Below are positions 1 to 64,000 of a stretch of 64,000 bases of DNA, one piece after another (within the stretch, counting starts at the first letter, position 1; every line of letters begins with the position of its first letter). This DNA is from Hyphomicrobium sp. LHD-15. Lineage in GTDB: Bacteria; Pseudomonadota; Alphaproteobacteria; Rhizobiales; Hyphomicrobiaceae. The stretch is from positions 806,001 through 870,000 of the forward strand of contig NZ_JAVIFT010000001.1 in assembly GCF_031157355.1 (NCBI RefSeq). Direction: 5' to 3'. The notes under the pieces were generated by a model. It was not told where the DNA came from. It saw only the letters and a list, made by a program, of their open reading frames with translations, and made no database searches. Position numbers and translations under genes: made by a program.

Positions 1-208
1 GTATGCCAGCAAAGCGTTGGCTCGAGCGCAGGGGCTTCGATCTCATTTGTCCCTTTTCGAGCCCCAATTCTTGTATTTGCCCGCTTGCGGCATTTGCCAT
101 TCCCCTGCGCTCTCGTCGTCTTGAAGCTGCGCCCGGAGACCGTCTTTGGTCGTTTTTCCGGCTGTGTGCGCTTGGGGCCTTGAGATCGTTCTATGGAGAC
201 GTAGTTTT
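1..208 (+). promoter_or_regulatory. Structured leader upstream of the RNA helicase gene
   Basis: This stretch has no convincing gene. It holds an 11-bp inverted repeat, GAGCGCAGGGG at 24-34 and CCCCTGCGCTC at 102-112. A competing 6-bp pairing, GGGGCT at 31-36 with AGCCCC at 60-65, uses the same G run, so only one can form at a time. That arrangement would suit a temperature-sensitive or otherwise switchable 5' UTR for a DEAD-box helicase, but the transcription start is not known and the function is inference. Confidence 0.35.
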
Positions 209-1888
<1,680 letters not shown>

Positions 1889-1961
1889 CTGGGGGCGGAA
1901 GCGATCGGGGCAGCGCCCCGATCCCGTCTACCGAAATCAGATCGATGCTTTGCAGATCCCG

Positions 1962-2000
1962 AAACGCGCCCTTCTTTGTTTGAAGGGCGCGTTTCTTTCT
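1962..2000 (+). terminator. Rho-independent terminator after the helicase gene
   Basis: A perfect 13-bp stem, AAACGCGCCCTTC at 1962-1974 with GAAGGGCGCGTTT at 1982-1994, and a 7-base loop. It is followed by a pyrimidine run (CTTTCT). Confidence 0.85.
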
Positions 2001-2255
2001 GTTGCAGTGCTCCCGATCAGACCGACTTCGACATGCGCGCAATCTCTCGACGCATTCTCTCGGCGCCGTAGAGCGTTACGCGCGCGATGTCCGCGAAAAT
2101 CTTGAACACGCCCCGCTAACCGCGCCGCCGCAACGCACAACAGCGAGTCAAGCGATTCTTGCGCCGCAGCATCAGCGAACTGTGGATAGCGTCGGCCCTG
2201 CCTAATTTGCAGGCGGTGCCGCAGCTACAGTCGCTGTGCATTGGAGGCGAAAACC
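2001..2255. other. Intergenic region with no recognised element
   Basis: About 250 bases between the helicase terminator and the next start codon. I see a single DnaA-box-like TGTGGATAG near 2181 but no cluster, no strong promoter and no credible reading frame. Confidence 0.5.
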
Positions 2256-2630
2256 ATGCGTCACAATCGGATCAACACACCATCCACACAGACTTTGGCC
2301 ACACCGGTTTCGGCTACACCGACTACGGCCACGCGCAGTCCCGTGGCTCATGTTCGGGCGGCGGGATGCCGGGTCCGCGAATTGGGTTACGTGCCGGCAC
2401 CGGACCTCATTGAGGCCGCCCAGCTTCGGCGTCTTGCCGGGACAGTGCTTTCGAAATCTCCGGAAGATCTTGCGGCGCTCGCGGAGACCAATCCCGCGCT
2501 GGTCTGGGAATGGATCGATGCGTTCCGCAAGGAATGGCTCGCCGCAGAGCAAGAGGCGCGGTATTGGTCTGCAGCGGCCGCCGCCCTTTCGACGGCCACT
2601 CCGGCGGCGGTTCGTACCGCCGCGGAATAG
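2256..2630 (+). CDS. Small protein of unknown function
   Basis: I do not recognise this 124-residue protein. The first 40 residues are rich in Thr, Pro and Ala and look disordered. The rest looks folded and helical, with a Trp-rich section (ALVWEWIDAFRKEW) and an Ala-rich end. The ATG at 2256 has GGAGG at 2243-2247, eight bases upstream, which favours it over the in-frame TTG at 2241. It lies 31 bases upstream of the acetyltransferase gene and may be cotranscribed with it. No signal peptide or membrane segment is visible. Confidence 0.6.
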   Translation: MRHNRINTPSTQTLATPVSATPTTATRSPVAHVRAAGCRVRELGYVPAPDLIEAAQLRRLAGTVLSKSPEDLAALAETNPALVWEWIDAFRKEWLAAEQEARYWSAAAAALSTATPAAVRTAAE

Positions 2631-2661
2631 CCGTTGCCAGGAACACCCAAGCGGCGCTGTC

Positions 2662-3237
2662 ATGACGGATGTCGAGATTTGCCGCTGGGATGGGTTCGCG
2701 TCGGAGCCCAAAGGACCGGCGCACGACCGGCGGATCGCGGAGATCGACCGGATCTTCTTCACCTCGAGCGCTACACAGTCCTTTGCCAGTTCCGATGCCA
2801 AGGCGGCATTTCGCGAGCGCTGGCTTGGCCGTTATCTTCGCCATTTCCCACAACATGCTTTCGTCGCCACGGCGCCCAGCGGCGAAATCGTCGGCTACGT
2901 CATCGGAAGCGTCAAGGATCCGGCGCACGATCCGTTGTTCGCGGATCTTCCTTTTCTCGCGATGTTCGGCGCCCTTACGGAGCGCTATCCGGCGCAACTC
3001 CACATCAATCTCGACGCGGCGTGGCGCGGACAGGGGATCGGCGTGCTTCTCGTGAACGCGTTTGCCGATGACGCGCGCGCTGCCGGCGCACCCGGTGTGC
3101 ACGTGGTGACGACGCGCGGCATGCGAAACGTCAGCTTCTACGCCGCAAACGGCTTTCTCGAACGCGGTGCGGTCGTAATCGACGGGCGGGAGCTCTTGTT
3201 TCTCGGGCGCGACCTCGGCCACACCCACCGGGATTAA
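2662..3237 (+). CDS. GNAT-family N-acetyltransferase
   Basis: A 191-residue acetyl-CoA-dependent acyltransferase of unknown substrate. The acetyl-CoA pyrophosphate loop is seen as WRGQGIGVLLVNAF (residues 121-134). It follows the strand INLDAAWRG, as motif A does in GNAT enzymes, and NVSFYAANGF near 156-165 is the usual motif B tail. The frame is open far upstream, but the acetyltransferase fold begins at the ATG used here. The Shine-Dalgarno is weak. A short hairpin lies across the stop codon (3237-3254). The substrate could be a protein, antibiotic or small amine; nothing here decides it. Confidence 0.85.
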   Translation: MTDVEICRWDGFASEPKGPAHDRRIAEIDRIFFTSSATQSFASSDAKAAFRERWLGRYLRHFPQHAFVATAPSGEIVGYVIGSVKDPAHDPLFADLPFLAMFGALTERYPAQLHINLDAAWRGQGIGVLLVNAFADDARAAGAPGVHVVTTRGMRNVSFYAANGFLERGAVVIDGRELLFLGRDLGHTHRD

Positions 3238-3254
3238 GCGGACTTGAGTCCGCT
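3237..3254 (+). repeat. Short hairpin at the end of the acetyltransferase gene
   Basis: AGCGGACT, two bases, AGTCCGCT: an 8-base inverted repeat directly at the stop codon, without a T run. It could be a weak terminator or an mRNA-stabilising hairpin. Confidence 0.45.
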
Positions 3255-3340
3255 CGCAACTCTCGGGCATACTTCGAAAAATTCCTCAGAGCGTGATCGA
3301 TTCTTTCGAGATCGGGATCATGGTCTAACCAGCAGGTCAG

Positions 3341-4123
3341 ATGAGCGACGCCGCATCGCAGCCACGAGACGCGAGACCAACCGGCGCCGACGCGGCTGTC
3401 GTTCTCGAAGGCGTACAAAAATGGTTCGGAGACTTTCACGTTCTCCGCAACATCTCGCTTCAAGTGGCGGAAGGCGAGAAGATCGTGATCTGCGGCCCCT
3501 CGGGCTCCGGGAAATCGACGCTGATCCGCTGCCTCAACGGCCTCGAAACCCATGACGGCGGGCGCATCGTCGTCGACGGCACCCTCCTCACGCGCGATCT
3601 CAGAACGCTGGAAAAAATCCGCTCCGAAGTCGGCATGGTGTTTCAGAGCTTCAATCTGTTTCCGCACCTCTCTGTGCTCGACAACCTCTGCCTCGCCCCG
3701 ACTTGGGTGCGGGGCGTCAAACGAGCGGACGCGGAGAAGGCCGCATTGTCATTGCTCGAGCGGGTGCGTATCGCGGACCAAGCCAAAAAACTTCCCGGGC
3801 AGCTTTCCGGCGGTCAACAGCAGCGGGTCGCGATCGCCCGCGCGCTCGCGATGAACCCACGCATCATGCTATTCGACGAGCCGACCTCCGCGCTCGATCC
3901 CGAAATGGTCAAGGAGGTTCTCGACGTGATGACCGAGCTTGCAGAGCAAGGCATGACGATGCTCGTCGTCACCCACGAAATGGGATTTGCACGCGCGGTC
4001 GCCGATCGCGTGGTGTTCATGGACAAGGGAGAGATCGTCGAGGCCGGAACGCCCGAGGCGCTGTTCGAAGCGCCGCGCCACGAGCGCACGCGCGCATTCC
4101 TCTCCCAGATCCTCGAGCACTGA
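3341..4123 (+). CDS. aapP: Amino-acid ABC transporter ATP-binding protein, AapP/GlnQ type
   Basis: The ATPase that powers uptake by the polar amino-acid transporter encoded by the next three genes. In its 260 residues I see Walker [10 protein letters not shown], the Q-loop in [17 protein letters not shown], the signature [15 protein letters not shown], Walker [15 protein letters not shown], and the switch histidine in VVTHEMGFA, all typical of the PAAT family. It is the first gene of the cluster, ending one base before the binding-protein ATG, so translation is probably coupled. In the classical rhizobial aap locus the ATPase gene comes last, so the order here differs. Confidence 0.93.
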
Positions 4124-4124
4124 C

Positions 4125-5162
4125 ATGGGCAGCGCCTCTCCCCTCGTCCGTGCGCTGCTCGCGGGCATACTCGTGCTCGGCGGGCTTCTCTCAGGCGTCG
4201 TCGCGGCTCAATCGGCAACGCTCGATCAAGTCCGCGCGCGCGGACATCTCGTCTGCGGCGTCAACACCGGTCTCGCCGGCTTCAGCGCGCCCGACGACCG
4301 CGGCCGGTGGACTGGGATCGACATCGATTTCTGCCGGGCGGTGGCGGCGGCCATCTTCAAGGACGGCAACCGCGTCCGCTTCGTGCCGCTGAATGCCAAG
4401 GAGCGCTTCACGGCGCTGCAATCGGGCGAAGTGGACGTGCTCTCGCGCAATACGACCTGGACCATGAGCCGCGATACCTCGCTCGGGCTCAACTTCACCG
4501 GCGTCATCTACTACGACGGACAGGCGTTCATGGCGCGTCGCGCGCTCGGGCTCAAGTCTGCGGCCGACCTGGCGGGCTCCAGCATCTGCGTGCAAAGCGG
4601 AACCACCAACGAACTCAACCTCTCCGATTTCTTCGCAACGCGTGGACTTTCGTACCGGCCCGTCGTGTTCGAGCGGCTGGTGGAAGTGCTTGGCGCCTAT
4701 ATCAGCGGGCGCTGCGACGCGTTCACCACTGACAGCTCGCAGCTCATTTCCGAGCGTACGCGCCTTCCCGATCCCGACACGCACGAGATGTTGCCCGATC
4801 TCATCTCCAAGGAACCGCTCGGGCCGGTGGTGCGCCAGGGCGATGCGGGTTGGTCAAACATCGTGCGGTGGACCTTGTTCGCGCTGATCAATGCGGAAGA
4901 GCTCGGCATCACGCAGGGCAACGTCGAAGAGATGCGGACGTCCTCCAATCCGGAGATCCGCCGCATCCTCGGAACCGATGGTGAATTCGGCCGCGGTATC
5001 GGCCTCGACAACGATTGGGTGGTGTCGATCATCAAGACTGTCGGCAACTACGGCGAGGCCTTCGAGCGCAACCTCGGGCAGGGATCGGCTCTCAAGATCG
5101 CGCGCGGACGCAACGCACTCTGGAAGGACGGCGGGCTGATGTATGCCCCGCCGATCCGCTGA
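4125..5162 (+). CDS. aapJ: Periplasmic general L-amino-acid-binding protein, AapJ type
   Basis: A 345-residue secreted solute-binding protein that delivers amino acids to the AapQM permease. Residues 1 to about 28 form a signal peptide (hydrophobic LLAGILVLGGLLSGVV, then AAQS). The mature start ATLDQVRARGHLVCGVN and the later GRWTGIDIDFCRAVAAA and RFTALQSGEVDVLSRN are hallmarks of family 3 binding proteins, and the Cys-containing LVCGVNTGLAGFS fits AapJ/BztA. The frame is open upstream, but this ATG sits directly after the aapP stop and starts the signal peptide. Confidence 0.92.
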   Translation: MGSASPLVRALLAGILVLGGLLSGVVAAQSATLDQVRARGHLVCGVNTGLAGFSAPDDRGRWTGIDIDFCRAVAAAIFKDGNRVRFVPLNAKERFTALQSGEVDVLSRNTTWTMSRDTSLGLNFTGVIYYDGQAFMARRALGLKSAADLAGSSICVQSGTTNELNLSDFFATRGLSYRPVVFERLVEVLGAYISGRCDAFTTDSSQLISERTRLPDPDTHEMLPDLISKEPLGPVVRQGDAGWSNIVRWTLFALINAEELGITQGNVEEMRTSSNPEIRRILGTDGEFGRGIGLDNDWVVSIIKTVGNYGEAFERNLGQGSALKIARGRNALWKDGGLMYAPPIR

Positions 5163-5170
5163 GGGCACTG

Positions 5171-6367
5171 ATGAACAACGACAGGGCCAAACGCTGGCTG
5201 GAGCCGAAGACCTGGGCGGAAGCAGCCTACGATCCGCAAGTGCGCGCGGTGGTGTTCCAGTCGCTGCTGGTGATCGTGCTGCTGATCGCGGCGACCGAGA
5301 TCGTTCTCAACACAGCCGCGAACCTCAAGAAGCAGAACATCACGTCCGGCTTCGAATTCCTCTCGCGCACGGCTGGCTTCGACGTTTCGCAATCGCTGAT
5401 CCCCTATAGCAGCAAGAGCAGCTACGCCGGGGCGCTTCTGGTCGGTCTTACGAATACGCTGCTGGTCGCGGCGCTTGGCATCGTGATTGCGACCGTGCTC
5501 GGCTTCGCCATCGGCATCGCGCGGCTCTCTCCGAACTGGCTCGCCTCGAAGCTTGCCCTCAGCTACGTGGAACTCGTGCGCAACGTGCCGCTGCTGCTTC
5601 AGCTGCTGGTCTGGTACGTGGCGGTGCTGCGCGCCTTTCCGCCTCCGGCGGAGGCGCTCGGCTTGCCGCTCGGCGCGCATCTCGACAAACGCGGGCTGCA
5701 TCTTCCGCAGCTAACGTTCGAGCATGGCGGCGGCGCGCTGCTGCTCTCGATCCTCGGCGCGATTGCGGCCGCCTGGTTCCTCACGCGTCTCGCACGGCAA
5801 GATCGCGATGGCGCATGGAAACACTCTTCGTTCATTGCGGCCGCCTGGGCGCTCGTCGGCATCGTGCCGTTCCTGGCGCTGCTTTACGCCGCCGCCTACG
5901 TCAGCGTCGCCTATCCCACGCTCGGGCGCTTCAATTTCGAAGGCGGGCTTTCGATCGAGCCGGAGTTCCTGGCGCTCTTGATTGGCCTTTCGACCTACAC
6001 GGCAGCGTTCATCTCCGAGATCGTGCGCGCGGGACTTCTCGGCGTGCCGCGCGGCCAGCGCGAGGCGGCAGCGGCGCTTGGACTCACTCGGCGGCAAGCG
6101 TTGCGGCTCGTCATCCTGCCGCAAGCGATGCGCATCATCACGCCGCCCCTCACCAACCAGTATCTCAACCTCACCAAGAACTCTTCGCTCGCTGTCGCCA
6201 TCGGCTATCCCGATCTGGTGTCGGTGTTCTCAGGCACCGTGCTCAACCAGACCGGACAGGCGGTCGAGGTGATCCTGATCACCATGGCCGTCTATCTCGC
6301 GATCAGCCTCGCAACGGCGCTGTTCATGAACCGGTTCAATGCCAGAACCGCGTGGGCGGAACGATGA
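5171..6367 (+). CDS. aapQ: Amino-acid ABC transporter permease, AapQ type
   Basis: Inner-membrane subunit of the transporter, 398 residues. Hydrophobic spans lie near residues 25-47, 95-120 and beyond. The EAA loop that contacts the ATPase is seen as EIVRAGLLGVPRGQREAAAALGL in the C-terminal half, which is broken here only by my reading, not by the frame. The long insertion between the first spans is usual for AapQ/BztB and explains the length compared with HisQ. The start lies eight bases after the aapJ stop, and the stop overlaps the aapM start (ATGA at 6364). Confidence 0.9.
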   Translation: MNNDRAKRWLEPKTWAEAAYDPQVRAVVFQSLLVIVLLIAATEIVLNTAANLKKQNITSGFEFLSRTAGFDVSQSLIPYSSKSSYAGALLVGLTNTLLVAALGIVIATVLGFAIGIARLSPNWLASKLALSYVELVRNVPLLLQLLVWYVAVLRAFPPPAEALGLPLGAHLDKRGLHLPQLTFEHGGGALLLSILGAIAAAWFLTRLARQDRDGAWKHSSFIAAAWALVGIVPFLALLYAAAYVSVAYPTLGRFNFEGGLSIEPEFLALLIGLSTYTAAFISEIVRAGLLGVPRGQREAAAALGLTRRQALRLVILPQAMRIITPPLTNQYLNLTKNSSLAVAIGYPDLVSVFSGTVLNQTGQAVEVILITMAVYLAISLATALFMNRFNARTAWAER

Positions 6368-7467
6368 GCGCGATGGAGCAGATTCCGATTGCCGATGCCT
6401 CCCGCCGTTTCACTACGCGCGTGCAAGCGGCGCTGTTTCCCACGCTCGCGCAATCACTCGTGAGCCTTGCTCTGCTCTCGCTCATCGGCTTCGTCGTTTA
6501 TGCCTTCGTCGACTGGGCGCTGATCCGCGCCGTGTTCAGTGGCAGCGACGGCTCGGTCTGCCGGGCGCCTTCTGCCGGTGCGTGCTGGCCGTTCATCACG
6601 CACAAGATGGGCGTGTTTCTCTACGGCCGCTATCCGGAAGCCGAGATCTGGCGCGTCAATCTCACCTACGTGCTGGCGCTCGCGGGGCTCACTCCACTCA
6701 TGCTGCCGGGCGTGCCGCGCAAGCTGCTGCTGTCGCTCTACATGCTGATCGTGTTTCCGGCGCTGGCCTTCATCCTGCTCCGCGGCGGCTTGCTCGGGCT
6801 GCCGCTCGTCGGCACCGAGCTTTGGGGCGGCCTCCTCTTGACCCTCGTGATCGCGAGCGTCGGCATCGCAGCCTCGTTCCCGATCGGGATCCTGTTGGCT
6901 CTCGCGCGGCGCAGCGACCTCCCGATCGTGCGGTGGGCCGCGACCGGCTACATCGAGCTCGTGCGCGGGGTGCCGCTCGTCACGGTGCTGTTCATGGCGT
7001 CCGTCATGCTGCCGCTGTTCCTGCCGCCCGACGTGACCATCGACAAACTGCTGCGCGCGCTGGTCGGCGTCGCGCTGTTTTCGGCTGCTTATCTGGCCGA
7101 AGTGATTCGCGGAGGACTGCAGGCGATCCCGCGGGGACAGTACGAGGCGGCCGATGCGCTCGGGCTCGGCTATTGGCGCAAGATGGGGCTCGTGGTGCTG
7201 CCGCAAGCGATCCGCATCGTGATTCCCGGGCTGGTGAACTCGTTCATCTCGCTGTTCAAAGATACCAGCCTTGTACTCATTATCGGGCTTTTCGATCTTA
7301 TCGGAATTGTTGAGCAATCCGTTCAGGCCGATGCCAAATGGTTCTCGCCGCAGACGGCCGCGACGGGATATTTTTTCGCCGGTGCAGTATTTTGGATTTT
7401 CTGCTTTGCCATGTCCCGCTACTCGGCCTCCCTCGAGCGAAAGCTCGAGAATCGCGGACGTTCATGA
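6364..7467 (+). CDS. aapM: Amino-acid ABC transporter permease, AapM type
   Basis: Second membrane subunit, 367 residues, translationally coupled to aapQ through an ATGA overlap. About eight hydrophobic spans are visible, starting near residue 32. The C-terminal permease domain carries the EAA motif in RGGLQAIPRGQYEAADALGL, followed by LPQAIRIVIPGLVN, as in BztC/AapM. It should pair with AapQ as a heterodimer in the inner membrane. No terminator is visible downstream. Confidence 0.9.
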   Translation: MSAMEQIPIADASRRFTTRVQAALFPTLAQSLVSLALLSLIGFVVYAFVDWALIRAVFSGSDGSVCRAPSAGACWPFITHKMGVFLYGRYPEAEIWRVNLTYVLALAGLTPLMLPGVPRKLLLSLYMLIVFPALAFILLRGGLLGLPLVGTELWGGLLLTLVIASVGIAASFPIGILLALARRSDLPIVRWAATGYIELVRGVPLVTVLFMASVMLPLFLPPDVTIDKLLRALVGVALFSAAYLAEVIRGGLQAIPRGQYEAADALGLGYWRKMGLVVLPQAIRIVIPGLVNSFISLFKDTSLVLIIGLFDLIGIVEQSVQADAKWFSPQTAATGYFFAGAVFWIFCFAMSRYSASLERKLENRGRS

Positions 7468-7578
7468 CACTTCTGTATAAGGCGCACCTACAAAGCGGCA
7501 TGACAAGAACTGCCCTCTGGTATAAGCATTAGCCGCCATCAAAACAAAATCAGGTGGCGCCAAACTGGGGGATTATCC

Positions 7579-8001
7579 ATGTTTCTACCGACCGAATATG
7601 CTTGGCTTGAGCCTGTGCTCATTGCCGCCGCCGTCGTGTTTGTCATCGGCCTGATCGGCAACATCCTCTCCTTCTCGAGCCGCTTCGTGAACGCGCTCGT
7701 CACGGCGATCTTGTACATCGCAATCTTCGCGGGCGTGATCTTCGCTTCGAAAATCGCAGCACCGACCTCGCCGGTCCACTTCCTGCCGGCCGAGTACGCC
7801 TGGCTCGAACTCGTGCTGATCGGCGGCGCCGTTCTGTTCGTGATCGACCTGATCGGCAACACGCTGTCGTTCTCGAACCGCTTCGTCAACGCACTCGTCA
7901 CGGCCATTGTTTTCGCTGTCGTGTTCGGCGGCCTGACCTATGTCGCCAAGCAAGAGGGCATCGAAGTTCCGGCGGTCACCGTGCCCGTCCCGACGCCCTG
8001 A
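7579..8001 (+). CDS. Small membrane protein built from two tandem repeats
   Basis: A 140-residue protein I cannot assign to a named family. It is an internal duplication: residues 2-60 and 68-126 align without gaps, sharing FLP-EYAWLE at the start, then a hydrophobic span, LIGN-LSFS-RFVNALVTAI and a second span. By hand I count 38 identical of 60 positions. Four membrane segments are likely, about two per repeat. The ATG has GGGGGA six bases upstream. It is a single-gene unit, closed by the terminator at 8026. Confidence 0.75.
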   Translation: MFLPTEYAWLEPVLIAAAVVFVIGLIGNILSFSSRFVNALVTAILYIAIFAGVIFASKIAAPTSPVHFLPAEYAWLELVLIGGAVLFVIDLIGNTLSFSNRFVNALVTAIVFAVVFGGLTYVAKQEGIEVPAVTVPVPTP

Positions 8002-8025
8002 TCTCAGCTTATCTTTCACGGCCTC

Positions 8026-8059
8026 AAAGAGGGCGGGCTCACGGGCCTGCCCTCTTTTT
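8026..8059 (+). terminator. Rho-independent terminator
   Basis: AAGAGGGC at 8027-8034 pairs with GCCCTCTT at 8049-8056, extended by inner GG/CC pairs, and runs into five Ts. Confidence 0.85.
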
Positions 8060-8078
8060 CGTTTGTCGCGCGCCGTTG

Positions 8079-9275
8079 CTATCGCGGGAGCATGGCCGCG
8101 ACATAGGCTCCGATCGCGAGCGACGACGTGAGCCCGGGGCTTTCGATGCCATAAAGCGCGACGAGGCGCGGGATGCCGTGCTCGCGTATCCCGTGGATCG
8201 CGAAATCCGGAGCCGGCTCCCCCTGGCGGTAGATTTTCGGCCGAATACCAACGTAGCCCGGCAGCAGGCGCTCTTCCTCGAGCCCCGGCCAGTAGCGGCG
8301 GATCTCACACGCAAAACGGGCGCGCCGGGCGCCGTTCTCGTCGTCGAAGTGCGTGCTCGGCTGCTGTTGCCATTCGAGATCGGGGCCGAACCTGGCCCGC
8401 CCAGCCACATCCAGCGTCAGATGGATGCCGAGCCATCCGTCCCCCGGTAACGGGTAAACGAGATGGCGGAACGGGGCCTGTCCGTCGAGCGCGTAGTAAT
8501 GGCCCCGTGCCGGATAGGTCTCGGGGGGTTGGTAGCGGGAGCTCGCACCCAACATCGCGCCAAGGCGCGTCGCGTTGAGGCTGGCGGCAATGACGAGATT
8601 GCGGGCGGTCAGCTTCGCCCGCTCGCCTGCTTGTGCTCCGGTACTATGGGTCGCGATCTCGAACGGTGCGCCTTCCGGCGCCGCCAGACCTTCAACCTCG
8701 GTGTTGAGGACGACACTGCCCAATGCCCCTCGGATATGGCCTTCAAGCGCCACCATCAGCGCATGGCTGTCGATGACGCCGGTGCTGGGCGAAAACAGTG
8801 CCGCGACGGCGGAGACCTCCGGCTCGCGGGCGCGGACGTCGGCCTTGCTCAGGCGGACGATATCCGAGACGCCGTTGGCGAGGGCCGTGCCCGCGATGAC
8901 GTCCAAGCGCTCGCGCTCGTCCTCGGCCGTGGCAACAAGAAGCTTGCCGTAGCGGGCATGGGGCACGCCGTTTTCACGCGCGAACTCATAAAGCCGGCGG
9001 CGGCCTTCGACGCAGAGCTTCGCCTTGAGGCTGTTTGGGGGATAGTAGAGGCCGGCGTGGATCACCTCGCTCGAACGGCTGCTGGTCTCGCGGCCAATGC
9101 CGTCGTGGCGCTCCAGCACGAGCACCTCGTGTCCCTGCTCCGCCAAGGCCCGCGCGACGGCCAACCCGACGACGCCCGCACCGATCACGACGGTTTCGAC
9201 GTCCGGTGTCGTTACATGCCGACTTGCAGAGGGGAAATTCACACTGTTCTCTTTCGATTCTCCCTCATGGAACAC
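8079..9275 (-). CDS. FAD-dependent oxidoreductase, L-2-hydroxyglutarate oxidase-like
   Basis: A DAO-family flavoprotein of up to 398 residues. The dinucleotide-binding motif is VVIGAGVVGLAVARALAEQG near residues 30-49, followed by VLERHDGIGRETSSRSSEVIHAGLYY, which is typical of L-2-hydroxyglutarate dehydrogenase/LhgO and related YgaF proteins. The C-terminal FAD contact GIESPGLTSSLAIG is also present. It would oxidise a 2-hydroxy acid and pass electrons to quinone or oxygen; the exact substrate is inference. The start is unsure: GTG at 9275 opens the frame, and a second GTG at 9242 also fits. It converges on the terminator at 8026-8059. Confidence 0.85.
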   Translation of the reverse strand: MFHEGESKENSVNFPSASRHVTTPDVETVVIGAGVVGLAVARALAEQGHEVLVLERHDGIGRETSSRSSEVIHAGLYYPPNSLKAKLCVEGRRRLYEFARENGVPHARYGKLLVATAEDERERLDVIAGTALANGVSDIVRLSKADVRAREPEVSAVAALFSPSTGVIDSHALMVALEGHIRGALGSVVLNTEVEGLAAPEGAPFEIATHSTGAQAGERAKLTARNLVIAASLNATRLGAMLGASSRYQPPETYPARGHYYALDGQAPFRHLVYPLPGDGWLGIHLTLDVAGRARFGPDLEWQQQPSTHFDDENGARRARFACEIRRYWPGLEEERLLPGYVGIRPKIYRQGEPAPDFAIHGIREHGIPRLVALYGIESPGLTSSLAIGAYVAAMLPR

Positions 9276-9440
9276 CGTTTTATTTCAGACCCTTGCGCTC
9301 CACGACTCACAAGTTATCCACAGGCGTTCACTGTGTTTGGGGATGACCTGAACAAAAAACGAACATGACGGGCCGACTCGGTTAGGCTATTTCGCCCTTC
9401 AGTGGGCAGTGTGATGCCGTAGCTGTGCGGCGGCTGCAAA
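9276..9440. other. Intergenic region with one DnaA-box-like site
   Basis: The only recognisable element is TTATCCACA at 9314-9322, identical to the DnaA-box consensus. There is no second box, no AT-rich stretch and no replication gene, so I do not call an origin. Confidence 0.4.
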
Positions 9441-9475
9441 GAAAAAGCGCCGGATACCACAGGGGCTCCGGCGCT
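9441..9475 (-). terminator. Terminator after bactofilin, possibly bidirectional
   Basis: A 9-bp stem, AGCGCCGGA at 9446-9454 with TCCGGCGCT at 9467-9475. On the minus strand it is followed by five Ts, serving the bactofilin gene. On the plus strand a six-T run follows at 9480-9485. Confidence 0.8.
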
Positions 9476-9516
9476 GCTGTTTTTTGGGCGTTTCCCGATC
9501 TTAAAGCCGTGCTCGC

Positions 9517-10056
9517 TCAGAGCGGAGGCGGGGTCGTAGGCGGCGGAGGGGGCTGTGCCTCAGCCTGATCGCCGCGACCCGGGCGAGACAGGCCGGCGAG
9601 CGGATCGTCCGTCCGCCGCGACTTGCCCTCGAAAAAGGCGCCCTGCTCGATGGCCATCGTCTGGTGATAGATATCGCCCTCGACATGGCTTGAGCTCTGC
9701 AGCAACACGCGGCGGCCGCGGACAGTGCCGAGCAGACGGCCGCGAATGACGCATTCCTCGGCAATCACGCCGCCGGTCACGTGCGCGCGTTCGCCGATGA
9801 CGATGTGGGTGCCGTAGATGTCACCCTGGACCTCGCCCTCGATCTGGACCTCGCCCTTGGAGACAAGGTTGCCCTGAATGACCAGATCCTGGCCGATCAC
9901 GGACACGCTCGACGAGGCGGCGCCCGGCCGGAACGAAGGACCGGCTGGCCTTGGACCAAGGCTCGACGGCTGAGAATTGAGGGGGCTGGCGAGGTTCGTC
10001 ATGGCGGGCTGAGAGTTGAGGGTTTCAGTTTCCGGCTTCCGGAATTGGGGCAGCAT
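9517..10056 (-). CDS. Bactofilin family cytoskeletal protein
   Basis: A polymer-forming cytoskeletal protein of 179 residues, usually membrane-associated and involved in local cell-wall growth or stalk and shape functions. The DUF583 beta-helix core runs from about SVSVIGQDLVIQGNL to HQTMAIEQGAFFEG, with the regular Gly- and hydrophobic-rich rungs of bactofilins (VQIEGEVQGDIYGTHIVIG). The N-terminal 45 residues and the Pro-rich end (AQPPPPPTTPPPL) are disordered tails. I chose the ATG at 10056 because GGAGG lies eight bases upstream; a longer open frame up to 10275 lacks such support. Confidence 0.9.
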   Translation of the reverse strand: MLPQFRKPETETLNSQPAMTNLASPLNSQPSSLGPRPAGPSFRPGAASSSVSVIGQDLVIQGNLVSKGEVQIEGEVQGDIYGTHIVIGERAHVTGGVIAEECVIRGRLLGTVRGRRVLLQSSSHVEGDIYHQTMAIEQGAFFEGKSRRTDDPLAGLSRPGRGDQAEAQPPPPPTTPPPL

Positions 10057-10370
10057 CCGTTGAACCTCCGCGGTTACGCTCGACATTGCGCGAATTTTTA
10101 TGAATAGCCGTTTTCGGCTTTTTATGGTGTGGCTCGGCTTTTCGCCGGCCCTGCCCGTCGGTTTGTGACAACTCCCGGACAGTCCTCCCGCGTAATCTCG
10201 ACTAACACGTTTTAGATTGCCGGTCACCTCCTCGTCCCTGGTTGAATAGCGTGCAAATGATGTCTCAACAGACATTTTTTACGGCACGTCTTTGGGACTA
10301 GACGCGTGCCAGACGCGCCGCATGGCCCGCAGGTTGTGCTCCAGACCGCGCGAATGCTCTCTAAACTGAG

Positions 10371-10835
10371 CTATTTACCATTCGCGAGTTCAGCCAGCAC
10401 CTCTGCGGCGTGGCCTTTGGCGGAAACCTTGCGCCAGATGCGCTCGATCTTTCCCTTAGGCGAGATCAGGAAGGTCGCCCGCTCTACGCCCATGAATTTG
10501 CGGCCGTACATGGATTTCTCGACCCATACGCCATAAGCCGTGGCGACCGTCTTTTCCTCGTCAGATGCAAGCCGCAGCTCCAGCTCGTGCTTGCATTTGA
10601 ACTTTTCGTGGCTTTTCGGGCTGTCCGGAGAAATGCCTATCACCACAGCGCCCGCGCGCTCGAAATCCGGGACAAGGGCGCTGAACTCGCGCGCCTCGAT
10701 CGTGCACCCCTCGGTATCGTCCTTGGGATAAAAATAGAGAACGACACGGCTGCCGCGGAATGTCTTCAGCGCCAATCGATTTTGTCCATCCGACGGGAGA
10801 TCGAAATCGGGGGCCTTATCGCCATCCTCAAGCAT
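10371..10835 (-). CDS. bcp: Thioredoxin-dependent peroxiredoxin, Bcp/PrxQ type
   Basis: Reduces hydrogen peroxide and organic hydroperoxides. The 154-residue protein starts MLEDGDKAPDFDLPSDG, as the family does. The peroxidatic cysteine is Cys44 in YPKDDTEGCT. The resolving cysteine usually found five residues later is absent (the sequence is CTIEARE); one other cysteine lies in KFKCKHELEL near residue 89. It may therefore act as a 1-Cys enzyme or use another partner. The frame is open upstream to 10907, but the family start is the ATG at 10835. Confidence 0.9.
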   Translation of the reverse strand: MLEDGDKAPDFDLPSDGQNRLALKTFRGSRVVLYFYPKDDTEGCTIEAREFSALVPDFERAGAVVIGISPDSPKSHEKFKCKHELELRLASDEEKTVATAYGVWVEKSMYGRKFMGVERATFLISPKGKIERIWRKVSAKGHAAEVLAELANGK

Positions 10836-11318
10836 GCCGCGTGCCTTTCTTTTGTCGCTTTTGGTGAGCCTCATCCGGGCGTTGAGTGGCAGGGGCTCAC
10901 AGTGCATCGGATAACGCCGGCAGATCGGGAACAGTCATGCTCCCGTCATGCGGGCGATCTTTTCATTCGAGGCCAAAATGGGCTTCGAATGCGCCATCCG
11001 ATGGCAGGCAGCAGCCCGCGCCACGCATGAGGTCGTGTCAGTAGTGTCAAGTTCGTTCGGGCGCAAGACGCGCCTCGCGCGATCGGACTTGATATGGCAG
11101 CAGGGAGCTTGCAGAACCGTCGATGGAACCCGAAGAGACCGTTTCCCAGGCACTCCTGTAACGCGCACGCGAGAAGGCAATCGATTGTGATTGATCCGAG
11201 CCAAATACGGTCACGCTCAGGGGCATAGTCTCAGCTCTCGACGCACGCGCCCCAAAGCCCCGCTTGGCGTTTGCACATTCTCTTTCTTCCAACCTCGTCC
11301 GCCGGAGAACGCTTGGGG
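10836..11318. other. Long divergent intergenic region between bcp and the AsmA-like gene
   Basis: About 480 bases. Two short open frames on opposite strands here have no recognisable content and poor start sites. I see no clear promoter, hairpin or terminator. It must hold the promoters of both flanking genes. Confidence 0.4.
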
Positions 11319-14300
11319 ATGACGACACAACGCTCCGGCAATCCTTGGCCGAGAACGATGCCCCCGAGACCACCGGGCGAGCCGCCCTATGCGGCTGCGG
11401 CGCGAAGATCCCGCGCGGCCGCTCCCAGCACCGGAAGACGGCGCCTCTGGAAGGCGCTGCACTTGCTTGCGCTTGTCGTCGCCCCGGTCATCCTGCTTTC
11501 GATTACAGCTGCGGTCATCGGCTACGTACGACTGTTGCATGGCCCCATCTCGCTCAAGTCCTTCAGCGAGCAGATCGAAGCCAGCATCAACGCCGGGCTC
11601 GACGGTTTTTCAGCCGGCATCGACGACGCGGTGATCACGCTCGCGGACGGCTACAAGGTCGAATTGCGCCTCATCAATCTGCGGCTCAGCGAGGCGGACG
11701 GAGATCTCGTCGCATCGGCGCCGCTGGCAGCGGTCGAGCTCAACAAAACGGCGCTGTGGCGGCTCGCGGCCGCGCCCGAGCGCGTCTATCTGATCGAACC
11801 TCGCCTTGCGGTCGTCTATTCGGAATCACAAGGGTTCGCGCTCAACATTTCGAACGCGGCGCCCGCTGTTAATCCGGACGGCACGGCCGTAGAGCCCGCG
11901 CTGATCCCGCCGCGGCCGGTTCCCGCCCAAAATCCAAACGCCGTCAAACCCGGCGAGCCCCTGCCCCCGTCGTTCCACCGCATCGATCTCGCGCGCATCC
12001 TGGCCGAAAGCTCCGCTCGTGCACGGCGCGGAAGCGCGGCCACGTCGAGCCTCAGGGAGTTCGGCGTCCGCAACGCGATGGTTTCCGTCAGCTACAATGG
12101 CGATGTCAGCGAGATCAACGTCGTAGAGGCGTCGGTCGATCTCGAACACATGAAGCGGCGCAGCGTGATCTCAGGCACCGCGACGGTCGCCTCCGAAAAA
12201 GGGCCCTGGTCGCTCTCCTTCCGCACGGAAGAAACCGACCGGCGCGAGTTCCTCAAGGTGACGACCAACGTGCACGACTTCGTGCCGAGCACGCTTGCGA
12301 AAGTCTCGCCTGGGCTCGGCCTGCTCAACATGTTCGACGCGCCGGTCAACGGGCAGCTGGCTCTCGATCTTTCGACCACCGGAGAGCTTCGATCGGGAAC
12401 TTTGAGCCTCGATCTCGGTCGCGGGCTCGTCAATCTGCCGTCGCTTTCAACCACGCCGCTCATGCTCGACGGCGGGCGCCTGGCAATGAACTACGACGCC
12501 GCGAACCGAACACTCAACCTCGCTCCTTCCACGCTCGACTGGGGCGAAAGCCGGATCACGCTCGAAGGCTCTCTCGCGAGCGATCCGGCGGCAGCCGGCG
12601 AGCCGCAGTGGCATTTCGATGTGCGCTCGACCGAAGGCGTTCTCGCCGCCCAGGAGTTCGGCGTGGCGCCGTTCCCGATCGAAAGTTTCAAGGCGAACGG
12701 GCGCATCATTCCGAGCGAGGGCTTCGTTCAACTGACAGGCCTCTCGCTCAAGGCGGGTGGTGGCGAGATCAGCGCCAACGGCGAGATCATCACCGGATCG
12801 GATACGCCGAGCACACGGCTCGAGGCGTCTCTGACACCGATGCCGCTGGCCACGCTCAAAGCGATGTGGCCGCGTGCGGCAGCGCCTGCGGCCCGCAGCT
12901 GGGTCGGAACCCAGGTCGAAACGGCCAATCTCAAGGGCGCTTCCCTCAAGCTGCTCTCGGGCAAGTTCCTGTTCAACGGCCCGGATGCCGACGGGACAGC
13001 GCAACCTGGCGCAAGTGAACGCATTTCCGCGAGCCTCGACATCGCCGATCTACGCATGATCCCGCTGCCTCGCGCGCTGCCAATCGCTGCGCCCCGCGCT
13101 TTGATCCGGCTCGAGAACAGCGCGCTCGAAGTGACGGTTCCGGACGCCGCGATCATTGCGAGCCCCACACAGCAGCTGCCGCTCAAGGACGTGCGGCTGA
13201 CGGTGGTCGACGTTCGGCACGAAGCGCCCATCGCGGAGCTGGCGCTCAAGTCGCAGACCAACCTTCCGACGTTGATCGAGACCGTCAACCGCAGCCAACT
13301 CCACCTTGCCGGGCAGGGTCCGCTGCTAATCGACGGCATCAACGGAAATGTCGACGGCGAGCTGACGATCGCGATGCCGCTGGTCACCGGCGGCAGCATC
13401 GTCAAAGCCGAAGGAAAGGCCCGGATCACCAACATCAAGGGCAAGACGAAAGAGCACAAGCTCGACCTGCAGGGCGGGACGATCGACATTAGCGTGTCTG
13501 ACATCGGCGTGATCGCCAAGGGCGATATGATCGTCAATGGCGTGGTGGCGAAAATCCAGATGCACCGCATCCTCGATGCGCCCACCGAGATGCAGCCGCC
13601 GCTCCGGATTTCCGCGACGCTCGACAACGCCGATCGCACTCAGCTCGGGCTCGACGTGAACCATCTGGTTCAAGGCAACGTGCCGGTCGAGATCACGCTC
13701 GCGCAGAAGCCCGACGACACGCTCGCCATCCATCTCCGGGCGGACCTCACCAACGCGGAGTTGCTGTTCGAGGAAATCGCGTGGCGCAAAGTGCCGGGAC
13801 GGGCCGCGTCACTCGATTTCGACGTGTCGAAATCCGAGACGGTGCCGGGCAACATAGATCTCTCGAATTTCAGGCTGGTGGGCGACAACATCGCCATCGA
13901 CGGATCGCTGATTGTCGACGACACGCACGAAGTCAGCGAGTTCTATTTCCCGAACTTCTCGCTCAATGTCGTGTCGCGACTCGAAGTGCGCGGCAAGATC
14001 AACAACAAGCGGATCTGGACCATCAACGCCAAGGGCTCGACCTTCGACGGCAAGGATCTGTTCCGATCTCTGCTCGCGCTCGGCAACACGTCGGAAGCGC
14101 CGATCAAGCCGCTGAAGCCGGCGGCCGGCGTCGATTTCTCGGCCGATATCGATACCCTGCTCGGACACTCCGACGTCTCACTGCGCGGCTTCTCGCTGAA
14201 AGTCACCGACCGCGGCCAGCAGGTGGTGGCGATGGAGGCGCGCGGCACGCTCGACGGAGGCAAGCCGCTCGCCGCGCTCATGAAGCAGGAGACGCCGCGC

Positions 14301-15053
14301 AAGTTCTATGCGGAAACAAACGACGCGGGACAAGCCTTCAAGCTGATCGGCTTCTATCCCAACATGCAGAACGGGCGCGCCAAGCTCGAGGTCAATCTCG
14401 ATGCGCGCGGGGCGGCCGAAAAGAGCGGCGTGCTGTGGGTCGAAGACTTCCGCGTGCTCGGCGACCCGATCGTGTCGGAAGTGTATTCGAGCGTTGAGAG
14501 CGGGGGCGCCGACGGCGGGCAGAAGCGGCGCGTGGAACAGCGCGAAGTCTTCGAGTTCCAGCGCATGAAGGCACCATTCTCGGTCGGCCATGGGCAGTTC
14601 GTGCTGGACGATTCCTATCTTCGCGGCCCGCTACTCGGCGCTTCGATCCGCGGCAAGGTCGACTACAACGCCCGCAGGCTGAACCTTGGCGGAACCTACG
14701 TTCCGCTGCAGGGCATCAACGCGGCGGTCTGCGATATCCCGCTGTTCGGTCCGATCGTCGCCGGCTTCGACTGCCAGGGCGTGTTCGGCATCACGTATGC
14801 CATCCAGGGCTCGATGAGCCAGCCGCAAGTTCTGGTCAATCCGCTGTCGATGTTCACGCCGGGCATCCTGCGCGGGATCATGGAAATGACCAATCCCAAT
14901 CCGCAGGTTCAACCGTTGCGCGAGCAGCAACGTGCGCCGACCGAAGACCGCGTGCGGGCGAGCTCATCGACGTCGAAGAGCGGAAGCGACCAGGACAGCA
15001 CGATCGACGGGTGGTCCTCGGAAACGAAGCCGAGCAAAAAGAAACAGCCCTGA
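11319..15053 (+). CDS. AsmA-like (DUF3971 / YhdP-type) envelope protein
   Basis: A very long protein, 1244 residues, with one membrane anchor near residues 45-70 (LHLLALVVAPVILLSITAAV) and a large periplasmic part. The many repeated beta-strand motifs with alternating hydrophobic residues and the end section FGPIVAGFDCQGVFGITYAI, SQPQVLVNPLSMFTPG are characteristic of YhdP/AsmA-like proteins. These are thought to form bridges carrying phospholipids to the outer membrane. The C-terminal 50 residues are polar and disordered. I use the ATG at 11319; the frame is open from a TTG at 11271 without a Shine-Dalgarno. The role is from family knowledge. Confidence 0.85.
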   Translation: MTTQRSGNPWPRTMPPRPPGEPPYAAAARRSRAAAPSTGRRRLWKALHLLALVVAPVILLSITAAVIGYVRLLHGPISLKSFSEQIEASINAGLDGFSAGIDDAVITLADGYKVELRLINLRLSEADGDLVASAPLAAVELNKTALWRLAAAPERVYLIEPRLAVVYSESQGFALNISNAAPAVNPDGTAVEPALIPPRPVPAQNPNAVKPGEPLPPSFHRIDLARILAESSARARRGSAATSSLREFGVRNAMVSVSYNGDVSEINVVEASVDLEHMKRRSVISGTATVASEKGPWSLSFRTEETDRREFLKVTTNVHDFVPSTLAKVSPGLGLLNMFDAPVNGQLALDLSTTGELRSGTLSLDLGRGLVNLPSLSTTPLMLDGGRLAMNYDAANRTLNLAPSTLDWGESRITLEGSLASDPAAAGEPQWHFDVRSTEGVLAAQEFGVAPFPIESFKANGRIIPSEGFVQLTGLSLKAGGGEISANGEIITGSDTPSTRLEASLTPMPLATLKAMWPRAAAPAARSWVGTQVETANLKGASLKLLSGKFLFNGPDADGTAQPGASERISASLDIADLRMIPLPRALPIAAPRALIRLENSALEVTVPDAAIIASPTQQLPLKDVRLTVVDVRHEAPIAELALKSQTNLPTLIETVNRSQLHLAGQGPLLIDGINGNVDGELTIAMPLVTGGSIVKAEGKARITNIKGKTKEHKLDLQGGTIDISVSDIGVIAKGDMIVNGVVAKIQMHRILDAPTEMQPPLRISATLDNADRTQLGLDVNHLVQGNVPVEITLAQKPDDTLAIHLRADLTNAELLFEEIAWRKVPGRAASLDFDVSKSETVPGNIDLSNFRLVGDNIAIDGSLIVDDTHEVSEFYFPNFSLNVVSRLEVRGKINNKRIWTINAKGSTFDGKDLFRSLLALGNTSEAPIKPLKPAAGVDFSADIDTLLGHSDVSLRGFSLKVTDRGQQVVAMEARGTLDGGKPLAALMKQETPRKFYAETNDAGQAFKLIGFYPNMQNGRAKLEVNLDARGAAEKSGVLWVEDFRVLGDPIVSEVYSSVESGGADGGQKRRVEQREVFEFQRMKAPFSVGHGQFVLDDSYLRGPLLGASIRGKVDYNARRLNLGGTYVPLQGINAAVCDIPLFGPIVAGFDCQGVFGITYAIQGSMSQPQVLVNPLSMFTPGILRGIMEMTNPNPQVQPLREQQRAPTEDRVRASSSTSKSGSDQDSTIDGWSSETKPSKKKQP

Positions 15054-15080
15054 GCGGGCAGCTGCGAACTTCACGCCAAA

Positions 15081-16061
15081 TCAAAGATGCTGACCCAACC
15101 ACCGCTCCAGATACGCGAGCGCCTCAGGAGATGGACTGTCGCCGAGGCGCTCGTATTCTTGGATCGAGCCGGTACGCGCGCGCTGGAACATGTGATTCAG
15201 TCCGGGAATGATACCAGCCTCGGCAGCAGGGTTGGCCTTCGTCGCTTCACGAAATGCGTTCAAGTTCGACTGTGCTTCGACCTGGCAATCCAGATCGCCG
15301 AACAGCGCAAGCACCGGAGATTTCAGATTCGACAGGATCTCTTGCGGGTGTTGCAAGAGCAGAGATCTATAGTCGGAGGCAGCAACGATCGAGGCCATTT
15401 GCGCAGCCGCTTCCGAAATCTCTTCTCGGTTTGACCATGAGTGTCCCGGCCAGCTCCGAAGATAACCTTCGATCAGATCTTGCGTGCGACGCTTCCGGTT
15501 CTCCGGATCCTCCACGCTTCTGACGAGCGCGAACACCTCCGTGTTCATGCGTCTCTCGTACGCAAGCTGCTGTTCGGTGGCTCCCATCTCCGACGACACG
15601 CGCCATGCTTGCCAATGCAGCAGCTCATCGAGCGCAACCGCGGGGCCTGCCAGCATCACGACGGGCGCGTTGGTTTGGTTCGCTGCTGCTGCGGCGACGA
15701 GCCCGCCCTCGCTGTGTCCAATCAACGCTATTCGATGCGAGGCAACTCGATCATCTCGCATCAGAAAATCGCGGGCCGCGATAAGGTCGGCAATCTGCGT
15801 TTCGAATGTCGCCTCTTCCGCGAGGCCGCCAGATTCGCCCACGCCTCGATCGTCGAACCTCAGCACACCGTATCCGCGCGCGCCAAGGTATTCGGCGATG
15901 ACCTTGAACGGCTTCTTGCCGGAGACTGTCTCGTCGCGATCATGATGGCCTGAACCCGAGGCCAGGATGGCAGCCGGCACCGGCCATTGGTTCGAAGGCA
16001 GCGTGAGCGTGCCCGCCAGCGGTATGTCTTCCGATTTGAAAATCAGGTGCTCGACAAGCAC
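15081..16061 (-). CDS. Alpha/beta hydrolase, S9/S33 peptidase-like
   Basis: A 326-residue serine hydrolase of unknown substrate. The fold is clear from GSGHHDRDE after the first strands, FDDRGVGES, the nucleophile elbow GHSEGG and the late acid and base in FGDLDCQV and GLNHMFQ. The start is the GTG at 16061, four bases after the tyrS stop, so it is probably translated from the tyrS transcript. It converges with the AsmA-like gene, and no terminator is visible in the 27 bases between them. Confidence 0.85.
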   Translation of the reverse strand: MLVEHLIFKSEDIPLAGTLTLPSNQWPVPAAILASGSGHHDRDETVSGKKPFKVIAEYLGARGYGVLRFDDRGVGESGGLAEEATFETQIADLIAARDFLMRDDRVASHRIALIGHSEGGLVAAAAANQTNAPVVMLAGPAVALDELLHWQAWRVSSEMGATEQQLAYERRMNTEVFALVRSVEDPENRKRRTQDLIEGYLRSWPGHSWSNREEISEAAAQMASIVAASDYRSLLLQHPQEILSNLKSPVLALFGDLDCQVEAQSNLNAFREATKANPAAEAGIIPGLNHMFQRARTGSIQEYERLGDSPSPEALAYLERWLGQHL

Positions 16062-16065
16062 AGCC

Positions 16066-17325
16066 CTACGCCGGCTTCAGCAGAACGTGCTTCTTCTTGC
16101 CGAGTGACAGCTTGATCACGCCCTCGGCCGTGACGTCGCTTTCGGACAGCTTGGCCTTCTCGTCGGTCACAACCACGTCGTTGACCTTGAGGCCGCCACC
16201 CTTGATCTGACGGCGTGCTTCGCTGGTCGAGGCGACGAGGCCGGCTTCGACGAACTTGTTCAGAAGGCCCACGCTCGCCTTGAGATCGACCGCGCTGATC
16301 TCGACGGTCGGCAAGCCAGTCGCGAGACCACCCTGCTCGAACGTCGTGCGCGCCGTCTCGGCTGCGGCTTCCGCCTTCTCGCGGCTGTGCACCAGAGCGG
16401 TTGCCTCGGTCGCGAGCACTTTCTTGGCCTCGTTGATCTCGGCCCCACCGAGCGCGGCGAGCTTCGCGATCTCGTCCAGCGACAGCGTCGTGAACAGCTT
16501 CAGGAAGCGCTCGACGTCGGCGTCCTCGGTGTTGCGCCAGAACTGCCAGTAATCGTAGGCGGAGAGCTGGTCTTCGTTGAGCCAGACAGCGCCGGCGGCG
16601 GTCTTGCCCATCTTGGCGCCCGAAGCCGTCGTCAGCAGGTTGCAGGTCAGCGCGTAGAGCTGATGCGGCACGCCCATGCGACGGCCGAGATCGATACCGG
16701 TGACGATGTTGCCCCACTGGTCGGAGCCGCCCATCTGCAGGTTCGTTCCGTAGCGGCGCGCGAGCTCGGCGTAGTCGTAGGCCTGCAGCAGCATGTAGTT
16801 GAACTCGATGAACGAGAGTTCCTGCTCGCGGTCGAGGCGCAGCTTGACCGAGTCCATCGACAGCATGCGGTTGACCGACATGTGGCGGCCGACATCGCGC
16901 AGAAAGTCGATGTAGTTGAGCTTGGCGAGCCACTCGGCGTTGTCGAGCATCAGCGCATCGGACTTGCCGTCGCCGAAGGAAAGGAACTTCGAGAACACCG
17001 TCTTGATCTGGTTCTTGTTGTCCTCGATCGTCTCGAGGGTCAGGATCTTGCGGGTTTCGTCGCGGCCCGACGGGTCGCCGACGCGGGTGGTACCGCCGCC
17101 CATCAACGCGATCGGCTTGCCGGCGCCGGTCTTCTGCAGCCAATGCAGCATCACTATCGAGAGCAGATGGCCCACGTGAAGTGACGGCGCGGTGCAGTCA
17201 TAGCCGGTGTAGGCCACGATCTTGCCGTCGCGGGCCAAGGCATCGATGCCTTGCGCGTCAGAGGTCTGATGGATAAAGCCTCGCTCAGTGAGGATGTTCA
17301 GGAAGTCCGACTGGAATTTCGTCAT
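16066..17325 (-). CDS. tyrS: Tyrosyl-tRNA synthetase
   Basis: Charges tRNA-Tyr with tyrosine in the cytoplasm. In 419 residues I see the TyrRS signature [14 protein letters not shown] with the HIGH-like HVGH, tyrosine-pocket residues in [29 protein letters not shown] (several short motifs), the KMSKS-equivalent KMGKT, and a C-terminal S4 RNA-binding domain ([20 protein letters not shown]). The frame continues upstream to 17367, but the ATG at 17325 gives the normal alphaproteobacterial start [10 protein letters not shown]. Confidence 0.95.
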
Positions 17326-17369
17326 GTTGAACTGCAAAGACCTTTTGTTCACCGCCGGCGCCCGCACGG

Positions 17370-17389
17370 CCGGGATCGGCCGATCCCGG
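17370..17389. promoter_or_regulatory. Perfect 20-bp palindrome between tyrS and anmK
   Basis: CCGGGATCGGCCGATCCCGG reads the same on both strands. It lies between the divergent tyrS and anmK starts, where an operator would be expected, but I know no regulator with this site. It could equally be a REP-like palindrome, since it contains the CCGGGAT/ATCCCGG arms seen at 25567 and 29591. Confidence 0.4.
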
Positions 17390-17447
17390 AGGGCGAAAAT
17401 GGGCGCGGGGTCGTTGTTTGGGCAGGAACATGCATGAGGAGGGCCCG

Positions 17448-18575
17448 GTGAGCAAGCGAGAGGGCGATATCTGGCGCGCTTTGGGGCTCATGAGCGGAAC
17501 CTCGCTCGATGGAATCGACGTCGCGGTCATCGAAACCGACGGCGAGCAGGTTTTCGCCCGCGCGCATGCGGCCACCTATCCCTACTCCGAAGCCTTCCGG
17601 GACAAGCTGCGGGCCGGACTCGACGACGCAGCCGGGCTCAGAAATCGCGACGAGCGGCCGGGGCGGCTGAAGCTCATCGAGACCTATCTGACGCAGCTCC
17701 ATGCCGAGGCCGTTCTTCACTATCTCGCCGATCATGAGATTTCGCCGGAGAGCATCGATCTCGTGGGCTTTCACGGCCAGACCGTGTTGCATCGGCCAGA
17801 AGCAGGGCTCACGGTTCAGCTGGGCGACGGCCCAATGCTCGCGCACCTGATCGGCCGTCCAGTGGTGTATGATCTGCGAGCGGCCGACATGGCGGCCGGC
17901 GGACAAGGGGCGCCTCTGGCTCCCGCCTACCACCGCGCACTCGCGGGCGATGTCGAAGAGCGTCCGGTGGTCGTGCTCAATCTCGGCGGCGTCGCCAACG
18001 TGACCTGGATCGGACGCGACGGAACCCTCATTGCCTTCGATACCGGACCCGCTTCCGCTCTGATCGACGACTGGGTGAAGGCGAAGCTTGGCCGGCCCTA
18101 CGACGCGGGCGGCGAGAGCGCGCGGAACGGCGCCGTGCACGAGGAGATCGTCGCGGCATACCTGCGCCATCCCTACTTTGCAGCGCCGCCTCCGAAATCG
18201 CTCGACCGGAATGCGTTCAGCCTGGCGCCGGTCGGGGATCTGTCGCCCGAGGACGGGGCCGCAACGCTCACGGCCTTCACGGCAGCGGCAATCGCCGCTT
18301 CGCTCGCCCAGCTTCCCGAGCCGCCGCAACTGATCCTTGCGGCGGGCGGCGGACGGCGGAACGACACGCTGACGGCCATGATCGCGGAACGCACCGGCAC
18401 GCCGGTCCGTGCGGCCGAGGCTTTCGGTTTCGACGGCGACGGTGTTGAGGCGGAAGCCTGGGCGTTTCTCGCCGTACGCAGCCGCCTCGGGCTCCCGATC
18501 ACCTTTCCGGGCACCACCGGCGCGCCACGGCCGCTGACCGGCGGGGTGCTGGCCGATGCGGAAGCCAACGCCTGA
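17448..18575 (+). CDS. anmK: Anhydro-N-acetylmuramic acid kinase
   Basis: Phosphorylates and opens 1,6-anhydro-MurNAc to MurNAc-6-phosphate in cell-wall recycling. The 375-residue protein carries the ATP-binding start [17 protein letters not shown], then [36 protein letters not shown] and [12 protein letters not shown], all family signatures. GTG at 17448 has GAGGAGGG four bases upstream and is my preferred start; ATG at 17430 is possible. It is divergent from tyrS, an arrangement common in alphaproteobacteria. Confidence 0.93.
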
Positions 18576-18699
18576 AGACGCCAGGCGCGTTTTGTGGCCC
18601 TTTCCCTCCGGCAAGGCTTGGCCTTGCGCGTTTCCTGCGTATCAGGCCATCTTCCGGTCGTTCAGGACGATACATGCATGAGACCGGGGGATTGGCGGA

Positions 18700-19659
18700 A
18701 TGAGCGGCCTATTGGCACTCCTAGACGACGTGGTGGCGATCGCGAAGGTCGCGGCGGCAACGATCGACGATACCGTCGGGCAGGCCGCGAAAGTGGGCGC
18801 GAAGGCTGCGGGCGTCGTGATCGACGATGCGGCCGTAACACCGCGATACGTGACCGGCTTTGCAGCCAAGCGGGAGTTGCCGATCGTCGGGCGGATTGCG
18901 GCCGGATCGCTCAAGAACAAGCTGTTCTTCCTGCTGCCGGCGGCATTGCTGCTGTCGGTGTACCTGCCGCAAGCGATCACGCCGCTCCTCATGCTCGGCG
19001 GCCTCTATCTCGCCTACGAGGGTTTCGAGAAGGTGCTGCACTGGATCACGGGCGACGCGCCGTCGAAGAACCCCGTCCAGGCCGTCGCGGCGCTCGATGA
19101 CAAGGCGCTCGAAGAGCAGCGGGTGTCGGGTGCGATCCGCACCGATTTCATCCTCTCGGCCGAAATCATGGCGATTGCGCTCGCCAGCATCGAGAGCCCC
19201 GACCTCGTAACCAAGGGCGTGGTGCTGGCAACGGTCGCGGTGCTGATCACGGCAGCGGTTTACGGTGCGGTGGCACTGATCGTCAAAGCCGACGATCTCG
19301 GCGTAGCGCTTGCCCAAAGAAACGGCGCAATCTCCGGCCCGATCGGGCGGGCGCTGGTCCGTGGCATGCCGCCGTTCCTGCAAGTGCTGACCGTGGTCGG
19401 CACCATTGCGATGTTGTGGGTCGGCGGCGGCATTCTGGTGCACGGCCTTTACGAGTACGGCTTTGCGGCGCCTGAACACATCATCCACGCACTGTCGGAA
19501 GGCGTGCGCGGCGCTATTCCCTTCGCGAGCGAAGTCTTTGGCTGGATTGCCAGTGCGTCGGGTGCGGCGGTCGTCGGCCTGATCGGCGGCGCAGCGACCG
19601 CGTTGCTGGTGAAAATCGTCAGTGCGCCGTTCGCGAAGTCGAAAGCTCCGACCGCCTGA
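18700..19659 (+). CDS. DUF808 inner-membrane protein (YedI type)
   Basis: A 319-residue membrane protein of the DUF808 family, whose function is not known. The start MSGLLALLDDVVAIAKVAAA and the KNKLFFLLPAALLLSVYLPQAITPLLMLGG section are typical. At least five hydrophobic spans follow, near residues 65-100, 150-190, 215-250 and 270-305. The start is the first ATG of the conserved N-terminus. It is a single gene, convergent with the minus-strand membrane-protein gene that ends at 19707. Confidence 0.85.
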   Translation: MSGLLALLDDVVAIAKVAAATIDDTVGQAAKVGAKAAGVVIDDAAVTPRYVTGFAAKRELPIVGRIAAGSLKNKLFFLLPAALLLSVYLPQAITPLLMLGGLYLAYEGFEKVLHWITGDAPSKNPVQAVAALDDKALEEQRVSGAIRTDFILSAEIMAIALASIESPDLVTKGVVLATVAVLITAAVYGAVALIVKADDLGVALAQRNGAISGPIGRALVRGMPPFLQVLTVVGTIAMLWVGGGILVHGLYEYGFAAPEHIIHALSEGVRGAIPFASEVFGWIASASGAAVVGLIGGAATALLVKIVSAPFAKSKAPTA

Positions 19660-19706
19660 GACTGAACGCGCTCGAGCAAGATCCATGGGCCGGGACCCTC
19701 GCCAAA

Positions 19707-20315
19707 TCAGGGGTTCCGGCTCAATGCCGATGCCGGCGCCTTGGTGCCGATGGAGACGACCACGAGCGCCAGAAAGAGCGTGTGCCCCAGGATCTCGAGA
19801 TTTTCCTCGAACAGATTGCTGGTCGTGCCTGCGGGCAGGACGTGGTCCCACATGTGACGGTCGAAGGTCTTGCTGACGAGGTAAGTCCAAATGATCGCGG
19901 TCAGGAGCGTCACGATTTTGCGATCGGAGAAAAACGGCTCCAGGAAGTCGCGCGCGTACGAGGCCCATCCAATCAGCAATACCATTGCGATGTAGAAGCC
20001 GGTGTTGGTGCCCGCAAAATGTAGCTCCCGCAGAAACAGCGCGAGAGCGAACAAGGCCTGCCATTTGTAGAAGACGTGCGACTTCATCGCAGCAAGACAC
20101 GCTGCGAGAGCCAATGCCATCGCAAGGATGATCGGCGATATGAACTCCGCCACATCCTTGGTGAGATAGGGCGCGATCACCGCATTGGTGTTGAGAAGAT
20201 TGACTACGAACGCGCCAACGACAGGGACGATCCACACCCAGACGGGCGTCAATCGCAGAACGTGCGTTGCCGTCGTCCAGTGCCAGGCAATCTGGGTGGT
20301 CAGTCGATCCAGCAT
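19707..20315 (-). CDS. Integral membrane protein of unknown function
   Basis: I do not recognise this 202-codon gene. The product has about six hydrophobic segments: TPVWVWIVPVVGAFVVNLL, ISPIILAMALALAACLAAM, WQALFALALFLREL, FYIAMVLLIGWASYA, IVTLLTAIIWTYLV and LGHTLFLALVVVSIG. Conserved-looking polar positions (RELHFAGTNTG, HMWDHVLPAG, EENLEILGH) sit in loops, which could be an active or metal site. The ATG at 20315 has GAGGG nine bases upstream, so I prefer it to the frame opening at 20345. It is the last of three minus-strand genes behind a hydrolase and a rhomboid protease. Confidence 0.65.
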   Translation of the reverse strand: MLDRLTTQIAWHWTTATHVLRLTPVWVWIVPVVGAFVVNLLNTNAVIAPYLTKDVAEFISPIILAMALALAACLAAMKSHVFYKWQALFALALFLRELHFAGTNTGFYIAMVLLIGWASYARDFLEPFFSDRKIVTLLTAIIWTYLVSKTFDRHMWDHVLPAGTTSNLFEENLEILGHTLFLALVVVSIGTKAPASALSRNP

Positions 20316-20466
20316 AGCGCGCGCCCTCAGCCCGTATGTGCGCACCTCGTCAGGTTCGTCACATCGTCACGGGACCGATGTAATCGGCGGGCGCGCGGGG
20401 GCGTCAAGCAGGCCGCCACGCGTTTCGGCTTACAATTGGCTTACAAATCGAGAGCGGCGCCGGAAC

Positions 20467-21192
20467 CTATCGGCGCCACCACCAGGTCATCCAGCGCGTC
20501 CAAACAGTCCACGGCCACATCGCGGACTGGGCCGCGGCGGTCGCGTCCTCGACGGCGTTTGCCGGTGGCGCCATGCGCTTCAACAGGAACCAGCCCGCAA
20601 GAAAACCGCCGATATGCGCCCACCAGGCAATTCCGCCCGCGCCGCCCGGCATCGCCAGCGAGCCGGCCGCCTGCATGATCTGGGAGAGGAACCAGAAGCC
20701 CGCAAACGCGAGCGCCGGCATCATGAAGAAAACCGGAATGATCACGATGGGCTGCAGGATGTTCACCCACGCATAGGGGAAACGACGCGCATAGGCGGCA
20801 ATGACGCCCGCTATTGCGCCGGACGCGCCGAGGGTTGGTACGTCGGACGAAAAATTGAACAGCACATGGAGGAGCGCCGCTGCGACACCCGACAGAAGAT
20901 ACAGCGCGGCGAAGCGCTGAGATCCCAGCCGATCCTCGAGCGCGGGGCCGAACACCCACAGCGTCCAGAGGTTCGAGGCGATGTGCAGGAAACCGCCGTG
21001 CAGGAACATGCTGGTGAAGACATCCGCCACATCGAAACGGGCTGGAACCAGAGCGTAGCGGTTGAAAAAGGCCTCGGTCTCGGCCTGGGACAGCGTGAGC
21101 TGATAGAGGAAGACAGCGACGCAAAGTCCGATAATCGACAACGTCGCGACAGGCCGCTGGGTATACGGGATCGTGTTGTTGGCTGGAATCAC
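20467..21192 (-). CDS. Rhomboid-family intramembrane serine protease
   Basis: A 241-residue polytopic membrane protease that cuts transmembrane substrates. The catalytic serine is Ser124 in GASGAIAG, the catalytic histidine is His193 in WWAHIGGFLAG, and the HIASNLWTLWVFG element (residues 70-82) supplies the conserved His and Asn of the oxyanion region. About six membrane spans are visible, with a Trp-rich C-terminal tail (WTVWTRWMTWWWRR). It follows the alpha/beta hydrolase gene on the same strand at a distance of 112 bases. Confidence 0.92.
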   Translation of the reverse strand: MIPANNTIPYTQRPVATLSIIGLCVAVFLYQLTLSQAETEAFFNRYALVPARFDVADVFTSMFLHGGFLHIASNLWTLWVFGPALEDRLGSQRFAALYLLSGVAAALLHVLFNFSSDVPTLGASGAIAGVIAAYARRFPYAWVNILQPIVIIPVFFMMPALAFAGFWFLSQIMQAAGSLAMPGGAGGIAWWAHIGGFLAGWFLLKRMAPPANAVEDATAAAQSAMWPWTVWTRWMTWWWRR

Positions 21193-21304
21193 GACAGCGC
21201 CTCGGCGGTTCAGCTCAGCATCTGAACGATGCTAAGCGAACGCCTTTTTCCGTCCAAGCCGCCAAATGCCCGCATGGCCGCGGGACATCCCGCGCCAAGG
21301 GCTA

Positions 21305-22084
21305 TTATTCGTCGTCGCCGTCGTCGACCTCTGCAGCCGCCGCACGGCCGCTGCTGGCTTCCTCGCGCTCGCGTTCGCGCTCGCGCTCGCGGGCGGCTTC
21401 GCGTTCCTTCTCGCGCTCCTTCTGGCTCTCGCTGTCCTTCGCGGCCTTGGCGAGGCGCATGTCGAGATAGCTGCCGACGACGCCTTGCAGCTCGTCGGTC
21501 TTGTCCTCGAAGAAGTGGTTGGCGCCGGGAATGATCTCGTGATCGATCTTGATGCCGCGCTGCGTCTTGAGCTTGCCGGTGAGCTCGGCGACGGAATTGG
21601 ACGGGACGACGCGATCCTTATCGCCATTCACCATCAGACCCGACGAGGGACACGGAGCCAGAAACGAGAAATCGTAGAGGTTCGAGGGCGGTGCGACGCA
21701 GATGAAGCCGTCGACCTCGGGCCGGCGCATCAGAAGCTGCATGGCGATCCAGGTGCCGAACGAGACGCCCGCGATCCAGCAGTACTTCGCGTCGGGTTTT
21801 ACGGTCTGGAGCCAGTCGAGCGCGGACGCGGCGTCCGCCAACTCGCCCGGTCCGCCATCCCAGAAGCCCTGGCTGCGTCCGACACCGCGGAAGTTGAAGC
21901 GGAGAACGGAAAAACCGCGCTGCGCGAACGTGTAGTACAGGCTGTAGACGACCTGATTGTTCATCGTCCCGCCGAACTGAGGATGCGGGTGAAGAATCAG
22001 CGCGATCGGGCTGTCGCTGGCCGGCTCGTGGTGGTAGCGGGCTTCGATGCGGCCCGCAGGCCCATTGATGATCAGCTCGGGCAT
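21305..22084 (-). CDS. Alpha/beta hydrolase with a charged C-terminal repeat
   Basis: A 259-residue cytoplasmic hydrolase of the type often annotated as an alpha/beta hydrolase with HPHPQFGG motif. Visible features are LILHPHPQFGGTMNN, FNFRGVGRSQG, the nucleophile in AGVSFGTW, the acid in VNGDKDRVVP and the base histidine in IPGANHFF. The last 45 residues are almost only Glu, Arg and Lys (blocks of ERERERE), written by a CGCGCT-type hexanucleotide repeat in the DNA near 21360-21395. The substrate is unknown. Confidence 0.85.
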   Translation of the reverse strand: MPELIINGPAGRIEARYHHEPASDSPIALILHPHPQFGGTMNNQVVYSLYYTFAQRGFSVLRFNFRGVGRSQGFWDGGPGELADAASALDWLQTVKPDAKYCWIAGVSFGTWIAMQLLMRRPEVDGFICVAPPSNLYDFSFLAPCPSSGLMVNGDKDRVVPSNSVAELTGKLKTQRGIKIDHEIIPGANHFFEDKTDELQGVVGSYLDMRLAKAAKDSESQKEREKEREAAREREREREREEASSGRAAAAEVDDGDDE

Positions 22085-22391
22085 AGGTCCTGCTCGCTTC
22101 AGGTTTTAATCAGATGGGGTTTCTGGGGGCTCGGAACGGGCTGTTTTCGGGCAGTTTCGGTGCGTTATCCAAAATTCACGACATCGTGCCCAAGAGAATG
22201 CTTGATTTCCCCGCTCGGAATTTTCATATTCCGCGTACAAGTTTAGAACAGTTCGAAAGAATGCCGTTCAGTGACGGTCTTTCGGGCTGCTTCCCAGTGT
22301 GCGTCGCGTTTCCTTAGCACACGTGGGGTGGTTACTTGCAAGCAGTATGCGGCCCGTGCCGTGCGGCTTGCGTGTCGAAGGTGGAGAGCCG
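22085..22391. other. Divergent promoter region of the hydrolase and suf operons
   Basis: About 300 bases between two outward-facing genes. It contains the ICE-like dyad at 22242-22258, noted separately. AT-rich sequence around 22200-22240 (GGAATTTTCATATTCC) may hold promoter elements, but I cannot fix a -35/-10 pair. Confidence 0.5.
22242..22258 (+). promoter_or_regulatory. ICE-like box, probable Irr operator
   Basis: TTTAGAA-CAG-TTCGAAA is a 17-bp dyad that differs at one position from the iron control element TTTAGAA-N3-TTCTAAA bound by Irr in Rhizobiales, as I recall it. It lies 133 bases upstream of the iscR start, which fits iron-dependent control of cluster assembly. Confidence 0.6.
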
Positions 22392-22880
22392 ATGGAACTC
22401 AACACACGAGGCCGTTACGCGGTAATGGCTATGGCGGACCTCGCAAAACACGGCGGTGGTGGCTCGGTGCCGCTTTCCGCGGTTGCACAACGCCAGCAGA
22501 TCTCGCTCGACTATCTCGAGCAGCTGTTTCTGAAACTCAGGCGCGCGGGGCTGGTCGAAAGCCTGCGCGGCCGCCACGGCGGCTACAAGCTCGGCAGACC
22601 GGCCGACGAAATTTTCGTCGCCGAGATCATGTCGGCGGTCGAGGAAGGCACGCGCATGACGCGCTGCTTCGGTGAGCAGGCCGTCGGTTGCCTCGGCGAG
22701 AGCCGGTGCCTCACGCACAATCTCTGGAACGCTCTCGGCGATCAGATCGAGAGCTTTCTCGCGAGCATCAGCCTCAAGGATGTCGTCGAAGGAAGCCCTC
22801 GCCTCGCGGTCGAGCGAGCAGTTCCGCGCGCACCATCCGTAACGCCGTTGGATACTGCAGTGGAGAGCCCCGCACAGTGA
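22392..22880 (+). CDS. iscR: Rrf2-family iron-sulfur regulator, IscR type
   Basis: A 162-residue winged-helix regulator that binds a [2Fe-2S] cluster and represses or tunes the downstream assembly genes. The start MELNTRGRYAVMAMADLA and QISLDYLEQLFLKLRRAGLVES (helix-turn-helix) are typical of Rrf2. The three ligand cysteines are in the order C-x7-C-x5-C (CFGEQAVGC, then LGESRC). The ATG has GGAG six bases upstream. Its stop overlaps the GTG of the next gene, so the two are coupled. Confidence 0.92.
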   Translation: MELNTRGRYAVMAMADLAKHGGGGSVPLSAVAQRQQISLDYLEQLFLKLRRAGLVESLRGRHGGYKLGRPADEIFVAEIMSAVEEGTRMTRCFGEQAVGCLGESRCLTHNLWNALGDQIESFLASISLKDVVEGSPRLAVERAVPRAPSVTPLDTAVESPAQ

Positions 22881-23995
22881 GCGGCAAGCGCACATATCTC
22901 GATTACAACGCCTCGGCGCCGCTTCGCGAAGAAGCGCGTGCAGCCGTGGTGGAGGCGCTCGACGTGTTCGGGAACGCGTCCTCGGTGCATGCCGAGGGGC
23001 GGCGGGCACGCGCGCTGATCGACGAGGCGCGCGAAGCCGTGGCGGAGCTGGTTCAGGCCAAGCCGGCCGAAGTCGTGTTCACGAGCGGGGCAACGGAATC
23101 GAACACCTGGGCGCTTGGAGCGCCGTGGGAGCGCATCGCGTTCGCCAACGTCGAGCACGATTCCGTGCGGGTTCCTGCAGAGCAGATCGCGGCCGCGCGC
23201 GGCGCTCAGGTGATCGCGCTTCCGGTCTCACGCGATGGCGTCGTCGACTACAAGGCGGCTCCGGCAGGACCAGGCACGCTGCTCGCACTGCAGCTCGCGA
23301 ACAACGAAACCGGCGTCGTGCAGGACGTCACACGGGCGGGCCTGTGGGCAACCGAGAATGGCGTGAGGCTGCATTGCGATGCGGTGCAGGCTCCCGGCCG
23401 GTTGCGCATCGATTTCCGCACGCTCGGCGCGACGACGATGAGCCTTTCGGCGCACAAGATCGGCGGCCCCAAGGGCATCGGCGCCCTGGTGATCAGCGGC
23501 AACGCAGTCGTGCCTCCCCTACTCGCGGGCGGCGGACAGGAGATCCGCCGGCGGGCCGGCACGGAAAACGTGGCGGGCATCGCGGGCTTCGGAGCGGCAG
23601 CGCGTGCCGCGCTCAAGGATCTTGAAGACACAGCGCGCATCGCCGCGCTTCGCGACCGGCTCGAAGCGGAAGCGCTGCGTGCAACGCCCGGCGCGGTCGT
23701 GATCGGCGCGAAAGCCGAGCGGCTTCCCAACACGACGTCGCTCGCACTCGCGGGCGTCTCGGCCGAAACGCTGGTGATCAAGCTCGATCTGATGGGGATC
23801 GCGATCAGCGCGGGCGCGGCGTGCTCGTCCGGCAAGGTCGGGCAAAGCCATGTGCTTTCGGCCATGGGCCTTTCGTCAGAGATCGCGCGCGGCGCAGTTC
23901 GCGTGAGCCTCGGTGCGGCAACGACGGAACAGGATATCGCGGCGTTTCTCGCCGCATGGAAGCGGATCGGGGCCGGCGCCTCGCTCGCCGCATAA
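22877..23995 (+). CDS. iscS: Cysteine desulfurase, IscS/NifS type
   Basis: A PLP enzyme that takes sulfur from L-cysteine as a persulfide for cluster assembly. In 372 residues the PLP lysine is Lys194 in SAHKIGGPKG and the catalytic cysteine is Cys316 in SAGAACSSGKVG; YLDYNASAPL at the start and GATESNTWAL are also typical. It starts with GTG at 22877, overlapping the iscR stop. The locus thus has two desulfurases, this one and SufS further down; in many alphaproteobacteria both stand in the same operon. Confidence 0.92.
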   Translation: MSGKRTYLDYNASAPLREEARAAVVEALDVFGNASSVHAEGRRARALIDEAREAVAELVQAKPAEVVFTSGATESNTWALGAPWERIAFANVEHDSVRVPAEQIAAARGAQVIALPVSRDGVVDYKAAPAGPGTLLALQLANNETGVVQDVTRAGLWATENGVRLHCDAVQAPGRLRIDFRTLGATTMSLSAHKIGGPKGIGALVISGNAVVPPLLAGGGQEIRRRAGTENVAGIAGFGAAARAALKDLEDTARIAALRDRLEAEALRATPGAVVIGAKAERLPNTTSLALAGVSAETLVIKLDLMGIAISAGAACSSGKVGQSHVLSAMGLSSEIARGAVRVSLGAATTEQDIAAFLAAWKRIGAGASLAA

Positions 23996-24049
23996 GTTTG
24001 AATTTGAACGACGCGGCCTCGGCGGGCCGCCGTTAAGCAGGTGGATGGA

Positions 24050-25519
<1,470 letters not shown>

Positions 25520-25566
25520 TCGCTGCGCTCGTCTCCCGACGGAGACTTTAAAGTCAGGCGTGTCTC

Positions 25567-25589
25567 GATCCCGGCCTTCGCCGGATGAC
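25567..25589. repeat. REP-like palindromic repeat, copy 1
   Basis: GATCCCGGC, five bases, CCGGATGAC. The same sequence in opposite orientation occurs at 29591-29620. It lies in the sufB-sufC gap, which is otherwise long (145 bases) for this operon. Confidence 0.6.
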
Positions 25590-25664
25590 GAAGCGAAGAC
25601 ACGAAAGAACAGAATTGACGGCCGACGGCAGGCCGAACCGGATGGAAGTTTGGGGTTAGAAGAG

Positions 25665-26420
25665 ATGCTTGAGATCAAGAACCTGCAGGTGAAGCTCGAA
25701 GACGAGGACAAGGAGATCCTCAAGGGCCTCTCGCTCACCGTGCCGAAGGGCGAAGTGCACGCCATCATGGGTCCGAACGGATCGGGCAAGTCGACGCTCG
25801 CGCATGTGCTCGCGGGCCGTGACGGCTACGAGGTGACGGGCGGCGAACTCAACTGGAACGGCGAAAGCCTGATCGACATGGCGCCCGACGAGCGCGCCGC
25901 CAAGGGCGTGTTCCTGGCATTCCAGTATCCGATGGAGATCCCCGGTGTCGCGGGACTGACGTTCCTGCGGACCGCCGCCAACGCCGTGCGCAAGAAGCGC
26001 GGTGAAGCCGAGCTTTCGACGCCGGAATTCATGAAGCTCGTACGCGGCAAGGCCGAGACGCTCAAGATCGACATGGACATGCTGAAGCGGCCCGTCAACG
26101 TCGGCTTCTCGGGCGGCGAGAAGAAGCGCGCGGAAATCTTGCAGATGGCCGTGCTCGAGCCCACGCTCTGCGTCCTCGACGAAACCGACAGCGGCCTCGA
26201 CATCGACGCGCTCAAGATCGTCGCCGACGGTGTCAACGCGCTGCGCGGACCGGAACGGGCCATGCTCGTCATCACGCACTATCAGCGCCTCTTGAACTAC
26301 ATCGTGCCGGATCGCGTACACGTTCTCGCCAATGGCCGCATCCAGGCCTCCGGCGGCAAGGAGCTGGCGCTCGAACTCGAAAAGTCGGGCTATGCCTCCT
26401 ACCAGGGCAAGGCGGCCTGA
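25665..26420 (+). CDS. sufC: Suf complex ATPase SufC
   Basis: ABC-type ATPase of the SufBC2D scaffold, 251 residues, soluble and not a transporter. Walker A is GPNGSGKST, the Q-loop is FLAFQYPMEIPGV, the signature is FSGGEKKRAEILQ and Walker B is CVLDETDSGLDID, as in SufC. The ATG at 25665 has AGAAGAG just upstream and gives the family start MLEIKNLQV; the open frame begins earlier at 25560 within the repeat-bearing gap. Confidence 0.96.
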   Translation: MLEIKNLQVKLEDEDKEILKGLSLTVPKGEVHAIMGPNGSGKSTLAHVLAGRDGYEVTGGELNWNGESLIDMAPDERAAKGVFLAFQYPMEIPGVAGLTFLRTAANAVRKKRGEAELSTPEFMKLVRGKAETLKIDMDMLKRPVNVGFSGGEKKRAEILQMAVLEPTLCVLDETDSGLDIDALKIVADGVNALRGPERAMLVITHYQRLLNYIVPDRVHVLANGRIQASGGKELALELEKSGYASYQGKAA

Positions 26421-26422
26421 CG

Positions 26423-27811
26423 ATGAGCATTGCGCAACCCATCAAGGCTGAGGCCGCGGGGCGACCCATGACGGTACAAATTCTGAAATCCAAGGCCGAA
26501 ACCGCGCTCGCCGAGGCATTCGCCGACAACGAAGCCCGGCTGCCCGGTGGCGACTGGTTGCGCCAGCTTCGGCGCGCCGCAATCGGGGCGTTCACCGCCG
26601 AGGGCCTGCCGCACCGGCGCGTCGAGGAGTGGAAGTTTACGGACGTTCGCGCCCTGATGCGCGAAGCGTTCCCGGTTGCTCTCGATGCCAATTTGCCGAA
26701 GCCTGCCGCCCTCGATGCCCTGGTGCGCAATGCGTTGCCGGGCGCGGACCTTACCGAGGCGTTCGCACTCTTCATCGATGGTCGCGGGGCCGCGCAGTCC
26801 GGCTTGTCGGCCATCTCCGAACTGGACGGCGCATTCCTTTCGCAGTTCGTCGATCACCCGCCAGCCTGGCTCGAAACGGAAGTTTCCGACGTCAGCGGTC
26901 ACGTGGGCGAAGCGACACTCGCGCTCAACACGGCGCTGTTCACCGACGGTGCCGTGATCGACATCGAGAAGGGTCGCGAGATCGAAACGCCGATCGCGTT
27001 GATCTTCGCCGACGCCGACAAGGGCGCGCGAACCGTCGTCACCCGTAATGTCGTGCGCGTCGGAGCGGGCGCCAAGATCGTGCTGGTCGAGTGCCATCTC
27101 GCTTCGGAGGCGGCCCGGCAGGCGAACACGCTCACGCAGATCGTTCTCGGTGACGGTGCCGAGGTGGTCCACGTCAAGCTCGTCGCTTCGCGCGCCGGCT
27201 CGGTCCATCTCGGCCGCACGGTGGCGCGCCTTGGCGCGAACGCCAGCTATCGCCCGTTCCAGCTCGTGTCCGGCGACGGCCTCGTGCGCAACGACCTGTC
27301 GGTCACATTCCGCGGCCAGCACTCGACCTTCGACCTCGGAGCGGCCGCGCTCGCCAACCGTCAGGGGCACTTCGACACGACGCTGGTCGTCGATCATGCG
27401 GTGCCGCATTGCACGAGCCGGGAACTCGTCAAGTACGTGCTAGCCGACAAGGGGCGCGCAGTGTTCCAGGGCAAGGTCATCGTCCGCCCGGACGCGCAGA
27501 AGACCGACGGCAAGCAGATGGCGCAGGCGCTCATGCTTTCGCCGGATGCGGAGTTCGACAGCAAGCCGGAGCTCGAGATCTACGCCGACGACGTGGTCTG
27601 CGGACACGGCAGCACATCGGCGGAAATCGACCCCGAGCTGATCTTCTATCTCCGCTCGCGCGGCATTCCGCTCGACGAGGCGCAGGCCATGCTGGTGGAA
27701 AGCTTCATCGGCGAAGCCATCGACAAAGCAGAGCCCGAAGCGATCCAGAATGCCCTGCGTGGGATCGCACGGGCCTGGCTTGCCGGCGAAGCGCACATCA
27801 AGCAGGGCTAA
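26423..27811 (+). CDS. sufD: Fe-S cluster assembly protein SufD
   Basis: Paralogous partner of SufB in the scaffold complex, 462 residues. The C-terminal half shows the SufBD beta-helix fold with FRGQHSTFDLGAAALA, DHAVPHCTSRELVKYVL and the conserved CGHGSTSAEIDPELIFYLRS, which includes the important histidine. Its start is two bases after the sufC stop; an internal ATG at 26468 (MTVQILKS) is an alternative. Confidence 0.94.
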   Translation: MSIAQPIKAEAAGRPMTVQILKSKAETALAEAFADNEARLPGGDWLRQLRRAAIGAFTAEGLPHRRVEEWKFTDVRALMREAFPVALDANLPKPAALDALVRNALPGADLTEAFALFIDGRGAAQSGLSAISELDGAFLSQFVDHPPAWLETEVSDVSGHVGEATLALNTALFTDGAVIDIEKGREIETPIALIFADADKGARTVVTRNVVRVGAGAKIVLVECHLASEAARQANTLTQIVLGDGAEVVHVKLVASRAGSVHLGRTVARLGANASYRPFQLVSGDGLVRNDLSVTFRGQHSTFDLGAAALANRQGHFDTTLVVDHAVPHCTSRELVKYVLADKGRAVFQGKVIVRPDAQKTDGKQMAQALMLSPDAEFDSKPELEIYADDVVCGHGSTSAEIDPELIFYLRSRGIPLDEAQAMLVESFIGEAIDKAEPEAIQNALRGIARAWLAGEAHIKQG

Positions 27812-27830
27812 CCGCCCAAAGGACGGCAAG

Positions 27831-29099
27831 ATGACAACGGCCACGCGCGATCAGGTTCATGCTTCCCGTACCAGCACGGCGCCGCTCGACGTCGAGCGGG
27901 TGCGGACGGATTTCCCGATCCTGTATCGCGAGATCTACGGCAAGCCGCTGGTGTTTCTCGACAACGGCGCCTCGGCCCAGAAGCCGCTGCCGGTGATCGA
28001 GGCGATGGATCACGCCTATCGCTTCGAGTACGCCAACGTTCATCGCGGGCTGCACTATCTCTCGAACACGGCCACGCAGAAGTTCGAAGAGGCACGCGAA
28101 ACGGCCCGCCGCTTCCTCAACGCGCGCTCCACCGACGAAATCATCTTCACGCGCAATACCACCGGCGCCATAAACCTCGTCGCGTCTTCGTTTGGTGCGC
28201 TCGAAATCGGCGAAGGCGACGAGATCGTGCTTTCGATCATGGAGCACCACTCGAACATCGTGCCGTGGCACTTCCACCGCGAGCGCAAGGGTGCCGTGCT
28301 GAAATGGGCCCCGATCTCGGATACCGGCGAGTTCCTGCTCGACGAGTTCGAAAGGCTGCTGACGCCGCGCACCAAGATCGTCGCGCTGACCCAGATGTCG
28401 AACGTGCTCGGCACGGTGGTGCCGATCAAGGAAGTCATCGCGCTCGCGCATGCGCGCGGCATACCGGTGCTGGTGGATGGCAGCCAGGCGGCGGTGCACC
28501 TGCCGGTCGACGTGCAGGATCTCGATGCCGACTTCTACGTCTTCACCGGCCACAAGACCTACGGGCCCTCGGGTATCGGCGTTCTCTACGCCAAGAAGAA
28601 ATATCTCGACCAGATGCAGCCCTACGAAGGCGGCGGCGACATGATCGAGGTGGTGGAGGTCGACCGCGTCACCTACGCCAAGACGCCGCACAAGTTCGAA
28701 GCTGGCACGCCGCCGATCGTAGAGGCGGTTGGATTGGGGGCGGCGCTTTCCTACATGATGCAGATCGGACGCGACCGGATCGCGCGGCACGAGGCGGAGA
28801 TCGGCGCCTATGCAGCCGAGCAGCTCGCGGACGTTCCCGGGCTCACGATCTACGGCACGGCCAAGGGCAAAGGCGCCATCGTCTCGTTTACGATGGAAGG
28901 GCTTCACCCGCACGATATCGCGACGATCATCGACCGATCCGGCATCGCGGTGCGCGCCGGCCACCATTGTGCGCAACCGCTCATGGAAAGGCTCGGCGTG
29001 TCGGCCACCTGCCGCGCGTCGTTCGCGATGTACAATACCAAGCAGGAGGTCGATCAGCTGGCGGCGGCCTTGAAGCGCGCCAGGGACTTCTTCGCATAA
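27831..29099 (+). CDS. sufS: Cysteine desulfurase SufS
   Basis: Type II PLP-dependent cysteine desulfurase, 422 residues, which delivers sulfur to the SufBCD scaffold. The PLP lysine is Lys242 in FTGHKTYGPSG and the active-site cysteine is Cys380 in RAGHHCAQPLM. DFPILYREIYGKPLVFLDN at the start is typical. The ATG at 27831 comes 19 bases after the sufD stop. No sufE gene is visible next to it. Confidence 0.95.
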   Translation: MTTATRDQVHASRTSTAPLDVERVRTDFPILYREIYGKPLVFLDNGASAQKPLPVIEAMDHAYRFEYANVHRGLHYLSNTATQKFEEARETARRFLNARSTDEIIFTRNTTGAINLVASSFGALEIGEGDEIVLSIMEHHSNIVPWHFHRERKGAVLKWAPISDTGEFLLDEFERLLTPRTKIVALTQMSNVLGTVVPIKEVIALAHARGIPVLVDGSQAAVHLPVDVQDLDADFYVFTGHKTYGPSGIGVLYAKKKYLDQMQPYEGGGDMIEVVEVDRVTYAKTPHKFEAGTPPIVEAVGLGAALSYMMQIGRDRIARHEAEIGAYAAEQLADVPGLTIYGTAKGKGAIVSFTMEGLHPHDIATIIDRSGIAVRAGHHCAQPLMERLGVSATCRASFAMYNTKQEVDQLAAALKRARDFFA

Positions 29100-29115
29100 G
29101 GACTAGGATCTCGTG

Positions 29116-29511
29116 ATGACGGAACTCGAAACCCAGGACACGCCCCCGCAGGCGGACTCGAAACCGGACGATGCAGCCGCCGTTTCGGCTCTGCCGCCGG
29201 AGGAACTCGACCGGCTGACGAGCGATATCGTGGCGGCCCTCAAAACCGTCTACGATCCCGAGATTCCGTCCGACATCTACGAGCTGGGCCTGATCTACAA
29301 GATCGACATCAACGATGATCGAGAGGTCGCCGTCGAAATGACGCTGACGGCGCCGGGCTGCCCGGTGGCCGGCGAGATGCCGAAGTGGGTCGAGGATGCC
29401 GTCAACACGGTTCCGGGCGTCAGCGGTACAAAGGTTACGCTCACCTTTGATCCACCCTGGGACCAGTCCCGTATGTCGGACGAGGCGCGTCTCGCGCTCA
29501 ATATGTTCTGA
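29116..29511 (+). CDS. sufT: Fe-S assembly protein SufT, MIP18/DUF59 family
   Basis: A 131-residue accessory protein for iron-sulfur cluster maturation. The MIP18 domain covers the last 100 residues: VYDPEIPSDIYELGLIYKI, then MTLTAPGCPVAGEMP with the conserved cysteine, and VTLTFDPPWDQSRMSDEAR. The first 35 residues are acidic and Pro-rich. It follows sufS closely, with AGGA upstream, and belongs to the same operon. Confidence 0.9.
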   Translation: MTELETQDTPPQADSKPDDAAAVSALPPEELDRLTSDIVAALKTVYDPEIPSDIYELGLIYKIDINDDREVAVEMTLTAPGCPVAGEMPKWVEDAVNTVPGVSGTKVTLTFDPPWDQSRMSDEARLALNMF

Positions 29512-29536
29512 CGCGTAATGAAATCCACGTGTCTGA

Positions 29537-29556
29537 ACCCCGACCTCCGTCGGGGT
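29537..29556. repeat. Short inverted repeat after sufT
   Basis: ACCCCGAC, four bases, GTCGGGGT: a perfect 8-bp hairpin, 26 bases after the sufT stop and without a T run. It may attenuate or stabilise the transcript before sufA. Confidence 0.5.
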
Positions 29557-29590
29557 GAATTCAGGGTTGTGGATACGGCTGGTCGCTCAC

Positions 29591-29620
29591 CGTCGTCATC
29601 CCGGCGCAGGCCGGGATCCA
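29591..29620. repeat. REP-like palindromic repeat, copy 2
   Basis: GTCATCCCGG, six bases, CCGGGATCCA, with perfect ATCCCGG/CCGGGAT arms. It is the inverted counterpart of the element at 25567-25589. Such ATCCCGG palindromes are common dispersed repeats in alphaproteobacteria. Confidence 0.65.
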
Positions 29621-29744
29621 GATACGCCCTCAAATTGCCCATCGGGGACGCTGCTGACGACATCTCGCAAAGGTTGACGTTGAGCGCTATATTGATTGAG
29701 AATTCTCGTGTTCTTCCCGGCCTTGAACCAGGACAGTTGCACCT

Positions 29745-30152
29745 ATGACCGAACAGACGACCCCAGCCCCCCGCCGGCCTCGCCCGAAAGTCATGACGCT
29801 CACGCCGCGCGCCGCAGAGCGCGTGCGCTCCATCATGGCCTCAAAAGGACCGGAGATCGCCGGCCTCAAGATCGGGGTCAAGAAGGGTGGTTGCGCGGGC
29901 ATGGAGTACACCATGACCTGGGCCGACAGCGTCGGGAAGTTCGACGAGGTCGTCGAACAGGACGGCGCGCGCGTGATCGTCGATCCGCAGGCGGTGCTGT
30001 ATCTGCTCGGCACGGAGATGGACTACAAAACCGACAAGCTGTCGGCGACGTTCGTGTTCAACAACCCGAACCAGACCGGGGCGTGCGGCTGCGGCGAGAG
30101 CGTCAATCTCGTGCCTGCCGGCAAAACCGAACTCGAATCTCTCAAAGATTGA
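29745..30152 (+). CDS. sufA: A-type iron-sulfur carrier, SufA/IscA (HesB) family
   Basis: A 135-residue carrier that receives clusters and passes them to target proteins. The three conserved cysteines are seen in KKGGCAGMEYTM and in GACGCGES near the C-terminus. The first 15 residues are Pro- and Arg-rich and probably disordered. It is separated from sufT by 233 bases that carry the two repeats above, so it may have its own promoter, but it clearly belongs to the locus by function. Confidence 0.93.
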   Translation: MTEQTTPAPRRPRPKVMTLTPRAAERVRSIMASKGPEIAGLKIGVKKGGCAGMEYTMTWADSVGKFDEVVEQDGARVIVDPQAVLYLLGTEMDYKTDKLSATFVFNNPNQTGACGCGESVNLVPAGKTELESLKD

Positions 30153-30219
30153 CGGATCGTTAGCGGCCAAATCCGACCGTGCACGTCCAGATGATTTTTT
30201 ACTTATTTGAACTATGTAC

Positions 30220-30248
30220 AAAAGCTCTGAACTTTTCAGGGCTTTTTT
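30220..30248 (+). promoter_or_regulatory. Terminator-like hairpin hiding the Shine-Dalgarno of the next gene
   Basis: An 11-bp stem, AAAAGCTCTGA at 30220-30230 with TCAGGGCTTTT at 30236-30246 (one G-T pair), followed by T6 up to 30248. The ATG of the cyclic-di-GMP gene is the next base. The only Shine-Dalgarno candidate, AGGG, lies in the 3' arm. The element can end the suf transcript, and also block translation of the downstream gene. Confidence 0.7.
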
Positions 30249-32585
30249 ATGCGTATTCTTGCGTGCATTGCGACTGAACATAATATCCTTCTGGTTGGTC
30301 TCGCTGCGTTGATTTGCAGCCTCGGCGCCTGGACTTCGGTCGGCTTGCTGCGGCGGGCCCGCGCGAGGGATGGCGACACCTTCAAATCCTGGGTGTTCTT
30401 TGGTGCGGTTGCTGCTGGATCGAGCGTCTGGTGCACGCATTTCGTGGCGATGCTCGCGTTCGAGCCGCAAATTCCGGTCAGCTATGAACCCGGCTTGACC
30501 GGACTGTCCCTGATCCTCGCGATCTTTGCGAGCGCCTTGGCCTTCGGCGTCGGTTCGCAACGGGCTCCTTTGGCCGCCGAGCTCGGCGGCGCCATGTTCG
30601 GCATCGGCGTCGCCATCATGCACTACGTCGGCATGGCGGCTTTTACAGTCGATGCCGCCGTCTCCTGGAACTCACCCTATCTCACCGGGTCCGTGCTCTG
30701 GGCCGTGGCGCTCTCGGCGCTGGCCTTCAATCGAGCGCTCGCGACAGCGCCGATCTGGGTGAACGGCGGCGCAGCCTGTCTTTTCGTGACGGCCGTGGTC
30801 GGCCTGCATTTCACCGGCATGACCGCGATGGAGATCGTACCGTTCGCGACATCTGAGCAAACGACGACCGACGCCGAGGCCCGCGAGATGCTCGCGTTCG
30901 CGGTGACGGCCGTTGCGCTCATCGTGGTCGCGATCGTCTGGGTGAGCCACATCCTGGATCGTCAGTTGCGCGCCCAGTCGTTTGCGCAGATGCGTCACCT
31001 TGCCGGAAGCTCGGCCGACGGCCTGTTGATCGAGCAGGACGGAACAGTCATCGAAGCGAATGACGCATTCGAGGCGTTGAGCGGCTTTTCGCGCGATGAA
31101 TTGATCGGGGCGCCAGTGCAAACCGCTGGCTTCTCGGGCGATAAGCTCAACGAGGGCTCCATCGTTCGCACCACGCTTACTTCCAAAGCCGGCGAAAGCA
31201 TTCCCGTCGAGATCGCGGCCCACACGGAAACCGGCCGACCGGGAGAGTCCGCCTTGCGCGTCTATGCTTTTCGCGACATTCGTCCGCGCCTCGAGCAGGA
31301 GCGCCGTATCGCGAACCTGGCACGCAACGACCTGTTGACGGGGCTGCCTAATCGCGCCGCATTCCTCGAGCACCTCGATCAGCAGATTGCGGCCTGCGAT
31401 GAAACGTCGTCGCTGGCCCTGCTTGCCATCGATCTCAACCGCTTCAAGGAGGTCAACGATCTCCAGGGACACGCGGCGGGTGACATCGTGCTCCGGGTTC
31501 TCGCCGAGCGCATGAAGGTCGTTCTCCGGGAACGCGAATATCTCGCGCGCCTCGGCGGCGACGAGTTCATGGCCGTGTGCCGAACCTCCAGCCGAGACGA
31601 TGCACTCGATCTCGCCACCCGCCTGGAAAAGAAACTTTTCTCGACCATCGAGATCGACGAAGTGGAAGTCGTTTGCGGCGCGAGCATCGGCATAGCGCTC
31701 TATCCGGATCATGCCACGAGCGCGACTGCGCTCATGAACAATGCCGATCTCGCGATGTACCGCGCCAAGGGCTCGCTCACCGACAACATCTGCTTCTATG
31801 CGGAAGAAATGGACGAAGCGATCCGCGCCCGGCGCCGGATGATCGGCGATCTGCGCGAAGCCCTGCAGCGTGAGGAATTCGAGCTGCGCTATCAGGTTCA
31901 GGTGGACATCACGACGGAGGAGCCGATCGGTTACGAGGCGCTGCTTCGCTGGCGCCACCCGGAGCGTGGCTTCGTGCCGCCCACCGAATTCATTCCGCTG
32001 GCCGAAGAGACGGGCCTGATCGTTCCGATCGGAGAATGGGTGTTGCGGACAGCCTGCCGGGAAGCCGCAACGTGGGCGTCGGAACGTACGGTTGCCGTCA
32101 ACCTGTCTGCCGTCCAGCTTCACCAGATCGATTTTCCGGCGGTCGTGCATCAGATTCTTCTCGAAACCGGATTGCCGGCTGCAAGGCTCGAACTCGAAAC
32201 GACCGAGACGTCGCTGATGAAGGATCCGCAACGGGCGACCCACGTGATGCGGCAGCTCAAAGCGCTCGGCGTTTCCATCGCCATGGACGACTTCGGAACC
32301 GGCTATTCATCGCTTTCGACGCTACGCGCCTTCGACTTCGACAAGATCAAGCTCGACAAGACTTTCGTGGATGGGATCGACGACAGCGCGCAAGCACGTG
32401 CCGTCATGCTGGCCGTGCTCGCGCTCGGAAACGCGCTGTCGATCCCGGTGCTGGCTGAGGGCGTTGAAACCAAGGAGCAGGTCGACTTCCTGCGCAGCCG
32501 CGGTTGCAACAAAGTGCAAGGGTTCTTCTTCGGGCGTCCGGTCGCGATCGTGGAGACCACGGAGCCACAGATGGCCGTTGCGTAG
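30249..32585 (+). CDS. MHYT-PAS-GGDEF-EAL cyclic-di-GMP signalling protein
   Basis: A 778-residue inner-membrane sensor with both diguanylate cyclase and phosphodiesterase domains. Residues 1-235 form the MHYT domain: seven hydrophobic spans carrying WCTHFVAML, IMHYVGMAA and GLHFTGMTAM, whose Met and His are thought to bind copper and sense a gas such as oxygen, CO or NO. A PAS domain follows (about 245-350). The cyclase motif GGDEF near residue 437 and the EAL motif in YEALLRWRHP near 563 are intact, as is DDFGTGYSS. It could make or break cyclic-di-GMP. The start is set by the first ATG, directly after a hairpin. Confidence 0.93.
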   Translation: MRILACIATEHNILLVGLAALICSLGAWTSVGLLRRARARDGDTFKSWVFFGAVAAGSSVWCTHFVAMLAFEPQIPVSYEPGLTGLSLILAIFASALAFGVGSQRAPLAAELGGAMFGIGVAIMHYVGMAAFTVDAAVSWNSPYLTGSVLWAVALSALAFNRALATAPIWVNGGAACLFVTAVVGLHFTGMTAMEIVPFATSEQTTTDAEAREMLAFAVTAVALIVVAIVWVSHILDRQLRAQSFAQMRHLAGSSADGLLIEQDGTVIEANDAFEALSGFSRDELIGAPVQTAGFSGDKLNEGSIVRTTLTSKAGESIPVEIAAHTETGRPGESALRVYAFRDIRPRLEQERRIANLARNDLLTGLPNRAAFLEHLDQQIAACDETSSLALLAIDLNRFKEVNDLQGHAAGDIVLRVLAERMKVVLREREYLARLGGDEFMAVCRTSSRDDALDLATRLEKKLFSTIEIDEVEVVCGASIGIALYPDHATSATALMNNADLAMYRAKGSLTDNICFYAEEMDEAIRARRRMIGDLREALQREEFELRYQVQVDITTEEPIGYEALLRWRHPERGFVPPTEFIPLAEETGLIVPIGEWVLRTACREAATWASERTVAVNLSAVQLHQIDFPAVVHQILLETGLPAARLELETTETSLMKDPQRATHVMRQLKALGVSIAMDDFGTGYSSLSTLRAFDFDKIKLDKTFVDGIDDSAQARAVMLAVLALGNALSIPVLAEGVETKEQVDFLRSRGCNKVQGFFFGRPVAIVETTEPQMAVA

Positions 32586-32662
32586 CGTCGGCGACTTTCA
32601 CTGGACGCAGGCTGCTTACCGATGAGACCGGTGGGCGGTCCTGCATCCACCTGGGGCAGGAT

Positions 32663-34585
32663 TTAGATCGCGACCTGGGTGCCGACCTCGACAACGCGGT
32701 CGGTCGGAATCTGGAAGTATGTCGTCGCGTCCTCGGCCGTGCGCGCGAGCCAGATGAACAGCCGCTCCTGCCAGCGCGGCATCTCGGATCGCGTGGTTGG
32801 TCGCAACGAGCGGCGTGACAGGAAGAACGATGTCGCACCCACGTCGATGTTCAGGTCCTTTCGCCGGCAGCTTTCCATGATCTTCGGAATGCTCGGCGTT
32901 TCCATGAAGCCGTAAGACGCGATGACGCGAATGAACGTCTCGTTCGAGCGATCGATCTCGACACGCTCGTGGCGGGGTACGCGCGGGGTATCCTCGGTGC
33001 GTATCGACAGCACGAGATTGCGCTCATGCAGCACGCGGTTGTGCTTCAGGTTGTGCATGAGGGCAGTCGGCGCAGCGTTGACATCGGACGACAGGAAAAC
33101 TGCAGTTCCGGGAACGCGGGTCGGCGGCTTGGCTTCGAGCTTGCGGACGAGCCAGTCGAGATCCGCCTCGTTGCGGCGCGTGATCTTGGCGAGAATGCCG
33201 TAGCCCCTCACCCAGGTGAACATGATAAGGCTCAGCACGCCGGCGATGGCGAGCGGCACCCACGCCCCTTCGAACAGCTTCAGGATGTTGGCGGCGAAGA
33301 AGGTCTGCTCGATCATCAACAGCGGGATCATCACGAGCGCGGCTTTCCACACCGGCCAGCGCCAGTACTTCCAGACCACGAAGAAGGCCATCAGCGTATC
33401 GATGACGAGCGCGGCCGTAACGGACACACCATATGCCGTCGCGAGGTTGGACGAGCTTCTGAACATCAGCACGGCGACGACCACGAACAGCAGCAGCAGC
33501 CAGTTGACGCGGGGCAGGTAAATCTGACCGGCCATGCTCTCGGACGTGTGCTTGATCGAAAACCGCGGCAGAAGCCCGAGCTGAATGGCCTGGCGTGCCA
33601 GCGAGAAGGCGCCGGTGATGACGGCCTGGCTTGCAACCACGGTCGCGGCGGTCGCGAGGATCACCATCGGGATGAGCGCCCAATCGGGATAGAGACGGTA
33701 GAACGGATTTTCGAGGGCACTGGCATCGGACAGAACCAGTGCACCCTGGCCGAGATAGTTCAACATCAGCGACGGAAATACGAACCCGAGCCAGGCGGTC
33801 TGGATCGGCTTGCGGCCGAAGTGGCCAAGATCGGTATAGAGGGCTTCGGCGCCGGTCACGGCCAGGAACACGAGGCCCAGCACGGTCAATCCGAGCAGGC
33901 CGTGGGTCGCCATGAAGCGAATGCCATGCCAGGGGTTGAGCGCCGAGAACACGATCGGATTGTCGAAGATGTGGAGCAGGCCGCCGACCGCGAGCGCGAG
34001 AAACCACACGATCGTGAGGGGGCCGAAAAACTGCGCGACGCGAGCCGTGCCGTGGCTTTGTACGGCGAAGAGCGCGACGATGACGACGAGGGCAATCGGC
34101 ACGACAAGGGAATTGAAGGCCGGAGAAACGAGCTTCAGACCTTCAACCGCAGACAGCACGGAGATGGCAGGCGTGATGACCGCATCGCCGTAGAAGAACG
34201 ACGCACCCGCGATCCCTAGCGCCATGAGCAGCGGCGAACTTCGCTTGGCGACCGATTGGCCCAGCGCCATCAGGGCGAAAGTACCGCCCTCGCCCTTGTT
34301 GTCGGCCCTGAGCAGCAGGATCACGTATTTCAACGTGACGATCAGAATAAGAGCCCAGAAAATCAGCGAGAGGACGCCGAAGACGGCCTCGGCGTTGGCG
34401 GGGCTTCCGCCGCTCGCGGCATGCACGGCCTCGCGGAAGGCATAAAGCGGACTCGTTCCGATATCGCCGTAGACGACACCGACGGACCCCACGACGAGCG
34501 TCCAGAAATGGCGATCGTGCAGAACTTCGCCGGGCTCGCCACCAACCTCGGTGGACTTAGCGCGTGCCACGATCGGGCCTCTCAT
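32663..34585 (-). CDS. kup: Potassium uptake protein Kup
   Basis: Proton-coupled potassium transporter of the KUP/HAK/KT family, 640 residues with about 12 membrane spans. Typical sections are VYGDIGTSPLYAFRE, GEGGTFALMAL, GASFFYGDAVITPAISVLSA and FGRKPIQTAWLGFVFPSLMLNYLGQGAL (split over the third and later spans). The C-terminal 110 residues form a cytoplasmic domain. It lies 139 bases downstream of the toxin gene on the same strand and probably has its own promoter. The Shine-Dalgarno is weak. Confidence 0.95.
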   Translation of the reverse strand: MRGPIVARAKSTEVGGEPGEVLHDRHFWTLVVGSVGVVYGDIGTSPLYAFREAVHAASGGSPANAEAVFGVLSLIFWALILIVTLKYVILLLRADNKGEGGTFALMALGQSVAKRSSPLLMALGIAGASFFYGDAVITPAISVLSAVEGLKLVSPAFNSLVVPIALVVIVALFAVQSHGTARVAQFFGPLTIVWFLALAVGGLLHIFDNPIVFSALNPWHGIRFMATHGLLGLTVLGLVFLAVTGAEALYTDLGHFGRKPIQTAWLGFVFPSLMLNYLGQGALVLSDASALENPFYRLYPDWALIPMVILATAATVVASQAVITGAFSLARQAIQLGLLPRFSIKHTSESMAGQIYLPRVNWLLLLFVVVAVLMFRSSSNLATAYGVSVTAALVIDTLMAFFVVWKYWRWPVWKAALVMIPLLMIEQTFFAANILKLFEGAWVPLAIAGVLSLIMFTWVRGYGILAKITRRNEADLDWLVRKLEAKPPTRVPGTAVFLSSDVNAAPTALMHNLKHNRVLHERNLVLSIRTEDTPRVPRHERVEIDRSNETFIRVIASYGFMETPSIPKIMESCRRKDLNIDVGATSFFLSRRSLRPTTRSEMPRWQERLFIWLARTAEDATTYFQIPTDRVVEVGTQVAI

Positions 34586-34724
34586 CGCTGCCGCTGCTTT
34601 CGCAGCAAATTTCGGCGCTTATACGCCGGTTCGCTTGGGCTCGTCAGCGGACAAATTCGGTGCTTGCGGCTTGGTTCCGTCTTGACATTCGTAACGGCGA
34701 GCCGTCAGCGCGGCGGGGGCGAGC

Positions 34725-35108
34725 CTATTTCGGCCAGGTGTCTCGGATCCAGCGAGCAAGTCCGTCCTCATCTATTTCGCCGGCGGCGAGACCCATGATC
34801 GCGATTGTCGCTTCGGCGGGCGCCGGCGCGAAGGCAATACCGTTCTTTCGCAGAAAGGTCAGCGCGACCATGAAAGCCGCGCGCTTATTGCCATCGACGA
34901 ACGGATGATTTCGCGCGATCCCGAACGCGTAGGCGGAGGCAAGCATCGCGTAGTCGCTCTCCCCGAATGCCCACTTGTTCTGCGGCCTTCCGAGGGCCGA
35001 TTCCAGCATTCCTTCGTCACGCAGGCCAGCAGGCCCTCCGAATATTGCCAACTGCTCGGCATGCATTCGGAGGGCCTGCGCCTTGGTGATCCACCTGGGC
35101 TCGCTCAT
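34725..35108 (-). CDS. doc: Doc-like toxin of a type II toxin-antitoxin pair
   Basis: A Fic/Doc-fold protein, 127 residues. The active-site motif HPFVDGNKR with His68 has the Doc form (GNKR instead of GNGR). Doc proteins phosphorylate and inactivate EF-Tu. It overlaps the antitoxin gene by an ATGA junction, so it is translated after it. Length and gene order (antitoxin first) fit an intact module; no frameshift or missing catalytic residue is visible. Confidence 0.9.
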   Translation of the reverse strand: MSEPRWITKAQALRMHAEQLAIFGGPAGLRDEGMLESALGRPQNKWAFGESDYAMLASAYAFGIARNHPFVDGNKRAAFMVALTFLRKNGIAFAPAPAEATIAIMGLAAGEIDEDGLARWIRDTWPK

Positions 35109-35329
35109 TTGGCGAGCGCTTTGAGCGTGCTCTTGTATTCCTTCATGACTTCGCGCGCGATACGCATCGTCTCTTCGTCATCGTCCGCGTAAGGCGTAAC
35201 GGAGATGCTTCGATCCGGACCTTCGGTCACCAGGACATGATCGCCCTGAGAAAGGCCCAGCCGCGCGAGCAGCTCCTTCGGCAGGATCAGTCCGGTCGAA
35301 TTGCCGATTTTCTTGATTTCGAGCTTCAT
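35105..35329 (-). CDS. AbrB/MazE-type antitoxin
   Basis: A 74-residue swapped-hairpin DNA-binding protein (SpoVT/AbrB fold). KIGNSTGLILPKELLARLGLSQGDHVLV is the whole fold, seen in two short halves: KKIGNSTGLILPKELL and LGLSQGDHVLVTEG. The C-terminal third is acidic then basic and probably binds the Doc toxin. GGAG lies about nine bases upstream. Pairing Doc with an AbrB antitoxin rather than Phd is a known variant. The promoter holds two dyads at 35349 and 35381. Confidence 0.9.
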   Translation of the reverse strand: MKLEIKKIGNSTGLILPKELLARLGLSQGDHVLVTEGPDRSISVTPYADDDEETMRIAREVMKEYKSTLKALAK

Positions 35330-35340
35330 GGCCGTCGCTC

Positions 35341-35399
35341 CGCCTCATGTTGTACAGATTGTATAACACGAGGCGGAGACGTTGTACAGATTGTCTAAC
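35341..35399 (-). promoter_or_regulatory. Double operator of the toxin-antitoxin promoter
   Basis: Two copies of GTTGTACAGATTGTMTAAC (35349-35367 with A, 35381-35399 with C at M), spaced exactly 32 bases, about three helical turns. Each is an imperfect dyad. The first is extended outward by CGCCTC/GAGGCG arms at 35341-35346 and 35370-35375. This is the expected pattern for cooperative autorepression by the antitoxin or antitoxin-toxin complex. Confidence 0.75.
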
Positions 35400-35416
35400 G
35401 GAAGAGGGCCGGACCG

Positions 35417-37297
35417 CTACGAAGCAGCCCGGTCCATCGCCTCCAGCTCGTCGATCATGCCCTCGATCACCTTGAGGCCCTTGCTCCAGAACTCTGGGTC
35501 CGTGGCGTCGAGGCCAAAGGGTGCCAACAGCTCCGAGTGGTGCTTCGAGCCGCCGGCTTTCAGAAGATCGAAATACTTGCCGACGAAGCCCGGATGCGCC
35601 TCGCGGTAGAGGCCGTAGAGCGAGTTCACGAGGCAATCCCCGAACGCGTAGGCGTAAACGTAGAACGGCGAGTTGATGAAGTGCGGGATGTAGGCCCAGT
35701 AGACTTCATAACCGGGCTTGAGATCGATGGCCGGCCCAAGGCTCTCGCTCTGCACGTCCATCCAGAAGGCGTTCAGCTCGTCGCTGGTCAGCTCGCCCTT
35801 GCGACGCGCCTCGTGCACCTTACGCTCGAACTGATAGAACGCGATCTGGCGCACGACCGTATTCAGCATGTCCTCGACCTTGCCGGCGATCATGGCCTTC
35901 TTTTCGCGCGGGCTCTTGGTTTCCGCCAGCAGCGCACGGAAGGTCAGCATTTCACCGAACACGGACGCGGTCTCCGCGAGCGTCAGCGGCGTGGGAGCCA
36001 GCAATGGCCCCTGATCACGGGCGAGCATCTGGTGGACACCGTGGCCCAGCTCATGAGCGAGCGTCATGACGTCTCGCGGCTTGCCCTGATAGTTCATCAG
36101 CACATAAGGGTGAACCGACGGTACGGTTGCAGCCGAGAACGCGCCCTGCGTCTTGCCTTCGCGGAGCGGCGCGTCGATCCAGCGCTTGTCGAAAAACTCT
36201 TTCGCTAGGTTCGCCATGTCAGGCGCAAACGCGCCGTAGGCCTTGAGCACGATGCCCTCGGCTTCGGCCCACGTGAAGATCTGCTCGGGCTTGTCGGGAA
36301 GCGGCGCGTTGCGGTCCCAATGTGAGAGCTTCGGCAGGCCAAGCCACTTCGCCTTCATCGCGTAATAGCGATGGGAGAGGCGCGGATAGGCCTCGCGCAC
36401 GCTCGCAACCAGCGCATCGACCACCGGGGCCTCGACGCGGTTTGCGAGATGGCGGCTGTCGGCCACATCCTTGAAGCCGCGCCAGCGGTCGGAGATCTCC
36501 TTGTCCTTGGCCAGCGTGTTGGTGATCAGCGTGAAGAGCCGGATGTTGTCCTTAAAGACCTTCGAGAGGGCTTCTGCTGCCGCGCGGCGGCGGGGCTCGG
36601 CCGGGTTCGAGAGCAGGTTCAGCGTGGCTTCGAGCGCCAGCGGGGCCGGCTCTCCCGCGACTTCGAAGCGGAGGCCGGTCATGGTCTCGCTGAACAACCG
36701 GTTGAAGGCGCCGCGCCCGGTCTGTCCCTTTTCGGTGAAGAGCTGCTCCAGCTTCTCATCGAGCTGGTACGGCTTCTCCTTGCGCAGGTCCTCGAGCCAC
36801 GGCTTGAAACGCGCGAGCGCGGGATCGCGGACGGCGGTGGCAAGAGCCGCCTCCTCGATCTGGTTTAGCTCAAGCTCGACAAAAATCAGGTCGGTCGAAA
36901 TCTTGGTCAGCTTCTCGGAAATGTCGCCGTAGAATTTCGCGCGCGCCGGATCGGCCTGGTTGGCTGCATAGAGCAGCCCCGCGAACGAGCCGAGCTTGCC
37001 CATCAGGTCCGACAGCTGCTCGTAGGACGCAATAGCTTCCGCGAGCTTAGGCGCCTCGCCCGAGAGGGCTGCGAGCTTGCCCTGATACGTCTCCTTGATG
37101 CGCTTGGCCTCGGCGGCTGCCCGCTCCAGGTCGCGACCGACCTCAGGATCATCCGTGCCTTTATAGAGGTCTGACAGATCCCACTCGGGAATCGGCCCCA
37201 GATCGAGCGCCTCGGCGGAGGCTCCTCCCCTCGTTCCGCTTTGAGCTTTCGCCCAGGCAAGATCCGAAAACAGAGGGGCGCGCAAGATCGGCGTCAT
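35417..37297 (-). CDS. pepF: M3-family oligoendopeptidase, PepF type
   Basis: A cytoplasmic zinc metallopeptidase of 626 residues that cuts short peptides. The zinc site is HELGH (His415-Glu416-His419) in MTLAHELGHGVHQM, with the third ligand region in LTLAETASVFGEML. Residues 60-320 are the helical M3 N-terminal lobe. The ATG at 37297 has GGAG seven bases upstream and precedes the family start; the frame stays open to 37399 without support. It is divergent from the sigma-54 regulator gene. Confidence 0.93.
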   Translation of the reverse strand: MTPILRAPLFSDLAWAKAQSGTRGGASAEALDLGPIPEWDLSDLYKGTDDPEVGRDLERAAAEAKRIKETYQGKLAALSGEAPKLAEAIASYEQLSDLMGKLGSFAGLLYAANQADPARAKFYGDISEKLTKISTDLIFVELELNQIEEAALATAVRDPALARFKPWLEDLRKEKPYQLDEKLEQLFTEKGQTGRGAFNRLFSETMTGLRFEVAGEPAPLALEATLNLLSNPAEPRRRAAAEALSKVFKDNIRLFTLITNTLAKDKEISDRWRGFKDVADSRHLANRVEAPVVDALVASVREAYPRLSHRYYAMKAKWLGLPKLSHWDRNAPLPDKPEQIFTWAEAEGIVLKAYGAFAPDMANLAKEFFDKRWIDAPLREGKTQGAFSAATVPSVHPYVLMNYQGKPRDVMTLAHELGHGVHQMLARDQGPLLAPTPLTLAETASVFGEMLTFRALLAETKSPREKKAMIAGKVEDMLNTVVRQIAFYQFERKVHEARRKGELTSDELNAFWMDVQSESLGPAIDLKPGYEVYWAYIPHFINSPFYVYAYAFGDCLVNSLYGLYREAHPGFVGKYFDLLKAGGSKHHSELLAPFGLDATDPEFWSKGLKVIEGMIDELEAMDRAAS

Positions 37298-37588
37298 CAG
37301 AAGCTCCAGTCGATATGGGAAATCGAAGTGCAATTTGAGGGGTCCACCGCCCGAGTTCAAGCGCCAATGGCGGTTTTTCCGGGACCTGAACAGCCTCAAA
37401 ACAGGGGCCCGCGCGCCATAGGAGGCGGAAAAAGTTTCAAGGTGAGCTTAAGTGAAAGGGCTTGTTTACTGTTGTCGGGCAATCTTTCGCTTGAGTTGAG
37501 TTGCCGGTCCGTCGGCGTTTGGCGTTGTTCAAACGCAGATTTCATCAGGCCCGACAGTGTTCCAGTTCGTGTTGTGTACGAGTGCTTC
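37298..37588. other. Divergent intergenic region, no element recognised
   Basis: About 290 bases between pepF and the response regulator gene. I see no hairpin, terminator or credible small gene; it presumably holds two outward promoters. Confidence 0.4.
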
Positions 37589-39094
<1,506 letters not shown>

Positions 39095-39118
39095 AACGCG
39101 ATTGTCTTCGATTGAATC

Positions 39119-39158
39119 GCAATAATGGCCGGGTGAACGCCCGGCCATTATTGCTTTT
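39119..39158 (+). terminator. Strong rho-independent terminator
   Basis: A perfect 15-bp stem, GCAATAATGGCCGGG at 39119-39133 and CCCGGCCATTATTGC at 39140-39154, with a 6-base loop and four Ts. Confidence 0.95.
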
Positions 39159-39458
39159 GGCGGCACCCGCTTACTCAGCCTGCGTCGCGTAGCCCCCTCC
39201 TCCATCTTGCGCGAGACCGGCCAGGATGGCGGATGCGAAAGGCGGCCGAAACCGCGGCACGTGTTCACAAAAGCACAACAGTCGGCGGCCAAAGTTACGC
39301 TCCGCGCCGAGGTTTAGGGGTTCCCGCCTTCTCAAGGCTCAGGGCCTCGGCTAGATCATGAACGCGCCGGTTTTGTTCCGGCATGGGCCGCAAGCCCTGC
39401 ATTCGAGGGGGCGCGCGACATCGCATCCGGCGGTTTTGCGTTGCGTCGAGGAGTTGTC
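39159..39458. other. Intergenic region, nothing recognised
   Basis: About 300 bases between the terminator and the L,D-transpeptidase start. No hairpin, repeat or credible gene stands out. Confidence 0.4.
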
Positions 39459-41360
39459 ATGCTGCACCGCTTCCGGGCTACGGCCCCGTTCTGCGTTCTG
39501 TTCCTCTCTGCCATCCTGCTTCCCTCCTCGGGCCAAGCCGATCCGGCTGCCGATACCGTCCAAGCACCCACAGCGCCCGTGACCACGGCGCCGGCCCAGG
39601 CCGTGGTGCCGCAAGCTGCGCCCTCCGCGTCCGCGCCGGCTGCCCAGCCAACACCGCCTGCCGCCGAGCCGCAGCCGCAAGCCGCGGCGACCGTTCCGCC
39701 GGCGAAACCCTTGCTCGGCGCGATCGTACGCGCACGCCTCGACGCGTTCTCGAAATCGGCAACCGAGACCGAGCAGCAGGACGCGCTCGCGCTCAAAGAT
39801 TTCTATGTCGCCCGCAACGATGCCCCGTTGTGGATCGCGGACGGCGCACTGAACGACCGCGCCGTGCTCGTCATCGCGGAAATCAAGCAAGCGAACAATT
39901 GGGGCCTCGATGCCTCAGCTTTTGAGCTGCCGGATGTTTCGGGAACGCTCTCGGAAGACACTGCAGCCGACGCCGAACTCAAGCTTTCGATCGCAGCTCT
40001 CACCTACGCGCGCCACGCCCGCGGCGGACGCATCGCCGATCCCGCCAAGCAGCTTTCGTCTTATCTCGATCGCGTGCCGCAGCTGATCGAGCCCAAAGTC
40101 GTGCTGGCCGAACTCGCAGGACCGAATCCGCCGGACAAAACGCTCCGCGGTTTTCATCCTCAGCATCCGCAGTTCGAGAAGCTCAGGCAGAAATACCTCG
40201 AGCTTCTGAAGTCGGCGCACGAGGCGGAAGAAATCGTGCGACTGCCGAAGGGGCCGGCGCTCTCGCCCGGACAATCGCATCCGCATATCGCGCTGCTGCG
40301 GCAGCGGCTCAACGTTCCGGTTGCAGAAGGGCCGGTTGCAGAAGGCACGCCGGAAAAGCCCGCCGACGCCAACTTCTACGACGACGCGCTGGCGCAAGCA
40401 GTCAAGGCATTCCAGACCGAGAAAGGGCTCACGGCGGACGGTATCGTCGGCGGCGGCTCGCGTGCGGCGCTCAACGACATCGACGTGCCGAACCCCGACA
40501 AGCTGCGCGCCAATTTGGAGTTGTGGCGTTGGATCCCGGCCGACCTCGGCCCAACCTACGTCTGGGTCAATCTGCCCGAGTTCATGTTCGAGTTCGTGCG
40601 GGAAGGAAAAATCGTGCACGAGGAGCGCATCATCGCCGGGCTCGTCGACAAGCAGACGCCGGTGTTCTCGGCCGTCATGGATACCGTGACGATCCATCCG
40701 CGCTGGAACGTGCCGGACTCGATCAAGGTGCGCGAGCTTTACCCGAGCCTTGCGCGCGGCGGCACCTATTTCCAGAAGCAAGGGCTGCGCATGACGAAGA
40801 ACGGGCGCCCGGTCGATCCTTACAACGTGGATTGGAGCACCGCCGACATCCGTCAGTTCGACGTGCAGCAGCCGCCGGGCGGAGCGAACGTGCTCGGCCA
40901 GTACAAGTTCACATTCCATAACAAGCATATCGTCTACATGCACGATACGCCGACCAAGAACCTCTTCAACCAGGCGAGCCGTCCGTTCAGCCATGGCTGC
41001 ATGCGGATCCGCAATCCGGGGCATTTCGCGGAAGTCGTGCTCGACTTCGACAAGGGATGGACGCCGGAGAAAGTGGCCGAGATCGTCAACGGCGAGGCGG
41101 TCGAAACGCCGATCGCGCTCGACAAGAAGATTCCGGTGCACGTCGCCTACTTCACGCAGTGGGTCGACGACGCGGGCGAGCTTCAGAGCTTCAAGGACGT
41201 TTACGGCCACGAACAGCGCGTGATGCTGGCGCTCGCAGGCCGCTTCGATGCGATCGCGCGCGGACCGGATCATCTGGCGCCGGTGCGCTACGAGAAGCGG
41301 GAGTACGCCAGCGGCGGCACGCTCGACACGTTCTTCAACAACCTGTTCGGCGGGTTCTAG
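39459..41360 (+). CDS. L,D-transpeptidase (YkuD domain) with peptidoglycan-binding domain
   Basis: A periplasmic enzyme of 633 residues that forms 3-3 crosslinks in peptidoglycan or links lipoproteins to it. Residues 1 to about 27 are a signal peptide (FCVLFLSAILLPSSGQA). A Pro- and Ala-rich linker runs to about 75, then a YcbB-like scaffold domain, a peptidoglycan-binding domain (DDALAQAVKAFQTEKGLTAD) and the catalytic domain with His512 and Cys514 in FSHGCMRIRNP. The ATG at 39459 has GAGGAG six bases upstream. The hairpin at 41366 follows it. Confidence 0.93.
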   Translation: MLHRFRATAPFCVLFLSAILLPSSGQADPAADTVQAPTAPVTTAPAQAVVPQAAPSASAPAAQPTPPAAEPQPQAAATVPPAKPLLGAIVRARLDAFSKSATETEQQDALALKDFYVARNDAPLWIADGALNDRAVLVIAEIKQANNWGLDASAFELPDVSGTLSEDTAADAELKLSIAALTYARHARGGRIADPAKQLSSYLDRVPQLIEPKVVLAELAGPNPPDKTLRGFHPQHPQFEKLRQKYLELLKSAHEAEEIVRLPKGPALSPGQSHPHIALLRQRLNVPVAEGPVAEGTPEKPADANFYDDALAQAVKAFQTEKGLTADGIVGGGSRAALNDIDVPNPDKLRANLELWRWIPADLGPTYVWVNLPEFMFEFVREGKIVHEERIIAGLVDKQTPVFSAVMDTVTIHPRWNVPDSIKVRELYPSLARGGTYFQKQGLRMTKNGRPVDPYNVDWSTADIRQFDVQQPPGGANVLGQYKFTFHNKHIVYMHDTPTKNLFNQASRPFSHGCMRIRNPGHFAEVVLDFDKGWTPEKVAEIVNGEAVETPIALDKKIPVHVAYFTQWVDDAGELQSFKDVYGHEQRVMLALAGRFDAIARGPDHLAPVRYEKREYASGGTLDTFFNNLFGGF

Positions 41361-41365
41361 TGTTT

Positions 41366-41389
41366 GCTTCGGACCCTTGGGTCCGAAGC
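41366..41389 (+). terminator. Hairpin after the L,D-transpeptidase gene
   Basis: GCTTCGGACC, four bases, GGTCCGAAGC: a perfect 10-bp stem five bases after the stop, without a clean T run. It is also the first, diverged hairpin of the repeat array that follows. Confidence 0.55.
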
Positions 41390-41400
41390 GATCATCGGGC

Positions 41401-41580
41401 TCTTTAGTGCGACCGACGATTCACGCTTCAGGCTGGTAGAGCCTGAAGCGATCGTGGGGCTCTTTAGAGCGACCGACGATTCACGCTTCAGGCTGGTAGG
41501 GCCTGAAGCGATCGTGGGGCTCTTTAGAGCGACCGACGATTCACGCTTCAGGCTGGTAGGGCCTGAAGCGATCGTGGTCG
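41401..41580. repeat. Three tandem copies of a 60-bp hairpin repeat
   Basis: The units 41401-41460, 41461-41520 and 41521-41580 are nearly identical (a few single-base differences), with a diverged partial unit before them (41366-41400). Each unit contains the stem CGCTTCAGGC/GCCTGAAGCG around a 7-base loop, preceded by CGATTCA and followed by ATCGTGG. Because the unit is 60 bases long, one frame stays open across it and spells a 20-residue repeat, but no Shine-Dalgarno or conserved start is present, so I do not call a gene. Confidence 0.85.
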
Positions 41581-41747
41581 AACTTAACGGCGTTCTTTAA
41601 CCTTCACGGACAGCTCGCTAGGCCATTTGACGGGCTTGCCCTTTTTATGCCGCGGGCAGGCCCTCTTGATCGCGCATTCCAGGGTTACCAACCGTTAACG
41701 AACGGGGGGTATTTGTTAACCTTGGCAATCGTGACGGGGGACTTCTG
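41581..41747 (+). promoter_or_regulatory. Upstream region of the DUF882 gene with TTAAC half-sites
   Basis: Several TTAAC/GTTAA motifs lie here: CTTAACGGCG and TTTAACC near 41584-41602, CGTTAACG near 41694 and TGTTAACC near 41715. The cell-cycle regulator CtrA binds TTAA-N7-TTAA in alphaproteobacteria; the spacings here (N9 and N17) do not match exactly, so only half-sites can be claimed. Confidence 0.3.
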
Positions 41748-43370
41748 TTGAGCGTAAAGGCGGGACAACTCACCTGCCGGATCCTGGCCTCTTGCCGGCC
41801 TTTGGGTCTTGGCGCGGCCGTGCTTCTGGCTGCCGTCTCGCAGGTAAGATCCGCGCACGCCGGCGATGACCGCACGATCTCGTTCTTTCACATCCACACC
41901 AAAGAAACGCTCACCATCCAGTACAAGAAGAACGGACGCTTCCTTCCGGAAGCGCTCGAGAAGATCAACTGGATCATGCGCGACTGGCGCGAGAGCAAAG
42001 CGATCCCGATCGATCCCAACACGGTCGACATCATCTGGGAAATGCACCGCGAACTCGGCTCGCAGCAGCCGGTCTCGATCATCTGCGGCTACCGCTCACC
42101 GGCGACCAACTCGATGCTACGCAAGACGCGCGGCGGGCAGGCGAGCCAGAGCCAGCACATGACCGGCAAGGCGATCGACATCGCGTTCCCGGACGTGCCG
42201 GTCAAGCGGCTGCGCTATTCGGCGATGATCCGCGAGCGTGGCGGCGTCGGTTACTATCCGACTTCCGGCATCCCGTTCGTGCATGTCGATACGTCGCGCG
42301 TGCGCCACTGGCCGCGCATGGTGCGCGACGAACTCGCGCTTCTTTTCCCGTCCGGTCATTCGAAGCATGAGCCTGCGGACGGGCGCCCGATCACGCCGGC
42401 CGACGTCAAGGCCGCACGCGAACGGCGCAAGGATCTCGCGCAGGAAGTCGCGCAATTCTACGCGCTGCGCGATGCGCCGAAGGCACCGATCCAGGTTGCA
42501 GAAGCCGCTGCCCCAGCGCCACTCCCGGCTCCGCCGCGCCCAGCGCGCGCCGTGCGCCCGCCCGCACCGGAACAGCGGATGGCTGTCGGCGCGCCGGTGC
42601 CGCCGCCAGCGCAAACGTCGCCCGAAGCGATGGCCTCGGTCGTCGCCTTTGCCTCCGAGAAGACGAAACCCGCGCCATCGAATGCTCCGAAGCTCCTCGG
42701 CGCGCCGAAGCCCGTCGAACGCTCGTCGACGTTCGTCGCCAAGCTTCCGGACGCCGATCGTTCGCGTCTCGATATGCTGGTTCAGCTTGCGGCGATCGAA
42801 GAGCCGGCGGCTCAGACGTTGGCCGATGCGAAACCCGCGGCGTTGATCACCGGATCGACGGGACCTACGCCGGCGAAAACCGCCGCGCTCAAGACCGCCG
42901 CCATGACGCCTGATTGGCCGTTCCCCAAACGCCCTCTCACCGAAGAGAGCAAACCCGCCGCAAGCGCGTCCGCAACTCCAGCGTCCGTCTCTGCGCATCC
43001 GTTCGGCGGGGGATCATCGGATTGGCGCAGCGGCTGGATGGTCGCGCCCGAATATGACGAGGATCATCCGGACGAGCTGTCTTATCGGCCGTTCGCGCTG
43101 GCGCCGCTGCTGACCGAAACCGCTTCGTTCGACGATCCCGCGCTCGCAACGCTGGTGCACCCGGACGACTCGATGATCTTCGAATTGCTCGACGACGAAG
43201 GCACCGTGCTGCCGATGGAATTCGGGACCGATCAGGTGCACACCGCGATGGCGTGGGCGCAGGAGTTCAGCGGCAGCGCCGTGCATCTCGGCTCGATGGC
43301 AGCCGCGCCCCAGCCGCAGGCCGTGGCGCCGCAGCGCGTCTCGCGCGCGGTTACGACCCTGCCGCGCTGA
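41748..43370 (+). CDS. DUF882 / M15-type murein peptidase with long Pro-Ala-rich tail
   Basis: A secreted protein of 540 residues. After a signal peptide (LGLGAAVLLAAVSQVRSAHA) comes the DUF882 domain (about 40-215), related to the YcbK zinc peptidases. The zinc-site residues are visible in HMTGKAIDIAF (His and Asp) and PFVHVDTSRVRHW (His). The last 320 residues are Pro- and Ala-rich with no recognised domain, unusually long for the family. Translation starts at TTG 41748, with GGGGGA about eight bases upstream; no in-frame ATG or GTG serves. Its end overlaps the convergent oxyR gene by 20 bases. Confidence 0.88.
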   Translation: MSVKAGQLTCRILASCRPLGLGAAVLLAAVSQVRSAHAGDDRTISFFHIHTKETLTIQYKKNGRFLPEALEKINWIMRDWRESKAIPIDPNTVDIIWEMHRELGSQQPVSIICGYRSPATNSMLRKTRGGQASQSQHMTGKAIDIAFPDVPVKRLRYSAMIRERGGVGYYPTSGIPFVHVDTSRVRHWPRMVRDELALLFPSGHSKHEPADGRPITPADVKAARERRKDLAQEVAQFYALRDAPKAPIQVAEAAAPAPLPAPPRPARAVRPPAPEQRMAVGAPVPPPAQTSPEAMASVVAFASEKTKPAPSNAPKLLGAPKPVERSSTFVAKLPDADRSRLDMLVQLAAIEEPAAQTLADAKPAALITGSTGPTPAKTAALKTAAMTPDWPFPKRPLTEESKPAASASATPASVSAHPFGGGSSDWRSGWMVAPEYDEDHPDELSYRPFALAPLLTETASFDDPALATLVHPDDSMIFELLDDEGTVLPMEFGTDQVHTAMAWAQEFSGSAVHLGSMAAAPQPQAVAPQRVSRAVTTLPR

Positions 43371-44313
43371 TCGACTTGCGCTGACGCGAGCCACCCGTGC
43401 GGGCGCTCGCCAGAGGCCCGTCCGTCCAGGCCTTGATCACCAGACGTCCCAGCTCCTCGAAGTCGTCGGTTCGTGGGGTCGTCGAGCGCCAAACGAGGCC
43501 GATGGTGCGGAATGGCTCCGGCTCGACGAACGGCACCAGCGTGATGTCGCGGCCGCGTTCCTCGACGCCGATCGAAACCTCCGGCAGAAGCGTGATCCCG
43601 TATCCTGCGGACACCATCTCGACAATGGTCGCGAGGCTCGAAGCGCCGAATGTGTTGACCGCATCGACCTGCTGCAGACTGCAGTACGTGAGTGCCTGAT
43701 CGCGCAGGCAATGCCCTTCCTCGAGCAGCAGAAGACGCTCGTGCTCGATCAGCTCCTTGGTGGCGCGCACGCGGCCCGACAGCTTGCGATCCTTCGGGAC
43801 GGCGAGCAGGAACTTGTCTTCGAACAAGGGGCGGTTGGTGAGATCGGGGTGCTTCAGCGGAAGCGCGAGCAGGAGCACGTCGAGCTTGCCTTCGAGCAGC
43901 TCCTCGGTCAGCACCTGCGTCTGCGTTTCGCGGACATGCAGCTCGAGATCGGGATAGGCCTCGCGTAGCAGCGGCAGCAGCGGCGGCAGCATGTAAGGCG
44001 CCAACGACGGAATGACGCCAAGGCGCAGTGTGCCGGCCAGAATGCGGTTGGCATGCTGCGCGTAGGAGACGAGATCGCGCACGTCTCCGAGGATGCGCGA
44101 ACAGCGCGCGGCGATCTCCCTGCCCTTGCCGGTGAGCTGCACGCCCGAGCGCGTCCGCTCGACCAGCACGAGCCCCAGGTTCTGCTCGAGTTCGTGGATC
44201 TGCATCGAGAGCGCGGGCTGCGTCACCGAGCACGCATCCGCGGCACGGCCGAAGTGGAGCTCGCGGGCAAGCGCATCGAAATAGCGCAACTGCTTGAAGG
44301 TGACGGGCGTCAT
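43351..44313 (-). CDS. oxyR: Peroxide-sensing LysR-family regulator OxyR
   Basis: A 320-residue transcription factor. The N-terminal helix-turn-helix is HFGRAADACSVTQPALSMQI. The redox site EEGHCLRDQALTYC carries Cys202 and Cys211, nine residues apart as in E. coli OxyR (199 and 208), so disulfide sensing of hydrogen peroxide is very likely. Its 3' end overlaps the DUF882 gene on the other strand. No katG or ahpC gene is adjacent; the divergent region instead holds a terminator-ended RNA candidate at 44380-44507. Confidence 0.93.
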   Translation of the reverse strand: MTPVTFKQLRYFDALARELHFGRAADACSVTQPALSMQIHELEQNLGLVLVERTRSGVQLTGKGREIAARCSRILGDVRDLVSYAQHANRILAGTLRLGVIPSLAPYMLPPLLPLLREAYPDLELHVRETQTQVLTEELLEGKLDVLLLALPLKHPDLTNRPLFEDKFLLAVPKDRKLSGRVRATKELIEHERLLLLEEGHCLRDQALTYCSLQQVDAVNTFGASSLATIVEMVSAGYGITLLPEVSIGVEERGRDITLVPFVEPEPFRTIGLVWRSTTPRTDDFEELGRLVIKAWTDGPLASARTGGSRQRKSISAAGS

Positions 44314-44379
44314 AAGGCAGCCTGATCAGGAGAGAAACAAATAACGATTAGCTCTGATCTTGGCGGCGGTCTATGGTCG

Positions 44380-44507
44380 CAGAGAACAAACGATCGTGAA
44401 CAGAGCACGATCCCGGGAACCCTTTCCCGAATACGGCAGGTAAAGCTCCGGCTTCACCTCGTCGTTAGCGTCTCGGGCCGTGCGCCGAAGCGGCCCGAGA
44501 CGTTTTT
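44380..44507 (+). ncRNA. Candidate small RNA divergent from oxyR
   Basis: No gene lies between oxyR and gapR on the plus strand, yet a perfect terminator stands there: CGTCTCGGGCCG at 44469-44480, CGGCCCGAGACG at 44491-44502, then five Ts. Upstream of it are two further hairpins, GATCGT/ACGATC at about 44391-44411 and CGGGAA/TTCCCG at about 44414-44429. A weak promoter (TTAGCT, 18 bases, TATGGT) would start a transcript near 44380. The position is like that of the OxyS RNA of enterobacteria, but I see no sequence kinship and the 5' end is a guess. Confidence 0.5.
44469..44507 (+). terminator. Rho-independent terminator in the oxyR-gapR gap
   Basis: A perfect 12-bp GC-rich stem with a 10-base loop and TTTTT, oriented on the plus strand where no annotated gene would need it. 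Confidence 0.9.
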
Positions 44508-44536
44508 ATTTCAGCGATCCGTAGTCAGACAAACGA

Positions 44537-44559
44537 AAGGCCGGCGGAAAGCCGGCCTT
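44537..44559 (-). terminator. Terminator hairpin after gapR
   Basis: AAGGCCGGC, five bases, GCCGGCCTT: a perfect 9-bp stem 37 bases past the gapR stop, followed on the minus strand by a T-rich stretch. Confidence 0.75.
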
Positions 44560-44596
44560 GTTTGTGGTCGCCCGCGTGATGCTTTCGTGAGCGCAG

Positions 44597-44899
44597 TCAC
44601 TCGGCCGCGATCATGCGGTCCACTGCGGCTTCGGCTTCCGCCGACATTCCACCGCTCAGCATGCCGAGCGCGTGCATGTAGACTTCCAGCACGCTTTCCT
44701 CTTCCTGGCGCTCGTTCTGGCTCTTCTTGCGAAGGCGCACGATCTGCCGGATGATTTTGACGTCGAACCCGAGGCCTTTCGCCTCGAGATACTTGTCGCG
44801 GATATCGCCCGAGAGGGCCTTCTTCTCTTCCTCGAGGCGCTCAATGCTCTCGACCAACTGGCGAAGCTGATTTTGCGCGGAAGCCTGAAGCGTCGTCAT
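44597..44899 (-). CDS. gapR: GapR-family nucleoid-associated protein (DUF2312)
   Basis: A small alphaproteobacterial DNA-binding protein, 100 residues, known in Caulobacter to bind overtwisted AT-rich DNA ahead of forks and polymerases and to stimulate topoisomerases. QLRQLVESIERLEEEKKALSGDI is the coiled-coil helix, followed by KYLEAKGLGFDVKIIRQIVRLRKK, which carries the basic DNA-contact face (each is part of a continuous helical fold). The C-terminal 20 residues are acidic. It is a single gene with its own terminator. Confidence 0.92.
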   Translation of the reverse strand: MTTLQASAQNQLRQLVESIERLEEEKKALSGDIRDKYLEAKGLGFDVKIIRQIVRLRKKSQNERQEEESVLEVYMHALGMLSGGMSAEAEAAVDRMIAAE

Positions 44900-45126
44900 C
44901 CCTACTTACCCCACCTCAAATCCGGAAATCCGGTCCCTCAAACCCTCCGCCGATCGCGGATGGCATTGTCGGGAAGGCTAGGCTTCGGATGGGTCAGGGG
45001 CAAGGCGAGGTGTACGCTCATCCATAGGTAATTTCCTGTGGATGGCCGACCCTTACCGTGCTTTGCGGCCCTCGTGTGCCCGGCGCGACGCGCATCCGGG
45101 AGAACACGCAAGCAGACGTAATGCTC
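44900..45126. other. Intergenic region, nothing recognised
   Basis: About 230 bases upstream of gapR and downstream of the DUF1244 gene. I see no clear promoter, hairpin or small gene. Confidence 0.4.
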
Positions 45127-45447
45127 TCAAGCTTTATCCTTCGCCGTGTGCGCACTGCTTTGTGCGAACGCCGCCACAGCCTCGGGCGAGGCCTCGGTCT
45201 GATAGCGCTGCTGCCACTCCGCGTACGGCATGCCGTAGACGATCTCGCGCGATTCGTTTTTCGACAGCGTGATGCCGCGATCGACGGCGGCCTCCTGGTA
45301 CCAGTTGGAAAGACAATTGCGGCAGAAGCCCGCGAGATTCATCAGGTCGATGTTCTGGACGTCCGTACGCTCGCGCAGGTGCGCGACGAGGCGGCGGAAC
45401 GCAGCGGCTTCCAACTCCACTCTGGTCTTGGGATCGATTGCAGCCAT
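45127..45447 (-). CDS. DUF1244 family protein
   Basis: A 106-residue cytoplasmic protein of the DUF1244 family, found in proteobacteria, function unknown. Typical sections are AAFRRLVAHLRERTDVQNIDLMNLAGFCRNCLSNWY in the middle, with two conserved cysteines three residues apart (FCRNC), and MPYAEWQQRYQ. The ATG at 45447 is preceded by AAGGGTG at a proper distance. It ends the minus-strand pair with the N-formylglutamate amidohydrolase gene, 26 bases upstream. Confidence 0.88.
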   Translation of the reverse strand: MAAIDPKTRVELEAAAFRRLVAHLRERTDVQNIDLMNLAGFCRNCLSNWYQEAAVDRGITLSKNESREIVYGMPYAEWQQRYQTEASPEAVAAFAQSSAHTAKDKA

Positions 45448-45473
45448 GAGACACCCTTTCTTTTCGTGGGGCT

Positions 45474-46313
45474 TCAGTCGGTGTGCGACCCGAAATATCT
45501 CGCCCTTTTCAGATCGGGGTCGGCACCCGGACCTGCAAGGACCTCGCGGGTTGCAGCGGCCAGCCGCTCGGCCCAGGCGATTTGACCTGCTTCTTCGGCA
45601 ATCAGATCCTGGCGGATCTCGACAATCGCATGGGCCAAACCGCGGGTAGTTCCGTGGCGCCACATGCAATCACCCCTGAGCTTGCCCGTATATGGCTCAT
45701 TGTCGCCGACGACGAGCGCGGGATCGGCACCGAGCGCCGCGATGAAAGGCTTCGCGAGGCGCGGATCCTTGTCCCAGAGCACGGCCGCATGCCAGGGCCG
45801 GGGCACGCCGCGCCAGGCGGGCGTGAAACTGTGCACCGACAGCAGCACCGGCGCGATGCCGTCAGCGATCGCCTGGTCGATCAACTCGCCGATAGCCTCG
45901 TGGTAAGGTCGATAGTAGCGCGCGATGCGGGTGCTCCGCTCCTCTGCGCTCAAGGTTCGGTTACCGGGCACGATGGCGCCGTCCGAAAGGCGCATGATCA
46001 GGGTGGGGTCGTCTTCGCCGCGGTTGCAGTCGATCAGCAAGCGGGAAAAGCGCGTCAGCACGGCGGGTGCGCCAAGCGTTTCCGCGAGCCGTTCCGTCAC
46101 CTTCCGAGCCCCAATGTCGTAAGCGATGTGGCGTTCAAGCTCGCCAGCCGGCAGGCCGAGCGTGCCGTATTCGGCCGGCAGGCGGTTTTCCGCGTGATCG
46201 CACAACAAGATCAGCCCCGGCCCCAAGCCTCCGGCCAAGCGGATGAAAGCCTCTGCCGTCACCGCCGCAACAGCACCCTCGATCCGCGGCTCCGCTTCGG
46301 GTCGCATCGACAT
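45474..46313 (-). CDS. N-formylglutamate amidohydrolase family protein, copy 1
   Basis: A 279-residue hydrolase, probably a zinc enzyme, that would release formate from N-formylglutamate or a related N-formyl compound, the last step of one histidine-degradation route. ILLCDHAENRLP, AYDIGARKV, RFSRLLIDCNR and LLSVHSFTP are family motifs with the metal-binding His and Glu. No hut genes are near, so the true substrate is uncertain. A second family member is encoded at 50672-51571. Confidence 0.85.
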   Translation of the reverse strand: MSMRPEAEPRIEGAVAAVTAEAFIRLAGGLGPGLILLCDHAENRLPAEYGTLGLPAGELERHIAYDIGARKVTERLAETLGAPAVLTRFSRLLIDCNRGEDDPTLIMRLSDGAIVPGNRTLSAEERSTRIARYYRPYHEAIGELIDQAIADGIAPVLLSVHSFTPAWRGVPRPWHAAVLWDKDPRLAKPFIAALGADPALVVGDNEPYTGKLRGDCMWRHGTTRGLAHAIVEIRQDLIAEEAGQIAWAERLAAATREVLAGPGADPDLKRARYFGSHTD

Positions 46314-46532
46314 CTCGTCTGTTTTCCGCCCCGCTCGTGCCGTCCGTCCGCTTCGTCAGCCCCTGGGGGTTGCGAAAAGTCACGTCCCGGCCTTCAATAG
46401 CCTGGCGCTCGGTCGGGCGGCGCAACCGGCGCGCACCTCAAAGCTGCCGCTTTCATTGCCAACGTTTCGCCCTCCCAGCAAGGCCCGGTCGCGTCGTGGC
46501 CCGCCACGCGCAATCGCCCACTCCGTGAAGCC

Positions 46533-46970
46533 ATGAACCCAAAAGTCTTAACCCTGCCGGTCGCGGCGGCCCTCTTTCTGGCCGCTCCCCTTCGTCCGGC
46601 CTTGGCGGACCTCAAGTTCTGCAACGGAACGCAGAGCCGCGTCGGCGTGTCGATCGGCTACCAAAGCCCGGACGGCTGGGCGACCGAAGGGTGGTGGAAC
46701 ATCGCGTCGCAGGCTTGTGAAACGCTCTTGAAAGGGGCAGTCCCGAGCCGGTTTATCTACGTCCACGCCGTGGATTACGACCGCGGTGGAGAATGGGCCG
46801 GCACAAACTTCATGTGCACCGCCGACAAGACGTTCTCCATCCGGGGGGTGCAGGATTGCCCCAAACGTGGATATAAGCGGACGGGATTCTTCGAAGTTGA
46901 TACCGGCGAGGCGCAGGAATGGACCGTGCGCCTTACCGATCCAGGTGGCAAAGAGGCAAACGGACGATGA
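46533..46970 (+). CDS. DUF1036 secreted protein
   Basis: A 145-residue periplasmic protein of unknown function with a signal peptide (LTLPVAAALFLAAPLRPALA) and the DUF1036 domain: LKFCNGTQSRVGVSIGY, GWWNIASQACETLLKG, then Cys-containing FMCTADKTFSI and DCPKRGYKRTGFFEV. Four conserved cysteines probably form two disulfides. Its stop overlaps the pyruvate kinase start (ATGA), a pairing seen in other Rhizobiales. Confidence 0.9.
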   Translation: MNPKVLTLPVAAALFLAAPLRPALADLKFCNGTQSRVGVSIGYQSPDGWATEGWWNIASQACETLLKGAVPSRFIYVHAVDYDRGGEWAGTNFMCTADKTFSIRGVQDCPKRGYKRTGFFEVDTGEAQEWTVRLTDPGGKEANGR

Positions 46971-48475
46971 GACGTAATCGGCGGGTCAAGATTGTTGCGA
47001 CGCTTGGACCCGCGTCGTCCGCGCCCGAGATGCTCGAGCGTTTGTTTCTCGCAGGCGCGGATGTCTTTCGCATCAATATGAGCCACACGAGCCCGGAGAC
47101 GGCCCACACGCTGGTCCGCTCGATCCGTGACGTGGCCGCAAAGCATCGTTGCCAGATCGGCGTGCTGTGCGACCTGCAGGGGCCGAAGTTCCGCCTCGGC
47201 GAATTCGTCGACGGGCGTGCGCTGGTCAAGACCGGCGAGTTCTTCCGTTTCGACCAGACCGGCGTGCCGGGAACCTCGCAGCGCGTGAGCCTTCCGCATC
47301 CGCAGATCTTCGAGGCCGTCAAGCCTGGGCACATGCTGCTGATCGACGACGGCAAACTGCGCATGCGCGTGAAGGACGTGGACGCCAAGGGCATCGTGGC
47401 GGAAGTCGTGACCGGAGGCGTGCTGTCGAGCCGCAAGGGCATCAGCATGCCCGATACGCTACTCGCGGTGAGCGCGCTGACGGACAAGGATCGCAAGGAT
47501 CTGGATGTGTCGCTGAAGCTCGGCGCCGACTGGATCGCGCTGTCGTTCGTGCAGCGCGCCGAGGACATCATTGAAGCCAAGAAGATCATCGACGGACGCG
47601 CGGCCGTGCTCGCCAAGATCGAGAAGCCGTCGGCCATCGACGACCTCGACGACATCATCGCGGCGGGCGACGGATTCATGGTGGCGCGCGGCGATCTCGG
47701 CGTCGAAATGCCAGTGGAGCGGGTTCCCGGTCTGCAGAAGCAGATCACACGCAAGGCGCGGGCGGCCGGAAAGCCGATCGTTGTCGCGACGCAGATGCTC
47801 GAAAGCATGACGTCGTCGCCGATGCCGACGCGCGCCGAGGTTTCCGACGTCGCGACCGCCGTGTTCGACGGCGCGGACGCGATCATGCTGTCGGGCGAAT
47901 CCGCCGTCGGCCAGTATCCGACCGAAACCATTGAAATGATGAACCGCATCGCGCACGAGGTCGAAAACGATCCGAGCTACGACGCGTTCGTGCATGCGAT
48001 CGAGTTTCCGCCGCTGCCGACCGGTGCCGACGCAATCGCCGCCGCGGCGCATGCGATTTCCGGCACCGTCAAGGTCGCCGCCATTCTTTGCTACACGGCA
48101 ACGGGATCGACCGCGCTTCGCGTTGCCCGCGAACGCCCGGGCCTGCCGGTGATCGGCCTTACGCCGATTGCGCGCACGGCCCAAAGGCTGTCGCTGGTGT
48201 GGGGCATCGAAACCGTGCTCACGAGCGATCCCGAAGATCTCGCGGACATGGTGCGTAAGGCAACGCGCATCGCGTTCGAAGGCGGCTTCGTGAAAGCTGG
48301 TCAGGGCGTTGTCATCACCTGCGGCGTGCCGCTCGGCTCGCCGGGTGCGACCAACATGATCCGGCTCGCGTTCGTCGACGAGCACGGCCTGCCGGACGGG
48401 CACAGCCCCGACTACGTGCCGACAGGCGGAAAGGTTCCCGTCGAGCGGAGAACGCCCTCGAAGATCGCGCCTTAG
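46967..48475 (+). CDS. pyk: Pyruvate kinase
   Basis: Last enzyme of glycolysis, making pyruvate and ATP from phosphoenolpyruvate and ADP; 502 residues. VKIVATLGPASS, RINMSHTSPETA, ILDLQ-type GVLCDLQGPKFRLG, the signature IEKPSAIDDLDDIIAAGDG with the catalytic lysine, MVARGDLGVEMP and ATQMLESMTSSPMPTRAEVSD are all present. The ATG lies in the ATGA overlap with the DUF1036 gene, which decides the start although the frame is open to 46919. A strong terminator follows. Confidence 0.95.
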   Translation: MRRNRRVKIVATLGPASSAPEMLERLFLAGADVFRINMSHTSPETAHTLVRSIRDVAAKHRCQIGVLCDLQGPKFRLGEFVDGRALVKTGEFFRFDQTGVPGTSQRVSLPHPQIFEAVKPGHMLLIDDGKLRMRVKDVDAKGIVAEVVTGGVLSSRKGISMPDTLLAVSALTDKDRKDLDVSLKLGADWIALSFVQRAEDIIEAKKIIDGRAAVLAKIEKPSAIDDLDDIIAAGDGFMVARGDLGVEMPVERVPGLQKQITRKARAAGKPIVVATQMLESMTSSPMPTRAEVSDVATAVFDGADAIMLSGESAVGQYPTETIEMMNRIAHEVENDPSYDAFVHAIEFPPLPTGADAIAAAAHAISGTVKVAAILCYTATGSTALRVARERPGLPVIGLTPIARTAQRLSLVWGIETVLTSDPEDLADMVRKATRIAFEGGFVKAGQGVVITCGVPLGSPGATNMIRLAFVDEHGLPDGHSPDYVPTGGKVPVERRTPSKIAP

Positions 48476-48498
48476 TAAAAGCTGCACCAATGAATCGA

Positions 48499-48533
48499 AC
48501 GGGCTCGGACGCCAGGCGTCGCGAGCCCGTTTT
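48499..48533 (+). terminator. Strong terminator after pyruvate kinase
   Basis: ACGGGCTCG-GACGCC, a short loop, GGCGTC-CGAGCCCGT (one unpaired base in the second arm) gives about 15 pairs, followed by TTTGTT. Confidence 0.9.
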
Positions 48534-48534
48534 G

Positions 48535-49338
48535 TTAGATGCCTTGGCCTTCAACCTCGGCCTTGAGGTCATCGCGCGCCTTCTTGGCGCCGGGGGCATT
48601 GGGATGCACCTTCAGCAGGCTCTCGTAGGCTTCGAGCGCCGCTTTCTTCTCTCCCAAGTGCTGCAAGATATTGGCGAGGCCTTCGAGCGCCTTGAAATGA
48701 TGCGGCTCGAGCGCCAGCACGCGGCGAATGTCGCCCAGGGCACGCTTGTAGTCGTCGCCCAGATAGAAGAGGTAGGCGCGGCGGTTCCAGGCTTCGGCGT
48801 AATCCGGTTGCAGCTCGATGGCGGCATTCAGAAGCCGCATCGCGAGATCGGTCCGCTGAGCCTCGGTCGCGGCTGCGGCGCGTGCCATCAGAAGGTCGGC
48901 GGTGGCACTGCCCGAATGCTGCCAGAGCTGCTCGACGGTGGCGGCGATCTGGGCCGCCGTCACTTCATCGGGTGCCGTGGCCAAGCGGGCGTAGAGCTCG
49001 GTCAGAAGCTTGTCGCGCTGCTCTGGCGCGGAGCCGGCGGTCGCGCCTTTTTCTGCCGGTTTGTCGGGTGCGGGCTTGCCATCCGCCTCGGGCGCATTTT
49101 TCCCGGCTTGCGGTTGTTTCTCGGCGGACTTAGGCGTCTGAGGCGAGGTCTCGGGCGCCTCAGAAGATTTGGGAACCGGCCCGGTTATGACGGGAGGCCC
49201 TCTCTCCGGCAGTGTCAGCCCGCGCGGGCCTACCACGTCGGGAACATCCTGCGCGCATACGGCCGCGGGTAAGGCTATCGCCGTCACGCACGCGAGGATC
49301 ACGCCGCCAGCGCGGCTCGTAGCTTTTGCTGCTGTCAT
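48535..49338 (-). CDS. Secreted TPR-repeat protein
   Basis: A 267-residue exported protein with a signal peptide (GGVILACVTAIALPAAVCAQ), a Pro-, Lys- and Glu-rich disordered section (about 35-105) and C-terminal tetratricopeptide repeats: AMRLLNAAIELQPDYAEAW, AYLFYLGDDYKRALGDIRRV and LANILQHLGEKKAALEAYES. It would act as a protein-interaction scaffold in the periplasm; the partner is unknown. I use the ATG at 49338, since residues before it would spoil the signal peptide. It ends just beyond the pyk terminator. Confidence 0.85.
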   Translation of the reverse strand: MTAAKATSRAGGVILACVTAIALPAAVCAQDVPDVVGPRGLTLPERGPPVITGPVPKSSEAPETSPQTPKSAEKQPQAGKNAPEADGKPAPDKPAEKGATAGSAPEQRDKLLTELYARLATAPDEVTAAQIAATVEQLWQHSGSATADLLMARAAAATEAQRTDLAMRLLNAAIELQPDYAEAWNRRAYLFYLGDDYKRALGDIRRVLALEPHHFKALEGLANILQHLGEKKAALEAYESLLKVHPNAPGAKKARDDLKAEVEGQGI

Positions 49339-49484
49339 GGCCTCAAAGATAGGCAGCAGCAGCCGTTGCGTCAAAGGGCCAAGTCTGAGCGTGGTCTTGC
49401 CGACATCAAAATAGACAAGCAAAACCGCCCGCGCACTCGATGGTGCCGGGCGGGAGGGCCCTTACAGAGTGCAGGCGCGTCGAA

Positions 49485-49610
49485 CTAGCCCTGGCGCGCC
49501 TTGAAGCGGCGAAGGGTCTTGTTGATCACGTAGACGCGTCCCTTGCGGCGCACGAGGCGGTTGTCGCGATGACGCGAGCGAAGGGACTTAAGCGAGTTTC
49601 TTACTTTCAT
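49485..49610 (-). CDS. rpmJ: Ribosomal protein L36
   Basis: Large-subunit protein bL36, 41 residues and very basic: [20 protein letters not shown], then [20 protein letters not shown]. It is the form without the four zinc-binding cysteines, as is normal in alphaproteobacteria. The conserved MKVR start fixes the ATG. It lies 26 bases downstream of tRNA-Val on the same strand. Confidence 0.96.
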
Positions 49611-49636
49611 TGTCGTGCACCAATTTGGGCATCGGA

Positions 49637-49711
49637 TGGTGGGCACTACAGGGATCGAACCTGTGACCCCTACCATGTCAAGGTAGTGCTCTACCGCTGA
49701 GCTAAGTGCCC
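49637..49711 (-). tRNA. tRNA-Val (GAC)
   Basis: A 75-base cloverleaf including an encoded CCA end. The acceptor stem is GGGCACT/AGTGCCC, the D arm begins TTAGCTCAGCGG, the anticodon loop is CTTGACA with anticodon GAC, and the T arm contains GGTTCGATCC. No intron or mismatch is seen in the acceptor stem. Confidence 0.97.
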
Positions 49712-49898
49712 ATCCGTGCCGAGAAAGTCATGCGGAGCGGTTCCTATACTGGCATTGCCAGCGGTCCGCAAGCGAGGAAACCAATTATCCGCGACGGCGC
49801 CGCGGAAGCCCGTAAAAACAGGCATTACCTTCGAGGTGTGCGGCGTTTTGGACCGTCTTGCGAAGCCGTTATCCCCTGCCGGGGAGGCTCCCAATGCC

Positions 49899-50285
49899 TC
49901 AGGCCGCCAGCAGCCGCTCGACCTCGCGGACGAGGTCCTTGAGGTGGAAGGGTTTCGAGAGCACGCGCGCTTCCTTGGGAGCGGTGGCCTCGTTGTTCAA
50001 AATGACGGCAGCAAAGCCGGTGATGAACATGATTTTCAGCTCGGGATCGATTTCGGCCGCGCGACGGGCGAGCTCGATGCCATCCATGCGCGGCATGACG
50101 ATGTCGGTCAAAAGCAGCGTGAAAGGCTCTTGCTGAAGGCGCTCGAAAGCCTCCTCGCCGTTGGGGAACGAGATCACCTCATAGCCAGCCTTGGCCAATG
50201 CGCGTTCCAGGAACCCGCGCATGGAATCGTCGTCCTCGGCCAGCAGGATTCTGCACATCGGAAGTCGGGAGGGCTTAGCGGTCAT
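49899..50285 (-). CDS. cpdR: CpdR-type single-domain response regulator
   Basis: A stand-alone receiver domain, 128 residues, that in alphaproteobacteria controls ClpXP-dependent turnover of CtrA and other cell-cycle proteins. RILLAEDDDSMRGFLERAL, then LLLTDIVMPRMDG with the phosphoacceptor Asp, and LSKPFHLKDLV match CpdR closely. The preferred start is ATG 50285, which has AAGAAAG upstream; ATG 50258 (MCRILLAED) gives the commoner family length. No kinase gene is adjacent. Confidence 0.9.
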   Translation of the reverse strand: MTAKPSRLPMCRILLAEDDDSMRGFLERALAKAGYEVISFPNGEEAFERLQQEPFTLLLTDIVMPRMDGIELARRAAEIDPELKIMFITGFAAVILNNEATAPKEARVLSKPFHLKDLVREVERLLAA

Positions 50286-50671
50286 GAGCTTTCTTACTCG
50301 GGATGTCGACTTATCGGGGATAGCGCCAATGGCCACATGAATCTGACGCCAGTTTGGTAAATGGAACGTGAAGCCTCGACAGCGTGGGTAGTGTCTCCCA
50401 CATCTTGACTGAAAACACAGCAAAAGGCGGGCCAGGACCAGCGCGGCGTGCAGTTTACCGCATTTTTCCACGGTGGGGTTGCGAAATGCTTTGCCCGGCG
50501 TGGACAGCGCGAGGCGAGGTTGGCACACTGCACCTTCGTTCGTGTCGAAATGCGCCGCTTCGACACGAACGGTCGTGCGAAAGCGCAAAACGTGTCAGCA
50601 TGAGACGGCAGCGGCATGGGCTTCTCCACTTCGCTTTCCGGCGACAAGGCCCTCGCGGTGAACAGGACCAG
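50286..50671. other. Divergent region between cpdR and the amidohydrolase gene
   Basis: About 390 bases holding the perfect inverted repeat at 50538-50570 and no convincing gene. The plus-strand frame is open through it but starts without a Shine-Dalgarno. Confidence 0.45.
50538..50570. repeat. Perfect 12-bp inverted repeat
   Basis: GTTCGTGTCGAA at 50538-50549 and TTCGACACGAAC at 50559-50570, with a 9-base loop and no T run. It may be an operator for the downstream gene or an RNA hairpin in its leader. Confidence 0.6.
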
Positions 50672-51571
50672 ATGACTGCGCAGATGCCCACACCGATCAG
50701 TCCCGAACTCGATCCGCCGTTCTCGATCCTGACGCCGAAGGTTCAGAACGCGCCGTTCATCCTGTGCTCTCCGCACTCGGGACGCATCTACCCCAAACAC
50801 TTCCTCGCGCAATCCCGCCTCGATCCCATGACGCTGCGGAAGTCCGAGGATTGCTTCGTCGACGAATTGTTTCAGGGCGCTGCTGAATTCGGCGTTCCGC
50901 TCATTGCCGCGCGGTTTCCGCGGGCCTACCTCGACGTGAACCGCGAGCCCTACGAGCTCGATCCGGAATTGTTTGCGGATCCGCTGCCCGATTACGCCAA
51001 CAGCAAATCCGTCCGCGTGGTCGGCGGGCTCGGCACGATCGCGCGCATCGTCGCGGACGGCGAGGAAATCTATCGCACGCGGCTCAGCGTCGACGAAGCG
51101 CTCGCGCGCATCGAACAGTTGTACTTCCCATTTCATGCCGCACTCGAAGCGCTGATCGAGCAAACGCGCGCGCAGTTCGGCTATGCCGTACTGATCGATT
51201 GCCACTCGATGCCGTCCGCGCAAATGGCGCAAAGCAGCGGCCCGCGGCCGGATTTCGTGATCGGGGACCGTTTCGGCGCGGCCTGCGATCCACGGCTCAC
51301 ACGGTTCATTCGGGATACGCTCCTGACGGAAGGCTACGACGTGCAGCTCAACCGGCCCTATGCGGGCGGCTATATCACCGAGCACTACGGCCGGCCCTAT
51401 CGCGGTGTTCAGGCGGTCCAGATCGAAATCAACCGAGCGCTCTATCTCGACGAGCTCAATTTCAAACCATCGCTTGGCTTCCGCAGGTTGAAGATCGATC
51501 TGACACGGATCTGCAATATGTTGTTCTCGGCGCTGCCGGCCATCCTTGAGCAGCGCGCCGCCGCCGAGTAA
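50672..51571 (+). CDS. N-formylglutamate amidohydrolase family protein, copy 2
   Basis: A 299-residue member of the same family as the protein at 45474-46313, but from the longer HutG-like branch. FILCSPHSGRIYP, ARFPRAYLDVNREPYELDPELF, VLIDCHSMPS, DFVIGDRFG and AGGYITEHYG are recognisable, with the likely metal ligands in the PHSG and DCHSM motifs. The ATG at 50672 has AGGA six bases upstream. It stands next to cpdR, a neighbourhood I recall from other Rhizobiales. Confidence 0.9.
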   Translation: MTAQMPTPISPELDPPFSILTPKVQNAPFILCSPHSGRIYPKHFLAQSRLDPMTLRKSEDCFVDELFQGAAEFGVPLIAARFPRAYLDVNREPYELDPELFADPLPDYANSKSVRVVGGLGTIARIVADGEEIYRTRLSVDEALARIEQLYFPFHAALEALIEQTRAQFGYAVLIDCHSMPSAQMAQSSGPRPDFVIGDRFGAACDPRLTRFIRDTLLTEGYDVQLNRPYAGGYITEHYGRPYRGVQAVQIEINRALYLDELNFKPSLGFRRLKIDLTRICNMLFSALPAILEQRAAAE

Positions 51572-51656
51572 TCAAAAGCGCTGTGGCCGATAAGAATGGC
51601 GCCTTCGCAAAAAGCGCGGCGCGTCTTTTTCTGACGGAATAAAATCAGCCCGGAAT

Positions 51657-51733
51657 AAAAAAAGGGCCGTCCAATGGACGGCCCAAGTCTAGGGAGGAAA
51701 CGCCCAAGGAGGGCTCGTGATCCCATGGGGATG
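51657..51733 (-). ncRNA. mmgR: mmgR/suhB-family (alpha-r8) small RNA, copy 1
   Basis: On the minus strand the sequence reads: small GCCC/GGGC hairpin, then GTTTCCTCCCTAGACTT, then the terminator GGGCCGTCC/GGACGGCCC with T7 (51657-51663). The UUUCCUCCCU core is the conserved single-stranded motif of the Rhizobiales mmgR (suhB, Rfam RF00519) family as I recall it; in Sinorhizobium mmgR limits polyhydroxybutyrate storage. The 3' end is set by the T run; the 5' end is estimated from the usual length near 77 bases. Confidence 0.85.
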
Positions 51734-51954
51734 GCGAAAGCCATGGCCACGGTCTCACAGTTCAAATCTATGCTGCAGCGCCGCAAACCGCAAGCCCCCA
51801 CGTCGGCAATTTTTGCTGCAATGCGCTACGCGCGATCATTAAGCAACACCACCTAGGCCTTCTCAGTGGCTGACCGTCCGGAACCGGATCATCTGCGGAC
51901 CCTGTTTTTCTCTTTGATTTCTGTGCGCTACAGCGTCGCAGCCCCGTCAGGCAC

Positions 51955-52033
51955 AAAAAAAAGGGCCGTCCAAGTGCGGACGGCCCAAGTCTAGGGAGGA
52001 AACGCCCAAGGAGGGCTACGACGGCCGAGCCAA
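51955..52033 (-). ncRNA. mmgR: mmgR/suhB-family small RNA, copy 2
   Basis: The same order of elements as copy 1: GCCC-TCCTT-GGGC hairpin, UUUCCUCCCU core (complement of 51993-52002), terminator stem GGGCCGTCC/GGACGGCCC with a different loop (GCACTT on the minus strand) and a T8 run. The segment from the hairpin through the core matches copy 1 almost exactly; the flanks do not, so each copy likely has its own promoter. Confidence 0.85.
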
Positions 52034-52198
52034 GCCCGGCGGATGTCGCACTGCAAAATATCGTCGATACGAATTAGAAAGGAAGTGCAAAAACTGCAGA
52101 GCTGCCATTACAGGCGCGTGGGGCAGAACGTTCGCAGTTTGAGGAGGTTGTGTGACGGTGCGACAAACTTTGCGATCGAACAAAGATGCGTTGCCGTC

Positions 52199-52276
52199 AA
52201 AAAGAGGCCGTTCGAACGAGCGAACGGCCCAAGTCTAGGGAGGAAACGCCCGTAATGGGCTGCGGTGGCGAAGAAG
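52199..52276 (-). ncRNA. mmgR: mmgR/suhB-family small RNA, copy 3
   Basis: The most diverged copy. The core UUUCCUCCCUAGACUUGGGC is unchanged (complement of 52227-52246), but the first hairpin has a new loop (ATTAC) and the terminator stem is now GGCCGTTCG/CGAACGGCC, with both arms changed together, followed by TCTTTTT. Such paired change supports RNA function. The 5' end is estimated and may lie inside the hairpin at 52260-52300. Confidence 0.82.
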
Positions 52277-52300
52277 TGCTTCCTCGGGACCGCAGTTTTT
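52260..52300 (+). terminator. Terminator-like hairpin at the 5' side of mmgR copy 3
   Basis: CTGCGGT at 52260-52266 pairs with ACCGCAG at 52289-52295, with an inner GAAG/CTTC stem, and TTTTT follows on the plus strand. It overlaps the region where copy 3 should begin on the other strand and lies 193 bases before the phosphatase gene, so it may be an attenuator of that gene or part of the sRNA. Confidence 0.5.
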
Positions 52301-52492
52301 GTATGCGCCTGTTCGGCCGAAGCGGCAACTTCAGCCGTGCTTTGACGGTCAATTACGGTGAATATGGTGCGGCGTCGCAACACAGTGCTTTCGTGCTACG
52401 CGTTCTACTCGAAAACGATGTAAATTTCTGAACAGTTGTTACTTTCGTTCTGCCCGAATGCCCGACTTCAACTTAAGCTGCGGAAAATCATC

Positions 52493-53299
52493 GTGAGTTT
52501 ACCTTCTCGCTCGCACTTCGCCGATCTGCTCTCGCTAGCCCACGACCTGGCCGACAGCTCTCGATCGGTGATCCTCCCCCAGTTTCGCAAGCAGATGGCC
52601 GTCGCCAACAAGGCGGGTGCGGCTGCGTTCGATCCGGTCACAAAAGCGGATCGCGGGGCCGAACGAGCGATCACGCGGATGATTCGTGCACGAGAGCCCG
52701 ACCACGGCATCGTCGGCGAGGAGTTCGGGCGGCACAACGAGGACGCGCCCTATCAATGGATCATCGATCCGATCGACGGCACGCGCTCGTTCATCACCGG
52801 CACGCCGATGTGGGGCACGCTGATCGGCCTCCTGCATGACGGCGACCCGGTGCTGGGCCTGATGGATCAGCCCTTCACCGGCGAGCGCTTCTGGGCGGAC
52901 AGGGCGGCGGCCTACGCCCGCACCAGCCTGGGCAAGCCGCGAAAAATCCGGACGCGGGCCTGCGGGCGCTTGTCGGATGCCCTGATGATGACGACGAGCC
53001 CCGATCTCTTCGAGCGGGGCGTGGAGGCGGACGGCTTCGCCCGCGTAAAGCGTGAGGCGCGCATGACCCGTTACGGCGGCGATTGCTACGCCTATTGCCT
53101 GCTCGCGCACGGCCTCGTCGATCTCGTCGTCGAATCCGGCCTCAAGAGCTACGACATCGTGGCGCTCATTCCGATCGTCGAGCGGGCCGGCGGGCGCGTG
53201 ACGACGTGGGACGGCGGCTCCGCCACGTCGGGCGGACGCATCGTGGCCTCCGGTGATCCGGTGCTGCACGAGCGCGTGCTAAAGCTGCTCAACAAGTAG
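52493..53299 (+). CDS. hisN: Inositol-monophosphatase-family enzyme, HisN-like
   Basis: A magnesium-dependent phosphatase of 268 residues. GEEFG (first metal ligand), IIDPIDGTRSFITG and, late, GLKSYDIVALIPIVERAGG are the family signatures. The sequence resembles alphaproteobacterial histidinol-phosphatases (HisN), which do the penultimate step of histidine synthesis, but inositol-1-phosphatase (SuhB) activity cannot be excluded. GTG at 52493 has GGAAA upstream and fits the family start; the frame opens earlier at 52436. Confidence 0.85.
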   Translation: MSLPSRSHFADLLSLAHDLADSSRSVILPQFRKQMAVANKAGAAAFDPVTKADRGAERAITRMIRAREPDHGIVGEEFGRHNEDAPYQWIIDPIDGTRSFITGTPMWGTLIGLLHDGDPVLGLMDQPFTGERFWADRAAAYARTSLGKPRKIRTRACGRLSDALMMTTSPDLFERGVEADGFARVKREARMTRYGGDCYAYCLLAHGLVDLVVESGLKSYDIVALIPIVERAGGRVTTWDGGSATSGGRIVASGDPVLHERVLKLLNK

Positions 53300-53302
53300 C
53301 GA

Positions 53303-54259
53303 TCACGCGGCCTGGTCGAGGCCCATGTAGGCGTCGAAGGCGGCCCAGAAGCGGAGGCGGATCGAATCCGCCTCCTGCAGGATCTCATGGCGCGCGGACG
53401 GCAGCAGAACGTGGGTGCCGACCTTGAGACCAACAGCGAAATCCTCACTCGCCCGCGAAGAGACGATCTCGTCCTTGCCGGCCACGAAAATCATCATCGG
53501 CACGGTGACGGACCCCGCGTATCCGGGCTCGTCCACCACGCCCATCGATCGATAGGCAGCCCGTAACCAGCCGATCGTCGGAGAGCCGAGGGCGAGCGAC
53601 GGATCGGCATCCAACACCGCCTTGTTGCGAAACCAGCGCTCGCGATCGGATGTCAGCTGATTGCCCTCGAACGGTCCCTGCTCGACGACTGCGTCCGAGC
53701 CGCCCTTGATGTAGCTTTTCGAGAACCCGACGAGGCAGCCCACCTCGGCGTAGGCACGCGCCACCACCTGCGGATAGCCAACCTTGGCGTCGGCAAACGC
53801 AATCATCGGCGCGCACAAAATCATGCGATCGAACCAAGACCCCGGCCGGCCCGCATTGCGCAGAAGAATGTTCGCGCCCATCGAATGGCCCATGGCCAGG
53901 AACGGCGGCGGGCAATCCGGCAGCACGATCTCCTTCATGAACAGCTTCAGATCGCTGTCGAATTCGCTGAAGGTATAGACATGGCCCTTTCGCGGGTTCG
54001 GCAACTGGCGCGAGGAACCGCCCTGCCCGCGCCAATCCATGGTGGCCACGGCATAGCCACGCCGGCGCAGATCAGCGACCACTTCAAAGTATTTCTCGGC
54101 GAACTCTCCACGGCCGCCAAACAGGCACACCGTGCCGCGCCGCGGGCCGCGGGTCGCCTCCCAGCGCACGAACCTGAGGCGCGCGCCGTCGCGAGTCTTG
54201 AGCTCGCCTACCACAGCGCCGCCCGGCACCGGATTCTTGGCCAGCGCAACAAGCTTCAT
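53303..54259 (-). CDS. Alpha/beta hydrolase, lysophospholipase/monoacylglycerol lipase-like
   Basis: A 318-residue serine hydrolase of the PldB type. FGGRGEFAEKYFEVVADLRRRGY, MDWRGQGGSSR, the nucleophile in AMGHSMGANILLR, the acid in FVAGKDEIVSS and the histidine in LPSARHEILQE are seen in order (each within one conserved block). Likely substrates are lysophospholipids or monoacylglycerols. ATG 54259 has GGAAG upstream and is preferred to 54280. It converges on the phosphatase gene with only three bases between the stops. Confidence 0.87.
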   Translation of the reverse strand: MKLVALAKNPVPGGAVVGELKTRDGARLRFVRWEATRGPRRGTVCLFGGRGEFAEKYFEVVADLRRRGYAVATMDWRGQGGSSRQLPNPRKGHVYTFSEFDSDLKLFMKEIVLPDCPPPFLAMGHSMGANILLRNAGRPGSWFDRMILCAPMIAFADAKVGYPQVVARAYAEVGCLVGFSKSYIKGGSDAVVEQGPFEGNQLTSDRERWFRNKAVLDADPSLALGSPTIGWLRAAYRSMGVVDEPGYAGSVTVPMMIFVAGKDEIVSSRASEDFAVGLKVGTHVLLPSARHEILQEADSIRLRFWAAFDAYMGLDQAA

Positions 54260-54340
54260 TCTTCCGACCCCGCCTCGCAAATCATTCGGGATGGGAGGAT
54301 AGCATGGAGAGGAGCGCCGGGCAGCCGTCGGCGGCGTGGT

Positions 54341-54931
54341 CTAGTACCGATTGCGATCCCAACGGTGCTCCGGCCAATAGTCCTCGCGATCCCGGAAGGC
54401 GAAGGTTCTCAGGTATTCGGGGCGCGCGGCGAGAACATCGCCGGAGCAGCGATCGACGCGGAGCGTAAAGACGCGGCCTGAATCGATCCGGCGAGCGCGG
54501 ACGCGAACCCGCTCACCATCGCCGCCGAGCGGGCGCAGATCCGTCCAGCCTTCGCGGCGCAGCTCGCGCTTGATCTGCCAGCGATCGAGGCAGGCATACC
54601 GTTCCCGGCGCGGCGGCTCGCTGTAGCGCGTGGGTGGCGGCATCGGCACCGGATAGCCGTCCTTGATCGAGCCGGGCGGCGGCTCGATACCCCGGCGGTA
54701 GGGTTCGTCGTAACGATCAGGCGGAGGCGCTTCGCTGTAACGGCCCCGATCGTAATCCTGCGGGGCGGCGTCCTCGTCATCATAATATTCGGGTCCATCG
54801 GTCGGAGGTGGCGCTTCCGAATAATCTTCTCCGTAAAGATCGGCCGCGGAGGCTGCGCGAGAAAATGAAAACGGTGAAGCGGCGAGAACGAGTGCCGTCA
54901 TCAGGCTCGCCGTGATGAATGACGCTCTCAT
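54341..54931 (-). CDS. Secreted Pro/Tyr-rich protein of unknown function
   Basis: I do not recognise this 196-residue exported protein. It has a signal peptide (ASLMTALVLAASPFSFSRAAS), a low-complexity middle with repeated YSEAPPP and DEPY-type motifs rich in Asp, Tyr and Pro (about 35-110), and a compact basic C-terminal domain (RYACLDRWQIKRELRREGW, VRVRARRIDSGRVFTLRVD, CSGDVLAARP) with two cysteines. That end resembles small secreted domains of other Rhizobiales hypothetical proteins. The ATG at 54931 gives a proper signal peptide; the upstream frame does not. Confidence 0.75.
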   Translation of the reverse strand: MRASFITASLMTALVLAASPFSFSRAASAADLYGEDYSEAPPPTDGPEYYDDEDAAPQDYDRGRYSEAPPPDRYDEPYRRGIEPPPGSIKDGYPVPMPPPTRYSEPPRRERYACLDRWQIKRELRREGWTDLRPLGGDGERVRVRARRIDSGRVFTLRVDRCSGDVLAARPEYLRTFAFRDREDYWPEHRWDRNRY

Positions 54932-55139
54932 AATTGACTCCCACTCTTGATCGCTTGTTGAGGGATCATTTTTTTGAACGGGGCCGTTCAAGGCCGGAAA
55001 ACCCGCACAGGGTCTGCCTTCAAACATGAACGGCAGATGAAGGGTTCCCGATTTTGCCTTTGAAAGCCTGAACTTGCTCAGCCGCTGTGGCGAATTTTAC
55101 ACGCGGCCCCGGCTCCCTCTTGAAGGCGCCGGACGGCAC

Positions 55140-55245
55140 CCTAAATCCCCTGGTGCGCACGCCCAAAGCGGGTGCGCGAACTACTCAGAGATCCGGCCCA
55201 TGACGGGCGGATCCCATCAGTCGCTTCTATTGGAGGACTAACGTC
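55140..55245 (+). promoter_or_regulatory. ROSE-type RNA thermometer in the hsp20 leader
   Basis: Three hairpins precede the hsp20 ATG. The last, 55219-55239, pairs AGTC-CTTC with GGAG-GACT around a TATT loop, covering the Shine-Dalgarno GGAGG. One G (55223) stays bulged opposite it within TCGCT, which matches the UYGCU motif of ROSE elements. The upstream hairpins are GCGCAC..GTGCGC near 55154-55180 and ATCC-GCCC/GGGC-GGAT at 55192-55213. ROSE thermometers control small heat-shock genes in Rhizobiales by melting at high temperature. Confidence 0.8.
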
Positions 55246-55707
55246 ATGCGACATTTCGATCTCTCTCCCCTCTATCGTTCGACCGTCGGCTTCGATCGCC
55301 TTGCTCAGCTGCTCGACAGCGTGAGCGGCGCGGATGTCGATGCGCCCTACCCGCCCTACAACATCGAGCGGCTTGGCGAGAACGACTACCGCATCACCAT
55401 GGCCGTCGCCGGCTTCTCGCCCGATGAGATCAAGGTGGATGTGAAGGAGAGCACGCTCACCGTACGCGGCGAGCGCAAAGCCGAGACTTCGGAGAATGAC
55501 CGGCGTTACCTGCATCGCGGCATCGCGAGCCGGAGCTTCGAGCGCAAATTCCAGCTTGCCGATCACGTCGAGGTGAAGGGCGCCGACCTCAAGGACGGCC
55601 TGCTCAACGTCGATCTGGTCCGCAACCTTCCCGAGCGGATGCGTCCGCGCTCGATCCCGATCGGAGCGGGCTCGGAAGCGCCGAAACAGCTCGAGACAAC
55701 CTCGTAA
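55246..55707 (+). CDS. hsp20: Small heat-shock protein, Hsp20/IbpA family
   Basis: An ATP-independent holdase chaperone of 153 residues. The alpha-crystallin domain covers about 38-130: PPYNIERLGENDYRITMAVAGF, IKVDVKESTLTVRGER, YLHRGIASRSFERKFQLADHV and the end LKDGLLNVDLVRNLPE (four conserved strands). The start MRHFDLSPLYRSTVGFDRL is typical of IbpA-like class A proteins. The ATG follows GGAGG inside a ROSE hairpin, so production should rise on heating. A terminator follows at 55758. Confidence 0.94.
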   Translation: MRHFDLSPLYRSTVGFDRLAQLLDSVSGADVDAPYPPYNIERLGENDYRITMAVAGFSPDEIKVDVKESTLTVRGERKAETSENDRRYLHRGIASRSFERKFQLADHVEVKGADLKDGLLNVDLVRNLPERMRPRSIPIGAGSEAPKQLETTS

Positions 55708-55757
55708 GGCCTCCTCCCGGGCCCGACCGGCACACTCCATCCCGTGTGCCTAAAAAG

Positions 55758-55789
55758 CGAGCGGCGGATCTTCCGTCGCTCGTTTTTTT
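55758..55789 (+). terminator. Terminator after hsp20
   Basis: CGAGCGGCGGA at 55758-55768 pairs with TCCGTCGCTCG at 55772-55782 (one G-T pair) around a 3-base loop, followed by T7. Confidence 0.92.
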
Positions 55790-56239
55790 ATGCCGGACGC
55801 GCTTGTGCGGAGGGGACTATTTCCGGAACGGCTCCAGTCGAGAGACATTCTAATCTGCTCTTGTGTTGCAGAGTAAAATCTGCAACATTCTCGCGAAAGG
55901 TCAGCATTGCTGTCCTTTATGCGAAATCTTTAGCCCATGCTTCGCTCACGCGGAGGGGGTTTTTGCCTTGGCGACAACGGACTCGCGCATGATCCGTGGG
56001 TCGGCTCCAGTCGGCGGAGATCAAGTCCTGTGGTGACACAGTTGTCCCATCTCGTAAGCGGGTGCCCCCCGGACCAATGAGCGGCTGGCGAACAGCCCCG
56101 TTACACGCCGCTCGTTTCGGCGCGATACTGTCTCCTGAACTTGTCGCGAAACCGCGATTGTCTCTTCCGGCGCTGAGCCGATGCTAACGAAGCCGGCCTC
56201 CTGATGCCGGCCTGGCGTTGACGACCCGAGGACCACTTC
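55790..56239 (+). other. Long leader/promoter region of gltB
   Basis: About 450 bases without a credible gene. It contains the dyad at 55864-55887 and, just before gltB, GCCGGC repeats (near 56195-56215) that can form a small hairpin. No sigma-54 promoter (GG-N10-GC) is evident. The length suggests regulation of glutamate synthase from here. Confidence 0.45.
55864..55887. promoter_or_regulatory. Operator-like dyad upstream of gltB
   Basis: TGTTGCAGA, six AT-rich bases, TCTGCAACA: perfect 9-bp arms. The geometry fits a dimeric transcription factor, such as an Lrp/AsnC or LysR-type protein, but I cannot name it. Confidence 0.5.
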
Positions 56240-60943
<4,704 letters not shown>

Positions 60944-60996
60944 CGTTATTTCTGCCTCTCCTCTGGAGAGACACTTGATGGAAAGAAGAGTCGACG

Positions 60997-62436
60997 ATGG
61001 GAAAACCGACCGGATTTCTTGAGTTCGAGCGCGCGGACCGCAAGTACGAGCCGGCGGAAACGCGCGTGAAGCACTGGCACGAGTTCGTCGTTCCGCTCGC
61101 CGGGTCGGACGCCAAGACGCAGGCTGCGCGCTGCATGGATTGCGGCATCCCGTATTGTCACAACGGGTGCCCGGTCAACAATCAGATCCCGGACTGGAAC
61201 GACCTCGTCTATCGCGACGACTGGAAGACGGCGTCGGAGAACCTGCACTCGACCAACAACTTCCCGGAGGTCACGGGGCGGATCTGCCCGGCGCCGTGCG
61301 AAGCGGCCTGCACGCTCAACATCGACGACGTACCCGTCACCATCAAATCCATCGAAGTCTCGATCGCCGATCGCGCGTTCGAGCAGGGCTGGATCGCGCC
61401 GCGGCCTGCCGAGACGAAAACCGGCAAGAAGGTCGCGATCGTGGGATCAGGCCCCGCGGGCCTTGCGGCGGCCCAGCAGCTCGCGCGCGCAGGCCATGAC
61501 GTGCATGTCTACGAGAAGAGCGCGCGTCCCGGCGGCCTGCTCGTGTACGGCATTCCCGACTTCAAGATGGAAAAGCAGATCATCGCGCGCCGTCAGGCCC
61601 AGATGGAAGCCGAAGGCGTGGTGTTCCACTGCAACGTGACTGTCGGCACCGACGTGAAAACCAGCGAACTCGAAGCCAAGTACGATGCGGTGCTGCTGGC
61701 GATGGGCTCGGAGACGCCGTTCGATTTCTTCGCGAAGTCGCCGGGACGTGATCTCGACGGCCTTCACTACGCCATGGATTTCCTGACCCAGCAGAACCGG
61801 CGCGTCGCAGGCGAGCCGCAGCTTCCGGGCACCAAGGAGATTTCGGCGAAGGGCAAGCACGTCATCGTCATCGGTGGTGGCGACACCGGCTCCGACTGCA
61901 TCGGCACGTCGATCCGGCAGGGCGCGAAGTCGGTGACGCAGCTCGAAATTATGCCGAAGCCGCCGGTCAAGGAGGACAAAGCTCTGTCGTGGCCGAACTG
62001 GCCGCTGAAGCTTCGCATCTCGACCTCGCAGGCCGAAGGCGCACAAGTCGAATATTCGGTTTCGACGACTGGCTTCTCCGGCGAGGGCGGCCGCGTGAAG
62101 AAGCTCAACTACGTGCAGGTCGACGGCAAGCTTGCACCGATCCCCGGAACGGACGCCTCGCTCGATGCGGACCTCGTGCTGTTCGCGATGGGCTTCTCGG
62201 GCCCGACCGACGGCGGCGTGCTGTCGGGCTTCGGTCTCGAGCCGGTGGCGCGCGGCCGCTTCAAGGGGCTCGACGCAACCGAGCGCGACTACAAGCTTTC
62301 GGGTGGCGGCAAGGTGTTTGCGGCCGGCGACGTTCGTCGCGGGCAATCGCTCGTCGTGTGGGCGATCCGCGAAGGCCGCCAGGCCGCAAGCTCCATCGAC
62401 AAGTTCCTGATGGGCAAGACCACGCTGCCGCGGTAG
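60997..62436 (+). CDS. gltD: Glutamate synthase (NADPH) small subunit
   Basis: Electron-input subunit, 479 residues, that takes electrons from NADPH through FAD and two [4Fe-4S] clusters to GltB. The cluster cysteines are in [19 protein letters not shown] and [15 protein letters not shown] is bound by [18 protein letters not shown] and NADPH by [16 protein letters not shown]. The C-terminal FAD contact is [26 protein letters not shown] lies before the ATG. It forms an operon with gltB, closed by the terminator at 62490. Confidence 0.97.
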
Positions 62437-62489
62437 CGCGTTCGGCTGCAAAATTTCCCGCGCTTTTATATGGCGCGTCGTCCGTTCTT

Positions 62490-62520
62490 ATCCCTCCGTC
62501 ACGCTGACGGAGGGATTTTT
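62490..62520 (+). terminator. Terminator of the gltBD operon
   Basis: ATCCCTCCGTCA, loop CGC, TGACGGAGGGAT: a perfect 12-bp stem, followed by TTTTT. Confidence 0.93.
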
Positions 62521-62722
62521 GTTTTGGCAAGCCTCTTCGAGGAAAGTGCTTCGCAGGCTTGAGCAGCGCTGGACACAGGCTTTGAGTTGGATCAGCTTGG
62601 TTGAAGAGGTTCGCCTCTACTCTTGATCCGGGACGTGACGATCCCCAGCTCCTTCTATGGGGGTCGTTAAAACCAAGTTGCCTCCACTACCCACCTACTT
62701 GGCCAACCAACTGGGAAAGCAC

Positions 62723-63115
62723 ATGAACACTCCTCTCGAGATCGCTTTCAAAGGGCTCGACAAGAGCCCGGCCATCGAAACCAAAATCACGGAGCGTGCC
62801 GCCAGACTTGAGAAACACTTCGACCGCATGACCCACTGCCGGGTCGTGGTTGCTGCCCCGCACAAGCATTCGCACAAGGGCAAAACCTATGAGATCAAGA
62901 TCGACATCGGAATTCCGGGCGGCGCGCCGCTGATCGTGACGCATGAATCCGCCGTCGGACAGGCGCAGGAAGATCTCAAGATCGCGCTGCGCGATGCGTT
63001 CGACGCCGCAGACCGCCGCCTCACCGAACTGGTGGAGAAAAAGAACGGCGCCGCACGTGCCGAGCGCGGCCGTCGCAAGCCAGCCAAACTCATCGACGGC
63101 AGCGACGACGACTGA
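62723..63115 (+). CDS. hpf: Ribosome hibernation factor, HPF/RaiA (S30AE) family
   Basis: A 130-residue protein that binds the 30S decoding region and inactivates ribosomes in stationary phase. PLEIAFKGLDKSPAIETKITERAARLEKHF is the first strand and helix, followed by THCRVVVAAPHKHSHKGKTYEIKIDI and the second helix AQEDLKIALRDAFDAADRRL (three successive elements). The C-terminal 25 residues are basic then acidic. It is the short form without the long-HPF dimerisation domain. ATG 62723 has GGGAAAG upstream; the frame is open to 62657. Confidence 0.9.
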   Translation: MNTPLEIAFKGLDKSPAIETKITERAARLEKHFDRMTHCRVVVAAPHKHSHKGKTYEIKIDIGIPGGAPLIVTHESAVGQAQEDLKIALRDAFDAADRRLTELVEKKNGAARAERGRRKPAKLIDGSDDD

Positions 63116-63161
63116 GAGTTCATCGCGCGACGACACTCCAACAAGCAACGAGAGCCAGGAA

Positions 63162-63192
63162 CGTGATCGCCTCACTTTGAGGCGCAATCACG
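63162..63192. repeat. Inverted repeat after hpf
   Basis: GTGAT-C-GCCTCA, loop CTT, TGAGGC-GCA-ATCAC. It lies 47 bases after the hpf stop with no T run and could serve as a terminator or RNA-stabilising hairpin. Confidence 0.5.
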
Positions 63193-63222
63193 CTCCGGCT
63201 TTTGGATCGCGCCGCTGACTTG

Positions 63223-63313
63223 CGCGAAAGCCGATAGGAGCTTTCGCGATCGGGGCGCTTGTTCACGCCACCGATTCACGCGAAAGCCGATAGGAGCTTT
63301 CGCGATCGGGGCG
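63223..63313. repeat. Two direct copies of a hairpin repeat
   Basis: CGCGAAAGC-CGATAGG-AGCTTTCGCG followed by ATCGGGGCG occurs at about 63223-63257 and again at 63279-63313, 56 bases apart. The second copy is preceded by CCGATTCA. The frame CGATTCA-[stem]-TAG-[stem]-ATCG-GG is the same as in the 41401-41580 array, but the stem sequence is different on both arms. Confidence 0.75.
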
Positions 63314-63317
63314 GTTT

Positions 63318-64000
63318 CTATTCGCGGGATTTGCGGCGTTGCGCGGCGTTGGTCTTGCGCGTCTCGTCCGCCGCCGTCGTTGCGCCGGTCTCGACAGGAT
63401 CCGCGTCGGGAAGGTAGGCGGCCTCGGGCGGCGGCGCCGGACGCGGCCATGACGTGTCGTCGGCGCGCCCCGCCTTCGGCGGAAGCCGCTCGCCCTTGAA
63501 CAATACCCTGAAGTAAGGCGCCTGAGACGGCGACAGGCGGCGGCGTCCACCGGACTGAGCAGCGCCACTCGAGAGCGCTACCGTGCTCATCACGGTGAGC
63601 CCGCCCGGGATCTGGTCAATAATCGCTTCACCGAGCTGCGAGGGACGATCGGCGCTTTCGCGGCGCGTCACCAGCGCAATCACCGACGCGGGAATGGCCG
63701 GGCGCACGATGTCGAGCGTCACGACCTCCTCGCGCCCGCCCTCGCTCACGATGCGCAGGTTGATCTTTCCGTTGTCTGCCTTCTGATCGCCGGCGCCATC
63801 GGTCTGGGCCTGCTGCGGCTTAGCCGCACCACTTGCCTCGGGGCCTTTCGCGGGAGCTGCTCCGGGCGCGGCGGGGCCTGTCAGCTTCACGCTTTCCGGA
63901 TTGATTTTGGCCTGCTCGGATTCATTTCCTTCAAGAGGAATGGTGCGGTCGGCTTTGGCCTGGGTAATGTCACGGCGCAGCTCGCGGTCGACGAAATAGG
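63318..64000 (-). CDS. Unidentified protein, 5' end outside the window
   Basis: A minus-strand frame that stays open to the window edge, so at least 226 codons are present and the start is missing. The visible part begins YFVDRELRRDITQAKADRT, then a Pro- and Ala-rich stretch (GPAAPGAAPAKGPEASGAAK), then a section that looks folded: INLRIVSEGGREEVVTLDIV, AIPASVIALVTRRES and EAIIDQIPGGLTVMSTVALS. The end is polar and basic. I do not recognise it; the mix of disordered and beta-rich parts suggests a periplasmic or envelope-associated protein. Confidence 0.7.
   Translation of the reverse strand, partial: YFVDRELRRDITQAKADRTIPLEGNESEQAKINPESVKLTGPAAPGAAPAKGPEASGAAKPQQAQTDGAGDQKADNGKINLRIVSEGGREEVVTLDIVRPAIPASVIALVTRRESADRPSQLGEAIIDQIPGGLTVMSTVALSSGAAQSGGRRRLSPSQAPYFRVLFKGERLPPKAGRADDTSWPRPAPPPEAAYLPDADPVETGATTAADETRKTNAAQRRKSRE

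Follow-up and report, generated by a model that had tools for sequence, protein, structure and literature searches.

The closest described systems are MmgR of Sinorhizobium meliloti, an RNA that regulates carbon storage, and the SisA-D siblings of Caulobacter crescentus, both belonging to the alpha-r8 family of small RNAs (sRNAs). According to an excerpt of PMC12542648, PhaR (AniA) represses S. meliloti mmgR and binds its promoter, as seen by EMSA, at a palindrome with the core YGCRNYGCR. For Caulobacter, an excerpt of PMC12559287 describes that SisA represses many mRNAs, likely via a 10-mer common to SisA-D, and that CrfA, which is induced by carbon starvation, pairs with this core and lowers the levels of SisA-D. 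The same excerpt gives linkage to an FGase gene as usual for the alpha-r8 family and, citing Lagares 2016, reports several alpha-R8 copies in many genera, some of them adjacent; it also states that it is not always understood why bacteria keep sRNA siblings that are nearly identical. Besides, sponges of AbcR1/2 are raised as a prospect in an excerpt of PMC8844928. Among open-licence PMC papers, we found none joining MmgR and Hyphomicrobium, and none of the matches listed from the same source had a title that concerned an MmgR sponge in this group.

We compared the window (the whole 64-kb stretch of DNA from Hyphomicrobium sp. LHD-15 that was analysed) with Rfam 15 using cmscan and obtained three matches to RF00519 (suhB/MmgR, alpha-r8; gathering score, 41 bits), all on the minus strand and each with an E value of 1.8e-9 or less. 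An earlier note on this DNA had proposed three mmgR/suhB-type sRNAs between an amidohydrolase gene and a HisN-like gene and had asked for an Infernal search; this search was positive for all three, and domain models recognized both neighbors. The copies are numbered 1, 2, and 3 starting from the FGase side, and the array with its neighbors reads as follows.

50384..51571, plus strand: open reading frame (ORF) with an FGase (N-formylglutamate amidohydrolase) domain (PF05013, 265.9 bits); start tentative; convergent with the array, 3' end to 3' end
51649..51721, minus strand: copy 1 (slot C, FGase side), MmgR/suhB module with a GCCC-UCCUU-GGGC hairpin, core, and terminator (RF00519, 70.7 bits, and alignment)
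51664..51684, minus strand: terminator stem-loop of copy 1, then a T run at 51657-51663 (hairpin scan)
51691..51700, minus strand: 10-mer core UUUCCUCCCU of copy 1
51948..52023, minus strand: copy 2 (slot A, putatively the ancestral one), MmgR/suhB module (RF00519, 75.8 bits; slot by upstream profile)
51963..51986, minus strand: terminator stem-loop of copy 2, then a T run from 51962 down (hairpin scan)
51993..52002, minus strand: 10-mer core UUUCCUCCCU of copy 2
52191..52267, minus strand: copy 3 (slot B, hisN side), MmgR/suhB module with the loop AUUAC replacing UCCUU (RF00519, 58.5 bits; loop counts)
52205..52230, minus strand: terminator stem-loop of copy 3, then a short T run (hairpin scan)
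52237..52246, minus strand: 10-mer core UUUCCUCCCU of copy 3
52493..53299, plus strand: hisN, encoding a histidinol-phosphatase (inositol monophosphatase family) and oriented divergently to copy 3 (TIGR02067, 322 bits, cut-off 275); start by eye

At the level of sequence, the three minus-strand RF00519 sRNA genes are a confirmed observation. The core TTTCCTCCCTAGACTT is the same in all three copies, as had been claimed, and each copy has its own hairpin followed by Ts, with T runs that fit the expected ends at 51657, 51955, and 52199. The terminator stem of copy 3 carries U-A where copies 1 and 2 have C-G, which bears out the suggestion of a change on both arms for one pair. No fourth copy above the cut-off was found in the LHD-15 genome by the RF00519 search. 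A 29.9-bit suhB match at G000:C5:5312-5391, plus strand (locus L004, 1436-1572), overlaps BjrC1505 (RF02356, 71.3 bits) and was excluded from the copy count. Weak scattered suhB matches of about 30 bits also occur in further genomes of the genus, and one genus genome has an extra dispersed mmgR copy above the cut-off (G007:C2:43266-43338, plus strand, L206; 51.2 bits).

The predicted structure is that of the family: folds and alignment give the 10-mer UUUCCUCCCU as a single-stranded segment after a weak hairpin, followed by a Rho-independent terminator. The hairpin scan found 4 terminator-like sites in 51500-52600 (mean of shuffles, 1.9). When the RNAs with their 5' extensions were folded, z scores against dinucleotide shuffles were -3.5, -3.0, and -3.1 for copies 1 to 3, with 0, 2, and 3 of 200 shuffles folding as well, and the core was predicted to be unpaired at a mean of 0.63, 0.83, and 0.67; in the minimum-energy fold of copy 1, the 5' extension pairs with part of the core. 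For covariation we aligned 71 of 113 collected copies. The score of the two-hairpin structure as a whole was reached by 0 of 500 shuffles, and the terminator stem showed two-sided changes at 7 of 9 pairs with 97.5% of cells paired; the small first hairpin showed no two-sided change among these 71 copies.

The earlier note had taken the array to be unusual, and this claim was not supported. We counted RF00519 matches above the cut-off in 59 relatives, copies within 1 kb being taken as tandem. Three tandem copies were present in all seven other genomes of the genus, two or three in 23 of the 28 other family genomes (19 with two and 4 with three), and two in 3 of 24 genomes from other families of the order; a weaker third copy in G028 lies below the cut-off and outside these counts. 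With the LHD-15 genome included, 50 of 60 genomes had a match above the cut-off. By these sequence counts, the array is ordinary in the family, constant in the genus, and of a kind already known, as the adjacent copies mentioned in the excerpt of PMC12559287 also indicate.

The FGase linkage holds here as well, since a PF05013 gene adjoins the array. The nearest named relatives of its product were from Hyphomicrobium zavarzinii (75% identical across most of the query) and an uncultured Hyphomicrobium (84% in the best segment). A tRNA gene lies on the minus strand at 49640-49711, shortly upstream of the FGase ORF. We fetched 80 FGase loci and scored the core by a pattern allowing at most one error. 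It was found in 68, always on the strand opposite the FGase gene (8 loci with three copies, 20 with two, and 40 with one), and 12 of the 80 had no core by this pattern; these 12 are left out of the motif counts given below. The distance from the hisN-side copy to hisN was 214 to 298 bases, mostly 233 to 258, in the 27 of 28 multicopy loci where hisN was found. The loci share descent, so counts over them are not independent.

We then compared the regions upstream of the copies in eight genomes of the genus (the window, L034-L038, L005, and L015). Among these, L034 is H. zavarzinii, which also carries the triple array. Each copy has its own upstream region, conserved in alignment over all eight. 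Identity over 110 upstream bases within a slot across species averaged 0.70, 0.81, and 0.78 for copies 1, 2, and 3, and that between slots of one genome was 0.585 to 0.598, against a shuffled baseline of 0.579. A sigma-70 consensus scan of 51500-52600 gave no promoter; the boxes below were read from the conserved regions by eye.

51765..51793, minus strand: predicted promoter of copy 1, TTGCGG, 17 nt, TAGATT, in a region conserved in eight genomes (alignment; boxes by eye)
51817..51825, minus strand: PhaR-type motif CGCATTGCA upstream of copy 1, with a weaker CGCR half-site; CGCR-N-YGCA in 8/8 genomes
52047..52055, minus strand: PhaR-type motif TGCAGTGCG just past the predicted -10 of copy 2; 8/8 genomes
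52057..52062, minus strand: predicted -10 (GATATT) of copy 2 (alignment; by eye)
52083..52111, minus strand: block GTAATGGCAGCTCTGCAGTTTTTGCACTT, almost unchanged among eight genomes and upstream of copy 2, holding the dyad TGCR-N5-YGCA (alignment)
52300..52328, minus strand: predicted promoter of copy 3, TTGCCG, 17 nt, CATACA (alignment; boxes by eye)
52357..52382, minus strand: conserved block TGTTGCG..GCACCATATTCAC upstream of copy 3, intergenic with hisN and without the PhaR motif (alignment)

The predicted promoters would imply transcripts of about 100 to 110 nt with private 5' hairpins, compared with about 77 nt for the family. The block at 52357-52382 resembles a candidate operator and could serve both copy 3 and hisN.

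Profiles of the upstream regions were searched at E values up to 10, the members used to build each profile being omitted from the matches. That of copy 2 matched only the FGase-side copies of two-copy loci, the middle copies of three-copy loci, and single copies (14 matches at E below 1e-3, others weaker), and that of copy 3 matched only hisN-side copies (12 matches, including 4 with E values below 1e-3). The profile of copy 1 had no convincing match, the best E value being 0.018. We infer as the simplest history that a single gene was joined first by a hisN-side sibling in the family and then by copy 1 in the genus.

The PhaR-type motif YGCRNYGCR was counted in 150 upstream bases, with 100 dinucleotide shuffles as the control. 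In the genus it occurs upstream of copies 1 and 2 in 8/8 genomes each and upstream of copy 3 in 0/8 (shuffle means 2.2, 1.2, and 1.3). Elsewhere the same split was seen: 38/40 single-copy loci carry the motif (shuffle mean 7.1, maximum 14), as do 20/20 FGase-side copies of two-copy loci (shuffle mean 5.4) and 4/20 of their hisN-side copies (shuffle mean 4.0), and the counts for copies 1, 2, and 3 of three other three-copy loci were 2/3, 3/3, and 0/3. The one-base spacer stands out at single-copy loci, with 38/40 matches against at most 5/40 at seven other spacings; in slot A it gave 23/23, and five bases also gave 20/23. The motif of copy 1 is weak evidence, because the stricter form TGCR-N1-YGCR matches in 0/8 genomes and other spacings match in 4 to 5 of 8. 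The loop of the first hairpin follows the slots as well: UCCUU was found in 8/8, 8/8, and 0/8 of genus copies 1, 2, and 3, and in 20/20 FGase-side and 0/20 hisN-side copies of two-copy loci.

These data bear on the choice between dosage and separate triggers that the earlier note had offered. If the array served plain dosage, it would raise the amount of one RNA, and the promoter differences would be neutral drift after duplication; the pairing core is indeed the same in all three copies, and Qrr siblings may serve dosage according to the excerpt of PMC12559287. However, drift would not hold each upstream region over eight species while the three stay unrelated, and both the motif split and the loop sequence track the slot, and we regard dosage as unlikely. 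The evidence favours separate triggers, the half of that offer which stood, because the upstream regions are shuffle-like between slots yet kept slot by slot in eight genomes, and because a PhaR-type motif lies upstream of copy 2 and, in weaker form, of copy 1 and is missing at copy 3. That the siblings would not be plain dosage copies is, on this comparative evidence, new to us.

The motif upstream of copies 1 and 2 might instead belong to some other regulator that recognizes a similar TGC..GCA sequence. Consistent with this, the same half-sites recur nearby at other spacings: TGCR-N5-YGCR upstream of copy 2 in 8/8 genomes (52086-52098, at about -95), a five-base dyad between -92 and -95 in 19 of the 23 other promoters of slot A, and TGCR-N4-YGCR upstream of genus copy 3 in 8/8. 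PhaR, however, binds the homologous S. meliloti promoter (excerpt of PMC12542648), and phasin promoters of groups A and B in the same genomes carry the motif in 7/7 each. These phasin promoters were intended as the positive control, with further counts of 4/7, 2/7, and 0/2 for groups C, D, and E; the starts are uncertain and the counts stand without a shuffle control. The gene phaR (PF07879) is present in a single copy in each of the seven genomes searched. We consider another regulator unlikely.

The core is anti-Shine-Dalgarno-like, and this part of the earlier note was supported. We scanned the start sites of seven genus genomes for exact AGGGAGGAA-N0-9-ATG sites and obtained 18 rows (backward-read control, 2), 3 of which are the array itself; judged by eye, no gene recurred between species as a conserved mRNA target. 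Phasin start regions had short complements only, namely, GGAGGA in some group C genes and TAGGGAG (7 nt) in 2 group E genes examined. One possible target is an ORF whose ATG is preceded by AGGGAGGAAAC, an 11-nt complement of the core, at G000:C1:936563-936580, plus strand (L167). By eye the ORF resembles HflC.

A search for core complements found GGCCCAAGTCTAGGGAG as an exact match outside the array in 7/8 genus genomes; for an exact 17-mer, base composition predicts 0.001 chance matches per genome. The sites fall in two genes beyond the window, which we call X1 and X2, located in the LHD-15 genome as follows.

C1:905922-906039, minus strand: X1, between a coiled-coil-like ORF (weak Pfam matches only) and a TauE/SafE gene
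C1:983778 onward, plus strand: X2, flanked by an ORF taken by eye for proS and by a DUF1467 gene

X1 and X2 are complementary over 16 to 17 nt to CUCCCUAGACUUGGGCC, a stretch common to all three sRNAs that extends into the 5' arm of the terminator; the complement covers CUCCCU, which is 6 of the 10 core bases, and the downstream AGACUUGGGCC. In the LHD-15 genome, X2 has the exact 17-mer complement, and X1 deviates from it at the first base, so that its pairing with each sibling runs over 16 contiguous positions. Both genes thus carry what a CrfA-type sponge should have, a long complement to the shared core of the siblings. Within each gene, the aligned sequences (7 of X1 and 8 of X2) share a conserved stretch upstream, the complement, and a 3' hairpin. 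The 16-mer YCCAAGTCTAGGGAGH was found in 1 of 289 genomes from the class, namely, the LHD-15 genome, where it occurs twice (X1 and X2; backward control, 0), and this sample holds no other member of the family. The X1 and X2 loci (L207, L208, L214, and L221) matched no Rfam family at E values up to 1.

X1 was found in 19 of 36 family genomes, that is, in LHD-15, in 6/7 of the other genus genomes, and in 12/28 of the other family genomes (10 from the first search, with G026 and G011 added from a later search and inspected), and it was undetected by these searches in one genus genome (G002) and 16/28 family genomes. The matches in G028, G023, G013, G026, and G011 were weak (E values of 1e-5 to 1e-3), and R1 or R3 matches antisense on mmgR genes (G027 and G025) were dropped as artefacts. 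In a second even sample of the order, X1 was present in 16 of the 21 family genomes listed. X2 was found in 8/8 genus genomes and 0/52 others. Five weak R3 matches among 376 non-family genomes were rejected as X1: L278 and L280 had no complement by the scan used, and L281-L283 had no TTGAC promoter. The last three, from other families of the order, show a core complement with one to two mismatches, apparently followed by hairpins, and are perhaps other sponges or 3' untranslated regions.

The 17 aligned X1 sequences all carry TTGAC-N18-YANNNT upstream, at -70 to -83 from the complement; the pattern is permissive (spacing of 16 to 19) and stands without a shuffle control. The 3' hairpin of X1 had 85.1% of cells paired and a covariation of 0.482 versus 0.239 (0/500 shuffles), and two-sided changes occurred at 10 of 13 pairs (6/500 shuffles had as many), the structure tested being that predicted from the same alignment. 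All 19 genomes with X1 have at least two tandem mmgR copies, and X1 was found in 0/5 family genomes with fewer than two (a chance of 0.016 with kinship ignored), which is only a hint from sequence that X1 presence may be tied to tandem arrays.

When G-U pairs are counted along with standard ones, the X1 complement pairs at all 17 positions with one or more of the siblings in 12 of 17 genomes. Each of the remaining five has a single mismatch, at position 1 in G000 (the LHD-15 genome), at position 17 in G017, G022, and G023, and at position 2 in G028. In G024, GGACC of one sibling pairs fully with GGUCC of X1, and the other sibling does so via G-U; in G028, the third, below-cut-off sibling pairs poorly with X1, with 4 mismatches. 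The cofold gain went beyond all 60 shuffles for three of the six pairs (copy 1-X1, copy 2-X2, and copy 3-X2) and did not for copy 1-X2, copy 2-X1, and copy 3-X1. Duplex energies went beyond all 200 shuffles in 0/6 sibling-X pairs; they do not discriminate and were dropped as support. The complement is partly folded in X1 and X2 (mean unpaired, 0.43 and 0.47).

A complement of this kind equals the antisense strand of mmgR, and X1 and X2 could be relics of mmgR, inverted duplicates, or mRNA leaders that are mmgR targets by chance; the X2 region of LHD-15 lies within an 81-codon frame with a TTG start, and short frames cross the complement in other X2 sequences by eye. However, similarity to mmgR stops at the end of the complement, as judged by eye, X1 has promoter-like boxes in 17/17 sequences and a covarying 3' hairpin, and insertions and deletions between species shift the frame through the X2 complement (by eye). 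We find relics or leaders doubtful. Judging from their aligned sequences, X1 and X2 look like conserved, apparently non-coding genes resembling CrfA-type sponges, which is new to us.

Pairing is symmetric, and the relation might run the other way, with the MmgR siblings titrating X1 and X2, whose own targets would be what matters; in Caulobacter, SisA pairing seems to lower CrfA in carbon-rich medium (excerpt of PMC12559287). Yet MmgR is the wider of the partners, being above the cut-off in most of the genomes searched, whereas X1 is seen almost exclusively in the family and X2 in the genus, and we hold this reversal to be quite improbable.

Taken together, we think it probable that three differently wired MmgR siblings give one output and are countered by the candidate sponges X1 and X2. 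The sequences provide the family membership, the copy number, upstream regions that are conserved and private to each copy, the split of the motif between copies, and the conserved layout of X1. Three MmgR/alpha-r8 siblings, most likely Hfq dependent, would repress mRNAs by pairing UUUCCUCCCU with purine-rich ribosome-binding sites. Copy 2 may be the ancestral gene and appears to retain a predicted PhaR/AniA operator, so that the state of PHB storage should switch it; copy 1 would be younger, its PhaR-type site being weaker or displaced, and copy 3, beside hisN and without PhaR-type control, would answer to another signal. X1 and X2 would pair with CUCCCUAGACUUGGGCC and are, by analogy with CrfA and SisA-D in Caulobacter, most likely sponges removing all siblings together. 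In this scheme, transcription, PhaR binding, Hfq dependence, the targets, the order of duplication, and sponging are what we infer. The chances are about even that the Hyphomicrobiaceae possess a two-layer RNA circuit as a whole, with two siblings under the PHB-sensing repressor PhaR, one under another signal, and all opposed by sponges, X1 in much of the family and X2 in the genus only. If so, and if neither X1 nor X2 is a diverged CrfA, sponge control of alpha-r8 sRNAs would have evolved on at least two occasions besides that of Caulobacter CrfA.

Among known systems, MmgR of S. meliloti (RF00519) shares with this locus a score above the cut-off, the 10-mer core, the terminator, and the PhaR-type motif, the last with copy 2. 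It is present in one copy in S. meliloti according to the excerpt of PMC12559287, whereas here there are three with unrelated upstream regions, and copy 3 lacks both the motif and the UCCUU loop. AbcR1 and AbcR2 (alpha-r15) of S. meliloti are likewise tandem sRNA genes with anti-Shine-Dalgarno motifs, as described in an excerpt of PMC7143759. They belong to another family, whereas the three copies here are RF00519 at the gathering score, the best of overlapping clan members being shown. The SmelA075/SmelA099 RNAs are presumably the 'cuckoo RNAs'. They too are multicopy and have CU-rich anti-Shine-Dalgarno motifs, with CCUCCUCCC in each hairpin loop according to an excerpt of PMC3927594; the present RNAs are not of that type, having UCCUU or AUUAC in the loops and UUUCCUCCCU between the hairpins.

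The closest likeness is to SisA-D and CrfA of C. crescentus, where the excerpt of PMC12559287 likewise describes alpha-r8 siblings with unrelated promoters, one of them beside an FGase gene, and a separate core-complementary sRNA. In contrast to that system, the three siblings here form a tandem array at a single locus, and the candidate sponges number two. In predicted layout, X1, with its promoter-like boxes and covarying 3' hairpin, and X2, with a conserved upstream region and 3' hairpin in eight genomes, would fit a CrfA-type sponge gene. Their complement takes in CUCCCU plus AGACUUGGGCC and not the whole 10-mer. The question of why near-identical siblings exist becomes testable at one compact locus, which combines one core with three conserved and unlike upstream regions, a known operator at one and none at another. 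Should X1 and X2 prove to be sponges, this form of control over alpha-r8 sRNAs would not be a peculiarity of Caulobacter, and the Hyphomicrobiaceae would provide a second system for testing it.
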